Shown here one piece after another: positions 1 to 64,000 of a stretch of 64,000 nucleotides of DNA. This DNA comes from an uncultured Burkholderiales bacterium (lineage in GTDB: Bacteria; Pseudomonadota; Gammaproteobacteria; Burkholderiales; Burkholderiaceae_C): assembly GCA_903864315.1 (NCBI GenBank), contig CAIPFK010000152.1:124001-188000 (forward strand), read 5' to 3'. The notes beneath the pieces were generated by a model. That model saw only the letters and a list, made by a program, of their open reading frames with translations, made no database searches and was not told the DNA's origin. The position numbers and the translations under genes were made by a program. How positions within the stretch are numbered: position 1 is the stretch's first letter; each line of letters begins with the position of its first letter.

Positions 1-14
1 CAGGGCGAGAACAC

Positions 15-1463
15 TCAGCTGCCCGCGATTTGCATGCGATCAATGAGCACTGAGCCCACGGTCTTGGCACCATAGTTGTAGGCATCCGAGCCCACGGCCA
101 CGATGCCTTTGAACATGTCTTTGAGGTTGCCCGCGATGGTGATTTCTTGCACAGGAAATGCGATGACCCCGTTTTCCACCCAAAACCCGCTAGCACCTCT
201 GGAATAGTCACCGGTCACGTAATTGACCCCTTGGCCCATGAGTTCAATCACAAAAAGACCCGTGCCCAAGGCTTGAAGCATGGCATTGAGGTCGTCGTGT
301 TTTTTCGTGCGCTTGGAGGCAAACACCAAATTGTGTGAGCCCCCAGCATTGCCAGTGGTTCGCATACCAAGCTTGCGCGCGGAGTAGGTCCCCAAAAAAT
401 AACCCTCAACACGACCGGCATCGATCACGTTGCGCGCCTGGGTTTTTACGCCCTCGTCGTCAAACGGGGCTGAGCCTTTGCCACCCAAGATGAAGGGGTC
501 TTCTGTCATATGGATGTGAGAGGGCAAGACACGTTTGCCCATGGAGTCTTGCAAGAAGGAGGTCTTTCGGTAGAGCGCGCCACCACTCAAGGCCTGCACC
601 AAGTGCCCCACCAAACCCGCGGCCAAGGTGTTCTCAAAGAGCACAGGGCACTGGATGGTGGAGATTTTGCGAGAGTTCAAACGGCTCAACGCGCGGCGTG
701 CAGCGTACTCACCCACCGCTTGCGGGGAGGCCAAGAGTGCTGGGTCTCGCATGGAGGTGTACCACGCATCGCGCTGCATGTTGGCGCCTTTGCCGGCAAT
801 GGGTGCCACGGAGAGGCTGTGGCGTGAGCTGGCATAACCGCCTCGAAAGCCTTGGCTGTGGGCGCTGAAGAAATGACTTTGCTGGGCTGAAACACCCGCA
901 CCCTCGCTATTGGAGATGCGTTTGGACGTGGCAAATGCAGCGTCCTCGCAGGCCCGCGCCAGCTCAAAGGCTTGTTCGGCATTGACTTGCCATGGGTGAA
1001 AGAGCTCCAAGTCAGGGATCTTGCGAACGATGTCACGCTGATCGGGAAGACCTGCTGCCGGGTCTTGCGCGGTAAAGCGCGCGATGTCAAATGCCGCTTG
1101 AACGGTGCGTTTGATGGCCGCTGCAGAAAAGTCCGAGGTGCTGGCGTTGCCACGCCTGGCTCCCATATACACCGTGACACCCAGACCCTTGTCGCGGTTA
1201 CGCTCGACGGTCTCCAAAGCGCCTTTGCGCACCGACACACTCAAGCCACAACCCTCCGACGCTTCGGCCGCTGAGTCGCTCGCGCCCAGAGTTTTGGCGT
1301 GCGACATGGCCAAGTCCACCAACTCCTCAAACTGCTCACGCGTGTAAGCAAACCCCGAGTGGTCTGAGGTAGGGTGCGAAGAGGAACCCGACTTGTGCGA
1401 GGACTTGGGGTGAGGAGTGAGGGCAGTCGATTTGGACACGTTGGAGGATTTGGAGGTTTTCAT
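15..1463 (-). CDS. pmbA: TldD/PmbA family metalloprotease component PmbA
   Basis: 482-aa ORF; PmbA-like motifs (GLGVTVYMGARRGNASTSDFS, GNAGGSHNLVF, C-terminal EITIAGNLKDMFKGIVAVGSD). Confidence 0.93.
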   Translation of the reverse strand: MKTSKSSNVSKSTALTPHPKSSHKSGSSSHPTSDHSGFAYTREQFEELVDLAMSHAKTLGASDSAAEASEGCGLSVSVRKGALETVERNRDKGLGVTVYMGARRGNASTSDFSAAAIKRTVQAAFDIARFTAQDPAAGLPDQRDIVRKIPDLELFHPWQVNAEQAFELARACEDAAFATSKRISNSEGAGVSAQQSHFFSAHSQGFRGGYASSRHSLSVAPIAGKGANMQRDAWYTSMRDPALLASPQAVGEYAARRALSRLNSRKISTIQCPVLFENTLAAGLVGHLVQALSGGALYRKTSFLQDSMGKRVLPSHIHMTEDPFILGGKGSAPFDDEGVKTQARNVIDAGRVEGYFLGTYSARKLGMRTTGNAGGSHNLVFASKRTKKHDDLNAMLQALGTGLFVIELMGQGVNYVTGDYSRGASGFWVENGVIAFPVQEITIAGNLKDMFKGIVAVGSDAYNYGAKTVGSVLIDRMQIAGS

Positions 1464-1526
1464 GTGACGCTATCATACTGGCGACCAGCCCAACTTGGCG
1501 CAAAGCACGCGATAATCACCTCCAAC

Positions 1527-2726
1527 ATGTCAAGAAAACCCAAAAAAGGCTATTACGTACAAGGCGTCTTCATCGCCTTGGGCAGCGAGCTCGACCTCGC
1601 CTATAAACGCGAGCTCAAAGGCACCGATGCAGCCAGTAAAACCGACCTCAAGCGAGAAAGCACCGAGCGCCAAAAGCTTGGGGAAGACTTGCTTGAACTC
1701 AGAAACGATCTCAAGCAAAAGCTCCTCGAGCAAGGGCACATCAGCACAGCCTTGATGGATGCCGTGAGTGAGGCCAAACGCATCACCAATTTTGAGGGCA
1801 AGCGCCGTCAAATGCAGTATGTGGGCAAGCTCATGCGCCGCTTGGACGAAGCGGACCTGCAAGCCATCCGCGACAGCCTAGAGATCCAACACGGCGGCAG
1901 CGCAAAAGAGACATTGGCTCTGCACGAGAGCGAGGCTTGGCGAAAGCGCTTGATTGAAGACGATCAAGCGCTTGGTGAGTGGCTCTCCAAATACCCCCGC
2001 CAAGAGCCGCAACAGTTCAGGGCCTTGGTGAGGCAGGCCAGGAAAGATGCTCAACCTCTCACCCGAGCCGAAGTCTCCACCGGCAAAGCACCTCGCCAAG
2101 GACGCGCCTATCGTGAACTGTTTCGCTGGATTCGTGAGACTTTGCACCCAACCCGAGTCGATGGGGATCAGCACCGTGACGATGCCACATTTTTCGACCC
2201 ACAAGACCCCCAACATGATGAGCCAGACGACTCATTGAAGCCTGTGCAAGTTCAGCCCATCTTCTTGAGCGTGGAGGAGATCAAATACAAAGAAGAGTTG
2301 GCCCGCGAAGAACTCAAAGCGCTCCAGGCGGAGAAAGAACGATTCAAAGAAGAGGCCCCCATCAAGAAAATATCGCCCCCTAAATCCGCGACGTCTGCAA
2401 ACAAAACTGGCACTAAAACTGTGAAAAAAACTGCCAGCAAGACCTCAGCAACAACAAAGGCAAAGGAAACTTCGACTCAAACGAAGGCCACAAAGACTGT
2501 AGCTAAGACTGCAGCAAAGACTGCTACAAAGACTGCGGTGAAGACCCCAACAAAGTCTGCACTCCAATCTATTGCAAAAAATATGGCAAAGAAAACACCT
2601 GCAAAAAAGTCGGCAGCCAAAACTCCAGCCAAATCCATCAGCAAGGCGAGCGTCAAGCCGTCGATCAAAAAGACGCCAACCCAACCGTTGGCAACGTCAA
2701 CATCGAAAGCCTCTAAAAAGCCATGA
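1527..2726 (+). CDS. darP: DarP/YjgA (DUF615) ribosome-associated protein with long Lys/Ala/Thr-rich C-terminal tail
   Basis: ORF-track start is 1374, but DUF615 homology begins at ATG 1527 (MSRKPKKGYYVQGVFIALGSELDLAYKRELK...); the C-terminal ~100 aa are KTATKTAVKT-type low complexity. Confidence 0.88.
   Translation: MSRKPKKGYYVQGVFIALGSELDLAYKRELKGTDAASKTDLKRESTERQKLGEDLLELRNDLKQKLLEQGHISTALMDAVSEAKRITNFEGKRRQMQYVGKLMRRLDEADLQAIRDSLEIQHGGSAKETLALHESEAWRKRLIEDDQALGEWLSKYPRQEPQQFRALVRQARKDAQPLTRAEVSTGKAPRQGRAYRELFRWIRETLHPTRVDGDQHRDDATFFDPQDPQHDEPDDSLKPVQVQPIFLSVEEIKYKEELAREELKALQAEKERFKEEAPIKKISPPKSATSANKTGTKTVKKTASKTSATTKAKETSTQTKATKTVAKTAAKTATKTAVKTPTKSALQSIAKNMAKKTPAKKSAAKTPAKSISKASVKPSIKKTPTQPLATSTSKASKKP
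2493..2564 (+). repeat. Imperfect 12-bp tandem repeat (six units, consensus aagactgcnnca) coding K-T-A-x in the DarP tail
   Basis: aagactgtagct / aagactgcagca / aagactgctaca / aagactgcggtg / aagaccccaaca / aagtctgcactc read directly. Confidence 0.85.
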
Positions 2727-3358
2727 ACTCCGAGACCCCCCACACGGTTGAACACACCGCAGGAGACACGCGCTGCGACACCATCAAGATTGGTCTCTTG
2801 AGCGCCTCAGACCGAGCCGCGAGTGGCGTGTATCAAGACCAAGGCATCCCCGCGCTCAAAGCCTGGATAGAACAAGCCATTCACAATCCTGTTGAATGGC
2901 AAACGTCTTTGATTGCCGATGAGTTTGATGTGATTGCCGCTCACTTGAAGTCTTTGGTGAGTGCGGGATGTCATTTGGTGTTGACCACCGGTGGCACGGG
3001 TCCCGCGTTGAGGGACGTGACCCCAGAGGCCACCTTGAGCGTTGGTGATAAAGAAATGCCTGGCTTTGGCGAACAAATGAGGCAGGTGAGTCTGCGCTTT
3101 GTGCCCACCGCCATCTTGTCTCGCCAAGTTGCTGTGATTCGAGCACAGTCCTTGATCATCAACTTACCAGGCCAACCCAAATCCATTGCGCAAACTCTTG
3201 GCGGCCTCAAAGATGAGCAAGGAAAAGCATTGGTCCAGGGTATCTTTGCGGCGGTACCCTACTGCATCGATCTTTTGGGCGGCCCCTACATCGAGACCAA
3301 GGATGAGTTTTGCTCGTCCTTCAGGCCCCAAACAGCCCTCAAGTCCAAGCGTGTTTGA
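2723..3358 (+). CDS. mog: Molybdopterin adenylyltransferase (MogA/MoaB family)
   Basis: IGLLSASDRAASGVYQDQGIPAL... TTGGTGPALRDVTPEAT... LPGQPKSIAQTLGGL; ATGA overlap with darP stop. Confidence 0.92.
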   Translation: MNSETPHTVEHTAGDTRCDTIKIGLLSASDRAASGVYQDQGIPALKAWIEQAIHNPVEWQTSLIADEFDVIAAHLKSLVSAGCHLVLTTGGTGPALRDVTPEATLSVGDKEMPGFGEQMRQVSLRFVPTAILSRQVAVIRAQSLIINLPGQPKSIAQTLGGLKDEQGKALVQGIFAAVPYCIDLLGGPYIETKDEFCSSFRPQTALKSKRV

Positions 3359-3400
3359 CACGCGAAGAGCTTGGGGTGGTTGATCAACAACAGTTGAACA

Positions 3401-4015
3401 TCAAACGGTTTTGACCGCTTGGGCCAATGAGCGTCTGACTTTCCTGGGCCAGTTGCCTGGCGCGGCATTGCCCACTGCGATCAACATGACGGGCACTTCG
3501 TGCTCGTTCAAACCAAACTCCTTGGCCACTGCCGCCCCATCAAAACCGATCATTGCACCCGACACATAACCTTTGGCCTGAGCTGCGTACATGAGGGTCA
3601 TGGCGGCCAATGAACCGGAGCGGATCGCCTCATCGCGCTGGAGTTGTGCATTGCCGTTGTACATGCCGTTGCACATGCCAATCCAGCCATCATAGGCGGC
3701 TTGGTCCAATGCGCCCGCATCGAGCATGGGCTTGATGAGGGTGGGGAGTTGCTGGTAACCCATGGAGTCACCCACCACAATGAAAGTCACCGCTGCCTCG
3801 CTGACCTTGGCTTGATTGAACGCCAGTTTGCGCAAATTCGCTTTTTGTTGTGCTGAGGACACCGCAATCAAACGCCAGTTTTGCATATTGAATGAGGTGG
3901 GCGTATTCAAGGTCAACTCCACCAACTCCTGAATTTGAGCTTCACTCATGTGGTGCGTTGGATCAAAATTGTTGGCCGATGTGCGGCCTTGGATGGTGGC
4001 TAAAGTGTCAGACAT
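3401..4015 (-). CDS. Nitroreductase family protein
   Basis: 204 aa; TPTSFNMQNWRLIAVSS ... EVPVMLIAVGNAAPGNWPRKVRR typical of FMN nitroreductases. Confidence 0.88.
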   Translation of the reverse strand: MSDTLATIQGRTSANNFDPTHHMSEAQIQELVELTLNTPTSFNMQNWRLIAVSSAQQKANLRKLAFNQAKVSEAAVTFIVVGDSMGYQQLPTLIKPMLDAGALDQAAYDGWIGMCNGMYNGNAQLQRDEAIRSGSLAAMTLMYAAQAKGYVSGAMIGFDGAAVAKEFGLNEHEVPVMLIAVGNAAPGNWPRKVRRSLAQAVKTV

Positions 4016-4161
4016 GGGAGAGCTCCAGAGAACGTAAAAAAACGGGAATTGAGTCCATCACCAAGCAAGAGCAATGCAGTGAGGGCGAGCCCCCCCAGCA
4101 TTCACTCACGTTGGGTGGAAAAAAATGAATAGGGCTTGAATGAACTTCTTCATCCCAACCC

Positions 4162-4175
4162 TTGATCCATATCAG
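4162..4175. promoter_or_regulatory. FNR/Anr-like box (TTGATccatATCAg)
   Basis: 9/10 match to TTGAT-N4-ATCAA; upstream of the minus-strand nitroreductase (start 4015). Confidence 0.4.
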
Positions 4176-4223
4176 GGTAACCCTGTGTAATTCAAGGCCT
4201 CTCGCTTGAACTGCGCGGTTTTT

Positions 4224-5063
4224 TTAACGTCCAAGACCCTGGGCATGGAGTCGACGAACATCTTCCAAGGCTTGCTCGAGTTGGGCCAAGCGTGCACTTT
4301 GAGCAAGTGACTGCTCACTCAAGTCTTTCAAGATCTGCAGTACGGGGTCATCGGCCTGCGTCACGCCATAGGCACTGAACCCATTTCCAGACGAATCCTG
4401 CCCAAGCCCCGGACCCTGATCTTTCTCCTCTTGGCCATTGACCCCATTGGAGGAATAGTGACCTGGCAACGCCTTGGAGACCAGCCCTTCAGGGTCTATC
4501 GGCGCGGGCGAAGCACTGGCCTGCGCTGGGTTCACCAGCGGCACTTCACCCGGCAAGATGAGCCTGGCTGGGTTCCCAATGGCCGTGGCGCCTGCGGGAA
4601 CGGGCTTGGTCACCACGGCATTGGAGCCAATTTTGGCGCCGTCTCCCACCAAAAAACCACCCAACACCTTGGCGCCTGCTCCCACCACGACGTTGGCACC
4701 CAAGGTGGGATGGCGCTTGACGCCTTTGTACAAACTCGTTCCTCCCAAGGTCACCCCTTGATAGATGGTGCAACCGTCGCCAATTTGAGCGGTCTCCCCC
4801 ACCACCACCCCCATGGCATGGTCAAAGAAGACGCGCTCACCAATCACAGCGGCCGGATGGATCTCAATGCCCGTCAAGAAACGACTCAAGTGCGAAATGA
4901 ACCGACCCAACCACCAAAAACCCAGACCCCACAAAGCGTGGGCCAAACGGTGCAAGATCAAGGCGTGAAGCCCTGGATAGCAAGTGAGCACCTCCCAGCG
5001 GCTCTTGGCCGCGGGGTCGCGCTCAAAAATGGTTTCGATGTCGGATCGCAATCGTGTAAACAT
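4224..5063 (-). CDS. cysE: Serine O-acetyltransferase with extended C-terminus
   Basis: Left-handed beta-helix hexapeptides; [45 protein letters not shown]. Confidence 0.93.
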
Positions 5064-5068
5064 ATAGC

Positions 5069-5854
5069 TTAGGAGTCTATCTCTTTTACTCGGGCAGGCT
5101 CGCCCATGTGCTTAGCAACACCTCTGAGGATATGGACTTCTTCACGGGTGAGTTGCGCTCGATTGAAGAGTTGCTGCAAACGGGGCATGAGCTTTTTAGG
5201 GGCCAAGGGATCCAAAAACCCAATCTTGATCAACGAGGTCTCCCAATGCTTTAACAGCCCAGCGACAGCCTGGGCATCGGCCATGGAGTCCGTTTGTTCA
5301 GTGTGAGCTGCTGCGGGATGCTCAGGTGTGGCGGCAAAACCACCCAACGCCACGCGCCACTCGTAGGCGAGGAGCTGCACCGCACTGGCCAAATTGAGTG
5401 AACCAAAACTGGGGTTGCTTGGAATGGTCAAGGCCACATGGCAGCGGTAGACGTCTTCGTTTTTCATGCCAAAGCGCTCACTGCCAAACAAAAAAGCCAC
5501 CCCCAAATGCTCAGGCGCGAGCACACCATCGTGGACTTTTAAGTCTTGCACCAAAGCGGCCATGTGCTCGCGTGGTGTGCGAGTGGGTGGGCCAAAGTCT
5601 CTGGGCACCATGGCCGTGGCGCACAAATGAGTCATGCCCTCCAGGGCCTCATCCAAGCGGGAGACCACCCTGGCGTTGTTGAGGACATCCAAGGCCCCAC
5701 TGGCACGCTGGATGGTTTCGTCGCGATTGAGCACATTGGGAAAGCGCGGATTGACCAAGACCAACTCATCAAAGCCCATGACCTTCATGGCGCGCGCCGT
5801 GCCCCCGACATTGCCGGCATGGGAGGTGTCAATCAAAATGAAACGCGTGCGCAT
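5069..5854 (-). CDS. trmJ: tRNA (cytidine/uridine-2'-O-)-methyltransferase TrmJ
   Basis: SPOUT motifs: [53 protein letters not shown]. Confidence 0.93.
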
Positions 5855-6250
5855 GCTCTGAAGTGCTCAAGGGTGCTGATTGCTGATGAAAGGTGCTTGA
5901 ATTGACTGTCGGCAGCTCAACCGGGTGAGCTGAGGAGTGCAAGAGGGCGTACTGAAGGACGTGCTGAGGGGCGTGCCACTTGAGTCCACCCCAACAGGCA
6001 ACGCCAGTCAGGTCCAACCCATGGCAAGCCGCGCTTGTCAGCCCCTTGCCACGAAGGCCTCATTGTCGCATGCAGTTTGCGTCTAAAATAGGGACTGTAC
6101 TTGGCCGCAAGCAGCACCCACTCTTTGGGTGCTTGAGCTCTCTTTTGAGGAGAGCGCCAATGTCGCTCTTTTTCATCGTTGCCCCCTTGGTGCTCGACCC
6201 CTTGGGTCTTGCACCCGCTTTGCTGAACCACCTCCTTGATTGACCTTGCC

Positions 6251-7285
6251 ATGATGCCTTCCAACACCCTTCATCCCATGCTCAATGTGGCCATCAAGGC
6301 AGCCCGCGCGGCAGGCTCCATCATCAACCGCGCTGCCTTGGATATCGAGTCGGTGAGGGTGGCCGAGAAGAACGCCAACGATTTTGTCACCGAAGTTGAC
6401 CAAGCCAGTGAAGAGGCCATCATCCAAACGCTCTTGGGGGCATACCCAGACCACGGTATCTTGGCCGAAGAATCGGGTCAAGAGCACGGCAACGCACAAT
6501 CTGATTTCATCTGGATCATTGACCCCTTGGATGGCACCACCAATTTCATCCATGGGTTTCCCTATTACTGTGTGAGCATTGCCATGCAGTACCGAGGAAA
6601 AATTGAGCAAGCGGTGGTCTACGATCCCACTCGCAACGATTTATTTTCGGCCACCAAGGGACGTGGCGCCTTCATGAACGATCGGCGCATGCGCGTGGGC
6701 AAACGCACCCAGCTCAAAGACTGCCTATTGAGCACGGGCTTTCCGTACCGCCAAGGCGATGATTTGCAGACCTATTTGCAGTTGATGGGCGAGATGATCA
6801 AAAAAACAGCGGCACTGCGCCGTCCTGGTGCGGCAGCACTCGATTTGGCCTATGTGGCCGCGGGGTTCAGCGATGGTTTTTTTGAGTCTGGCTTGCAACC
6901 ATGGGACACGGCAGCGGGCTCGCTCTTGATCACAGAGTCTGGTGGACTCATTGGCAACTATTCTGGTGAATCGAATTTCCTTCATGTGAAAGAGTGCATG
7001 GCCGCCAACCCCAAGATTTACGCCCAAATGGCCCACCACTTGTCAGCGTTCTCCAAAGTCTCAGCATCAAAACCTTCTGAGGACTCTGCCAGCGAAGCTG
7101 GTGGCGTTGAGACCGATGGTGCTCACGAGAATGCCAACGCGGTACTCGATGCCCTTGCCCCCACACCGGCCAAACGCATCCAACGCGTCAAAGGCACACC
7201 CATGAGCATCAAGCCCAGCGGCTTCGATGGCGATGCCCGCCCTGGCTCGGCGCCCAGACGCCCACGCTCAAACAACCCGCGCTAA
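6251..7285 (+). CDS. suhB: Inositol monophosphatase family protein (SuhB-like) with Pro/Arg-rich C-terminal extension
   Basis: [57 protein letters not shown]. Confidence 0.92.
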
Positions 7286-7351
7286 GCCCCCATCACACAT
7301 CCCCAGTCACGCCCTTCAAGCATCCTCCATTCACTTACGCCCATTCTGTCC

Positions 7352-9976
7352 ATGAGCGAGTCTGTCACCAAGGCTGAAGCCCACACCCCCATGATGCAGC
7401 AGTACTTGGCCATCAAGGCCGAGTTCCCGTCCACGCTGGTGTTTTATCGCATGGGGGACTTCTATGAACTGTTTTTCGAGGACGCCAAAAAAGCGAGTGA
7501 TCTCTTGGGCATCACCCTCACCCACCGTGGACAAACGGCGGGGCAACCGATTGCCATGGCAGGCGTGCCCTATCATTCAGCCGAAGGCTATTTGGCCAAA
7601 CTTCTGCATCGCGGTGAGTCCGTGGCCATTTGCGAACAAGTGGGCGAGATCACTGGCAAAGGCCCTGTTGAGCGCAAAGTTGTTCGCGTCTTGACCCCGG
7701 GCACCGTCACCGACTCGGCGCTTTTGAGCGATAAAACCGAGTCCTACTTGTTGTCGGTCTTTGCCAGCGACAGGCCCAATTCACCCAAGGGCTGTGGACT
7801 GGCGTGGATGAGCCTCACCCAAAACACCATCTACCTCACTCAATGCGCCAAGGAAGATTGGCCATCTTGGATCAACCGAATTTCTCCCAAAGAGGTGATC
7901 CACCCACAAAGCATGCCCGAGCCTTTGAGGAGGCTCTTGGACGGTGCTGGCGTGCTCACCCCCAGAACGGATTGGCAGTTTGACCCAGCCCTTGGTGAGC
8001 GCAAATTGTGCACGCAGCTCATGGTGCAAACACTGGCCGCTTTTCATGCGGAGGATCTCCCCAACGCCCAAGCCGCTGTGGCGGCTCTCTTGGCCTATGC
8101 CGAGCACACCCAGGGGCAAACGCTCTCTCACATCAACCATGTCCAAGTCTTGGAAGACAAGAGCTTTATCGATGTGCCGGCCAACACCCGAAAAAATCTA
8201 GAGCTCTTGCAAACCTTGCGTGGGGAAGATTCGCCCACCTTGTTTTCCTTGCTCGATACGTGTCAAACGGCCATGGGTTCTCGCGAGCTCAAAGCGTGGA
8301 TCACTGAGCTGCCCATCTCACGCAGTGAACCCAAAGCGCGCCTGCAGTCGCTCAAAGCACTGCTCGACCCAGGCGAGGGAACACCCCATTTCCAAACCCT
8401 GCGACTGGCCTTGAAGGGGCAAGCCGATGTGCAACGCATCAGTGCACGCATTGCCTTGCAGCAAGTGCGTCCCCGAGAGTTGTTGGCCCTCGCGCGTGCG
8501 CTGGACGGCGCACACGAGGTGCACGCTTTATTGGCGCCTTTGAAGCACATCGATTATTTGGCCGCACTTCAAACCTCTTTGAATGTGCCCAAAGAGTGGT
8601 CACAACTCCTCACGCGCGCCATCTCAGCGCAGTGTGCGGCCTTGGTGCGAGATGGTGGGGTGTTCAGCACGGGCTATGACACAGAGCTTGATGAACTCAG
8701 GGACATTCAAAACAACTGTGATTCCTTTTTACTGGACCTTGAAGTCAAGGAGCGCGCGCGAACGGGCATCCACAACTTGCGGGTGCAATTCAACAAAGTG
8801 CATGGCTTTTTCATCGAAGTGAGCCAAGGGCAGTTGGACCGCATTCCGCTGGACTACAAGAGACGTCAAACCTTGAAAAACGCTGAGCGCTTCATCACGC
8901 CCGAGCTCAAAGCGTTTGAAGACAAGGCCTTGTCCGCCCAAGAAAGAGCCTTGTCGCGAGAGAAGTGGCTCTTTGAGCAACTCTTGGAGACGTTGCAGTC
9001 CTGGGTTCAAGCCTTGAGTGCGTTGGCCCAGGCGTTGGCCAAACTCGACGCACTGCTGGCCTTGGCCGAGCGCTCCGACACCCTGGGCTGGTGCGCACCC
9101 GAGTTTGTCAACCACCCCTGCATTGAGATTCTTCAAGGGCGCCATCCGGTCGTGGAGTCAAGGTTGGCATTGAGCTCGGGCAAGGCCTTCATTGGCAACT
9201 CGACCGAACTCGGCCCCAAGCACCGCATGCAAATCATCACGGGCCCCAACATGGGGGGTAAATCGACCTACATGCGCCAAGTAGCTCTCATTGTGCTCTT
9301 GGCCAGCATGGGCTCACATGTGCCGGCCAAGTCCTGTGTCTTGGGGCCCATCGATGCGATCCATACACGCATTGGTGCGGCTGACGACTTGGCCAATGCG
9401 CAGTCCACGTTCATGATGGAGATGACCGAAGCCGCTCTGATTTTGAACCACGCTGGCCCGCACAGTTTGGTGCTCATGGATGAAATTGGGCGTGGGACAT
9501 CGACCTCGGACGGCTTGTCCTTGGCCAGTGCCATTGCGGCATATTTGCACAACAAGTCCCAATCCTTCACGCTTTTTGCGACGCATTACTTTGAGCTCAC
9601 CGAGTTTCCCGCGCTTCACCACCATGCTTGCAATGTGCACCTGGGTGCGAGTGAGACCTCGAGTGGCGTGGTGTTTTTGCATGAAGTGCAACCCGGCGCC
9701 GCCAGCCAAAGCTATGGCATCCAAGTGGCCAAGTTGGCCGGTATTCCACACGCGGTCCTCCATCAAGCGCGTCAATTTCTTCAAGCGCTGCAGCAGCAAG
9801 GTGAAGATGCACGAGTACAAAACGACCTCTTTGCCACCCCTGTGACCCCAAGCCCAGTGGAAGACTCCATGGGCCTTCGAAGCGAGCTTCATGCGCAGCT
9901 CAGCGCATTGAACCCCGATCTTTTAACCCCCAAAGAGGCTTTGGACGCCCTTTACTCATTAAGAAAGTTGTTATGA
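7352..9976 (+). CDS. mutS: DNA mismatch repair protein MutS
   Basis: 874 aa; [24 protein letters not shown] Walker [18 protein letters not shown]. Confidence 0.98.
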
Positions 9977-10812
9977 CTTACTGTGTTGCCGTCAAACTCA
10001 AGGCTGGCTTGGTTTTTCTCTCTGACTCCAGAACCAATGCAGGACTGGATCAAATCAGCACGTTTCGCAAAATGATCGTTTACGAAAAACCCAACGATCG
10101 CTTCATGGTGCTTCTCACTGCGGGTAACTTGAGCATTGCCCAGTCCATTCGAGAAATCTTGCAAGTCGAACGCGTCAAAGACACCTCGGCCGCGTCGGGC
10201 GAAGAAGAATCGATCACCATTTGGAGTGCGAAGAGTATGTTTGACGCCACCCGAGTGTTGGGCCAGGCCGTGAGACGGGTGTATGAACGCGACGGGGCCT
10301 CACTGAAAGCCGCTGGCGTGGACTTCAATGTCTCCTTGGTCTTTGGTGGTCAAATCAAAGGCGAAGGCATGCGACTGTTTCAAGTGTATTCGGCCGGTAA
10401 TTTCATTGAAGCCACGCCAGAGACGCCTTACTTTCAGATTGGAGAGTCCAAGTACGGCAAACCCGTCTTGGACCGGGTGATCAGCCCAAACACTCCCTTG
10501 GATGAGGCCACCAAATGTTTGCTCGTCTCCATGGACTCCACGCTCAAGTCCAACCTTTCGGTGGGGTTACCGCTGGACTTGGCGGTCTATGAAGTGGATC
10601 AATACCAGTCGCACAAATTGCTCTGCTTGGATGAGAACAATCCCTACTTCAAGATGCTCCACACCTCCTGGGGGGACAAACTGCGCGAGGTCTTTGATGG
10701 CATTGAAGACCCGATGTGGAATGGCGAAGCGGCCTCCCATCCCATTGTGAGTGAGAGCTCAACCACACAGGCCTTGCGCAAAATCGCCAATGCTTCGCAA
10801 AAGTTGATCTGA
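9973..10812 (+). CDS. Proteasome-type peptidase, Anbu (ancestral beta subunit) family
   Basis: [34 protein letters not shown]...: Thr2 nucleophile context; 4-bp ATGA overlap with mutS stop. Confidence 0.87.
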
Positions 10813-10881
10813 TCCTTGCACCCAACAAACCGATGGGTTCCTGGGGCTTGTCTTGGGTCTGGTTATCGCGATGAGTGAAGC

Positions 10882-11475
10882 TCAATTGCGACAACTCACC
10901 GAGCTGCCCAACGCATCGGGCTCGATCCACACCCAACGGAAATAGCCCGCGTGCATCTGCACCGACAAGCACTGGCCAATTTCTAGGCGGCCAAAAACTG
11001 CCGGCGACAAGGGCAGCGTGATCACCCGCGCATTGAATGCGGCGTGGGCAACGTGCACCGTGTCGCGACCATAGCGCGGGGATCGGTTGGGGTGCTTGCT
11101 CACAATTTCAACCGTTTGCTCCATGGCGGGCTCGGTGTCGAGTTGAGCATTGAAAAAACACAGGCCACTCCAAGTTGCGGCCCCCATCAAACACACCAAG
11201 CCCACATCCATGAGCAATAGGTTCCAGTAAGGAGTGGGCCGACTTGGATTGAAAGCATCGCGCTGCATCGAGGCCCTTTGCCAGCAAGTGAACAAGTGCA
11301 ACAGCAAAAATACCACTCCAAAAATCAAGAAGATGGCCTGCGGTGCCAAGGTGTACTGCGCGTGGTTGCCTTGAGTGGTAAAACCAATGGTGACACCAAG
11401 CAAGAGCAAACTTGTCCAAGTTTTGAATGGATAGAGATTGATGTACAACTCCTTTTTCCTGGAAAAAAGACGCAT
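10882..11475 (-). CDS. Hypothetical membrane protein
   Basis: 197-aa ORF with predicted TM segments (TSLLLLGVTIGF, AIFLIFGVVFLLLHLF, LLMDVGLVCLMGAATWSGLCFF). Confidence 0.7.
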   Translation of the reverse strand: MRLFSRKKELYINLYPFKTWTSLLLLGVTIGFTTQGNHAQYTLAPQAIFLIFGVVFLLLHLFTCWQRASMQRDAFNPSRPTPYWNLLLMDVGLVCLMGAATWSGLCFFNAQLDTEPAMEQTVEIVSKHPNRSPRYGRDTVHVAHAAFNARVITLPLSPAVFGRLEIGQCLSVQMHAGYFRWVWIEPDALGSSVSCRN

Positions 11476-11675
11476 GAAAACATCCCAGAGTCTGCCATCA
11501 ACAGGATGGCTCAGGATTTTTTATAATTATATTGAATTATTTTATTTTTAAATATTAATTTAAAAGAATTCATATTTTCGCGTGCGCAGTGTTGTGCGGC
11601 TTGCACGGGGAGAGACTGGGATCTTTCCCATGGCCAACGCAGGCCCCATCCGGGCCCAAGAAAACCGACCTCCAA

Positions 11676-12557
11676 TCAAGCGCCACCCCAACTCACGAGC
11701 CCAGAGCTCACGCTCGCCCAGATGAACACACCAAAGACAATGCGGTAGTAGGCAAAGGGTACAAAACTATGCGTGGCCACGTAGCGCAGCAACCATTTCA
11801 CGCACACCCAGGCACTGATGAAAGAGACCACCAAGCCCGTGATAAAGAGTGGCGCATCGGCCACGCTCAGCAAGTGACGGGCTTTGAACAAACTGTACCC
11901 ACCGGCGGCCAGCAACGTGGGGATGGCCAAATAGAAAGAAAACTCGGTGGCGGCCTTGCGACTGAGACCCAAAAACATCCCCCCAATGATGGTGGCGCCC
12001 GAGCGCGAGGTGCCTGGAATCATCGCCAAGCACTGCACCAACCCCACCTTCAATGCATCTTTGCGAGTCATGGACTCCACATTCAAAATTCTCACATCGT
12101 CATTGGGGTGGTGATTGGCCTCCTTGGAGGTGGTGCGTTTTTCAGCCCACAAAATGATCAGTCCCCCCAAAACAAATGTGCTCGCCACCACTTCGGGGGT
12201 GAACAAATGGTCTTTGATCCAGTGCCCCAAGAGCAAGCCAAAAAAAGCCGCAGGCAAGAACGCGATGATGATATTCAAGGTGAACTCTTGCGCCATGCGA
12301 GAGCGCGGCAAGGCCAGCACGGTTTGAGAAATCTTTTGCCAAAACACCAACACCACCGCAAAAATGGCACCCGACTGAATGGCGATATCAAACACCTTGG
12401 CACGTTCATCGTCAAACCCGAGCAAAGAGCCTAGGAGAACCAAATGGCCCGTTGAAGAAATGGGCAAAAATTCCGTCAATCCTTCCACCAAACCCATGGC
12501 GCTAGCTTTGAGAAAAAGTATCCAATCCACTGTGCCGTCCTTATGAAACCAAAACAT
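11676..12557 (-). CDS. uppP: Undecaprenyl-diphosphatase
   Basis: [20 protein letters not shown] and [21 protein letters not shown] signatures; start placed at MFWFHKDG rather than the ORF-track start 12689. Confidence 0.95.
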
Positions 12558-12770
12558 GGGGTGTGAGTGCTTGCATCTGCACTTCACGCAATCGTGCATT
12601 ATCGCCAATAATGGTCGCTTGCGATGCACACCCCAAGCCCGTTTTGAGCACTGGAGCCATCTATTGCCCGACAACTTGACGAGCGACACATTGCAAGAAA
12701 AAAGTAATATTTATGACACGCTTCATTCATCCCTCGGGCCAAACGGCGCTGAAGCGCATAAAATCGATGA

Positions 12771-14594
12771 ATGAGCACAAATTCCCCCCCCACCAAGCCT
12801 CAAGACGGCTTGGCCTCACCCCTAGAAAAACCCAGCCATTTTTTGCGTCAAATCATTGAGCAAGATCTGGCACAGGGCACCTACGCTGGGCGTCACTGGG
12901 CGGGGTCTCCTGGGGGATTGGCCCATCAGGGCCAAGGCCCGTTGGACACAGCGCGCATTCGCACACGCTTTCCGCCTGAGCCCAATGGGTACTTGCACAT
13001 TGGACACGCCAAAAGCATTTGCATCAACTTTGGACTGGCACAAGACTACCAAGGCGTGTGCCACATGCGTTTTGATGACACCAATCCAGAAAAAGAAGAC
13101 ACCGAATATGTGAATTCGATTTTGGATGCGGTGAAGTGGTTGGGCTTTGGCTGGGAGAGCGAGGTCAATGGCCAAACCGTCTCGCATTTGTTTCAAGCCA
13201 GTGATTATTTTGATTTCATGCATGCCTGCGCAGTCGCCCTCATTGAGGCGAACTTGGCCTATGTGGACGAGCAAAGTGCGCAAGAGATGCGAGACAACCG
13301 TGGCGACTTCACCACCCCAGGAAAGAACAGCCCCTATCGGGATCGATCTGTGGGGGAGAACTTGCAGCGTTTCAAAGACATGCGAGGCGGCTTGCTGGCC
13401 GATGGCTCGGCAGTTCTACGAGCCAAGATCGACATGGCCTCTCCCAATTTGAACCTCAGAGACCCAGCCATTTACCGCATTCGAAAAGCCCACCACCACC
13501 GCACCCAGGATGTGTGGTGCATCTACCCGATGTACACCTTTGCGCACCCCATTGAGGATGCGTTGGAGCAAATCACCCACAGCATTTGCACACTCGAGTT
13601 TGAAGATCAACGCCCTTTTTACGACTGGCTTTTGGCGCGCTTGATTGAGCTCAATCTCTTACCCTCCCCCCCGCCCAAACAAGTCGAGTTTGCACGGTTG
13701 AATTTGACCTATGTGGTCACCAGCAAAAGAAAACTCGCCCAATTGGTGAACGATGCTCATGTCTTTGGTTGGGATGACCCACGCATGCCCACCATTGTGG
13801 GACTCAGGCGGCGAGGCTACACGCCAGAGAGCATTCGGCTCTTTATCGAACGCATCGGCGTCACCAAGAGCGACAGTTGGATTGACTACAGCACCCTTGA
13901 GGCTTGTTTGCGTGAAGACTTGGAGGGCAAGGCCGCCCGCGCCATGGCAGTGTTGGACCCTGTGGAACTCGTCCTCACCAACTGGTCTGAGGTGATGGGC
14001 AACGAGGCGTTTGAACGCGTGAGCGCCCCAGCACACCCACACCACCCTCAGATGGGGGTGCGTGAATTCTTATTCTCACCCAAGCTTTGGATTGAGCGCA
14101 GTGATTTCGAACTCGAGCCGGCGAAAGGTTTTTTCAGACTCTTTCCTGGCAATAAAGTTCGTCTCAAATACGGACACGTGATCGAGTGCTTGGGGGCCGA
14201 TGTCAACGAGTCTGGCGAGGTCATTCGTGTGAACGCCAAGCTCATCCCTGATACCAAAAGTGGCACCCCAGGCGCCAACTCCGTGAAGGTCAAGGGAGTG
14301 ATCACGTGGGTGAGTGCCATGGATGCGTTGCCAGCTGTGGTGCGCATCTATGACCGCCTCTTCACGCAAGCTCAACCCGATGCTGGGGGACAAGACTTTT
14401 TGAGCTGTTTGAATCCGAACAGCTTGTCTGAGGTACACGCCATGGTGGAGCCCTCTCTCATCAAAGCCCTGCCGGGTGAGTCTTATCAATTCGAGAGACT
14501 GGGGTATTTTGTGGCCGACCGGCTCGATAGCCAACCCCAGGCCTTGGTCTTTAACAAGACCACGGGTCTCAAAGACTCTTGGACCACACCCTGA
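12771..14594 (+). CDS. glnS: Glutaminyl-tRNA synthetase
   Basis: RFPPEPNGYLHIGHAKSICINFGLA; VTSKRKLAQLV (KMSKS-equivalent). Confidence 0.97.
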   Translation: MSTNSPPTKPQDGLASPLEKPSHFLRQIIEQDLAQGTYAGRHWAGSPGGLAHQGQGPLDTARIRTRFPPEPNGYLHIGHAKSICINFGLAQDYQGVCHMRFDDTNPEKEDTEYVNSILDAVKWLGFGWESEVNGQTVSHLFQASDYFDFMHACAVALIEANLAYVDEQSAQEMRDNRGDFTTPGKNSPYRDRSVGENLQRFKDMRGGLLADGSAVLRAKIDMASPNLNLRDPAIYRIRKAHHHRTQDVWCIYPMYTFAHPIEDALEQITHSICTLEFEDQRPFYDWLLARLIELNLLPSPPPKQVEFARLNLTYVVTSKRKLAQLVNDAHVFGWDDPRMPTIVGLRRRGYTPESIRLFIERIGVTKSDSWIDYSTLEACLREDLEGKAARAMAVLDPVELVLTNWSEVMGNEAFERVSAPAHPHHPQMGVREFLFSPKLWIERSDFELEPAKGFFRLFPGNKVRLKYGHVIECLGADVNESGEVIRVNAKLIPDTKSGTPGANSVKVKGVITWVSAMDALPAVVRIYDRLFTQAQPDAGGQDFLSCLNPNSLSEVHAMVEPSLIKALPGESYQFERLGYFVADRLDSQPQALVFNKTTGLKDSWTTP

Positions 14595-14724
14595 ACAGCG
14601 CATGGCGACTCGCCTGTCCACATTGAAATCAACCATTGACCCATTCCTCAATCGGGCCAATCCATTCAAGTGCTGGAATCAATGCAGACGGTAGATTCAA
14701 TCCAATCGTCTAAAAATTGCGAGA

Positions 14725-14748
14725 CGTCAAGCGCAAAGACGCTTGACG
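14725..14748. repeat. Perfect 9-bp inverted repeat CGTCAAGCG-CAAAGA-CGCTTGACG
   Basis: Seen directly in the glnS downstream intergenic region; no adjacent T-run. Confidence 0.8.
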
Positions 14749-14788
14749 CTTACACATGTGGAACAGTCAATCCAGCGACTTGCCAGCA

Positions 14789-14802
14789 GTGATCTGCATC
14801 AA
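14789..14802. promoter_or_regulatory. FNR/Anr-like box (gTGATctgcATCAA)
   Basis: 9/10 match to TTGAT-N4-ATCAA; about 63 bp upstream of the ATG at 14865. Confidence 0.45.
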
Positions 14803-14864
14803 AGTGTATGTCCTTGGACGTGCGTGTTCCATCCAGGATATGCATTTTGTCCTAGAATGAACCG

Positions 14865-15236
14865 ATGCGCAAATTATGTCTCCTCCTTTGTATTGGCTTG
14901 CTAAGCAGCATGTTTCATGCAACGGCCATGCCTGTCGTGACTATTCCTCTAGAGCAAAATGACGTGACTCAATCTCACTTGAGTCATGGGTGTGATGAAG
15001 CGCCAACTTCATCCGATAGCAAGCAATGCAAAATCGGCGCTCACATCTGCTGCCTTGGTATTGCAGCAGCCACCAGCAATAAAGTCACCCTCAACGACAC
15101 TCTTACTCAGTTATTCAATCCGATTTTTAAAACGCTATCCTTGCAAATTGACCCAGATCAAAGATTCAAACCTCCGCAACCCTCTCTTGAAAAGCTAACT
15201 CTTCTTGCCCAAAACTGGGCTGTTTTTGTTGACTGA
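14865..15236 (+). CDS. Small secreted Cys/His-containing hypothetical protein
   Basis: Signal peptide MRKLCLLLCIGLLSSMFHATAMP; HGCDEAPTSSDSKQCKIGAHICCLG. Confidence 0.65.
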   Translation: MRKLCLLLCIGLLSSMFHATAMPVVTIPLEQNDVTQSHLSHGCDEAPTSSDSKQCKIGAHICCLGIAAATSNKVTLNDTLTQLFNPIFKTLSLQIDPDQRFKPPQPSLEKLTLLAQNWAVFVD

Positions 15237-15246
15237 TTAGGAGAAA

Positions 15247-15762
15247 TTGATGAATATGACGCATTACATGGAGTTACTTGCAAGTAACCAACCATGGAAC
15301 CTTTTGATTTTTATGGCGGTCCCAGTGATCTTGGCTGAGACCTTGGCAATCACTGAGCTCTATGTGCTCTTTACTCGAACCCATCAAGGCTGGGTTCACG
15401 GCCTCAACCGAGCAGCTGGAGTGACCGTTGGCCTGTATTTCATTGGTGTCATCATCTATTTGATGAACACGGCAGTTTTACCCATCACGAAAGCCGGCGA
15501 GTGGCGAACCATCATTGATGTGATTGCTGTTGGTAGCTACTTGATAGGTGGATTGCCTTTGATCTACATTGCTGTGCAAGAGTTGGGTTTGGTCAACTCA
15601 ACAGCTGCAGATGAACAAAAGCGCAAAGTTCACGCTATATGTGTAGCATTGTTCTTGGTTTTTGGCCATATCGCAATGATTGCGGGGATGCTGGATCCAA
15701 CGCTACTTGGAGATGTCACAAAGGCTTCTGAGGAAATGCCAATGATGCACAACCATCAATAA
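15247..15762 (+). CDS. DUF6803-like integral membrane protein
   Basis: 171 aa, about 4 TM segments (LLIFMAVPVILAETLAITELYVLF...), C-terminal MMHNHQ; family assignment from recollection of similar proteins. Confidence 0.68.
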   Translation: MMNMTHYMELLASNQPWNLLIFMAVPVILAETLAITELYVLFTRTHQGWVHGLNRAAGVTVGLYFIGVIIYLMNTAVLPITKAGEWRTIIDVIAVGSYLIGGLPLIYIAVQELGLVNSTAADEQKRKVHAICVALFLVFGHIAMIAGMLDPTLLGDVTKASEEMPMMHNHQ

Positions 15763-15772
15763 GATTCGATTC

Positions 15773-15804
15773 AAGAGCTCACGATTGCAGTGGGCTCTTT
15801 TTTT
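15773..15804 (+). terminator. Rho-independent terminator after the 14865-15762 gene pair
   Basis: AAGAGCTCAC-GATTGCA-GTGGGCTCTT then TTTTT. Confidence 0.85.
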
Positions 15805-16020
15805 GAGTGTTCAAGGTTATTCATGCAGTGGCCAATCACCCAATGCCTGATTTCAGCTGGTGAGGTGGTTGTGATTTCAGAGGTGGCCTAACGCAGTGGT
15901 AAGCTTGGCGGCTTGTTGGCCGCACTGGGTAGAACTTCAATGGCACCGAGTAAAAAAACATGGATGCTTGCGCTGTTCAAACTTCAATCAAAGCCAACAA
16001 CCATGGTGTTCAAACGTTTA

Positions 16021-16050
16021 AAAGTGGTCAGAAGTGGTCAGAAGTGGTCA
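16021..16050. repeat. Three tandem decamers (a/gaagtggtca)
   Basis: aaagtggtca gaagtggtca gaagtggtca; the last copy contains the stop codon of the minus-strand porin gene. Confidence 0.9.
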
Positions 16051-17214
16051 ATGCAATATGCCAACTTCAAACAGCACTCGCGTTGGACTGCTCGATTTGA
16101 AGAAATCAGAACTGATGGCCTGCGTATGCGAGATTTCAGTTCTAAAAAAATAGTCACCGGCTTGAAATGTCGGTGTGAAAGTTACTGAACGAGCGTTGGT
16201 GTAAGCAACTGTATCGAAATTACTTGAATTTAACATTGCAATTGCACTCGATCGCAATCTCTCAATTCGCAAGGGCAAGTTAACTCTCCATGAATGTCCA
16301 AGGAAGTACATCTGTTGGGGGAATTGATAGTCGAGAATTGTAGCCAAACCATGAGTGCTCAATTGATCTTTCAATACAGTGGCATCATTTACAGGCACCA
16401 CTGTCAATTGATAGTAAGGGATGAATGACCAATTTTTAGATGTCAAACTGTGCGAAAAGTTGAATATCTGTGAGTTGTTTTGCAGAATTGGTGAAACGAA
16501 CGAACCCATTTGATTCGCTCGCTGTGCCCCACCCCACATCATGCTCGTGGAGTTGTATACATCCTCTTGATAGGTGCCACCAACTCCAATCCACGAGTAC
16601 TTTCCTGAATAAAATCCGTCATTGAGCGACATAAAAAAAGATTTATTATCATCTTTGTAATTAAGTTGAATGCCACGACTGATCGTATTGTTGTGCCTCT
16701 CCAGTAGTCCTCTTTGTATGTTTTGATTTTGGTATGTGAATGGATTTTCAAATCCGGGCATAGAGAGGAGTTTGCCAACCATCAATGACCATTGCTGATC
16801 GAAAGAATATGTCACATAAGCATGAGGTATGAAACCATAATCGTTGCTCACTGACGAAGACCTCGCAATGGGCTCTGCCAAATTCGCCATGAGGTAGTTT
16901 CCAGCTTGGATGTAATAAGCGAATGACCCAAGATTTTTTTGAAGTATCAACTGCGCGTTCGAGAAGTCATTCACAAGAGAATTACTGGCCTCCTCTTTGG
17001 CGTAGCGGCCTATTGCACTGATTGCATATGAAATTTGTACACCGCCCAACAGAGTCAGATCGACATCGTCTTTGGCGCCGCCAAATGAAAGTGTTTCATT
17101 CATGACTGTCACGGTTTTGCTTGCAGAAACACCTTGTGCATACCCAAATTGAGAGGCCATCATCGCAGACGATGCAATGAGCAATCCAATGAGTTTCCTA
17201 GCCTTCACACGCAT
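16048..17214 (-). CDS. Outer membrane beta-barrel protein (Bbp2/OmpL-like porin family)
   Basis: Signal peptide MRVKARKLIGLLIASSAMMASQFGYA; alternating beta-strand pattern; Bbp2-like FIPHAYVTYSFDQQWSLMVGKL; ends with FEVGILH. Confidence 0.7.
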   Translation of the reverse strand: MRVKARKLIGLLIASSAMMASQFGYAQGVSASKTVTVMNETLSFGGAKDDVDLTLLGGVQISYAISAIGRYAKEEASNSLVNDFSNAQLILQKNLGSFAYYIQAGNYLMANLAEPIARSSSVSNDYGFIPHAYVTYSFDQQWSLMVGKLLSMPGFENPFTYQNQNIQRGLLERHNNTISRGIQLNYKDDNKSFFMSLNDGFYSGKYSWIGVGGTYQEDVYNSTSMMWGGAQRANQMGSFVSPILQNNSQIFNFSHSLTSKNWSFIPYYQLTVVPVNDATVLKDQLSTHGLATILDYQFPQQMYFLGHSWRVNLPLRIERLRSSAIAMLNSSNFDTVAYTNARSVTFTPTFQAGDYFFRTEISHTQAISSDFFKSSSPTRVLFEVGILH

Positions 17215-17319
17215 TCAAGATACACATGCCGCCAAAATGCTTGCATACAAAATCAAAAACTAAAATTTGAAAACTTCTCAACGTGAGCGTATTCAAAACA
17301 CATCCAACGCGATGGCGGT

Positions 17320-17925
17320 TCAGTGGACTGAACCCTTGAGTGCGCTTGGCACCATGAGGGGCACGACAGGGATGCCCTCATCGAGCAAGGCCATGGATTC
17401 ATCCACACTGACTTGGCCGCGGATATTTCTCTCTTGAGCCTCGCCGTAATGAATTTTTCTGGCCTCGTCGGCAAATTGACTGCCCACATCTTCGGTGTTG
17501 GCCAAGACTTGTTGAACGACCTTGAGCCAATTGGCTTGGAGTTGTTGCTGAACTTGGAGCCGATGCACACTCGACGCAATCTCAGTGCTGGAGGCAGACC
17601 CAGATGGAGCCACACCACCTGGCAAAGTGGTCTCAAGCGCCTGAGCCGCAGAGGACGCTTCTGATGAGCCATGCGCGAGCGACTCGCCTTGGGCGGTCAT
17701 GCCATTGGGCAATTGGGCTTGGGCACGCGAGAGTCCCTCAGAACGAGAGGATTTGGAGGCGAGCAAGTTGAGCCTTGGCGCACTCAGGCGTTTGGCCACG
17801 TCTTGAGAGCCGCACATGGGGCACTCGATCAAGCCTCGGCCGAGTTGGGATTGATAATCATCCTCGCTGGCAAACCAACCTTCAAATTGGTGCTCTTGGG
17901 GGCAATGCAGGTCTAAAACTTTCAT
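17320..17925 (-). CDS. DUF1178 family protein
   Basis: MKVLDLHCPQEHQFEGWFASEDDYQSQLGRGLIECPMCGSQDVAKRLSAPRLN; start moved from 18003. Confidence 0.9.
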   Translation of the reverse strand: MKVLDLHCPQEHQFEGWFASEDDYQSQLGRGLIECPMCGSQDVAKRLSAPRLNLLASKSSRSEGLSRAQAQLPNGMTAQGESLAHGSSEASSAAQALETTLPGGVAPSGSASSTEIASSVHRLQVQQQLQANWLKVVQQVLANTEDVGSQFADEARKIHYGEAQERNIRGQVSVDESMALLDEGIPVVPLMVPSALKGSVH

Positions 17926-18130
17926 GACGAAATTATGACCTAAAAATTGCTCCTTGGATACATGACCCCCAAAGAGCCTTCTTTGCATGAGGGGTGAATC
18001 CATGTTGTGTGGGATGGGGCTTGAAAAGTCACAGCGAAATCAACACCGAACCCCTCCAACGATGGAGTCATTGACCGATTCGCCACTTCACCCCTTGCCC
18101 CAATCGGTCTTCGTGGGCGACAGACCCGGT

Positions 18131-19615
18131 TCAGCCCAAGGATTTCAAAATGGCGTCTGAGCACAAACTCATCAAACCACCGGGGAACAAACCCAGACCC
18201 AAAATCGCAAAACCATTGATCCCGAGCATCCACTTCACGTCATTGCCAGCGGAGACAGTGCTTGCTGTGATGGGAGGGTCAAAGTACATCACTTTGATGA
18301 TGCGGATGTAGTAAAACGCGGCCAACAAGGACATGATGAGTGCAAACACCACCAGGGCCGTGGCGCCTTCCATGTGGGACGCCATCAACGCTTGCAACAC
18401 GGAGAGTTTGGCATAAAAACCCACCAATGGAGGCACACCAGCCAGGGAAAAGAGGACGATGGACATGACCCCCGCGTACAAAGGACTGCGTTGGTTCAAC
18501 CCCGCCAAATCGGCAATCTCTTCGCTCTCGAAGCCTTCTCGGGCCAAGAGCAAAATCACCCCAAAGGCCGCCAAGGTGGTGAGAACATACGTGACGGTGT
18601 AAAACATGGCCGAGCTGTACGCGTTGGCAGCGGACAGACTCTGTCCATTGACCACGCCAGCAAAGAGACCGATCACCACAAAACCCATTTGGGAAATGGT
18701 GGAGAACGCCAGCATCCTCTTCAAGTTGGTTTGTGCAATGGCGGCCAAATTGCCCACCAACAAAGAGCACACGCTCAAGATCATGAGCATTTGCTGCCAG
18801 TCTTGCGCGAGCGGCAGCAAACCACTCACCAGCAAGCGAATGGTCAAGGCAAATGCCGCCAACTTTGGAGCCGCTGCAATCATGAGAGTCACCCCCGTGG
18901 GTGAACCCTCGTACACATCGGGCACCCACATGTGAAAGGGCACCAGACTCAATTTGAAGGCCAAGCCACACACCACAAACACGAGCCCCAAAATCAACAC
19001 TTGGTGATTGATCTGCCCCGTGAGTACGCTATTGAAGACCGTGCCAATCTCCAAGCTCCCCGTGGCACCGTACAGCATCGACAAGCCGTAGAGCAAAAAG
19101 CCACTGGCCAATGCACCCAGCACAAAGTACTTCATGGCCGCTTCGCTTGCTTGCGCACTGTCACGCCTTAAAGCGACCAAGGCATAACTGCACAGTGTCA
19201 GCAACTCAAGTCCCAAATAAAGAACGAGGAAATGGTTGCCCGATATCATCACCATCATCCCCAATAGGGCAAAGAGGCTCAGACTAAAAATCTCCCCACC
19301 GGCAAGCATGCCGCGGTCCGCACTGTAACTTCGGGCATAAATGAGTGTCACCAAAACCGACACAGCGCAAAAACACTTGAGCCAGTGACCCATGGCGTCA
19401 AAGACCACCATGCGTGAGAAGCCATAACTCACCTCCCCGCCTTGCGCCAAGAAGCCCTCCATCACGGCCACCAACAGCAACGTAAGAAGGGACATGACGA
19501 AGGTGGTGTCACGCTTGGGAGATTTGACTCCCAAGTCCACGAAGCAAATCAAACATGTCAACGCCAAGAGAGCGATCTCTGGACTGATGCTGAACCAAGC
19601 ACTGGAATCGATCAT
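18131..19615 (-). CDS. nuoN: NADH-quinone oxidoreductase subunit N
   Basis: Proton-translocating subunit family; last gene of the nuo operon. Confidence 0.96.
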   Translation of the reverse strand: MIDSSAWFSISPEIALLALTCLICFVDLGVKSPKRDTTFVMSLLTLLLVAVMEGFLAQGGEVSYGFSRMVVFDAMGHWLKCFCAVSVLVTLIYARSYSADRGMLAGGEIFSLSLFALLGMMVMISGNHFLVLYLGLELLTLCSYALVALRRDSAQASEAAMKYFVLGALASGFLLYGLSMLYGATGSLEIGTVFNSVLTGQINHQVLILGLVFVVCGLAFKLSLVPFHMWVPDVYEGSPTGVTLMIAAAPKLAAFALTIRLLVSGLLPLAQDWQQMLMILSVCSLLVGNLAAIAQTNLKRMLAFSTISQMGFVVIGLFAGVVNGQSLSAANAYSSAMFYTVTYVLTTLAAFGVILLLAREGFESEEIADLAGLNQRSPLYAGVMSIVLFSLAGVPPLVGFYAKLSVLQALMASHMEGATALVVFALIMSLLAAFYYIRIIKVMYFDPPITASTVSAGNDVKWMLGINGFAILGLGLFPGGLMSLCSDAILKSLG

Positions 19616-19680
19616 CGTTCGTGTTCTTTATGGTTGAAATTCAAAATTGAAGAGATTGAGGTCTGGCGTTGTGACTGGGC

Positions 19681-21159
19681 TCAATTGCCCACTTTGCTCA
19701 AGGACGCCAAACGCAGTAACTCATTGACCGAGACACCCATGGTGTCGGTCATGGGCTTGGGATCAATCCCCATCGCCAAGACCGCCAAGGCCAACAGTGT
19801 CAGCATCAAAAACTCACGAGAATTGATGTCACTCAATGCACGCACCTCATCGTTGGCCACGGGGCCCAGGTACACCCGCTTGACCATCCACAGCGTATAG
19901 GCTGCACCAAAAATCAAGGCGCTGGCGGCCCCCATCCCAAGCCAGAAAGACTGCTGAACGGCACCCAAGATGACCATCCACTCGCCCACAAAACCGGCCG
20001 TTCCAGGCAGTCCACAATTGGCCATGGCAAACAAGATGGCAAAGGCCGTGAACTTGGGGGCGGTGTTGATCACGCCACCGTAACTTGAAATTTCCCGCGA
20101 ATGCACCCGGTCATACAAGACCCCGATGCAAAGGAACATGGCGCCCGAGACAAAGCCGTGGGCAATCATCTGCACCATGGCACCCGATAGACCCAAAGGC
20201 GTGAAGATAAAAATTCCAAGCGTGACAAAACCCATGTGCGCCACAGACGAGTAGGCCACGAGTTTTTTCATGTCCTCTTGCACCAAGGCCACCAGGCCCA
20301 CATAAATCACAGCCACCAAGGACAGCCCCAATACCCAAGGGGCAAAATGATGGGACGCATCAGGCGTGATGGGCAAGGAAAACCGCAAAAAGCCATACGC
20401 TCCAAGCTTGAGCATGATGGCGGCCAAAATGGCCGAGCCTCCCGTGGGTGCTTCGACGTGAACATCGGGCAACCAAGTGTGCACGGGCCACATGGGAACT
20501 TTGACCGCAAAGGCAGCAAAAAAACCCAAAAAGAGCAAATTCTGCACACCCGCCTCCAGTGGCAACTGGTACCACCGCGCCAACTCAAAACTGCCTCCCG
20601 ACTCGATGTACAAATAAATCAAGCCCACGAGCATCAGCACAGAGCCAGTCAATGTGTACAAAAAGAATTTGAAGGCCGCGTAAATTTTTCTCGGACCACC
20701 CCACACCCCGATGATGAGGTACATGGGGATCAAGGTCGCTTCAAAAAACACATAAAACAGCAAGCCGTCTTGAGCACAAAACACCCCAATCATGAGTCCG
20801 CTCAAAATCAAGAAAGCACCCATGTATTGGTGCACACGCTCAGTGATCACTTCCCATCCAGCAATCACCACAATCACGGTCATGAAGGCGGTGAGAACGA
20901 TGAGCCACAGCGACAAGCCATCAATGCCCAAGGCATAAAACACATTGAATCGTTCAATCCAAGACACGCTCTCCACAAACTGCAAGCCGACAAAGGTATT
21001 GGAGAACTTGTTCAACAGCGGCAACGTGACCGCAAATGACAACACGCTACCAATGAGTGCCATCCAGCGCGTGGCACGCGCATGTTGATCGCGCCCGAGC
21101 ACCAATAGCACCAATCCAGAGAAAATCGGTATCCAGATCGAAAGGCTCAAAAGTCCCAT
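19681..21159 (-). CDS. nuoM: NADH-quinone oxidoreductase subunit M
   Basis: FYVFFEATLIPMYLIIGVWGGPRKIYAAFKFFLYTLTGS. Confidence 0.97.
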   Translation of the reverse strand: MGLLSLSIWIPIFSGLVLLVLGRDQHARATRWMALIGSVLSFAVTLPLLNKFSNTFVGLQFVESVSWIERFNVFYALGIDGLSLWLIVLTAFMTVIVVIAGWEVITERVHQYMGAFLILSGLMIGVFCAQDGLLFYVFFEATLIPMYLIIGVWGGPRKIYAAFKFFLYTLTGSVLMLVGLIYLYIESGGSFELARWYQLPLEAGVQNLLFLGFFAAFAVKVPMWPVHTWLPDVHVEAPTGGSAILAAIMLKLGAYGFLRFSLPITPDASHHFAPWVLGLSLVAVIYVGLVALVQEDMKKLVAYSSVAHMGFVTLGIFIFTPLGLSGAMVQMIAHGFVSGAMFLCIGVLYDRVHSREISSYGGVINTAPKFTAFAILFAMANCGLPGTAGFVGEWMVILGAVQQSFWLGMGAASALIFGAAYTLWMVKRVYLGPVANDEVRALSDINSREFLMLTLLALAVLAMGIDPKPMTDTMGVSVNELLRLASLSKVGN

Positions 21160-21205
21160 GTTCGCTTTTCTTTCATTATTTTGTCAACTCCAGTGATGAG
21201 CTGCA

Positions 21206-23245
21206 TCAAGCCTTGATCCATACGAACCAGGTCATCAATAAAAATACACCCACGATCATGACCAACGCGTAGTGATACAAGTAGCCCGTTTGGAGCGGCT
21301 TGATGCGTGACGACGCATAAGCCATCGCCCGCCAGGACCCATTGACCAAGTAGCCGTCGATCACACGCTGATCGCCCTCTCGCCACAAAAACCGCCCCAC
21401 CCACCTGGTCAAGCGCGCCAGCACCTGCTCATTGAACCAGTCCATGTAATATTTATGCTCAAGCACATCCACCACAAAAGAGAGCTTTTGTGAAAACCAC
21501 TGTGGCACCCTTGGATTGACCATGTAGCAGTAATAAGCACTGAGCACGCCCAAAAGTGCCAACGCAAAAGGCAAACTCGTGAACGCGGCCATGGCCATGG
21601 CCAACGGGGACTCGAACTCACTGGCGAGTTCATGCATGACGGGGTGATGGTCGCTGATCACCGTGATGGCGCCACTCAAGAGGTCGCTGTAGAGCACCCC
21701 TTGAATGCTCATGTAACCAATGAAGACAGACGGGATGGCCAAGAGCACCAAGGGCAAGGTCACCACCCAGGGCGACTCATGGGGCTTGTGCGAGTCACCG
21801 TGGGCCTCTGCATGGGCGTGGGCATCACCCTCGGTATGGGGTAGCAAGTGATAACGCTCCTGCCCATGGAAGACCAAAAAATACATCCGAAACGAGTAAA
21901 AAGCGGTCACGAACACACCCATCATGACCGCCCATTTGGCAAAACCAGAACCTGGCAAATCAGAGGCAAACACCGCCTCAATGATGCTGTCCTTTGAATA
22001 AAAGCCTGAGAAAAAAGGCGTCCCGATGAGGGCCAAGGAGCCCATCAATGATGTGATCCACGTGATGGGCATGTATTTTTTGAGGCCACCCATATAGCGA
22101 ATGTCTTGGTTGTGGTGCACACCCATGATGACCGAGCCTGCGGCCAAAAAGAGAAGCGCCTTGAAAAAAGCGTGGGTCATCAAATGAAAGATGGCGATGG
22201 GGTAGGCCGACACCCCAAGAGCGACCGTCATGTAGCCCAATTGGGAAAGTGTGGAATAAGCCACAACGCGCTTGATGTCGTTTTGAATGATGCCCAAAAA
22301 CCCCATGAACAGTGCCGTGATGGCCCCCACCACCAGCACCAAGTTCAAGGCCGTGTCGCTCAGTTCAAAATAGGGTGACATGCGAGAGACCATGAAAATA
22401 CCAGCGGTGACCATGGTGGCCGCGTGAATCAAGGCGGAAATGGGTGTTGGGCCTTCCATCGAATCGGGCAACCACACATGAAGTGGGAACTGCGCACTCT
22501 TGCCCATGGCGCCAACAAAAAGACAAATGCACACGACACTGAGGAGCGACCAATGGGTCCCCGGCAACACCAAGGCTGTGAGCTCCGTGGATTTGGCAAA
22601 AATTTCAGTGTAATTTAAACTCCCCGTGTAAGCCACGATCAAACCAATCCCGAGAATGAAACCGAAGTCACCCACGCGGTTGACCAAAAAGGCCTTCATA
22701 TTGGCAAACACGGCGCTCGGTTTATTGAACCAAAATCCGATGAGGAGATAGGAGACCAGTCCAACACCTTCCCAACCAAAGAAGAGTTGCAGCAAATTAT
22801 TGCTCATCACCAGCATCAGCATGGCAAATGTGAACAAGGAGATGTAAGCAAAAAAGCGGTTGTAGCCCTCGTCTTCTTCCATGTAGCCCATGGTGTAGAT
22901 GTGCACCATCAAGGAGACAAAGGTCACCACACACATCATGAGCGAAGACAGACCATCAATCAAAAAGCCCACCTCCATGTTGAGCGAACCGATTTGCATC
23001 CAAGAGTACAGCGTCTCTTCATACCGCTGCCCCGTGGTACTCACCACCCACAATGTCCATGCCGACAACACAAAGGAGACAAAAACACCCAAGATGGCCA
23101 GACAGTGACTGGCGCGACGACCCAGCACATTTCCACCCAATGCCGTCCCCCAAAGGCCCACCAAAATAGCACCCACCAATGGGGCCAAGGCCGCGAGCAG
23201 CAAAAGATGAATATTGAAGTGTGGACTCATGAACAAAGGGGCCAT
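21206..23245 (-). CDS. nuoL: NADH-quinone oxidoreductase subunit L
   Basis: LFFGWEGVGLVSYLLIGFWF; WLPDSMEGPTPISALIHAATMVTAG. Confidence 0.97.
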   Translation of the reverse strand: MAPLFMSPHFNIHLLLLAALAPLVGAILVGLWGTALGGNVLGRRASHCLAILGVFVSFVLSAWTLWVVSTTGQRYEETLYSWMQIGSLNMEVGFLIDGLSSLMMCVVTFVSLMVHIYTMGYMEEDEGYNRFFAYISLFTFAMLMLVMSNNLLQLFFGWEGVGLVSYLLIGFWFNKPSAVFANMKAFLVNRVGDFGFILGIGLIVAYTGSLNYTEIFAKSTELTALVLPGTHWSLLSVVCICLFVGAMGKSAQFPLHVWLPDSMEGPTPISALIHAATMVTAGIFMVSRMSPYFELSDTALNLVLVVGAITALFMGFLGIIQNDIKRVVAYSTLSQLGYMTVALGVSAYPIAIFHLMTHAFFKALLFLAAGSVIMGVHHNQDIRYMGGLKKYMPITWITSLMGSLALIGTPFFSGFYSKDSIIEAVFASDLPGSGFAKWAVMMGVFVTAFYSFRMYFLVFHGQERYHLLPHTEGDAHAHAEAHGDSHKPHESPWVVTLPLVLLAIPSVFIGYMSIQGVLYSDLLSGAITVISDHHPVMHELASEFESPLAMAMAAFTSLPFALALLGVLSAYYCYMVNPRVPQWFSQKLSFVVDVLEHKYYMDWFNEQVLARLTRWVGRFLWREGDQRVIDGYLVNGSWRAMAYASSRIKPLQTGYLYHYALVMIVGVFLLMTWFVWIKA

Positions 23246-23336
23246 GTTGGTTGGGTAGGCTTAGGGATGAAGGCTTGGGACTTTAAAACTTGAGTGAAGG
23301 TCAGGCAATGGGGCTGTCATGGGGTTGAAGAGCAAT

Positions 23337-23645
23337 TTAGCCTTTGAGGGTATTGAGCTCATCGACGTGAATGGTGGAACGGTTTCTAAAGAGCAAAACC
23401 AAAATGGCCAGACCGATGGCCGACTCTGCTGCAGCCACCGTCAAGATAAAGAACACAAAGACTTGGCCTTGGATGTCATTCAAATAATGCGAGAACGCAA
23501 CAAAATTCATATTCACCGCCAACAGCATGAGCTCAATGGCCATGAGGATGACGATGATGTTCTTGCGGTTGAGAAATATCCCCGTGACTGACAGAGCAAA
23601 CAAAATGGCGCCCAAGGTGAGATAGTGTCCAAGCGTGATGTTCAT
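23337..23645 (-). CDS. nuoK: NADH-quinone oxidoreductase subunit K
   Basis: 102 aa; [29 protein letters not shown]. Confidence 0.97.
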
Positions 23646-24289
23646 TTTTTCTCCTCCACCAGTGGGGCACTGACTGGGTCCGCGATCTCAGGGACCACCG
23701 ACTTCATTTTGACCAAGCGCACTCGGTCTTTGGGCTGAACACGGATTTGCTCTGACGGGTCTTGGAACTTGCTGTCTTTGCGTTTTCTCAGTGTCAACGC
23801 AATGGCGGCGATGATGGCGACAAGCAAAATCACGGCAGCGAGTTCCAAGGGATAGAGAAACTCGGTGTACAAGGCAATCCCCAGTGCTTGGGTGTTGGGC
23901 ATCGTTGCTGCTGTGCCACCGAGCGCATGCGCTGGTTGGCTCAAGCGAAATCCACCCATGAGGACGGCGGTCAATTCAAGCGCCACGACAGCCCCCAACG
24001 AGGCCGCCAAATGAAAGTTGCGCCAAAAGCCTTTTCGCAAACTCTCTAAATCAACATCAAGCATCATCACCACAAACAAAAACAGCACCATCACCGCACC
24101 CACATACACCAACACCAAGGTGATGGACAAAAACTCAGCCTCCAACAGCATCCAGATTCCAGAGGCCTGAAAAAAGCTCAACACCAAAAAAAGCGCCGCG
24201 TGAACTGGGTTGCTCACCGTGATCACACGAAAAGCAGCAAACAGCAAAATCGCTGAAAAAACGTAAAAAAGGACGGCTTGTGGATACAT
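23642..24289 (-). CDS. nuoJ: NADH-quinone oxidoreductase subunit J
   Basis: [28 protein letters not shown]; operon position. Confidence 0.96.
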
Positions 24290-24352
24290 GCTGTGTAGTT
24301 GGTTGAAGGTGCGGTACTTGATACTTTGCGTTGAGGTCTTGGCGTTCAGTGT

Positions 24353-24880
24353 TTAACGGTAAGGCGCATCGGCAGCCTTCAATCGAGCAATTTCACCCTC
24401 GTATCGATCCCCAACGGCCAGGAGCATCTCCTTGGTGAAGTACAAGTCCCCACGTTTTTCACCGTGGTATTCAAATATATGGGTCTCCACAATCGAATCG
24501 ACTGGACAACTCTCTTCACAAAATCCACAAAATATACATTTCGTCAAATCGATGTCGTAGCGCGACGTGCGCCGTGTGCCGTCGTCCCTCAACTCAGACT
24601 CGATGGTGATGGCCATGGCAGGACAGACCGCTTCGCACAATTTGCAAGCAATGCAGCGCTCTTCTCCGTTTTCATAACGCCTGAGCGCATGCAAGCCCCT
24701 AAAACGTGGACTTGCAGGCGTCTTTTCTTCAGGAAATTGAATGGTGATCTTGCGCGCAAACATATATTTGCCGGTGAGCGCCATGCCTTTGAAGAGTTCC
24801 AAGAGCAAAAAGCTCGAGAGAAAGTCACGCCAAGAAAATTCCAAGCGTTTGGTGGGCAGAGTCATCGTATTCATGCGCAA
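24353..24880 (-). CDS. nuoI: NADH-quinone oxidoreductase subunit I (2x4Fe-4S)
   Basis: [13 protein letters not shown] and [16 protein letters not shown]. Confidence 0.97.
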
Positions 24881-24896
24881 TGCATCCTATTTACTT

Positions 24897-25973
24897 TCAA
24901 TTCCAAATATTCCATGGCGTTTGCATCCAAAGACCCACCACCACCAACCACACCAAGGTGATGGGGATGAAGATCTTCCAGCCCAAACGCATGATTTGGT
25001 CATAGCGAAACCGAGGGAAAGTCGCGCGCACCCAAAGAAAGAGGGTGACCACGACAAAAGTTTTCAGCCCCAGCCAAATCCATCCTGGCACCCAGTCAAG
25101 GAAGCCCAATGGCGAGAGCCATCCGCCCAGGAACATCAAAACAGCCAACATCGAGACCAAAATCATGTTGGCGTATTCGGCCAAAAAGAACATGGCAAAG
25201 GACATGCCTGAATACTCAATCATGTGACCTGCAACAATTTCCGACTCACCCTCGACCACGTCAAAAGGATGGCGATTGGTCTCAGCCAAGCCGGAGATGA
25301 AATACACCACAAAAATCGGCAACAAAGGCAACCAATTCCAGGACAAAAAGCCAAGCCCATGGGCCGCAAAAAACCCTTGGCCTTGAACACCCACGATGGT
25401 GCTCAAATTCAAAGATCCCGAGACCATCAAAACCACCACCAGACAAAAGCCCATCGCAATCTCATAACTCACCATTTGCGCAGAAGCCCTCATGGCCCCC
25501 AAAAACGCATATTTTGAATTCGAGGCCCATCCGGCAATGATGACCCCATACACCTCAAGCGACGTGATGGCCATCAAAAATAAGAGGCCAGCGTTCACAT
25601 TGGCAAGTGCCACTTCAGGGCCAAAGGGCACCACCGCCCAGGCTGCCAAAGCGGGCATGATGGTCATGATCGGGCCCAGCAAAAAAAGCCCCGTATGGGC
25701 TCGCGTGGGCACAATGATCTCTTTGGTCAAGAGCTTGAGCGCATCGGCAATGGGCTGCAACAAACCAAAGGGGCCTGTGCGATTGGGACCCACTCGAATT
25801 TGGGTAAAGCCAATGCCTTTGCGCTCCCACAAGGTCAAATACGCCACGCACCCCATGAGCGGCAACAGCAAGACCACAATTTTGATCAAATTCCAGATGA
25901 CTGGCCAAGCCAGCTGCTTCCACCACCCGAGTTGGATGGCATCAAGCCCGGTGTTGTAGAAGAAATCGATCAT
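24897..25973 (-). CDS. nuoH: NADH-quinone oxidoreductase subunit H
   Basis: [32 protein letters not shown]; start moved to MIDFFYNTG. Confidence 0.97.
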
Positions 25974-25977
25974 GGCG

Positions 25978-28095
25978 TCATACCCCCACTCGCGCATCGT
26001 GAGTGGATTGCAACGCAGGAGAGCGCCTCACCAATCCATCCAAGGCCAAGCTTGCCGCCACACAGGGCTCATCCAAGGCCACAGAATAGTCGCCTGAGGG
26101 CACGAGTGCACTGTCGTTGCAGAGCTGGCTTGAGAGACTTGGCAAACTTCGCTCCATGAGCACCCTCAACTCATCAATCGTTTCGAACTCAAAGCCAGGC
26201 AAGTCGAGCATGTTGGCCATGACGCGCAAAATTTTCCACAAGGGCCGCGTCTCTAGGAGAGGCCTCACCACCGCATGAAAGCTCTGAGACAAGCCCTCGG
26301 TGTTGACAAAAGACCCTGGCGTCTCCGTAAAAGGTGCCATGGGCAAGAGGACATCGCTGTAATCCATGTTGGTTTTGAAGGGTGAGAGCGTGACCACCAA
26401 ATCCATCGCACTCAAAGCCTTCAAGGCTTTGGCCGGCTGAGCACAATCGTGCTCGGGCTCTAAATTCATGAGGATCATGGCCTTCAGTGCACCTGGCTCC
26501 AACATTTGCTGAACATTCAAGCCACCCAAGGACTGCTCGGGCCTGGCCGAGACCCATTGGGCGCCCACGGTGTTGGCACTCTCACCCAGCACGCCTGATT
26601 TTGCGCCAGTCAGTTGGGCCAACGCATTGATCCAACTCAACAATTCGTTATAGCGTGGGTGGTGTACTGCGGCGTTGCCGAGCAAGATGATTTTTCGCTC
26701 GCCGCTGAGCAAAGCTTGGGCCATGGGGCGCAAAGCATCGCTCACCTCACCCAGTCCATGGGGTGCAGCTTTAGAGCACTCTTGGGCCACAGTGGCGCAC
26801 AAATTGGCCAGGCATTCAACCCAGTCTTGTGCACCTTGAACCCAATCGTAGGCCACAGGCATCGCCCAGTCAGAGGTTTTGGCATTGAGACTCAACACTT
26901 GCGCACCATGCCGAATGGCATAGCGCAGGCGTTGCGCCAACAGGGGATGGTCTTTGCGAATATTGCCACCCACGACAAGCACGTTCTCCATGTGAGAGAG
27001 GTCTTGGATGGCACAACCGAGCCAATTCACCTGCGCGCTGTGTTGAAAGTCTGCGTGCCTGAGTCTGGCGTCTATATTTTCGCTGCCCATTGCGCGAAGC
27101 AACTTCGCCCCCAAAAACAACTCTTCGGTGGTGTTGTGGGGGGACATCAACGCACCAATGGACTTGGCACCAGCTTTGTGGGTGATGTCTTTCAAGGCAT
27201 CGGTCACAAAACTCAAAGCGGTGTTCCAGTCCACCTCGTGCCATACACCGGCTTGCTTGATCATGGGAGTGGTGAGCCTGTCGTTTGAATCAAGGGCCTC
27301 ATAAGAGAACCGATCTCGATCCGCAATCCAACACTCATTGATCGCTTCATTTTCCAGTGGAACCACACGCATGACTTTGTGGTTCTTGACTTGCATGATC
27401 AAATTCGTGCCCGTCGAGTCATGGGGGCTGACCGATTTGCGGCGCCCAAGCTCCCAAGTCCTGGCATGGTAACGAAAAGGCTTGCTGGTCAATGCCCCGA
27501 CTGGGCAGATGTCGATCATATTGCCCGACAGCTCAGAGTCCACCGACATGCCCACAAAGCTTTCTATCTCAGCGTGCTCACCGCGGTGGGTAAATCCCAG
27601 CTCCTGTAAGCCTGCCACCTCTACACCAAAACGCACACAGCGGGTGCAATGGATGCACCGACTCATCTCTTGCATGCTGATCAAGGGACCCGCTTCCTTG
27701 TGAAACACCACGCGTTTTTCTTCATGGTAGCGTGATGCAGCATCGCCATACCCCACCGCCAAGTCTTGCAGTTGACACTCACCGCCTTGATCACAAATGG
27801 GACAATCGAGCGGGTGATTGATGAGCAAAAACTCCATCACAGATTTTTGCGCTTGGAGAGCTTTTTTACTTTGCGTCCTGACAATCATGCCTTGCGTCAC
27901 CGGGGTGGCACAAGCTGGAAGTGGTTTGGCGGCCTTGTCCACATCGACCAAGCACATGCGGCAGTTCGCGGCGATGCTGAGTTTTTTGTGATAACAAAAA
28001 TGCGGAACATAGGTGCCCGCGGCCTCGGCGGCATGCATGATCATGCTGCCCTCACTCACTTCGACGGTTTTGTCATCAATTTGTACTTCAACCAT
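25978..28095 (-). CDS. nuoG: NADH-quinone oxidoreductase subunit G
   Basis: 2Fe-2S N-terminus [22 protein letters not shown]. Confidence 0.97.
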
Positions 28096-28097
28096 GA

Positions 28098-29468
28098 TCA
28101 CATCCCATGTTCAACGCTCACACCATCTAAACAACGTTTGTGCACAATGTGGTGCTCAAACTCAGGGCGAAAATGCTTGAGCATGCCTTGCACAGGCATG
28201 GCCGCAGCATCGCCCAAAGCGCAAATGGTTCGACCAGAAATGTTCGCAGTCAAAGAATCCAAGAGCGCCAAATCACCCTCTTGGCCTTGACCATTTTCAA
28301 TTCGCTCGATCACCCGCCACAACCATCCCGTTCCCTCGCGACAAGGGGTGCACTGACCGCAAGATTCGTGCATGTAAAAGGCACTCAATCTCAGCAGGCA
28401 CTTCACCATGCAACGACGCTCATCCATCACGATCACAGCACCCGAGCCCAACATGGAGCCCGCCTTGGCTATGGAGTCGTAGTCCATGGTGAGGTCCATC
28501 ATGATGTGACCTGGCACCACGGGCGCCGAGCTCCCACCGGGGATCACCGCTTTCAATGAGCGACCGCCGCTCACACCACCAGCGAGTTCCAACAATTTGG
28601 AGAATGGCGTGCCCAAGGGAATTTCATAATTGCCAGGGCGCTCAACGTCCCCACTGATTGAAAATATTTTGGTGCCACCGTTGTTGGGTTTGCCCGCAGC
28701 CAAATAAGCTGGCGCACCGTTTCTGATGATCCAGGGCACAGCCGCATAGGTTTCCGTGTTGTTGATGTTGGTGGGCTTGGCATACAAACCAAAACTTGCA
28801 GGATACGGTGGTTTAAAGCGCGGCTGGCCTTTCTTGCCCTCCAAAGACTCCAAGAGGGCCGTCTCTTCACCACAAATGTAAGCACCAAAACCATGAACCG
28901 CATGCAATTGAAATGAGAATGAACTGCCCATGATGCCTTGGCCCAAATAACCTTTGCTGCGGGCTTGGCTGAGCGCTTCTTCAAACCTCTCATAGGTCTG
29001 GAATATTTCACCATGGATGTAGTTGTAGCCCACATTGATTCCCATGGCGTAAGCCGCAATGGCCATGCCCTCGATCACGATGTGCGGATTAAAGTGCAAG
29101 ATGTCTCGGTCTTTGAAAGTCCCAGGCTCGCCTTCATCAGAATTGCAAACGAGGTATTTTTGAATGGGGAAGGTCCTGGGCATGAAACTCCACTTGAGCC
29201 CCGTGGGAAACCCCGCACCACCTCGACCGCGAAGGACCGAATCCTTGACCGTGGCGATGACTTGCTCTTGGGTCATGGCGGGCTCGCCTGAGCCGTCAAG
29301 TCCCAAGATTTTTTTCAAAGCCTGGTAGCCGCCTCTGGCCTCATAGTCTTCAATGGACCAATTGCGTCCATCCAAGTCCGCTAAAATTTGAGGGTTGATG
29401 TGGCGACCATGAAATGAAGCTTCAACACCAGTGGTCTCAAAGCGTTTGAGTAAAGTCGCCAGACTCAT
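28098..29468 (-). CDS. nuoF: NADH-quinone oxidoreductase subunit F
   Basis: [34 protein letters not shown]. Confidence 0.98.
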
Positions 29469-30013
29469 GTCGACTCCTTGAGATTGGTGAGGCCATCGAT
29501 CAGCTCATCGAGTTTGGCCGGCGTCATGAAACTGCACATGGAGCGATCGTTGACCAACACCACGGGTGCGTCAGCGCATGCACCAAGACATTCTGCAGGT
29601 TGCACCGTAAAGAGCCCGTCCGCCGTCGTACCACCTGGCTGAACCTTCAATTTCTTGCAGGCATGGGCCAATGCATCTTCGCCACCTTTGAGCAGACAAG
29701 ACAAATTGGTACAAACATTGAGTTTGTAGCGACCGAGCTGTGACAAGTTGTACATGTTGTAAAACGTGGCGACCTCGTGCACGGCAATGGCGGGCATTTC
29801 TAGATAATGGGCAACTTCCAACTCATGGGCTTGGGAAACAAAGCCGTGCTCAAACTGAACAATGGTCAAACAGGCCATCACAGCAGACTGCCTCTGATCG
29901 TGGGGAAATTTTTGCACTTCCAGTGCAAATTTATCCAGCACCGACCCAGACAAAGAGTATTGGAGCTCAGAAGGGTGCTGTTGTGCGGGCGTGAGTGGTG
30001 CGGACAAGATCAT
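29465..30013 (-). CDS. nuoE: NADH-quinone oxidoreductase subunit E
   Basis: [16 protein letters not shown] ... [20 protein letters not shown]. Confidence 0.97.
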
Positions 30014-31263
30014 CGGTCTATTTCTCCAAACACAATATCCATGGTGCCAATGACGGCCACCGTATCAGCAATCATGTGCCCTCGGACCATTTCATCCATG
30101 GCGGCCAAATGGGCAAAGCCTGGAGCGCGAATTTTCATGCGAAAGGGTTTGTTAGCACCATCGCTGATCAAGTAAATACCAAACTCACCCTTGGGATGCT
30201 CAACCGCACTGTAAGCCTCTCCCTCTGGCACGTGAAAGCCCTCGGTAAAAAGTTTAAAGTGATGAATCAACTCCTCCATGCTGGACTTCATGCCCACTCG
30301 GCTTGGGGGAGCCACTTTGTGGTTGCTCGTGATGACGGGTCCAGGATTGGCACGCAACCAAGCAACGCACTGCTCAATAATGCGATTGGACTGGCGCATC
30401 TCTTCAATTCGCACCAAGTAGCGGTCATAGCAGTCGCCGGTGACACCCACAGGGATGTCAAAATCCATTTTGTCGTAAACATCATAGGGCTGGTGTTTTC
30501 TCAAATCCCACTCCACGCCCGAGCCTCGCAACATGGCGCCGGTGAACCCCAAATTCTTCGCGCGCTCAGGGGTCACCACACCAATGCCCACGGTGCGCTG
30601 CTTCCAAATGCGGTTGTCCGTAAGAAGGGTCTCGTACTCATCGACCAGACCTGGGAATCGTTTGGTGAAATCATCGATGAAGTCAAGCAAGGAGCCTTGA
30701 CGATTTTCATTCATGCGAGCAATCGTTTTGGCGTTCTTAATCTTGCTCACCTGGTACTGTGGCATGCTAGCAGGCAAGTCGCGGTAAACACCCCCAGGCC
30801 TGAAATAAGCAGCGTGCATGCGCGCACCGGAGACCGCTTCATACATGTCAAAGAGATCTTCTCGCTCGCGAAAGCAATAAATCAAAATATTCATGGCGCC
30901 ACAATCAAACCCGTGACAACCCAACCACAACAGATGGTTCAACAAACGCGTGATTTCGGAAAACATCACTCGGATGTATTGCGCCCGAAGCGGGACGTCC
31001 AACTTCAAGAGCTTTTCAATGGCCAAGCAATAGGCATGCTCATTGCACATCATCGAGACGTAGTCGAGTCGATCCATGTAAGGCAAGGACTGGATGAAGG
31101 TCTTGCTTTCAGCGAGTTTTTCTGTGGCGCGGTGCAAGAGGCCGATGTGAGGGTCAGCGCGTTGGACGACTTCTCCATCGAGCTCCAAGACCAGTCGAAG
31201 GACACCGTGAGCAGCAGGATGCTGTGGTCCTAGATTGAGTGTGTAATTTTTAATTTCAGCCAT
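30010..31263 (-). CDS. nuoD: NADH-quinone oxidoreductase subunit D
   Basis: [24 protein letters not shown]. Confidence 0.98.
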
Positions 31264-31274
31264 GATGCATTTGC

Positions 31275-31883
31275 TTACAAGCCACCGTAGTGTTCTTCGC
31301 GCACAACTCGCGGCGTGATCTCACGTGGCTCAATGGTGATGGGCTGATAGATGACCCGAGCAAGCTCAGAGTCATAGCGCATCTCGACATGACCAGAAAC
31401 TGGAAAGTCTTTTCTGAAGGGGTGTCCAATGAAGCCGTAATCGGTGAGCAATCGGCGCAAATCCTCATGACCTTCAAACACGATGCCATACAAATCAAAG
31501 GCTTCACGCTCAAACCAATTGACCGAACTCCAAAGGGTGGTGACGCTTGGCAAAATTGGAAACTCATCATCACTGGCGAAAACCCGCAACCGCACACGCC
31601 AATTGTGTTCAATAGAGAGCAAATGGAGAACCGCTGCAAACCTTGGGCCATCGGAGAAAACACTCGGTGCTCCTTCCTTGTAATCCATGTAGTCCACCCC
31701 ACACAGATCGATCAATTGATCAAAGCACAACTGAGGATGCTCTTTCAATGTTTGGGCCACTTGGTAGTAGTCTTTGGCAGCCACACTCAAGGTCACTTCA
31801 CCCAGTGCTGTTTGGTGATGCTTGAGTTGGTCACCCAAGACCTCGGTGACCATTGCATTCAATCGTTCAAGAGAGGCACTCAT
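31275..31883 (-). CDS. nuoC: NADH-quinone oxidoreductase subunit C
   Basis: [40 protein letters not shown]. Confidence 0.97.
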
Positions 31884-31929
31884 GGACTGGACTTTCGCTC
31901 TTCAAGCTGTTTGGGCGTCTTCATGCATT

Positions 31930-32406
31930 TCACCTCGCAATGGTGTTTTCACGGCGAATTTTGTTTTGCAGTTGCAAGACACCGTAAAGAAGCGCCTCAG
32001 CCGTGGGCGGACACCCTGGCACATAGACGTCAACAGGAACGATGCGATCACAGCCACGAACAACCGAGTAGCTGTAGTGATAGTACCCCCCACCATTGGC
32101 ACATGAACCCATGGAGAGCACCCACCGAGGCTCAGACATTTGGTCATAGACTTTGCGCAGTGCTGGGGCCATCTTGTTGCACAAGGTCCCTGCCACAATC
32201 ATCAAATCGCTTTGACGTGGACTGGGTCGAAACAACATGCCAAAACGATCCATGTCATAACGCGCGGCACCTGCGTGCATCATCTCCACTGCACAACATG
32301 CCAAGCCAAATGTCATGGGCCACAAGGACCCTGTTTTAGCCCAATTCACCACCGAATCAACCGATGTGGTGATGAAGCCTTCTTTTAAAATGCCGTCCAT
32401 TGACAT
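31930..32406 (-). CDS. nuoB: NADH-quinone oxidoreductase subunit B
   Basis: [46 protein letters not shown]. Confidence 0.98.
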
Positions 32407-32409
32407 GCT

Positions 32410-32769
32410 TTATTCCCAATCGAGTGCGCCTTTTTTCCACTCATAGGCAAAACCGACCACCAAAATCGCCAAAAAAATCATCATGGCCCAAAAGCCCGTT
32501 GGACCAATTTGTTTGAGCGATACGGCCCATGGAAACAAAAAGGCAATTTCCAAGTCAAAGAGGATGAACAAAATGGCTACCAAGTAGTAGCGCACATCAA
32601 ACTTCATGCGCGCATCTTCAAACGCATCAAATCCGCATTCATAGGGGGAGTTTTTCGCCGCATCGGGCCGCTGAGGGCCTAGCAAGTATCCCAAGACCTG
32701 GGGCACAACACCCACGGCCAGACCCACCAGGATGAATAACAAAACGGGCAAATAGGTGTCTAGGTTCAT
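32410..32769 (-). CDS. nuoA: NADH-quinone oxidoreductase subunit A
   Basis: [41 protein letters not shown]. Confidence 0.98.
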
Positions 32770-32845
32770 CTCAACCTTTTAAAAAGTGCCACTCCATCTT
32801 CCATGCAAGCGAGCATTCACTTGGAATGACTGGGATGCATCAAGT

Positions 32846-32930
32846 TGGTGCCGTCGGCGAGACTCGAACTCGCACAGCTTTCGCCACTACCCCCTCAAGA
32901 TAGCGTGTCTACCAATTTCACCACGACGGC
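32846..32930 (-). tRNA. tRNA-Leu (anticodon GAG), CCA encoded
   Basis: Minus-strand GCCGTCGTGGTGAAATTGGTAGACACGCTATCTTGAGGGGGTAG...GTTCGAGTCTCGCCGACGGCACCA folds as a class II tRNA. Confidence 0.94.
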
Positions 32931-33049
32931 TAAACAATTGAGTACCTAGAAGCAGTATTCTAAGCTCTCTCAAAGACTTGGAGTTTACCCTATAAATGGA
33001 TTGCCCAAAAGTCCAGATGGACGCTTTTTTAAAATGATGAAGTCCATTT

Positions 33050-33454
33050 TCACTTGCTGGGAATTGACTGCGAACCGGAGGCGCCGTCTGGGGTGCCGGG
33101 TGCGCTTGATTTTGATGTGGGTATCGAGGCATCAACTGCGGGTGCATTGGTCTGAACAGGTGCTTGAACTTGCACGCCTTCGAGCACGCTGCCAGAAGGA
33201 GCTTCGTGTTTTGCACCCCCCAAATAGGCCAAGGCCAATGTCGCAATAAAAAAGACTGCGGCCAAAACGGCAGTACTCCTGGACAAGAAATTGGCCCCAC
33301 CCGATGCACCAAAAAGGCTGCCAGAAGTGCCTGAGCCAAAAGCCGCGCCCATGTCTGCACCTTTGCCGTGCTGGATCAAAATCAAACCAATCATCGACAA
33401 GGCCGAGATGATTTGTACGAGCAAAATAATATTGGTAATGATATTCATGGTCAA
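33050..33454 (-). CDS. secG: Preprotein translocase subunit SecG
   Basis: IGLILIQHGKGADMGAAFGSGTSGSLFGASGGANFLSRSTAVLA. Confidence 0.95.
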   Translation of the reverse strand: MTMNIITNIILLVQIISALSMIGLILIQHGKGADMGAAFGSGTSGSLFGASGGANFLSRSTAVLAAVFFIATLALAYLGGAKHEAPSGSVLEGVQVQAPVQTNAPAVDASIPTSKSSAPGTPDGASGSQSIPSK

Positions 33455-33460
33455 TGTTTC

Positions 33461-34246
33461 CTAGGGGTTGCGAGCAACAGCGGATGAAATGATGCTCAAA
33501 AAATCGCTCGAGGACAAAGCGGCCGATCCAATCAAGCCACCGTCAACATCGGGTTGCGCGAGCAGCGCCTGCGCATTCGCCGCATTCATGCTCCCGCCAT
33601 ACAAAATCCTCAATGCCTTGGCGTGAGTGGTGCGTGGTTCGAGCAAGGACCTGATGTAGGCATGCACTTCTTGCGCCATGACTGGCGTTGCGGTCAAACC
33701 CGTGCCAATGGCCCAAACTGGCTCATAGGCCACCACCACTCGATCAAAGTCAACGGGCAGCATCGACAGGGCCGACATCACTTGTCGCTTGATCACCGCC
33801 CAGGTCTGCCCTTGCTCGCGCTCGTCTTGTGTCTCACCCACACACACAATCGGTGTCAGTCCCGCATTCATGGCTTGGAAAACCTTGTGGCAAATCAAAC
33901 TATCGTTTTGAAACTGATAGCGCCTGCGCTCTGAATGGCCCAAAATCACATGGTCAACTTTGAATTCTTTGAGCATGGACAACGAGAGCTCACCGGTGTA
34001 GGCGCCCTTGTCGTGTTCGCTGACATCTTGAGCGCCTTGTGCTATTGAAGAGCCTTCTAGCAATGCACTCACTTGGGCCCAGTATGGCGCCGGTGGGCAC
34101 ACCAACACATCGGGCAAGGAAGGCTGACCCACTTGGGCTTTGAGGGCATCAAGGCCCGTGACCAAGGCTTTCACCAATGCTTCATTGCTTGAAAAGCTGG
34201 CATTCATCTTCCAGTTGCCCGCTATCAGTTTACGTTTCACCGTCAT
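33461..34246 (-). CDS. tpiA: Triosephosphate isomerase
   Basis: LIAGNWKMN; HVILGHSERR; VAYEPVWAIGTG; LYGGSMNAAN. Confidence 0.97.
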   Translation of the reverse strand: MTVKRKLIAGNWKMNASFSSNEALVKALVTGLDALKAQVGQPSLPDVLVCPPAPYWAQVSALLEGSSIAQGAQDVSEHDKGAYTGELSLSMLKEFKVDHVILGHSERRRYQFQNDSLICHKVFQAMNAGLTPIVCVGETQDEREQGQTWAVIKRQVMSALSMLPVDFDRVVVAYEPVWAIGTGLTATPVMAQEVHAYIRSLLEPRTTHAKALRILYGGSMNAANAQALLAQPDVDGGLIGSAALSSSDFLSIISSAVARNP

Positions 34247-35253
34247 GACGGCTCTCCTAACCAGTGAATGACAATTTTGCCAATGTGCTCGTTGGATTCC
34301 ATCAAGGTGTGGGCGTGGGCACCAGCCTGAGGGTCCAAGGCTTCAAAAGTTTTGAAGAGCACGGGCTTGATGGCCGAGCTCTCCAACAAGGGCCAGACGT
34401 GGTGCAAGAGTTTTTGAGCAATCTGCGCCTTGAAACCCACATCGCGCGGCCTGAGGGTGGAGCCCGTGAGCGTCAAGCGTTTTCTCAGCACCAAGCCCGC
34501 GTTGACTTGAGACTTCACGCCACCTTGAACAGCTATTAACACCAAGCGACCGTCTTCCGCCAAAATTTCAATTTCTTTGGCAACATAGTCACCAGCAACC
34601 ATGTCCAAAATCACGTCCACTCCACGACCTTGGGTGATGCTGAGCACCTCTTTTGCAAAGTCTTGTGTCTTGTAATTGATCACATGCTCGGCGCCCAGCG
34701 CAAGACAGGCTGCGCACTTGGTATCGGATCCGGCCGTGGCGATCACGCGCCCACCCATCGCTTTGACCATTTGAATGGCCGTGACACCAATGCCACTGGT
34801 ACCACCTTGCACCAAAAACCACTCGCCAGGCTTGAGCAATCCTCGATCAAAGACGTTGCTCCACACGGTGAAAAACGTCTCAGGTAGGCTCGCGGCTTGA
34901 CTCAACGTGAGCCCTTTGGGAACCGGCAAACATTGGGCTATGGGCGCCACGCACCACTGCGCGTAGCCACCACCAGCGACCAAAGCGCACACTCGATCTC
35001 CGATCTTCAAGCCTTGGGCCGCCAGCAGTTGAGCGTCACCGTCTTCAACAATGCCAGCAATCTCCAAGCCCGGGATATCTGAAACACCCGCAGGAACAGG
35101 ATAGTGGCCTTTTCTTTGCAGCACATCGGGTCGGTTCACGCCACTGGCATGAACTCGAATGAGGGCCTCCCCATGGAGTGGAGCAGGCTTGGCGCGCTCG
35201 ATCAACCTGAGGACCTCGGGAGCACCGAATTCAGAAATTTCAATGGCTTGCAT
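34243..35253 (-). CDS. NAD(P)H quinone oxidoreductase (PIG3-type, MDR superfamily)
   Basis: SGVNRPDVLQRKGHYPVPAG; LVQGGTSGIGVTAIQMVKAMGGRVIATAGS. Confidence 0.92.
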   Translation of the reverse strand: MQAIEISEFGAPEVLRLIERAKPAPLHGEALIRVHASGVNRPDVLQRKGHYPVPAGVSDIPGLEIAGIVEDGDAQLLAAQGLKIGDRVCALVAGGGYAQWCVAPIAQCLPVPKGLTLSQAASLPETFFTVWSNVFDRGLLKPGEWFLVQGGTSGIGVTAIQMVKAMGGRVIATAGSDTKCAACLALGAEHVINYKTQDFAKEVLSITQGRGVDVILDMVAGDYVAKEIEILAEDGRLVLIAVQGGVKSQVNAGLVLRKRLTLTGSTLRPRDVGFKAQIAQKLLHHVWPLLESSAIKPVLFKTFEALDPQAGAHAHTLMESNEHIGKIVIHWLGEPS

Positions 35254-35403
35254 GGTTTAAAAATCAATCAAAGCATAACGATGAGCGAACTCCAGCGAAC
35301 CCGAAGCAATCCAAGCGAAGTCAACATTCAGTGCGTGCTTGGGGCTCAAAGAGTTGAGCACCAAGCACCCCTTGTCATTGACGACACGTTGTGCCGCAAC
35401 GCC

Positions 35404-37533
35404 TTATTCGGGCGAGTGTGAATGCTCCTCTGGGTGAGCAGGACGCTCACTCAAGGCCTTCATGGACAACTTGACGCGACCTTTTTCATCGGTCTCGAGG
35501 ACTTTCACTCGAACGATCTGGCCCTCAGCCAACACATCGGTGACTTTGTTGATGCGTTCGTGACTGATTTGAGAGATGTGCAGCAAACCGTCTTTGCCAG
35601 GCAACAAGTTCACCAAGGCGCCAAAATCTAAAATCTTGGTCACGGGGCCTTCATAGACCTTGCCAATTTCAACCTCCGCCGTGATCTCCTCAATGCGTCG
35701 CTTGGCTTCTTGGGCCTTGGCGCCATCGTTGGAGGCAATGGTGATGGTGCCGTCTTCTGCGATATTGATTTGCGTGCCCGTCTCTTCTGTCAAAGCGCGG
35801 ATGGTGGCACCTCCTTTGCCGATCACATCACGAATTTTGTCCGCATTGATCTTCATGGTGTAAAGGCGAGGCGCAAAATCGCTCACCTCTTCTTTGGCTT
35901 GACCCATGGCTTCTTGCATTTTGCCCAAAATATGCATGCGAGCTTCTTTGGCTTGGGCCAGTGCCACTTGCATGATTTCTTTGGTAATGCCTTGAATTTT
36001 GATGTCCATTTGAAGCGCTGTGATGCCGTTGGTCGTTCCAGCCACTTTAAAGTCCATGTCGCCCAGGTGATCCTCATCGCCCAAAATATCGGTGAGCACA
36101 GCAAAACGGTTGCCGTCTTTGATCAAGCCCATGGCAATACCGGCCACGTGAGCTTGCATGGGAACGCCTGCATCCATCAAGGACAAACAGCCGCCGCACA
36201 CAGAGGCCATTGACGATGAACCATTGGACTCGGTGATCTCGGAGACCACGCGCATGGTGTAGGGGAAATCTTCTTTCTTTGGCAAGCAAGCGGCCAAAGC
36301 ACGCTTGGCCAAACGGCCGTGACCGATTTCACGGCGCTTGGTGCTGCCCATGCGACCGACTTCACCGGTGGCAAAGGGAGGCATGTTGTAGTGAAACATG
36401 AAGCGGTCTTCAAACTCACCGGCCAAGGCGTCAATGCGCTGGGCATCGCGCTCAGTGCCCAAGGTCGTCACCACCAACGCCTGTGTTTCTCCACGCGTAA
36501 AGAGTGCAGAACCATGGGTTCTGGGCAACACGCTGTTGCGAATTTCAATGGGGCGAACAGTGCGAGTATCGCGTCCGTCAATTCTGGGCTCACCAGCCAA
36601 GATTTGTGAGCGCACGATGCGTGCTTCAATATCGAATAAGAGTGTCTCAACCTTCACGGCATCAAAGGCAACACCTTGCGCAGTCAAGGCTTCCATGGTC
36701 GCCTTGTAGGCCACGCGACAAGCTTGGGTGCGTTGCTGTTTGTTGCGAATCTGATAAGCCTCGCGCAATGGGCCTTCTGCAATTTCGTTCACTTTGGCAA
36801 TCAAAGGCTCGTCTTTGGCATCTGCTGCCCAGTCCCACACAGGGTGGCCAGCTTCTTTGACAAGCTCATGGATGGCATCGATGGCAACTTTGCCTTGCTC
36901 ATGTCCAAACACCACGGCACCGAGCATGATCTCTTCGCTCAATTGAAGAGCTTCTGACTCGACCATCAACACAGCCGCTTCCGTACCCGCCACCACCAAA
37001 TCCATGATGCTGTCTTTGCGTTGTGTCTGACCAGGATTGAGCACATATTCGCCATTGATGTAGCCCACCCTGGCTGCACCCAATGGGCCATTGAAAGGAA
37101 TTCCCGCCAAAGACAAGGCGGCACTCGAAGCAATCAAGGCCGCGATGTCTGCATCGACCTCGGGGTTGAGCGAAAGGGTGTGGATGACCACGTGCACTTC
37201 GTTGTAGAAGCCCTCGGGAAAGAGTGGGCGAATAGGACGATCAATCAAACGGCTCGTGAGCGTTTCAAGCTCACTGGGCTTGGCTTCGCGCTTGAAAAAA
37301 CTCCCGGGAATCTTGCCCGCAGCATAGGTTTTCTCAATATAGTCCACAGTCAAGGGGAAAAAATCCTGCCCAGGCTTGGCCGATTTGGAGGCCACCACCG
37401 TGGCCAACACCACGGTGTCATCCATGTTCAAAAGAACAGCGCCACTGGCTTGACGAGCGATTTCGCCCGTCTCCATGGTCACCTTGTGTTGACCCCATTG
37501 AAAAGTTTTAGTAACTTTATTAAATAACGACAT
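35404..37533 (-). CDS. pnp: Polynucleotide nucleotidyltransferase (PNPase)
   Basis: [37 protein letters not shown] and S1 domains at C-terminus. Confidence 0.97.
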
Positions 37534-37746
37534 TTTCGTCTTCTCCATCATGAATTGGGGCATGAAGGCCATGCCACCGAAGCCCGGAGAAGTCTCATGA
37601 AACAGAATGCCATTCCATCAATTGTCAGCCCGCGCAGTTGCACCCAAAGCTCAACAGTTGGTGGAATGACACAGCTTCGATCCATGACGAATCTCTCCGA
37701 TCAATCCGCATGGGGGCAATGCGTACCATCACTCCCCATCATGCAT

Positions 37747-37784
37747 AAAGGCGTCTGAGCTATCAAAATAACTCAGACGCCTTT
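37747..37784 (-). terminator. Hairpin in the rpsO-pnp intergenic region (terminator/processing site)
   Basis: Perfect 13-bp arms AAAGGCGTCTGAG...CTCAGACGCCTTT. Confidence 0.7.
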
Positions 37785-37799
37785 GTCAAAAATTCTCAA

Positions 37800-38063
37800 T
37801 TATTTGCGCAAGCCCAATTTCGCAATCAAAGCAGCGTAGCGGCCCAAGTCCTTGGATTTTAAATAATCCAACAACTTACGGCGACGGCTCACCATGCGAA
37901 GCAAACCACGGCGACCGTGGTGATCTTTGGCGTGTGTTTTGAAGTGAGGGGTCAACTCGTTGATGCGAGCGGTCAAGAGTGCAACTTGCACTTCTGGGCT
38001 ACCAGTGTCATTGGCTGAACGAGCATTTTGCGCAACAACTTGCGCTGTGGTATTTAAATCCAT
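37800..38063 (-). CDS. rpsO: 30S ribosomal protein S15
   Basis: [52 protein letters not shown]. Confidence 0.97.
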
Positions 38064-38543
38064 TTCCTGTTTCCCTGTAAAGGTTGATCAAACTTGCGCA
38101 ATCCCATGGAAAGACGGAACGCGTGCACTATCACCCCACGTTGGGGCAAAGCCTTTGGATTATAAGGCAAAAACTGCTGGCAGGCAACTCAACAGCAATA
38201 CTGAACAAAAAGCCAGTTCTACTCAAAGCCACTGGGGTGCGTGCGGCCAGTCTGCTCAGGCTTGACTCAGAGCGCGTCGTTTTACCTTGATTGAATTGCT
38301 GTGCTGAAGATTGAGGTTGGCTTGGCGTTTGGACGACCATGGAAAGTCTTGGCTTGAACTCGAATCGAAAGAGAATTCAACCGCCAAGCTCAAACGGTCA
38401 AACTCAAAGAAAAAAGCAAGCCCAAAAGAAGACTTCAAACACCAGCAACAAGCCAGGGGTGGCGGCCATGAGGCCGCGAACATTGGGCTCATGCAGATCA
38501 ATTTCAAGGGCTCAGAAAAAAAATATAGTTTTGCTCAAAACCC

Positions 38544-38571
38544 CTTGTTTTATAAGGCCTGCGCTCCATCT
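38544..38571 (+). promoter_or_regulatory. Candidate sigma32 heat-shock promoter for hsp20
   Basis: CTTGttt-N13-CtCCATcT compared with CTTGAAA-N11..15-CCCCATnT; 62 bp upstream of the hsp20 ATG. Confidence 0.45.
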
Positions 38572-38633
38572 GTGAAACATACAGCAGCCAAACATTGACT
38601 GTATTTTCAATCAACAACCTATCGGAGTAACAA

Positions 38634-39008
38634 ATGATTTTCACCCCCATCAACACCGCCATTGCGCAAGCACAACGCCGCCCTTCCGTTCAAGCATTTG
38701 AGCGATTTTTGGGTGACGTGGTCAAGACTGCTGGCGCTCACACGCAATTCAAAGAGCATGAGCTTGGCTATCTATTGCAAATCGATGTCCCTGGTGTCGC
38801 CAAGGAGCATTTGCTAATCAAAGTGGAGGATCAAGTGGTGCGTCTTGAGACCAGCCCTGAGGCCGCCCGCAAATACAACCTGAGCTATGAGTTGCCTGTC
38901 GCCATAGACCCCACCAGCAGCCAAGCCAAACTAGAGTTGGGCGTCTTGAGCCTCGAGTTGAGCAAAAGAAAGCCTGTGGACCGGGCCGCCATTTTGAACA
39001 TCCAATAA
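38634..39008 (+). CDS. Hsp20/alpha-crystallin family small heat-shock protein
   Basis: YLLQIDVPGVAKEHLLIKVEDQVVRLE... AKLELGVLSLELSKRKP. Confidence 0.85.
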   Translation: MIFTPINTAIAQAQRRPSVQAFERFLGDVVKTAGAHTQFKEHELGYLLQIDVPGVAKEHLLIKVEDQVVRLETSPEAARKYNLSYELPVAIDPTSSQAKLELGVLSLELSKRKPVDRAAILNIQ

Positions 39009-39074
39009 GGGGGTGCCTTGGCGCCAGGGTGCCAAGTCATCAAGGCTTCACCAATCAATGCAAATGCGGGAACT

Positions 39075-39102
39075 GGGCGGCGTCAATGCCGCCCTTCTTT
39101 TT
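39075..39102 (+). terminator. Intrinsic terminator after hsp20
   Basis: GGGCGGC-GTCAAT-GCCGCCC then TTCTTTTT. Confidence 0.85.
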
Positions 39103-39155
39103 GGGTATCGCTCACCGCTGAACATGGCCAACAACTCCGATCAACACAAACCAGT

Positions 39156-40235
39156 TCACTGAAGGACCTCGGCCAGACTCCAGCGAGGCAATACTTCAAA
39201 CCCATAGTCTTTGGTGCCGTGCTCAATGCCGTACTGCACTCGCATTGCGGCTGCCAGTGCAATCATGGCACCATTGTCGGTGCACCACTCCAAAGGTGGG
39301 AAAAATACTTCGACTTTTTGTTTCTCACAAGCCACTTGCAAAGCAGCTCTCAGGAGTTGATTCGCTCCGACACCTCCAGCCACCACCAAACAACGGTCGC
39401 CAGTTTGCGCCAACGAAGCCATGGCTTTTTTAACCAACACCTCGACAATGGCCGCCTGCACACTGGCCGCCAAGTCTTCTCGGTGCGCCATCATCTGGTC
39501 ACCCAGCTTATTGACTTGTGTGAGCACCGAGGTTTTTAGGCCAGCAAAGGAGAAATCCAAGTCCTTGCTGTGAAGCAAGGGGCGGGGAAATGCGAATGCC
39601 TTGGGGTTGCCTTTCAACGCCAACTGCGACAAAGCGGCCCCACCGGGGTAATCCAAGCCCAGCAGTTTGGCAGATTTATCAAACGCTTCACCCGCAGCAT
39701 CGTCCACACTTTGACCCAACAGTTCGTAGTGCCCCATGCTCGATACCCGCATGAGCTGTGTGTGCCCCCCCGAGACCAGCAAACATACAAATGGGAAACT
39801 TGGTGGGTTGTCGCTCAAAAAGGGCGACAGCAAATGCCCCTCCAAGTGATGGATGCCTAGCAGTGGCTTATCCAGTGCCGCGGCCAAAGATGCCGCGACT
39901 CCGGCGCCAACGAGCAAGGCACCCGCCAGCCCAGGGCCTTTGGTGTAAGCGATCAAATCCAAGGACTCCATGGGCAGATTGGCCTGGGCCATGACTTCAT
40001 TCACCAAGGGCGTCATTCGCTGAATGTGATCTCTAGAGGCCAATTCAGGCACCACACCGCCGTAGGGTTGGTGCATGGCAATTTGGGTGTGCAATGCATG
40101 GGCTTTCAATGATGCCTGCATCTCAAAAGGCTTTAAGCAACTGAGCTCAATGCCAACTTGAGGCTGAATCGGCAAGAGTTGCACCAATGCCACGCCACTT
40201 TCATCACAGGAGGTTTCAATGCCAAGAATGTTCAT
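39156..40235 (-). CDS. tsaD: tRNA threonylcarbamoyladenosine biosynthesis protein TsaD
   Basis: [38 protein letters not shown]. Confidence 0.97.
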
Positions 40236-40453
40236 TTTTTGCGGGGTTTGGACTCGCGACAGGCCCATCGAAAAACCGCTGGGGGAAAAGCGCTCAAGGA
40301 TGGATCCAACAACGATTGCTTGAAGTCATTCTAAAGCGCAAGTCTGCGCCATCAAAAAGTCAGATCAACCGGGCATGATCTTTGCGCTTTGTATACTGCT
40401 ATGACGACCAAAGCGCAACGCGCTGGTCTTATTTCTGCAATCACCGAGGCAGC

Positions 40454-41080
40454 ATGCACCCCAATCTCAGAATCGTCGTTGTCGCACCCGACTTGGTTAC
40501 CGAAGACTCTCAAGATGAACACGCGGTGTCCCTGATCGAGAGATCCAAAACCCTGCGCATCGGTTTATTGGAAAACGGCTACAACTTGATCGCAACCTTG
40601 CCTGCCGATGTTTTTTTAGCAGAGCGCATTGCACAATTGCAACCCGATTTGATCATCGTGGACGCAGAAAGCGACGCTCGCGACGCGTTGGAGCACGTGG
40701 TCATGGCCACGCGCGACGAGCGACGCGCCATCGTGCTCTTCACTGATGATGAGGATACAAGCCATGTGAATGAAGCCGTGGCTGCGGGGGTGAGTGCTTA
40801 CATCGTCTCAGGCCTTTCACCGAGTCGCATCAAGCCGATCTTGGATGTTGCCATGGCGCGCTTTGAGCACGAACAACGCTTGCGCACCGAACTTTCACAC
40901 GCCCAAGAAGCGTTGGTGACGAAAAACGTGGTCGACCAAGCCAAGACACTGATCATGAAAAGACAAAAAATTTCGGAGCCCGAAGCCTACGCCAAAATAC
41001 GCAAAATCGCGATGAACAAAGGGCTCAAACTCGCCGATGTCTCACAACAAATCATCGACATGGCTGAACTTTGGCTTTGA
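40454..41080 (+). CDS. nasT: ANTAR-domain response regulator, NasT-like
   Basis: Pseudo-receiver domain plus C-terminal ANTAR (VVDQAKTLIMKRQKISEPEAYAKIRKIAMNKGLKLADVSQQIIDMAEL); adjacent to nitrate assimilation operon. Confidence 0.88.
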   Translation: MHPNLRIVVVAPDLVTEDSQDEHAVSLIERSKTLRIGLLENGYNLIATLPADVFLAERIAQLQPDLIIVDAESDARDALEHVVMATRDERRAIVLFTDDEDTSHVNEAVAAGVSAYIVSGLSPSRIKPILDVAMARFEHEQRLRTELSHAQEALVTKNVVDQAKTLIMKRQKISEPEAYAKIRKIAMNKGLKLADVSQQIIDMAELWL

Positions 41081-41125
41081 TCATCACTGTCGACACTTGT
41101 GCAACGCACAAATATCGAGCAAGAC

Positions 41126-41156
41126 GATGCACTCAATATCACCAAAACAGTGCATC
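41126..41156. promoter_or_regulatory. Inverted repeat GATGCACT-N15-AGTGCATC, possible NtrC-type enhancer site
   Basis: Perfect 8-bp arms read directly; GCAC/GTGC half-sites about 176 bp upstream of the predicted sigma54 start site. Confidence 0.35.
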
Positions 41157-41194
41157 CATCCCCATTTTGATTCCTGGCTTGATGGACCACCTCT

Positions 41195-41225
41195 TGTTGG
41201 AGTGATCAACTCCAACATATTTTTA
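41195..41225 (+). terminator. Probable nasT terminator
   Basis: TGTTGGAGT-GATCA-ACTCCAACA followed by TATTTTTAAT. Confidence 0.65.
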
Positions 41226-41290
41226 ATACTTTTATATTATTTTTAATATTCATAGAACCGTTTGCTGCCCTTCAGGTCAGAAATCCACAA

Positions 41291-41306
41291 CGGCATATTA
41301 ATTGCA
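41291..41306 (+). promoter_or_regulatory. Candidate sigma54 (-24/-12) promoter for the nitrate operon
   Basis: cGGCAt-ATTAA-TTGCA: GG-N10-GC spacing, near consensus TGGCAC-N5-TTGCA. Confidence 0.6.
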
Positions 41307-41337
41307 ATGCCAGTGTAAACCCTTAGCGGTTAGTGTT

Positions 41338-41353
41338 TGACCAACGAAGGTCA
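41338..41353 (+). promoter_or_regulatory. ANTAR-target (NasT-type) hexaloop hairpin P2 in the nitrate operon leader
   Basis: TGACC-AACGAA-GGTCA; loop has A1 and G4 as in known ANTAR RNA motifs; a weaker hairpin AACC-CTTAGC-GGTT (41318-41331) precedes it. Confidence 0.7.
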
Positions 41354-41368
41354 GATATCAGGGCAAAG

Positions 41369-41420
41369 ACGTCCAAGCCATCTGTGCGATGAACACAGTT
41401 GAGCCTGGACGTTTTTTTTT
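41369..41420 (+). terminator. Leader terminator/attenuator upstream of nrtA
   Basis: ACGTCCA ... CTGTG-CGATGAA-CACAG ... TGGACGT then 9 T. Confidence 0.9.
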
Positions 41421-41459
41421 GTGTGTTTCGTTTTCAACTGTTTTAGAAAGAGAGCCGCC

Positions 41460-42704
41460 ATGACTCCATTTTCCCAACAATCGATGAGTCGCCGCACCGT
41501 ATTGCAAGCCGCCACGGTGGGTGCCATCGGAGTAGATCCCGCACTCAGGGCCGCCGTTTACGCACAAGGATCTGACAAACCGGAGAAAGAAGAAGTAAAA
41601 ATCGGATTCATCCCACTCACCGATTGCGCAAGCGTCGTGATGGCCTCGGTTTTGGGCTTTGATAAAAAATACGGCGTCAAAATCATCCCCACCAAAGAAT
41701 CGAGTTGGGCTGGCGTGCGTGACAAACTCATCACCGGAGAGCTTGACTGTGCACATGTGCTTTATGGGCTGATCTATGGCGTGCATTTAGGGATTGCCGG
41801 ACCCAAAAAAGACATGGCAACACTCATGACGATTAATCGCAATGGTCAAGCCATCACTTTGTCCAAAAAACTCGCCGATCAAGGTGCAGTGGATGGCGCG
41901 AGTTTGGGCAAATTGATGAACAAAGAAAAACGCGAATACACCTTCGCGCAAACTTTTCCAACAGGCACGCATGCGATGTGGCTGTATTACTGGCTCGCCA
42001 GTGTGGGCATCAACCCCATGAAAGACGCCAAAGTCATCACCGTGCCCCCACCACAAATGGTGGCCAATATGCGCGTGGGCAATATGGACGGCTACTGCGT
42101 GGGTGAGCCCTGGGGTCACCGGGCCATTGCTGACGGCATTGGCATCACGGCCATCACCACGCAAGACATCTGGAAGGATCATCCAGAAAAAGTCCTGGGC
42201 ACCACCGCAGAATTTGTGAGCAAGTACCCCAATACTGCACGCGCGGTGACGGCGGCCATTTTAGAAGCCAGCAAATGGATCGACGCGGGTTTACAAAACA
42301 AACTCAAAATGGCCGAAACCATTGCCGACAAATCGTATGTCAACACCAGCGTTGACGTGATCAATCAGCGCATTTTGGGGCGGTATCAAAACGGTTTGGG
42401 CAAGACCTGGGATGACCCCAACTACATGAAGTTTTATGACGATGGCGCGGTCAATTTCCCCTACCTCTCAGACGGCATGTGGTTTTTGACACAACAAAAG
42501 CGCTGGGGCCTCCTTAAAGACCATCCCGATTATTTGGCCACCGCCAAGCAAATCAACCGCATTGACTTGTACAAAGACGCGGCCTCGATCACCAAGACGC
42601 CGGTCCCCAAAGACGTGATGAGAACGAGCAAGCTCCTTGACGGCACCGTTTGGGACGGCAAAGACCCCAAGAAATACGCTGACAGTTTTGCTATTCACGC
42701 TTAA
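41460..42704 (+). CDS. nrtA: Nitrate ABC transporter substrate-binding protein (NrtA/NasF-like), Tat-like signal
   Basis: SRRTVLQAATVGA signal; EVKIGFIPLTDCASVVMASVLGFDKKYGVKI; HAMWLYYWLASVGINP. Confidence 0.92.
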   Translation: MTPFSQQSMSRRTVLQAATVGAIGVDPALRAAVYAQGSDKPEKEEVKIGFIPLTDCASVVMASVLGFDKKYGVKIIPTKESSWAGVRDKLITGELDCAHVLYGLIYGVHLGIAGPKKDMATLMTINRNGQAITLSKKLADQGAVDGASLGKLMNKEKREYTFAQTFPTGTHAMWLYYWLASVGINPMKDAKVITVPPPQMVANMRVGNMDGYCVGEPWGHRAIADGIGITAITTQDIWKDHPEKVLGTTAEFVSKYPNTARAVTAAILEASKWIDAGLQNKLKMAETIADKSYVNTSVDVINQRILGRYQNGLGKTWDDPNYMKFYDDGAVNFPYLSDGMWFLTQQKRWGLLKDHPDYLATAKQINRIDLYKDAASITKTPVPKDVMRTSKLLDGTVWDGKDPKKYADSFAIHA

Positions 42705-42727
42705 TCACACCCGACAAAGGCTCCATC

Positions 42728-43603
42728 ATGGTGAGTGCAGTTTTTCATTCTCCGGCGTTGACCTCAACGACCAGCGAAGCAACCAGCGCCGCAAGCCTCA
42801 AGCAGCGGCAACAAAAAATGCGCCAACGCGCTTTTTTATTGACGTGGATCTCTCCACTCTTTGGTTTTGCGCTGCTGCTCGCGGTGTGGTCTTTGGTGGC
42901 ACTTAAAAGTGGCAACGCCTTTCCCACACCTTGGGAGACATTCAAACAAGCCTACGTCGTTTTCAGCGACCCGTTTTACAACAACGGCCCCAATGACCAA
43001 GGCATAGGATGGAATATCTACAGCTCACTCAAGCGTGTGGCCCTGGGCTTTGGCCTCGCGGCCTTGGTGGGCATTCCTGCAGGTTTTGTGATTGGTCGCT
43101 TTGAATGGGCCTCGCGCATGTTCAACCCTTTGATCAGCTTGCTGCGCCCCGTCTCCCCGTTGGCCTGGTTGCCCATTGGTTTACTGGTCTTCAAAGGTGC
43201 GAATCCAGCGGCCATTTGGACCATCTTCATTTGCTCAATCTGGCCCATGATCATCAATACCGCGGTAGGGGTGCAAAGGGTGCCCAGCGACTACATGAAT
43301 GTGGCCAGGGTGCTTAACCTCTCCGAGAGGAAGATCATGAGCGTGATTTTATTTCCCGCTGTGCTGCCTTACATGCTCACCGGGGTCAGGTTGTCAGTTG
43401 GCACCGCATGGCTCGTGATTGTGGCCGCCGAGATGCTCACAGGCGGGGTCGGCATTGGCTTTTGGGTTTGGGATGAGTGGAATAACCTGAACGTCAAAAA
43501 CATCATCATCGCCATCTTCATCATCGGCTTGGTGGGCTTGCTGCTGGAATACTTGTTGATCCGTTTGGCCCGAGCCTTCACCTTTGAAGACATCAAAGCT
43601 TGA
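42728..43603 (+). CDS. nrtB: Nitrate ABC transporter permease
   Basis: ISLLRPVSPLAWLPIGLLVFKGANPAAIWTIFICSIWPMIINTAVGV. Confidence 0.93.
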   Translation: MVSAVFHSPALTSTTSEATSAASLKQRQQKMRQRAFLLTWISPLFGFALLLAVWSLVALKSGNAFPTPWETFKQAYVVFSDPFYNNGPNDQGIGWNIYSSLKRVALGFGLAALVGIPAGFVIGRFEWASRMFNPLISLLRPVSPLAWLPIGLLVFKGANPAAIWTIFICSIWPMIINTAVGVQRVPSDYMNVARVLNLSERKIMSVILFPAVLPYMLTGVRLSVGTAWLVIVAAEMLTGGVGIGFWVWDEWNNLNVKNIIIAIFIIGLVGLLLEYLLIRLARAFTFEDIKA

Positions 43604-43627
43604 CACCTCTTTTGAGTGAGAAAACCC

Positions 43628-44458
43628 ATGCAAGACACCAGCAAATACTTAGAAATTGAAAACGTCTTACAGACCTTCCCCACCCCTCAGGGTGAGTTTG
43701 TGGCACTCAAAAACATCAACCTCACGGTTCAAAAAGGTGAGTTTGTAACGCTCATCGGGCATTCAGGGTGCGGCAAATCCACCCTGCTGAACTTGATCGC
43801 AGGACTCACCAAGCCGAGTGCAGGCACACTCATTTGCGCCAACAAGGAGATCACTGGACCTGGCCCAGAACGCGGCGTGGTATTTCAAAATCACTCATTG
43901 TTGCCTTGGCTCACTTGCTTTGAGAACGTCTTCCTCGCCGTTGAACGGGTCTTTGGTCCACCCAGCAAAAAAGTGGGCAAAGAGCCTGAGAGCAAAGCCT
44001 CATTGATTCAAAGAACACATTGCGCGCTGGAAATGGTCGGGCTTACTCACGCTGCTCAAAAAAGACCTGGCGAGATTTCTGGCGGCATGAAGCAACGCGT
44101 TGGCATTGCTCGCGCGCTCTCCATGGAGCCACAAGTGCTGCTGCTCGATGAACCCTTTGGCGCCTTGGATGCATTGACACGCGCCAAACTGCAAGATGAG
44201 CTCTTGAGCATTGTTGCCCAAACCCAGAGCACTGTGGTCATGGTGACCCATGACGTGGACGAAGCCGTTCTCTTGTCCGACAAAATTGTGATGCTCACCA
44301 ATGGGCCCGCCGCCACGATTGGCGAAGTCCTGAGCGTTGAATTGGAGCACCCCAGGTCCAGAGTGAGCTTGGCACAAAACACCCAATACCAAGAGTATCG
44401 AAAAGCGGTGATTGAATTTTTGTACACCCGCCAGCAACATGTCGAAAAAATGGCTTGA
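43628..44458 (+). CDS. nrtD: Nitrate ABC transporter ATP-binding protein
   Basis: IGHSGCGKSTLLNLIAGL; ISGGMKQRVGIARALSMEPQVLLLDEPFGALD. Confidence 0.93.
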   Translation: MQDTSKYLEIENVLQTFPTPQGEFVALKNINLTVQKGEFVTLIGHSGCGKSTLLNLIAGLTKPSAGTLICANKEITGPGPERGVVFQNHSLLPWLTCFENVFLAVERVFGPPSKKVGKEPESKASLIQRTHCALEMVGLTHAAQKRPGEISGGMKQRVGIARALSMEPQVLLLDEPFGALDALTRAKLQDELLSIVAQTQSTVVMVTHDVDEAVLLSDKIVMLTNGPAATIGEVLSVELEHPRSRVSLAQNTQYQEYRKAVIEFLYTRQQHVEKMA

Positions 44459-44508
44459 CATTCACCCATCGAGAACTTCGTCGTCACCTCTTCCCAATAC
44501 AAAACACC

Positions 44509-47019
44509 ATGAACACCACTTCCAAGCTCAAACTCGTGATGATTGGCAACGGCATGGCTGGCGTGCGAACGCTAGAGGAATTGCTCAAACTCTCACCCGA
44601 CCTTTATGACATCACGGTCTTTGGCAATGAGCCACACCCCAACTACAACCGCATCGCCTTGTCGCCGGTCTTGTCTGGAGAGCAAACGCTTGATGAAATC
44701 ATCCTCAACCCGCAGAGTTGGTACGACGAGGAGGGTATTACCCTGCACTTGAGCTCTTTGGTGTTTGAGGTCGACCGCATCAAACGCCTGGTCCACGCAA
44801 GGACAAACAAAGGAGAGGTCATCACAGCAGTTTATGACCGATTGATTTTTGCCACCGGATCCAACCCCTTCATGTTGCCCCTGCCTGGCATTGAACTTGA
44901 CGGTGTAGTGGCCTACCGGGACATTGCCGACACGACCGCCATGATTGAAGCGACCAAGGTCTACACAAACGCCGTGGTCATTGGCGGAGGACTGTTGGGT
45001 CTTGAAGCGGCCAATGGCTTGTCCAAGCGTGGCATGCAAGTCACCGTCATCCATGTGGCGCCTTGGCTGATGAATCGACAACTCGACCGGGTTGCTGGCG
45101 ACCTCTTGGAGCAGTCGCTTAAAGAGCGGGGCTTGAAATTTTGCATTGGTGCCCAAACCCAAAGCATCGTGGCAGGCCCCACTGGGCGCGTGAGCCATGT
45201 GATCTTGAGCGATGGTCAACGCATTGAAGCCGACTTGGTGGTGATGGCCGTGGGCATTCGACCCAACACCAGCTTGGCGCAGGCGTGCAGACTGCACTGT
45301 GACAATGGCATCATCGTGAGCGACACCATGCAAACGGTCACCGATCCGCGAATTTATGCGGTGGGTGAATGCGCCAACCACCGTGGTGTGGCCTATGGCT
45401 TGGTCGCCCCCTTGTTTGAACAAGGCAAGGTCTTGGCCAATCATTTGGCGCAAATGGGCATCGCACGGTATGTCGGCTCTCTCACCAGCACCAAGCTCAA
45501 AGTCACTGGCATTGACCTCTTCAGTGCGGGCGACTTCATGGGCCTTAGTCAAGACGCTAGCGCTCTCAGTGCAAACCCAGACATCGCCAGTGCCTATGAA
45601 GAAATCATTTTGAGCGACCCCCATGACGGTGTCTACAAAAAACTCGTGATCAAAAACAATCAACTCGTGGGCGCTTGTTTGTTTGGCGACACGGTGGATG
45701 GCAGTTGGTATTTCAAACTCTTGCGAGATGCGCGCAACATTGCCGATATCCGTGACAAGTTGATGTTTGGCGAATCCAACCTTGGCGATGTGGGCCATGA
45801 AGGGCACTCCAGTGCACAAAGCATGAGCGATTCGGCTGAAGTTTGCGGTTGCAATGGTGTCAACAAAGGACAAATTTGCAAAGCCATCAAGGAAAAAGGG
45901 CTCTTTACCTTGGACGAGGTGAGGAAACACACCAAAGCAAGTGCCTCTTGTGGTTCTTGCACTGGGCTGGTAGAGCAAATTTTGATGTTCACTGCTGGTG
46001 GTGACTATTCGGCCACGCCAAAAATGAAAGCCGTGTGTGCCTGCACCGAGCACAGCCACCAAGAGGTGAGAGACGCCATTGCAAGTGAGTCCTTGCACAC
46101 CATCGCAGCCGTGATGCAACGCATGAATTGGAAGACCCCCAATGGATGTGCCTCGTGCAGACCCGCGTTGAATTATTACTTGATCAGCACTTGGCCCAAA
46201 GTCGCCCAAGACGACCCACAAAGCCGATACATCAATGAGCGCAGTCATGCCAATATCCAAAAGGACGGCACCTACAGCGTGATTCCTCGAATGTGGGGTG
46301 GCGAGACCACCGCAGATGAGCTCAGGCGCATTGCCAATGCAGTGGACAAATACGATATCCCAACCGTCAAGGTCACAGGCGGTCAACGCATTGATTTGCT
46401 GGGCGTGAAGAAAGAGGATTTGGTCAACGTTTGGAGAGACATCGGCATGCCCAGCGGACACGCCTATGCCAAAGCGCTTCGCACGGTAAAGACGTGCGTG
46501 GGTTCTGAGTGGTGCCGCTTTGGTACGCAAGACAGCACGCAAATGGGCAAAGACCTTGAGCGCGCGCTTTGGCGAATGTACGCACCCCACAAGGTGAAGA
46601 TCGCCGTGAGTGGATGCCCGCGAAATTGCGCAGAAGCGGGCATCAAGGATGTTGGGGTGATTGGGGTCGACAGTGGCTGGGAGATCTACATTGCCGGCAA
46701 TGGTGGCATCAAAACCGAAGTGGCGCAATTTTTTGTCAAACTCAAAACGCCTCAAGAGGTGCTCGAATACTCGGGCGCATTTTTGCAACTTTACCGGCTC
46801 GAAGGTTGGTACTTGGAGAGAACGTGTCATTACCTCGCTCGCGTAGGGATGGACCATATCAAGGAAAAGATCTTGAACCAACACGATACACGCCTTGCTC
46901 TTTGGGAGCAATTGAAATTCAGTCTAGACGGCGAGCCCGATCCGTGGTTTGAGTTCGACCAAGCGCGAGTGGACACCCGACAATTTCAAGCACTTGAGGT
47001 CGATGCGCAGACCCCTTGA
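44509..47019 (+). CDS. nirB: Assimilatory nitrite reductase (NADH) large subunit
   Basis: MIGNGMAGVRTLEELL; BFD-like domain; siroheme/4Fe-4S motif TCVGSEWCRFGTQDS...KIAVSGCPRNCAEAG. Confidence 0.96.
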   Translation: MNTTSKLKLVMIGNGMAGVRTLEELLKLSPDLYDITVFGNEPHPNYNRIALSPVLSGEQTLDEIILNPQSWYDEEGITLHLSSLVFEVDRIKRLVHARTNKGEVITAVYDRLIFATGSNPFMLPLPGIELDGVVAYRDIADTTAMIEATKVYTNAVVIGGGLLGLEAANGLSKRGMQVTVIHVAPWLMNRQLDRVAGDLLEQSLKERGLKFCIGAQTQSIVAGPTGRVSHVILSDGQRIEADLVVMAVGIRPNTSLAQACRLHCDNGIIVSDTMQTVTDPRIYAVGECANHRGVAYGLVAPLFEQGKVLANHLAQMGIARYVGSLTSTKLKVTGIDLFSAGDFMGLSQDASALSANPDIASAYEEIILSDPHDGVYKKLVIKNNQLVGACLFGDTVDGSWYFKLLRDARNIADIRDKLMFGESNLGDVGHEGHSSAQSMSDSAEVCGCNGVNKGQICKAIKEKGLFTLDEVRKHTKASASCGSCTGLVEQILMFTAGGDYSATPKMKAVCACTEHSHQEVRDAIASESLHTIAAVMQRMNWKTPNGCASCRPALNYYLISTWPKVAQDDPQSRYINERSHANIQKDGTYSVIPRMWGGETTADELRRIANAVDKYDIPTVKVTGGQRIDLLGVKKEDLVNVWRDIGMPSGHAYAKALRTVKTCVGSEWCRFGTQDSTQMGKDLERALWRMYAPHKVKIAVSGCPRNCAEAGIKDVGVIGVDSGWEIYIAGNGGIKTEVAQFFVKLKTPQEVLEYSGAFLQLYRLEGWYLERTCHYLARVGMDHIKEKILNQHDTRLALWEQLKFSLDGEPDPWFEFDQARVDTRQFQALEVDAQTP

Positions 47020-47068
47020 ATCCAGAGCAAATTTGGTCTTTTTTTTCTTCAAACTGTTCCCATTGATC

Positions 47069-47425
47069 ATGACACCCAACACCACACCCTGGATTCGCAT
47101 TTGCCACCTGAGCGACATTCCTCGCTTGGGTGCGCGCCGTGTGGATCGACCCCGAGGACCACAAATCGCGGTGTTTCGTACACAAGACGATCAAATTTTT
47201 GCGGTACTGGATGCTTGCCCTCACAAAGGTGGGCCACTGAGCCAAGGCATCGTCTTTGGTCATGCCGTGGCTTGCCCTTTGCACAACTGGACCATCGAAC
47301 TCAAGGATGGTTGTGCGCGATCTCCCGATGTGGGATGCGTCAAGAAGTTTCAAGTCAATGTCGAAGACGACACTATTTATTTGAATGCCGATGAGTTCAA
47401 TGAACTCGTTGAACTCAAACCCTGA
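47069..47425 (+). CDS. nirD: Nitrite reductase small subunit (Rieske-type)
   Basis: VLDACPHKGGPLSQGIVFGHAVACPLHNWTIELKDG. Confidence 0.95.
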   Translation: MTPNTTPWIRICHLSDIPRLGARRVDRPRGPQIAVFRTQDDQIFAVLDACPHKGGPLSQGIVFGHAVACPLHNWTIELKDGCARSPDVGCVKKFQVNVEDDTIYLNADEFNELVELKP

Positions 47426-47440
47426 AGTTTGGCCTGCGCC

Positions 47441-50275
47441 ATGACACTTCAAGAAACCCGATCGACCTGTCCTTATTGCGGTGTGGGCTGCGGTGTGATC
47501 ATTGGCTCGGCGCAAAATCAAATCATCTCTGTGCGAGGCGACCCTGATCATCCCGCGAACTTGGGGAAATTGTGCAGCAAAGGCTCGAGCTTGCACTTGA
47601 GTGCGCAAGCCTCAACCGTTGAAAGCTCCCGAGCACTGACGCCTTTACTCAGACAAGACAGGGATCAACCCTTTGCTGCCACAAGCTGGAACGAAGCCAT
47701 CGAGCACAGCGCCAAGCGCTTGGGCCAAATCATTGGTGAATCGGGCCCTGATGCGGTGGGGTTTTACATTTCAGGTCAACTCTTGACGGAAGATTATTAC
47801 GTCTTTAACAAACTGGCCAAAGGCTTGATTGGAACCAACAACATCGACACCAACTCGCGCCTGTGCATGAGCTCTGCGGTGGCTGGCTACAAGATGACAC
47901 TCGGTGCCGACGCACCACCGGCCTGCTATGAAGACATTGACCATGCCACTTGCCTCTTCATTGCCGGCTCGAATGCCGCCTTTGCTCACCCCATTCTTTT
48001 TAGACGCATTGAAGCAGCACGCCGAGTCAATCCCGAACTCAAAATCATTTGTGTGGACCCCCGCCAAACCGACACATCGCAAATGAGCGATCTGCACTTG
48101 GCCATCCAGCCCGGCACGGATGTGTGCCTCTTCAATGGCATGCTGCACATCATGCTTTGGGAAGGTTGGACACAAAGCGATTACATCCAGCGCCACACCA
48201 CTGGGTTTGAGGATTTAAAACAAAGTGTTCGAGACCTCACCCCACAACACGTCGCTCAGGTGTGCGGCATCTCCATCCAAGACCTCTACCTCGCCAGCGA
48301 ATGGTTTGCCAAATCCAAGGCCAGCCTGAGTCTTTACTGCCAAGGCTTGAACCAATCGAGTCGAGGCACCGACAAAAACGCCGCCTTGGTGAACTTGCAC
48401 TTGGCCTGCGGACAAATTGGCAAACCAGGCGCAGGCCCGTTCTCACTCACTGGTCAACCCAATGCCATGGGTGGGCGAGAGGTGGGTGGTCTCGCCAATT
48501 TGCTCAGCGCCCACCGCGATTTGGCCAATCCATTGCACCGCGAAGAAGTGGCTCGCTTGTGGGGCGTGAAATCTGTGCCCTCCAAACCTGGGAAAACCGC
48601 TGTTGAGATGTTCCAAGCTGCAGCCGACGGCGAGATCAAAGCCCTTTGGATCGCGTGCACCAATCCTGCTCAATCCATGCCCGACCAAAAAACGGTCAGG
48701 CGTGCGCTGCAACGCTGTGAATTCGTGATCCTCCAAGAAGCCTTCACCCACACGGCCACCATGCCCTTTGCCCATTTGGTGCTACCAGCGACCACTTGGG
48801 GAGAGAAAGATGGCACGGTGACCAATAGCGAGCGTTGCATCTCACGGGTGCGACAAGCCATTCAAGGACCTGGCAACAGTTTGGACGACTGGCGCATTGT
48901 GGTGAACTTGGCCAGGCGGCTGGAACGAGACCCCGTATTTCAACATCAGCAAACGGGCATGGGGTCTCTCTTTCCCTATGAAAATGCCGAATCGATTTGG
49001 CTTGAACACCGGGAATCAACCCGTTCGCGCGACTTGGACATCACCGGCCTCACCTATGAAAAGTTAGAAGCCACTCCCGCTCAATGGCCTTTCCCAGAAG
49101 GGGCTCAGTCGGGCAAGAAACGACTTTATGAAAACGGCGACTTCTCCACCCATGACGGCAAAGCGCACTTTGCCAACGTGACCTACAAAGCCACCGCTGA
49201 ACTCAGAGAGTCTCGCTACCCGTTTGCACTCAATACAGGGCGACTTCGCGACCAGTGGCATGGCATGAGTCGCACAGGACTCGTGAGTAAACTCTTTGGG
49301 CACGTGCCCGAGCCCGTGATCGAACTCAACCCTCAAGACATGGACAAAAACGGCTGGAAAACTGGCGACTTGCTGCACGTGACCAGCAAACGTGGCTCCA
49401 TCGTGGTCAAAGCCTTGGGCAACACCGAAATGGGCCTCACCCAGGTCTTCATGGGAATGCACTGGGGAGAAGAATTCATCTCCGGGCGCTCCAATACCGG
49501 CGAGCCATTGGCAGGCGTGAACGCACTCACCAGCTCGAGCTATTGCCCACACTCCAAGCAGCCCGAACTCAAATATTCGGCTGTTCGTATTCTCAAAGCG
49601 CAAATGGGCTGGAGTCTGCTGGCAGCGACTTGGGTGCCCCATGACCAGGTTCAAATCATGCGCACTCAACTGCGCGCGTTCATGCCCCAATTCGAGTTCA
49701 CCACTTGCGTGCCCTTTGGTCAAGAACGCACAGGACTGCTTTTTAGAGCCGCCAACAGCGAGCCGCCGCCGCCAGAGTGGGTTGAGAAAATCGAGGCAAT
49801 CTTGGGCCTCCATGCTGCCACAGTGATTCACTACGAAGATGCCAAACACAGTCTAAGAAGACGATTTTTGATCTCCAAGGATGATTGCACTCAAATCGAG
49901 GGGTTTTTAATCAGTGGCAAAGACATCGAACGCAGCGAGTCTTGGATTCAAGAACTCATGCAAAGTCAAGGAAGTGTCAAAGGACTCAGCCGTGCCCTCT
50001 TGCAGGGTAAAAAACCCGCCTCACCCTCGGCTAGCAGCACCACTCTATCGAGCCCCTACATTTGCACATGCGTGGGGGTGCAACGCCATGAGATTGATCA
50101 GCACCTTGAACTCCAAGCCAAAACCCGCGACACCTCTTGGAGCGCCATGACTCGCTTGGAAGACTTGCAGCGCTCACTCCATTGCGGCACAGAATGTGGC
50201 TCTTGCGTGCCACAACTCAAACGCATCATCGAAAATTCCCCTTCCTTCGCCTCTGTGTCATTGCCGCAGGACTAG
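47441..50275 (+). CDS. nasA: Assimilatory nitrate reductase catalytic subunit with C-terminal BFD-like [2Fe-2S] domain
   Basis: TCPYCGVGCGVIIG; molybdopterin oxidoreductase; CTCVGVQRHEIDQHL...CGTECGSCVPQLKRII. Confidence 0.95.
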   Translation: MTLQETRSTCPYCGVGCGVIIGSAQNQIISVRGDPDHPANLGKLCSKGSSLHLSAQASTVESSRALTPLLRQDRDQPFAATSWNEAIEHSAKRLGQIIGESGPDAVGFYISGQLLTEDYYVFNKLAKGLIGTNNIDTNSRLCMSSAVAGYKMTLGADAPPACYEDIDHATCLFIAGSNAAFAHPILFRRIEAARRVNPELKIICVDPRQTDTSQMSDLHLAIQPGTDVCLFNGMLHIMLWEGWTQSDYIQRHTTGFEDLKQSVRDLTPQHVAQVCGISIQDLYLASEWFAKSKASLSLYCQGLNQSSRGTDKNAALVNLHLACGQIGKPGAGPFSLTGQPNAMGGREVGGLANLLSAHRDLANPLHREEVARLWGVKSVPSKPGKTAVEMFQAAADGEIKALWIACTNPAQSMPDQKTVRRALQRCEFVILQEAFTHTATMPFAHLVLPATTWGEKDGTVTNSERCISRVRQAIQGPGNSLDDWRIVVNLARRLERDPVFQHQQTGMGSLFPYENAESIWLEHRESTRSRDLDITGLTYEKLEATPAQWPFPEGAQSGKKRLYENGDFSTHDGKAHFANVTYKATAELRESRYPFALNTGRLRDQWHGMSRTGLVSKLFGHVPEPVIELNPQDMDKNGWKTGDLLHVTSKRGSIVVKALGNTEMGLTQVFMGMHWGEEFISGRSNTGEPLAGVNALTSSSYCPHSKQPELKYSAVRILKAQMGWSLLAATWVPHDQVQIMRTQLRAFMPQFEFTTCVPFGQERTGLLFRAANSEPPPPEWVEKIEAILGLHAATVIHYEDAKHSLRRRFLISKDDCTQIEGFLISGKDIERSESWIQELMQSQGSVKGLSRALLQGKKPASPSASSTTLSSPYICTCVGVQRHEIDQHLELQAKTRDTSWSAMTRLEDLQRSLHCGTECGSCVPQLKRIIENSPSFASVSLPQD

Positions 50276-50314
50276 CGTCAAGACCACCGGTCAAAAAAAA
50301 GGGACAATCTGGGA

Positions 50315-51250
50315 ATGGGAATCAGTCACTACATCAAAGAAATAGGTCGAGGCAAGGAAGGCGCTCGGGCACTGACCCGGGAGCAAGCGAGCGACCTCAT
50401 GGGCCAAATTCTGGAGGGTGAGGTGAGCGACTTGGAGTTGGGCGCTTTTTGCATGGCCATGCGCATCAAGGGCGAAACGTCGCAAGAATTGCTCGGTTTT
50501 TTGGAGTCCATTCAAACCCGCATCAACACCGTGACACTCGACCCCTCTTGCGACAAACCCGCGATTGTCATCCCAAGCTACAACGGTGCACGCCGCTTGC
50601 CACTGCTCACTCCACTTCTAGGGGGCTTGCTGCAACGAGCTGGCTTTCCTGTGTTGATCCACGGTCATGCCTCAGAGGATCAACGGGTGAGTTGCCAGTC
50701 CGTCTTTCAAGCGCTGGGCTGGCCAGTGGCAGACTCGGCTTCATCGCTGAAAAGCGCCCAGTTGCTCTTTATCAACACCCGTCACTTGTGCGAAGGACTC
50801 ACGAGGCTCTTGGACATTCGACGCCGCATTGGGCTCAGGAACTCCGCCCACAGTTTGGCCAAACTCATCAACCCCATGGCCGCGCCCCACAACGCCATTT
50901 TGCTCACCAATTTCACCCATCCGGAGTATGAAATCTCCATGACCCAGAGCTTGCAAAGTGCTCGGGCCAATGCCCTATTGCTCAGAGGGACTGAAGGTGA
51001 GGCTGTGGCAGACGCCAGACGAACCCCTAAAATGGTGGGTTTTGTGAATGGCGAGCCTCATGTGTTGCAAGAGTTGTCGCTTGGGGCCTTGGAGCATGTG
51101 CCCACCTTTCCAGCCCAGATAGACCCTCAAAGCACCGCCAAATACATCCAAGATGTTTTGGCAGGCAACACCCCTTGCCCCTTGCCCATTCTTCGCCAAG
51201 TGGATGCATTGCTGCATTTGAGCTCGCTCCTGATCTCCCCTGCCCCTTGA
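50315..51250 (+). CDS. ybiB: YbiB family DNA-binding protein (TrpD2-like)
   Basis: MGISHYIKEIGRGKEGARALTREQASDLMGQILEGEVSDLELGAFCMAMRIKGET. Confidence 0.88.
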   Translation: MGISHYIKEIGRGKEGARALTREQASDLMGQILEGEVSDLELGAFCMAMRIKGETSQELLGFLESIQTRINTVTLDPSCDKPAIVIPSYNGARRLPLLTPLLGGLLQRAGFPVLIHGHASEDQRVSCQSVFQALGWPVADSASSLKSAQLLFINTRHLCEGLTRLLDIRRRIGLRNSAHSLAKLINPMAAPHNAILLTNFTHPEYEISMTQSLQSARANALLLRGTEGEAVADARRTPKMVGFVNGEPHVLQELSLGALEHVPTFPAQIDPQSTAKYIQDVLAGNTPCPLPILRQVDALLHLSSLLISPAP

Positions 51251-51261
51251 AAGCCACCACC

Positions 51262-52119
51262 ATGCCGATCATTGAATCTCAACAATTGACCCTGCCAAGC
51301 TCTTGGCCTTTGGTGCAACTGGTTGGGGCTGGCCCTGGCGACCCCGATCTCTTGACCCTCAAAGCTTACAAAGCAATTCAAGCCGCGAGCGTGCTTTTGG
51401 TCGATGACTTGGTGTCTGAGGAGATTGTGCAACTGGCCTCAACCAGTTGCCGAATTGTTCACGTGGGCAAACGCGGTGGATGCCGATCAACACCGCAGGC
51501 CTTCATTGAAAAGCTCATGATTCAGTCGGCCCAGGACGGTGAGCGCGTGGTCAGACTCAAGGGTGGCGACCCCTTTATTTTTGGTCGGGGTGGCGAAGAG
51601 GTCGACTCCCTGAAGTCCCACGGAGTCAGGGTAGAGGTCATCAATGGGATCACCTCTGGATTGGCCGCACTGAGCTCGCTGGATGTGCCCATGACCCAAA
51701 GAGATCATGCCCATGGGGTAATTTTTATCACTGGGCACGCCCAAAAGGACAATCCTACACGTGACTGGGTGAGCTTGGCGCAATGCGCGAATGCCTCTAA
51801 ACTCACGTTGGTCATCTACATGGGGATGACTCACTTGGGTGAGATCCAAAACGCACTTTTGCAAGGTCTCCCACCCAGTACACCTGCGGCCATCATTGAG
51901 AGTGCCAGCACACCAGTCCAACGACAACTGCTCTGCACATTGGCGGATTTATCCAATGAAGCCCAAGTGCATCAACTCAAGTCCCCCTCCATCATCGTGG
52001 TGGGCAACGTTCTCCTTGGGCTGCAGTCTTGGTTGGCCCAAAGCTCAAACGATGCGTTGGGCTTGAAGAACACGAGTGAGGCCAGCGAGTTTTTACGCTC
52101 AAGAGCCCAATTCGGCTAA
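51262..52119 (+). CDS. cobA: Uroporphyrinogen-III C-methyltransferase
   Basis: VQLVGAGPGDPDLLTLKAYKAIQAASVLLVDDLVS; VVRLKGGDPFIFGRGGEE. Confidence 0.94.
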   Translation: MPIIESQQLTLPSSWPLVQLVGAGPGDPDLLTLKAYKAIQAASVLLVDDLVSEEIVQLASTSCRIVHVGKRGGCRSTPQAFIEKLMIQSAQDGERVVRLKGGDPFIFGRGGEEVDSLKSHGVRVEVINGITSGLAALSSLDVPMTQRDHAHGVIFITGHAQKDNPTRDWVSLAQCANASKLTLVIYMGMTHLGEIQNALLQGLPPSTPAAIIESASTPVQRQLLCTLADLSNEAQVHQLKSPSIIVVGNVLLGLQSWLAQSSNDALGLKNTSEASEFLRSRAQFG

Positions 52120-52279
52120 AAATCACCCCCTCTTCACAGGATTTGGCCATGGCGGCCCAATCTGGGCGATTTGCCGTGCGAAAATACAGCATTGCCTGAT
52201 CCTTGGACTGACCTCGGATAGCACCCAACGCAGGTCATCACGGCCTGCGGACATCAAGCTTACGGAACATATAAAAATC

Positions 52280-53384
52280 ATGGATGCAGAACAAATCAAT
52301 TTGATTGGGACAACCCTTCTTGACTTGCAACAACGAACGCAAGAACTTCGGGGGTATCTTTGACTTCGATGTCAAAGCCGAACGATTACGCACCGTCAAT
52401 GCCTCCTTAGAGGACCCACTGGTTTGGAACGAGCCCAAAAAAGCTCAGGATCTGGCCAAAGAAAAAAAATCCCTCGATGACGTGGTGAGCACCCTCATTC
52501 GTCTTGACCGCGAGATCCATGACAATTTGGAACTCTATGAAATGGTCAAAGACGAAGCCGACTTGGAGAGCTTACAAACGCTTGAGAGCGAAACTGCGCA
52601 GTTGACCCAAACCATTGAAGGCCTTGAGTTCAGGCGCATGTTTGACAACCCAGCCGACCCACTCAATGCCTTTTTAGACATTCAGTCGGGTGCAGGTGGA
52701 ACCGAAGCGTGTGACTGGGCCAGCATGCTGCTGCGCCAATACCTGCGATACGCAGAGAGAAAAGGCTTCAAAGCCACGCTCGAAGACGAATCCGCCGGGG
52801 ACGTCGCTGGCATCAAGAGCGCCACCATCAAAATCGAGGGTGAATACGCCTTTGGACTTTTGCGCACAGAAACGGGCGTGCACCGCTTGGTGCGCAAGTC
52901 ACCATTTGATTCCTCGGGCGGTCGGCACACGAGTTTTGCCAGTGTGTTTGTTTACCCAGAAGTTGACGACTCCATCGAAATAGATATCAACCCCGCCGAT
53001 GTACGTGTGGACACATTCAGAGCGTCTGGCGCTGGTGGACAACACATCAACAAAACTGATTCGGCCGTTCGCTTGACCCATTTGCCAACCGGCATCGTTG
53101 TTCAATGCCAAGACGGTAGAAGTCAGCACAGCAACCGCGATGTGGCGTGGAAGCGACTGAGAAGTCGCTTGTACGATTTTGAGATGCGCAAACGCATGGC
53201 CGAGCAGCAAAAACTCGAAGACACCAAAACCGATGTCGGCTGGGGTCACCAAATTCGCTCCTATGTTTTGGACCAAAGTCGCATCAAAGACTTGCGCACC
53301 CAAGTGGAGACGTCGAACACGCAAAAAGTGCTCGATGGCGACCTCGATGCGTTCATTGAAGCATCGCTCAAACAAGGCATCTGA
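52280..53384 (+). CDS. prfB: Peptide chain release factor 2, programmed +1 frameshift at 52358-52364
   Basis: Short frame [27 protein letters not shown] ends at cgg ggg tat ctt TGA c; +1 frame continues [10 protein letters not shown]...; [23 protein letters not shown]. Confidence 0.96.
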
Positions 53385-53443
53385 GTCGATGCCCATGTCA
53401 TTATTAAAATTATCAACAGTTGATCAATTTCCGGAGTTTACGC

Positions 53444-56107
53444 ATGCTGCATGACCATCCAGTCCAAATCGTCAAAAGAGAAGACTACCAAGCGAGCGCC
53501 TACTTGGTTGAACAAGTGGACTTGAGTTTTGATCTTGATGCCAATAAAACACGCGTGCTCAACAAGATGCGCATGCGCCGCAATGAAAACGTCTCGTCCC
53601 AGGCCTTGCGTCTCAAAGGCGAAGAACTCAACCTCTCCAGAGTCTTGGTCAATGGCCAAGGGACCTCATTCAAAATGGACGGTGATGATCTCGTTCTTGA
53701 AAATTTACCTGAAGGTCCTGAGCCTTTTGATTTGGAAATTTTCACCACCTGCAACCCCTCTAAAAACACCAAGTTGATGGGCTTGTACGTCAGCCAATCC
53801 TCGTTTTTTACCCAATGCGAGGCCGAGGGGTTTAGGCGCATCACTTATTTCCTGGACCGACCCGACATCATGGCGTCTTACTCGGTCATGATGAGGGCCG
53901 ACAAAGCGCTCTATCCGGTATTGCTCTCCAACGGCAACTTGATGGACTCCGGCGACTTGGAAGGTGGACGCCATTTTGCCCACTGGGTGGACCCACACAA
54001 AAAACCCTGTTATTTGTTTGCCTTGGTGGCGGGTCAGTTTGTGGCGCGTGAGCAAAGAATCAAAACACGCTCGGGCAAAGAGCATCTGCTGCAGATCTAT
54101 GTGCGAAGCGGCGACTTGGACAAGACCGAACATGCGATGAACTCCCTCGTTTCGAGCATCGCATGGGACGAGGCGAGATTCAATCTGAGTTTGGACTTGG
54201 ACCGATTCATGATTGTGGCCACGAGCGACTTCAATATGGGCGCCATGGAAAACAAGGGCCTCAACATCTTCAACACCAAGTTTGTGCTGGCCAACGCGCA
54301 AACCGCAACCGACACCGACTTCTCCAACGTGGAGAGTGTGGTCGCGCATGAGTATTTTCACAATTGGACAGGCAACCGAGTCACCTGTCGCGACTGGTTT
54401 CAACTCTCACTCAAAGAAGGCCTCACCGTCTTCAGGGACCAAGAGTTCAGCCAAGACCTGGCGCACACCCAGTCGGCCAGAGCGGTCAAACGCATTGAAG
54501 ATGTGAGACTACTCAGAACAGTTCAATTTGCCGAAGACGCTGGCCCCATGTCGCACCCAGTGCGACCAGACCAGTACATGGAGATCAACAACTTTTACAC
54601 CGTCACCATTTACGAAAAAGGCGCTGAAGTGGTTCGCATGATGCAAACCTTGGTCGGACGTGATGGGTTTAAAAAGGGCATGGCACTCTACTTTGAACGC
54701 CATGATGGGCAAGCCGTGACGTGTGATGATTTTGTGCAAGCCATCTCCGACGCCAATCCAACGTCTGCGTTGAGCGAGCAACTGAGTGTCTTTAAACGCT
54801 GGTACGCACAGGCGGGCACGCCAAGACTGTCAGTTCGCAGCGAGTACGACGAAGCAAACCAAACCTACACCTTGCATTTGAGTCAAAGGCCGCCAAGCAA
54901 CCATCTCGGGCATTTGCCTTTTGTAATCCCCGTCGAGGTTGGCCTCTTGAATGCACAGGGTCTGGAGACCCATCCCACGCAACTATTGGTGCTCACACAA
55001 AGCGAGCAATCGTTCGCCTTTCACGGCGTGAGTGCACCCCCCACCCCCTCCATTTTGAGGCGCTTTAGTGCACCAGTCATCCTGGAGTACGCTGCGAGTG
55101 AGGCCGATCTATTGAACTTGTTGGCTCACGACAGCGACGCGTTCAACCAATGGGAGTCGGCACAACAATTGTGTCTGAAAGCTGCGTTGCACGCCATCAA
55201 CGAAGCCCATACCGAGGTTTCTTCTAGCCCTTTGTCGGCCGCATTGATTGCCAGCCTACGTCAAGTGCTTCGTCACCCAGAACTCGACAGTGCACTCAAA
55301 GAGTTGGTCTTGACCATGCCAAGCGAGAGCTACATTGCTGAACAATTGAGCGTGGTCGACCCGGCCAAGGTTCATGCCGTTCGAGAGGCCATGAAAACAC
55401 AACTGGCGCGTGAACTGCACGGCGATTGGGCTTGGGTGATCGAGTCACAACCCCGCCAAGCCGCCTATCAACCCGACCCAGTCGCGATGGGAGAGAGGGC
55501 GTTGAGCACAATGGCGTTGCACAACTTGTGCTTGCACGCAACTCAAGTCAACGATGCTGTCTGGCCTGGCATGACCTACCAGCGTTTCAAAGATTCCAGC
55601 AACATGACGGAGCGTTTTGGGGCCATGAGTGCGCTCGTGAACTGCGCACACCCTTTGGGAGACAAGTGCTTGGAGCAGTTTCACCACCAATTCTCCAAAG
55701 AAGCCTTGGTCATCGACAAATGGTTTGCATTGCAAGCGAGTGCAACGGATCGCAATGGTCAAATTCTCGCCAAGGTCAAGCAACTCATGCAACACCCTGA
55801 TTTTCAAGTCAAAAATCCCAACCGCGCGCGCAGCTTGCTCTTTAGCTACTGCATGGCCAACCCGGGAGGTTTTCACAAGACAGACGCCTCAGGCTATGTC
55901 TTTTGGGCTGAGCGCGTGATTGAAATTGATTCCTTCAACCCCCAAGTGGCGGCCCGCTTGGCCAGAGCCCTGGATCGCTGGCGTCAACTGGCACAACCCT
56001 ACCAACACGCCGCCCAAGAAGCCATCAAGAGAGTCGCTGCGAAAAACGATTTGAGCAACGATGTGCGTGAAGTCGTCAACCGCTCACTCGGAGTCACTGG
56101 ATCATGA
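53444..56107 (+). CDS. pepN: Aminopeptidase N
   Basis: [49 protein letters not shown]. Confidence 0.97.
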
Positions 56108-57114
56108 AAGTCTCACTCACCCGGTATTTGGTTGAGCAGCAACGCGCCAAAGGCAATATCCCCCCCCAACTGCGACTCTTGATTGAAGTCGTCGCGCGCT
56201 CATGCAAGAGCATCAGCCGTGCGGTCAATCAAGGTGCGCTGGGTGGTGTTTTGGGAAGCGCAGGTAGCGAAAACGTGCAAGGCGAAGTCCAAAAGAAGCT
56301 CGACATCATTGCCAACGAAGAACTCATTCAAGCCAATGAATGGGGTGGACATTTGGCGGCGATGGCATCTGAAGAAATGGATGACATCCACGTTGTCCCC
56401 AACCGTTACCCACAAGGCGAGTACTTGCTGCTCTTTGATCCCTTGGATGGATCGAGCAACATAGATGTCAACGTGAGCATTGGGACGATTTTCAGTGTAT
56501 TGAAAAAAACCACGCCCTCGTCTGACGTTCAAACACAAGACTTCTTGCAATCTGGCCGCCAACAAGTGGCAGCAGGCTACTGCGTCTACGGACCCCAAAC
56601 GACCTTGGTATTGACGGTGGGCGACGGTGTTTGCATGTTCACCCTGGACAAGGAAGAAGGCGCTTTCATTTTGACCCAAGACGGCGTTCAAATTCCAACA
56701 CAGACGCAGGAATTTGCCATCAACATGAGCAACATGCGGCATTGGGATGAGCCCGTCAAACGCTATATTGATGAGTGCTTGGCAGGCACTGAAGGTGTGA
56801 GGGGCAAGAACTTCAACATGCGCTGGATTGCCTCCATGGTGGCCGATGTGCACCGCATTTTGATGCGTGGGGGCGTCTTCATGTACCCATGGGACAAGCG
56901 AGAGCCCAACAAACCGGGTAAATTAAGACTGATGTACGAGGCCAACCCCATGAGTTGGTTGGTTGAACAAGCTGGTGGCGCCTCCACCAATGGTCACCAC
57001 GCAATTTTGGACATCAAACCCACGGGTTTGCATGAACGGGTGAGTGTGATTTTGGGCTCCAAGAGCGAGGTTGATCGGGTGACACAGTATCACTTGGATG
57101 CCAAAAAAGCTTGA
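56104..57114 (+). CDS. fbp: Fructose-1,6-bisphosphatase class I
   Basis: [64 protein letters not shown]. Confidence 0.97.
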
Positions 57115-57145
57115 TTTATCTGGTCATCTGTATAATTTCCAATGT

Positions 57146-57221
57146 GCCGCTGTAGCTCAGTTGGTAGAGCAATTCATTCGTAATGAAAAGGTCAGCAGTT
57201 CGATTCCGCTCAGCGGCACCA
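57146..57221 (+). tRNA. tRNA-Thr (anticodon CGT), CCA encoded
   Basis: GCCGCTGTAGCTCAGTTGGTAGAGCAATTCATTCGTAATGAAAAGGTCAGCAGTTCGATTCCGCTCAGCGGCACCA. Confidence 0.95.
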
Positions 57222-57271
57222 TCAACCATGATGACGCCCAAAATGAAAATTGACAACATTTGGGAGACAGT

Positions 57272-57544
57272 ATGAATACACGTAGAGAATTCTTTATCTT
57301 CCTTGGCCCAGTGATCGCAGTTCTTGCGGGTGAACAAGCCTTCGCCATGCCGATGCTGCTTGAGAGCGATCCTGCGGCGAAAAGATTGGGTTACAAATCC
57401 CAAACCGACTCCGCGAAGAGGTGTGGCACGTGTCAACATTTTCAGGGCAAAAAGTATGATGGTATAGGCGGCTGCCCACTGTTTCCAGGCAAGGCAGTCA
57501 ATACCAATGCGGTGTGCAATGAGTATGCTGACAGAACCAAATAA
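57272..57544 (+). CDS. High-potential iron-sulfur protein (HiPIP)
   Basis: Tat-like MNTRREFFIFLG signal; CGTCQHFQG...GGCPLFPGKAVNTNAVCNEY. Confidence 0.82.
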   Translation: MNTRREFFIFLGPVIAVLAGEQAFAMPMLLESDPAAKRLGYKSQTDSAKRCGTCQHFQGKKYDGIGGCPLFPGKAVNTNAVCNEYADRTK

Positions 57545-57667
57545 CTGCTTCTAACTGAGTCCAACACCGCCGATCGCCGCTACAGACTTCTTGGCTCTAA
57601 GTCCAGACTGGGTCTATGGCTACAACGCTTGGGAGGCACCGCCGGTGCCGCACTTGCAAGAAACGAC

Positions 57668-58663
57668 TCAATCGTGCTGGATGGCGATGGCGATTTTTCC
57701 AAATTGCTCATTGCCCATCAAATAGTCTTGGGCTGCTTGTAAATCAGTCCACTCAAAGGTTTTGCTCAAGATGGGTTTGATGGCACCGCTCTCAAGACCC
57801 GCCCAAACGTCCTTGACAAAAAGCGCACTGCACGCTTGCGTCTCTTCAAGCGTGCGTGTGCGAAACGTGCGCCCAATGATGCGTGCGTTTTTACGAGCCA
57901 ACTCATCCAAATTGATAGGCGCCGTGGATCCGGCATTTCTTCCCACCGTGATCAGTCGACCCTTGAGCGCGAGCACATCCAAATTGCTCTCGAGCATGGT
58001 GGAACCCACTTGGTCAATGATCAGATTCACCCCAAGGCCCTGGGTGAGGCGCTTGACTTGTTCAGGCCAATCGACTTCAGTGGTGTTGATCACATGATCT
58101 GCCCCGAGCTCCTTCAATAGGGGCATCTTGTGGGCACTGCGGGTGGTGGCCACCACTGTTTTGGCACCCAGGTATTTGGCCATTTGAATTGCCGTCACCC
58201 CCACGCCCGAGGATCCAGCAGTCACCATCACGCTCTCACCTTTTTGCAAGGCACCACTCACCAATGCGTCATGGGCAGTGATGAACACATTGGGCACGCA
58301 ACCCGCCTCTAACCATGACAAGTTGGCAGGCTTCTTGATCAAAGAGCCGACACTAGCCAAAGCATACTGAGCAAAACCACCCCCTGCTCGCGCCATGACC
58401 TCTTGTCCCACATGCCAACCCACCACCCCAGCGCCCAAGGACTCAATCGTCCCGGAGAACTCGATGCCAGTGGCCAAGGGTTTGGCGTCCGGACTCTTGA
58501 GCTTTAAAACCCCTTGTGCCTCTCCCCGGTTGACAGAACTTCCATGGACTTTGACCAGGACCTCGCCAGCCTTGGGGATGGGCTTTGCTTGTTCGACCTG
58601 ACGGTAAACGCCCCCCTGTGCACTGGGAAACACCAACATTTGAAGCATCATTTCTGTACTCAT
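57668..58663 (-). CDS. Zinc-type alcohol dehydrogenase / quinone oxidoreductase family protein
   Basis: MDR superfamily; MVTAGSSGVGVTAIQMAKYLGAKTVVATTRS. Confidence 0.9.
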   Translation of the reverse strand: MSTEMMLQMLVFPSAQGGVYRQVEQAKPIPKAGEVLVKVHGSSVNRGEAQGVLKLKSPDAKPLATGIEFSGTIESLGAGVVGWHVGQEVMARAGGGFAQYALASVGSLIKKPANLSWLEAGCVPNVFITAHDALVSGALQKGESVMVTAGSSGVGVTAIQMAKYLGAKTVVATTRSAHKMPLLKELGADHVINTTEVDWPEQVKRLTQGLGVNLIIDQVGSTMLESNLDVLALKGRLITVGRNAGSTAPINLDELARKNARIIGRTFRTRTLEETQACSALFVKDVWAGLESGAIKPILSKTFEWTDLQAAQDYLMGNEQFGKIAIAIQHD

Positions 58664-58895
58664 AGAGCCCTCATCAATAAATTTTCATCAACATTCAACT
58701 CACACGTTTCACCCCACGGCCTATTGTAGAAAAAGATCCATCAAGCGAAGCCAAGAATTACCCTTGACCCCTTAAGATTGCATTGGGCATGCATAATGGA
58801 TGCCAAGTGCGGCCATCAGCCCATTGGATGCAGATCTACGAATCCAACCCACGATTGAACTGATTTTTTTCAATCTCCAAAGAAGGAGGGTCCCC

Positions 58896-59363
58896 ATGAT
58901 TTACAAAGAGAGAATGACTGCTCAAATGCAAGGCGATTTTGTCGTATTTCTGATCGGCATGCGATTCAATCAACCCTGGAAAATCCACCAGTGGCTGCCT
59001 GTCGTTCGCGGCATGGGCCAAATGCTCTCTGAGTTGTACAGTCGCCCTGAGCTGGGACTCGTGCACCACGAAATGTGGTTTGCACGAACCATCATCCAAG
59101 TACAGTACTGGAGGTCGATGGAACAACTGCTCGATTACGCAAAAAACAAGGATGCTGAGCATCTGCCAGCTTGGAAAAACTTCAATCGCCATATTGCAAA
59201 AAATGCAAGCGTTGGGATTTGGCATGAAACCTATGCTGCGCAAAAGGGAAGCTACGAAAACATCTACCACAACATGCCGGCTTTTGGTCTGGGACGGGCT
59301 GGACAATTGGTTCCTGTTCATGGCAAAAGAGACTCCGCCCAGGAGCGGCTTGTCAACTCCTAA
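58896..59363 (+). CDS. DUF4188 domain-containing protein
   Basis: MIYKERMTAQMQGDFVVFLIGMRFNQPWKIHQWLPVVRGMGQMLSEL; GIWHETYAAQKGSYENIYHNMPAFGLGRAG. Confidence 0.8.
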   Translation: MIYKERMTAQMQGDFVVFLIGMRFNQPWKIHQWLPVVRGMGQMLSELYSRPELGLVHHEMWFARTIIQVQYWRSMEQLLDYAKNKDAEHLPAWKNFNRHIAKNASVGIWHETYAAQKGSYENIYHNMPAFGLGRAGQLVPVHGKRDSAQERLVNS

Positions 59364-59421
59364 GCCACCCATCCTGAATTCAACTCAACGACAGGCCCCA
59401 CCCAATGCCAGAAAGGCGTTC

Positions 59422-59700
59422 ATGAGCGACAACGACCAAGACTTGATCAGACTCACTGCTTTGCAAGAGGTGGCCCAGGGCAATGTCAACCCAACGCTTT
59501 GGTCCAAGGCCAAAGAACTGGCCAAGGGACAAACCGAGCTGATCGAAAAACACTACATCACACTCAGGATGATGGCCATGCAAGACACCATCAAGTCACA
59601 TGTGCGCAATCAAGTCAAAGCCGAGATCGCCAAAAGCTTGGCGCGTTCGCCAGATTTCTTGAACGCCAAGGACTTGCTCAAACGAAGAACATCAAAGTAA
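59422..59700 (+). CDS. Hypothetical protein
   Basis: 92-aa helical protein starting MSDNDQDLIRLTALQEVAQGNVNPTLWSKAKELAKGQ; the longer 59080 ORF overlaps DUF4188 out of frame. Confidence 0.6.
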   Translation: MSDNDQDLIRLTALQEVAQGNVNPTLWSKAKELAKGQTELIEKHYITLRMMAMQDTIKSHVRNQVKAEIAKSLARSPDFLNAKDLLKRRTSK

Positions 59701-61032
59701 AACTCTCGGCACCTTGAGTGGTGTGGCCTTGACTTTTTCAATGCGCCGCCCCTCAAGGGTTTGGACCGTCAGGGTCCAGCCTTCACATTGAACGCTGTCA
59801 CCCACGTCGCAGACCCGACCACTCAGCGCGAAAATCAAACCACCCAAGGTGTTGTAGTGTCCCTTGTCTTCAAAAGGCAAGTGGTGCTCGATCCCGAGAC
59901 TCATTTTCAACTCCTGAATGGGCATCAAACCTTCCAAAACCTTGGAGCCATCAGTCTCAATCGTCTCCTTGCCTTGCATGGGCTTGGCGGCCAAGGCCCA
60001 CTCGCCCGTGATGGCTTCGAGCAAATCGCGTGGAGTCAACAGCCCTTGGACATCGCCATACTCATCCACCACCAAGACCATGCGCGCTGCAGTCGTCAAA
60101 TAGTCGTGGGTGAGTTTGTCAGGGCGGCGAAATTGCTCCAGCAAATCTAGGCCCGTCAGGGTCTCGGGCACAAAGGAGGCGGGAGTGGCCAACTGAGCCA
60201 TGGTGATGTGTGCATTCGATGGATCGACCTTCTCGATCATCTGTCCCAAACTCACAATACCGATCACATGGCTCAAATCCCCACGGCAAACGGGGTACCA
60301 AGAATGGTAAGTTTCATTTCTTATTTTTTCATGCGCTTGTTGAGCGGAGCTTTCAGCGCTCAGCCACACAATTTCACTGCGCGGCACCATCATCGAGGTC
60401 AAGGGGCGGTCATCCAAGTGAAAGACGTTTTTCACCATCTGGTGCTCTTGCATTTCAATCAAACCTGCGTCCACACCTTCGGACAAACTGGCACTGATCT
60501 CTTCTTGAGTGACGACTCGTTTGGCCTGTGCGTCGATGCGCAAAAACCTCAGCAGCATCATGGTGCTCCATGACAAAAACCAAACCAGCGGCTTGGCCAC
60601 TCGGGCCAAAGCCAGCATCGTGGGTGCACACCCACGGGCCACTTGTTCAGGATACAGCTGACCAATTCGCTTGGGCACCAACTCGCCAAACACCAAGGTG
60701 AAACAAGTGATCAAAGCCACCACCACGGCTGTGGCCACGATGTGCGAGAAGTCGCTTGAGACCCCCAATCGCTCAAAATAAACGGTGAGCAATTGACTGT
60801 ATGCTGCATCGCCCAAGATGCCATTTAAAATACCGATGCTGGTGATGCCCACTTGAACAGTGGATAAAAATTGCGTGGGCTGCTCCATGAGCGCCAAAGC
60901 AGCACGCGCGTTGGCATCTCCCGCGTCCAACCACACCTGAAGTCGAGTTTTTCGACTCGACGCCAAGGCCATTTCTGACATGGCGAACACGCCATTGATG
61001 AAAGTCAGTAAGATGATGACAAATAAATTCAA
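59692..61032 (-). CDS. Hemolysin/CNNM-CorC family transporter with CBS domains
   Basis: FAMSEMALASSRKTRLQ; MVPRSEIVWLS; VDEYGDVQGLLTPRDLLEAITGEW. Confidence 0.92.
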   Translation of the reverse strand: MNLFVIILLTFINGVFAMSEMALASSRKTRLQVWLDAGDANARAALALMEQPTQFLSTVQVGITSIGILNGILGDAAYSQLLTVYFERLGVSSDFSHIVATAVVVALITCFTLVFGELVPKRIGQLYPEQVARGCAPTMLALARVAKPLVWFLSWSTMMLLRFLRIDAQAKRVVTQEEISASLSEGVDAGLIEMQEHQMVKNVFHLDDRPLTSMMVPRSEIVWLSAESSAQQAHEKIRNETYHSWYPVCRGDLSHVIGIVSLGQMIEKVDPSNAHITMAQLATPASFVPETLTGLDLLEQFRRPDKLTHDYLTTAARMVLVVDEYGDVQGLLTPRDLLEAITGEWALAAKPMQGKETIETDGSKVLEGLMPIQELKMSLGIEHHLPFEDKGHYNTLGGLIFALSGRVCDVGDSVQCEGWTLTVQTLEGRRIEKVKATPLKVPRVLL

Positions 61033-61092
61033 AACGCTTGCTCTCTAGAAGTTCTCTCGTCCACTCTTTTATTGTCTCTCGAATTCATCCAC

Positions 61093-61977
61093 ATGTCACT
61101 CTATCTCATTGGAGACGTCCAGGGCTGCAATGCAAGTCTTGGACAGTTGCTCGAGCTCATCGATTTTTCGCCCAGCAAAGACACCGCCTATTTTTTAGGC
61201 GATTTGATCAACCGCGGGCCAGACAACGTGGGCGTGATCCGACGATTGATGCACATGGGATCGAGTGCGCAGTGTATCTTGGGCAACCATGATTTGCATT
61301 ATTTGGCCGTCGAACAAGACATTCGCACCGTCAAACGAGGCGACACCGTACAAGACTTGTTGCACGCCGTTGACAGACAAGTTCTGACCCATTGGCTTCG
61401 GCAACAATCCATGGCGCTTGAAGTCTCGAACTACTTGCTCGTGCACGCGGGGGTTTTACCCAGTTGGAGTACTGAGAAAACGCTGGCCCTCGCCCATGAG
61501 GTGGAGGATGCATTGCGGGGCCCCCATTACACTGAGTTTTTGCTAGAAATGTATGGCAACGAGCCAAGCACTTGGACAGACAGTCTCAAAGGCCATGAAC
61601 GGCTTCGGGTGATCGTGAATGTCCTCACCCGCATGCGCTTTTGCACACCACTTGGAGAGTTGGACTTCATGGCCAAATCGGGCTTGGAAAATGCGCCTGT
61701 GGGTTTCATGCCGTGGTTTGACGTCCCCATGCGTGCCAGTGCGGACACCAACATTGCCTTTGGTCACTGGTCCACGGCAGGCGGCATCGAGAGAAATGGC
61801 GTGGTCTGCGTGGACACGGGTTGTGTTTGGGGTCGTGAATTGAGTGCCCTTCAAATCCCCAATCAAGCGCCTGGTGAGGGCTTGGCGTTGTGGCCCGATC
61901 AGGCGTTAAAGTCCAGTGAACAAGTGAGCGGCATCTGGTTCAAGCAAGCTTCGCTTGAACCACACATCGACTTTTAA
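61093..61977 (+). CDS. apaH: Symmetrical bis(5'-nucleosyl)-tetraphosphatase
   Basis: MSLYLIGDVQGCNASLGQLLELI; FLGDLINRGPDNVGVIRRL; ILGNHDLHYLA. Confidence 0.95.
   Translation: MSLYLIGDVQGCNASLGQLLELIDFSPSKDTAYFLGDLINRGPDNVGVIRRLMHMGSSAQCILGNHDLHYLAVEQDIRTVKRGDTVQDLLHAVDRQVLTHWLRQQSMALEVSNYLLVHAGVLPSWSTEKTLALAHEVEDALRGPHYTEFLLEMYGNEPSTWTDSLKGHERLRVIVNVLTRMRFCTPLGELDFMAKSGLENAPVGFMPWFDVPMRASADTNIAFGHWSTAGGIERNGVVCVDTGCVWGRELSALQIPNQAPGEGLALWPDQALKSSEQVSGIWFKQASLEPHIDF
61937..61961. repeat. Perfect 9-bp inverted repeat within apaH 3' end
   Basis: GGTTCAAGC-AAGCTTC-GCTTGAACC read directly. Confidence 0.85.
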
Positions 61978-63467
61978 ACCTCTTCGGACTTAAAGAGTGC
62001 GGCCACTTTGCGCTTGGGTTTGATATTGGCTGAAATGGACCGCGCAGCAGGTTTTTCAGCCACTTCCCAACTCGGTGCTTGATCAGCGGGCACCGATGCT
62101 TCGTAGGGCTTGTCAAAAAACGGATCCTTGGGCGCAGTGTTGGATCTGGAAGCATAACGACTAGCACCCCAAGACGATGGCGTATGGGCATGCTCTTTAG
62201 CGCCTCGACTGTCCTCGTCGTGATAAGGGCGGCGCTCGCGTGGAGCGCGTGAGTCACGGGCTTCAACCCGCTCGCGCGGTTCACGATGATCTCGTCGATC
62301 ACCTCGGGAGGCATCGCGACGAAACTCATCTTCGAACTCCATGGGCAATATGTCGATTTTCTTTTTGAGAATTTTTTCGATATCGCTCACCAAACGCTGA
62401 TCACTGGCAGACACAAAACTGACGGCCAAACCCGATGCGCCGGCACGTCCAGTGCGCCCGATGCGGTGCACGTAATCTTCGGCATTGAAAGGCAAATCAA
62501 AGTTGAACACTGCGGGCACATCTTTGATGTCAAGACCGCGCGCAGCCACATCGGTGCAAATCAACAAATCAACTCCACCACTCTTGAAAGCTTCCAGGGC
62601 CTTCAAGCGCTCGTCTTGGCTCTTGTCACCATGCAACGCTGTCGTTTTTAAGCCATCTTGCTCCAATGAGCGCGCAAGCCTTGCACAACCGAGTTTGCTG
62701 TTGACAAAGACAAAGGCCTGACCGATTTTGTTTTGCTTGAGGATCGACTTGAGTGCTCGACGCTTGTCCTCATCCCCAACGCTGAAGAACTGCTGAATGA
62801 CGGTGGAAGCGGTTTCATTGGGTCTGGCCACCTCAATGGTGACGGGATCTTGCAAATAGCTCCCCGCCAAGCGCTTGATCTCAGTGGAGAATGTGGCGGA
62901 AAACAAAAGGGTGGTTCGTTGCTTGGGCAAAAAACTCAAAATTCTTTGCAAGTCTGGCAAAAAGCCAATATCGAGCATGCGGTCGGCTTCATCTAGCACG
63001 ACATATTCCACCTGGTTCAAAACCACATTTTTGGCCTCGATGTGGTCAAGCAGTCGACCTGGTGTTGCCACCAAGACTTCAACGCCTTTTTTAAGCTCAA
63101 TCGTTTGTGGCTTCATGTCCATGCCACCAAACACCACCGCACTTCTGAGGTTGGTGTACTGGGCGTAGAGCTTGACTTGTTGAGCAACTTGATCGGCCAA
63201 CTCGCGAGTGGGCAGCAAGACCAATGCGCGCACGGGATGCCGGGCTGGGGACGTGGATGTGTTCTCGTGCTTTAAAAGCCTCTGCAGCAAGGGCAAAGAA
63301 AACGCCGCTGTCTTGCCTGTACCGGTTTGGGCAGCACCCATGACGTCTCGACCGCTCAATACCACAGGGATGGCCTGGGCTTGAATAGGGGTCATGGATT
63401 CGTAGCCCATTTCGGCCACGGCTCGTGCTAGCTCGGGGGCTAGCTGCAAATTTGAAAATGAACTCAT
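61974..63467 (-). CDS. rhlE: DEAD-box ATP-dependent RNA helicase RhlE
   Basis: AAQTGTGKTAAFSLPLLQRL; VLDEADRMLD; SATFS; HRIGRTGRAG; Arg-rich C-terminal tail. Confidence 0.93.
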   Translation of the reverse strand: MSSFSNLQLAPELARAVAEMGYESMTPIQAQAIPVVLSGRDVMGAAQTGTGKTAAFSLPLLQRLLKHENTSTSPARHPVRALVLLPTRELADQVAQQVKLYAQYTNLRSAVVFGGMDMKPQTIELKKGVEVLVATPGRLLDHIEAKNVVLNQVEYVVLDEADRMLDIGFLPDLQRILSFLPKQRTTLLFSATFSTEIKRLAGSYLQDPVTIEVARPNETASTVIQQFFSVGDEDKRRALKSILKQNKIGQAFVFVNSKLGCARLARSLEQDGLKTTALHGDKSQDERLKALEAFKSGGVDLLICTDVAARGLDIKDVPAVFNFDLPFNAEDYVHRIGRTGRAGASGLAVSFVSASDQRLVSDIEKILKKKIDILPMEFEDEFRRDASRGDRRDHREPRERVEARDSRAPRERRPYHDEDSRGAKEHAHTPSSWGASRYASRSNTAPKDPFFDKPYEASVPADQAPSWEVAEKPAARSISANIKPKRKVAALFKSEEV

Positions 63468-63514
63468 GTAATCTGTCTATTGTCGCACTGAACAGGGTCA
63501 GAACCTAAAAACCT

Positions 63515-64000
63515 TCATGTTTTAGGCAACGTCACGCCACTTTGACCTTGGTATTTTCCGCCCCGATCCTTGTAGCTCGTCTCGCAGACCTCATCGCTTT
63601 CAAAGAAAAGCACCTGCGCACAGCCTTCGCCAGCATAAATTTTGGCCGGCAGTGGCGTGGTATTGCTGAACTCCAACGTGACAAAGCCCTCCCACTCAGG
63701 CTCAAAAGGGGTCACGTTCACGATGATGCCGCATCTCGCGTAGGTACTTTTGCCCAAACAAATGGTCAACACATTGCGAGGAATGCGGAAATACTCAACC
63801 GTCCTGGCCAAGGCAAAGCTATTGGGAGGGATGACGCACACCTCGGCTTCGATATCGACAAAACTGCGCTCATCAAAGTTTTTGGGGTCCACCACGGTGG
63901 AATAAATGTTGGTGAACACCTTGAATTCAGGGGCACAACGGATATCGTAGCCGTAACTGCTGGTGCCGTAGCTGACAATTTTCTTACCATCCTGGGTACG
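63515..64000 (-). CDS. dcd: dCTP deaminase (5' end beyond window)
   Basis: Frame reads through to 64000: [51 protein letters not shown]...; ORF-track start at 63919 is an internal GTG. Confidence 0.93.

Follow-up and report, generated by a model that had tools for sequence, protein, structure and literature searches.

The window analysed here, a 64,000-nt stretch of DNA from an uncultured Burkholderiales bacterium whose genome assembly is 89.6% complete, carries on its forward strand nasT and, directly 3′ of it, nrtA. nasT (40454–41080, +; the ATG at 40454 is assumed, and the frame is open from 40382) encodes a pseudo-receiver and ANTAR antiterminator (Pfam ANTAR, 64 bits; Response_reg weak, 18 bits), which is the sole ANTAR protein of the genome; in most relatives nasT also lies directly upstream of nrtA. 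nrtA (41460–42704, +) encodes a nitrate-binding protein with a conserved twin-arginine signal and is the first gene of nrtABD-nirBD-nasA-ybiB-cobA, a cluster that runs to about 52119 and is presumably co-transcribed as an operon. The nasT–nrtA intergenic region (41080–41460) was read letter by letter and compared with 80 related nrtA loci, from which 73 leaders could be anchored together with the window (n = 74). A perfect 9-bp inverted repeat, TGTTGGAGT-GATCA-ACTCCAACA followed by T-rich TATTTTTAAT (41195–41217, +; one found, 0.2 expected), is probably the nasT terminator, insulating the leader, and no sigma70-type promoter was found between 41080 and 41460.

A preliminary description of this DNA, made from its letters, had proposed a sigma54 promoter, an ANTAR-target hairpin and an attenuator ahead of nrtA. 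The sigma54 −24/−12 element CGGCATATTAATTGCA does lie at 41291–41306 (+), with its GG at 41292–41293 and its GC at 41304–41305; its −24 element, CGGCAT, is weaker than the family consensus. As stand-alone evidence the motif had to be rejected, since its counts in the window are at chance level (GG-N10-GC, 724 against 714 expected; GGCA-N6-TTGCA, 3 against 2.3). The call becomes compelling through conservation at a fixed position in relatives rather than through the lone match: GG-N10-GC stands at a fixed distance in all 74 leaders, window included, within a conserved TGGCAC/TTGC context (TGGCA almost always, TTGC in 71), and only 0.4% of shuffled regions scored as high as the lowest-scoring sigma54 element observed. 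The predicted transcription start is at about 41317, 12 nt past the C of the −12 element.

Upstream of the promoter we found two NtrC-type dyads that the preliminary description had missed, as it had the probable nasT terminator: CGCACAAATATCGAGCA (41105–41121, +; 185 bp upstream of the −24 element) and ATCACCAAAACAGTGCA (41138–41154, +), with their centres 33 bp apart. Each has one mismatch to GCAC-N7-GTGC and both are weaker than the family consensus; the exact motif is found upstream in 58 of 73 relatives, whereas mononucleotide shuffles predict 0.4. Both dyads may serve as NtrC sites. The genome encodes RpoN and an NtrC scoring 610 bits, above the curated cut-off, and its further NtrC-family matches score below the ntrC cut-off.

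Beyond the predicted start, the leader holds three hairpins and an intrinsic terminator. H1 (AACC-CTTAGC-GGTT, 41318–41331, +) is the 5′-terminal hairpin; its loop is degenerate, lacking the A1/G4 hexaloop pattern, as had been noted before. H2 (GTGTTTGACC-AACGAA-GGTCAGATAT, 41333–41358, +) is a 10-bp stem capped by a canonical A1/G4 hexaloop; the preliminary description had correctly seen its core (TGACC-AACGAA-GGTCA, 41338–41353) and overlooked its extension. H3 (GGGC-AAAGAC-GTCC, 41361–41374, +), also overlooked, has a canonical A1/G4 hexaloop on a 4-bp stem, and its 3′ arm doubles as the 5′ arm of the terminator. The terminator, with arms (G)ACGTCC(A)/(T)GGACGT(T) and nine T (41367–41420, +), pairs ACGTCCA (41369–41375) with TGGACGT (41406–41412) ahead of a T run (41412–41420) that ends 39 nt before the nrtA ATG at 41460, much as originally described. 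H2 corresponds to P1 and H3, the antiterminator, to P2 of Ramesh et al. 2012, and this is a standard dual-hexaloop ANTAR target because H3 fits their definition of P2: it carries the second of two tandem A1/G4 hexaloops and overlaps and excludes an intrinsic terminator; an ANTAR protein is encoded as well. The suggestion that the leader is a variant with a single canonical hairpin was therefore wrong.

Folding was consistent with this arrangement. The minimum-energy fold of the nascent RNA to 41375 comprises H1, H2 and H3 (−19.5 kcal/mol); the terminator itself has a folding energy of −22.3 kcal/mol, and the full leader reaches −40.8 kcal/mol with the terminator against −28.3 kcal/mol with H3 forced. 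H3 and the terminator are mutually exclusive, as this computation shows. The H2–H3 linker is 7 nt if H2 pairs over 5 bp and 2 nt if the 10-bp stem forms; in the Enterococcus faecalis eut leaders linkers span 5–12 nt, and 3 or 14 nt impaired induction (Ramesh 2012). The preliminary description had also placed the start near 41317, which agrees with our prediction, and had called the resulting leader very short; a hairpin only a few nucleotides past +1 is normal in this leader family, where in most of the 74 leaders the first one begins between +2 and +6.

The preliminary description had let its reading depend on conservation of the hairpins in close relatives, and they proved both conserved and co-varying. 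The H3 loop is A1/G4 in 69/74 leaders, most commonly as GGAC-AAAGGC-GTCC, and its arms co-vary (GGAC/GTCC in 62, GAAC/GTTC in 8, AGAC/GTCT in 1 and GGGC/GTCC in 1, the window), so that the upstream arm, which lies outside the terminator, changes in step with the shared terminator arm. For the covariance model we used alignment A2, made of 53 three-hairpin leaders with the window excluded; it replaced alignment A1, in which MAFFT had misaligned H2 of the window with H1 of the relatives. Loop positions A1, A2 and G4 of H2 are invariant in these 53 leaders, a result free of our script's preference for A1/G4 loops. Changes on both sides were seen in 10 of the 14 pairs (87 such cells, against 25 when shuffled), and 96.2% of cells pair, against 29–48% in slid versions of the alignment. 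All three hairpins are thus backed by compensatory changes. With the window-free model the window leader scores 26.4 bits, at E = 3.5e-6 for the window and E = 1.9e-4 genome-wide, and there is no other significant leader site in the bacterium's own genome, so the RNA leader, unlike the lone sigma54 match, is significant by itself. One related nrtA locus (L046), whose ANTAR neighbour is divergent (41% identity), has a sigma54-like element, no recognizable H3 and no matching terminator.

Most relatives carry H1 at the 5′ end of the leader. Of the 60 three-hairpin leaders, 28 have an A1/G4 loop in H1 and the others a degenerate one, and its stem is kept, with 97.6% of cells paired in the 53 leaders and double changes in 3/4 pairs. 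In the window and the two relatives nearest to it, the stem AACC/GGTT is retained around the loops CTTAGC, CTTAGT and CTAGGC. This additional 5′ hairpin, canonical in some relatives and degenerate here, looks less familiar than the rest; H1 looks accessory, and might add a docking site in leaders where it is canonical, or else stabilize the 5′ end. Neither type of ANTAR reader, NasT or NasR (see below), cleanly explains the state of the H1 loop, and a link between H1 decay and a missing adjacent ANTAR gene was dropped, as the NasT-only query behind it had missed the NasR genes of Variovorax. Some loci of the genus (L107, L110–L122 and L128) have a two-hairpin leader, in which a single hexaloop hairpin comes immediately before the antiterminator hairpin; the first of the two hairpins in L113, L114, L116 and L120, AACC-CTCCAA-GGTT, is not A1/G4, and only H3 is canonical there.

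The gene for the putative leader-binding protein differs among relatives. Upstream of the leader, 54 loci carry a NasT-like ANTAR gene and 16, those of Variovorax and its relatives, a NasR-like one, and the one NasR tested (L058) has a NIT domain (Pfam, 177 bits). In the NasR-like loci (L027, L028, L037, L038, L043, L049, L051, L052, L057, L058, L060, L064, L071, L076, L083 and L089) this gene lies about 1.6–0.35 kb upstream of nrtA, replacing nasT before the same leader. The apparent swap of readers on a conserved RNA, one leader with either NasT or a NIT-ANTAR NasR, looks less familiar and suggests that a single leader can be used with two different ANTAR proteins. Among genomes of the genus, an ANTAR gene was present in 33/35 of those with a close nrtA and in 5/49 of those without one.

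NasS, a nitrate-binding, NrtA-like protein, is the usual nitrate-sensing partner of NasT. The NasS part of such a NasS–NasT two-component system was not detectable in the bacterium's own genome (89.6% complete), where no protein but NrtA scores strongly with PF13379, nor in two NasT-positive genomes of the genus that are 99–100% complete (G028 and G034), where NrtA is the sole PF13379 hit, nor in the upstream DNA examined at the 80 nrtA loci. The lack of a detectable NasS likewise looks less familiar, and raises the concrete question of how NasT senses nitrate. It is conceivable, although we think it rather unlikely, that this betaproteobacterial branch uses NasT without NasS and receives nitrate through another partner, with an originally triple-hexaloop leader in which H1 was an early docking site for NasT that decayed in this lineage. 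If so, NrtA, the first product of the operon, would before export be one candidate sensor, closing an autoregulatory loop; such a second, cytoplasmic role of NrtA is only a guess, and the idea of NrtA as a cytoplasmic NasS is weakened by the twin-arginine signal in essentially all relatives.

The leader is of a known kind, grouping with nalA/P11, which precedes nirBD in Pseudomonas, and with nasF of Klebsiella. The Pseudomonas nalA-nirBD system joins an NtrC/sigma54 promoter to NasT antitermination (PMC12830290, PMC3973561), and NasR/nasF of Klebsiella is the classical ANTAR case (PMC3369936). We take the nalA leader to be P11 RNA (RF00625) because RF00625, which aligns to relatives of our leader, shares the leader elements (−24/−12 elements, a hexaloop hairpin and GGACAAAGGCGUCC) and because PMC12080996 describes P11 as regulating the nitrogen assimilation operon of PA14. 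The window resembles P. aeruginosa nalA/P11 (nirBD-PA1779-cobA; Romeo et al. 2012) in its NtrC/sigma54 promoter, its hexaloop hairpin, its likely control by NasT, a GGACAAAGGCGTCC antiterminator hairpin overlapping the terminator, and an operon with nirBD, a nitrate reductase gene and cobA; it differs in having nrtABD and ybiB in the cluster and the extra 5′ hairpin H1, and in that NasS was not found. With Klebsiella oxytoca nasF it shares an ANTAR-controlled attenuator whose P1 and P2 have A1/G4 hexaloops, with P2 in the terminator arm, but the reader here is not a NIT-ANTAR protein but NasT with a pseudo-receiver; upstream of the Variovorax relatives of this leader there is a NIT-ANTAR NasR. 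The eut leaders read by EutV in E. faecalis likewise use a dual A1/G4 hexaloop antiterminator (Ramesh 2012; Walshe 2022), but with ethanolamine and phosphorylation signalling, no sigma54 and no third hairpin.

Taken together, we consider it highly probable that nrtA is preceded by an NtrC/sigma54-activated promoter and an ANTAR (NasT) attenuator leader. Computation shows that the elements are present, conserved and co-varying, that H3 and the terminator exclude each other, and that the genome encodes RpoN, NtrC and one ANTAR protein; homology, conservation and folding point further to the start site, the binding of NasT, the dependence on nitrate and the co-transcription of the operon. In the mechanism we propose, nitrogen limitation would lead phosphorylated NtrC, bound about 150–185 bp upstream, to activate sigma54-RNA polymerase at 41291–41306. 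RNA would start near 41317 and fold successively into H1, H2 and H3, and NasT, when free, would bind H2 and H3 at their A1/G4 hexaloops and hold H3 in place. Because H3 sequesters the 5′ arm of the terminator, transcription would then continue into nrtABD-nirBD-nasA-ybiB-cobA; without free NasT, the stronger terminator would form, releasing about 104 nt of leader RNA. A sigma54 promoter, a NasT/ANTAR target and an attenuator would hence make a two-input gate on the nitrate-assimilation cluster, as the preliminary description had suggested, and the comparative and protein evidence supports this. The logic is already established for Pseudomonas nalA and so is not new; its presence here would extend it to a common freshwater betaproteobacterial lineage.

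Other readings of these elements account for them less well. NasT could act via H2 alone, with H3 as no recognition element, and this would suit both the non-A1/G4 loop of H1 in the window and the argument that an ANTAR dimer makes contact with a single hexaloop at any one time (Walshe 2022). H3, however, is canonical and conserved (A1/G4 in 69/74 leaders), changes in its non-terminator arm are matched in the terminator arm, and it fits the published definition of P2 (Ramesh 2012), and we rejected this reading as very improbable. Scarcely credible, too, is a region with a terminator only, be it a P11-like sRNA gene or an ordinary terminated sigma54 transcript, in either case without regulated read-through into nrtA. 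Rfam does file the related Pseudomonas leader as ‘sRNA P11’ and the terminator is strong (−22.3 kcal/mol), but the hexaloops are conserved and nasT is adjacent, the nrtA ATG lies 39 nt past the T run and a sigma70-type promoter was not found at 41080–41460, and P11 itself has been linked to regulation of the nitrogen assimilation operon (PMC12080996).

Were the sigma54 promoter activated by a protein other than NtrC, the first input would not be general nitrogen status; the one mismatch in each window dyad and the further NtrC-family hits below the ntrC cut-off would allow for this. The occurrence of GCAC-N7-GTGC in 58/73 relatives, the presence of a true ntrC and the NtrC dependence of Pseudomonas nalA (PMC12830290) nevertheless make another activator improbable.

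Rfam models did not capture the leader. The narK RNA (RF03032) shares a CCAACG hairpin loop and (GA)CAAAGACGTC with the window leader and scores 15.8 bits on the window, against a gathering score of 43.2, and P11 (RF00625) gives no match there at E ≤ 10; assignment of the window to either was rejected, both being below threshold. Relatives score 28–37 bits with RF00625, below its gathering score of 70. Because none of the scanned leaders, window included, reaches an Rfam gathering threshold, our leader alignment and covariance model should be useful for annotation. When the model was run against 81 genomes of the family, one per genus, 35 matched, some of them two or three times. Eight genomes (G102, G105, G112, G114, G122, G124, G146 and G170) have 2–3 leader matches each, often few kb apart, and may represent small NasT/NasR regulons in other genera.
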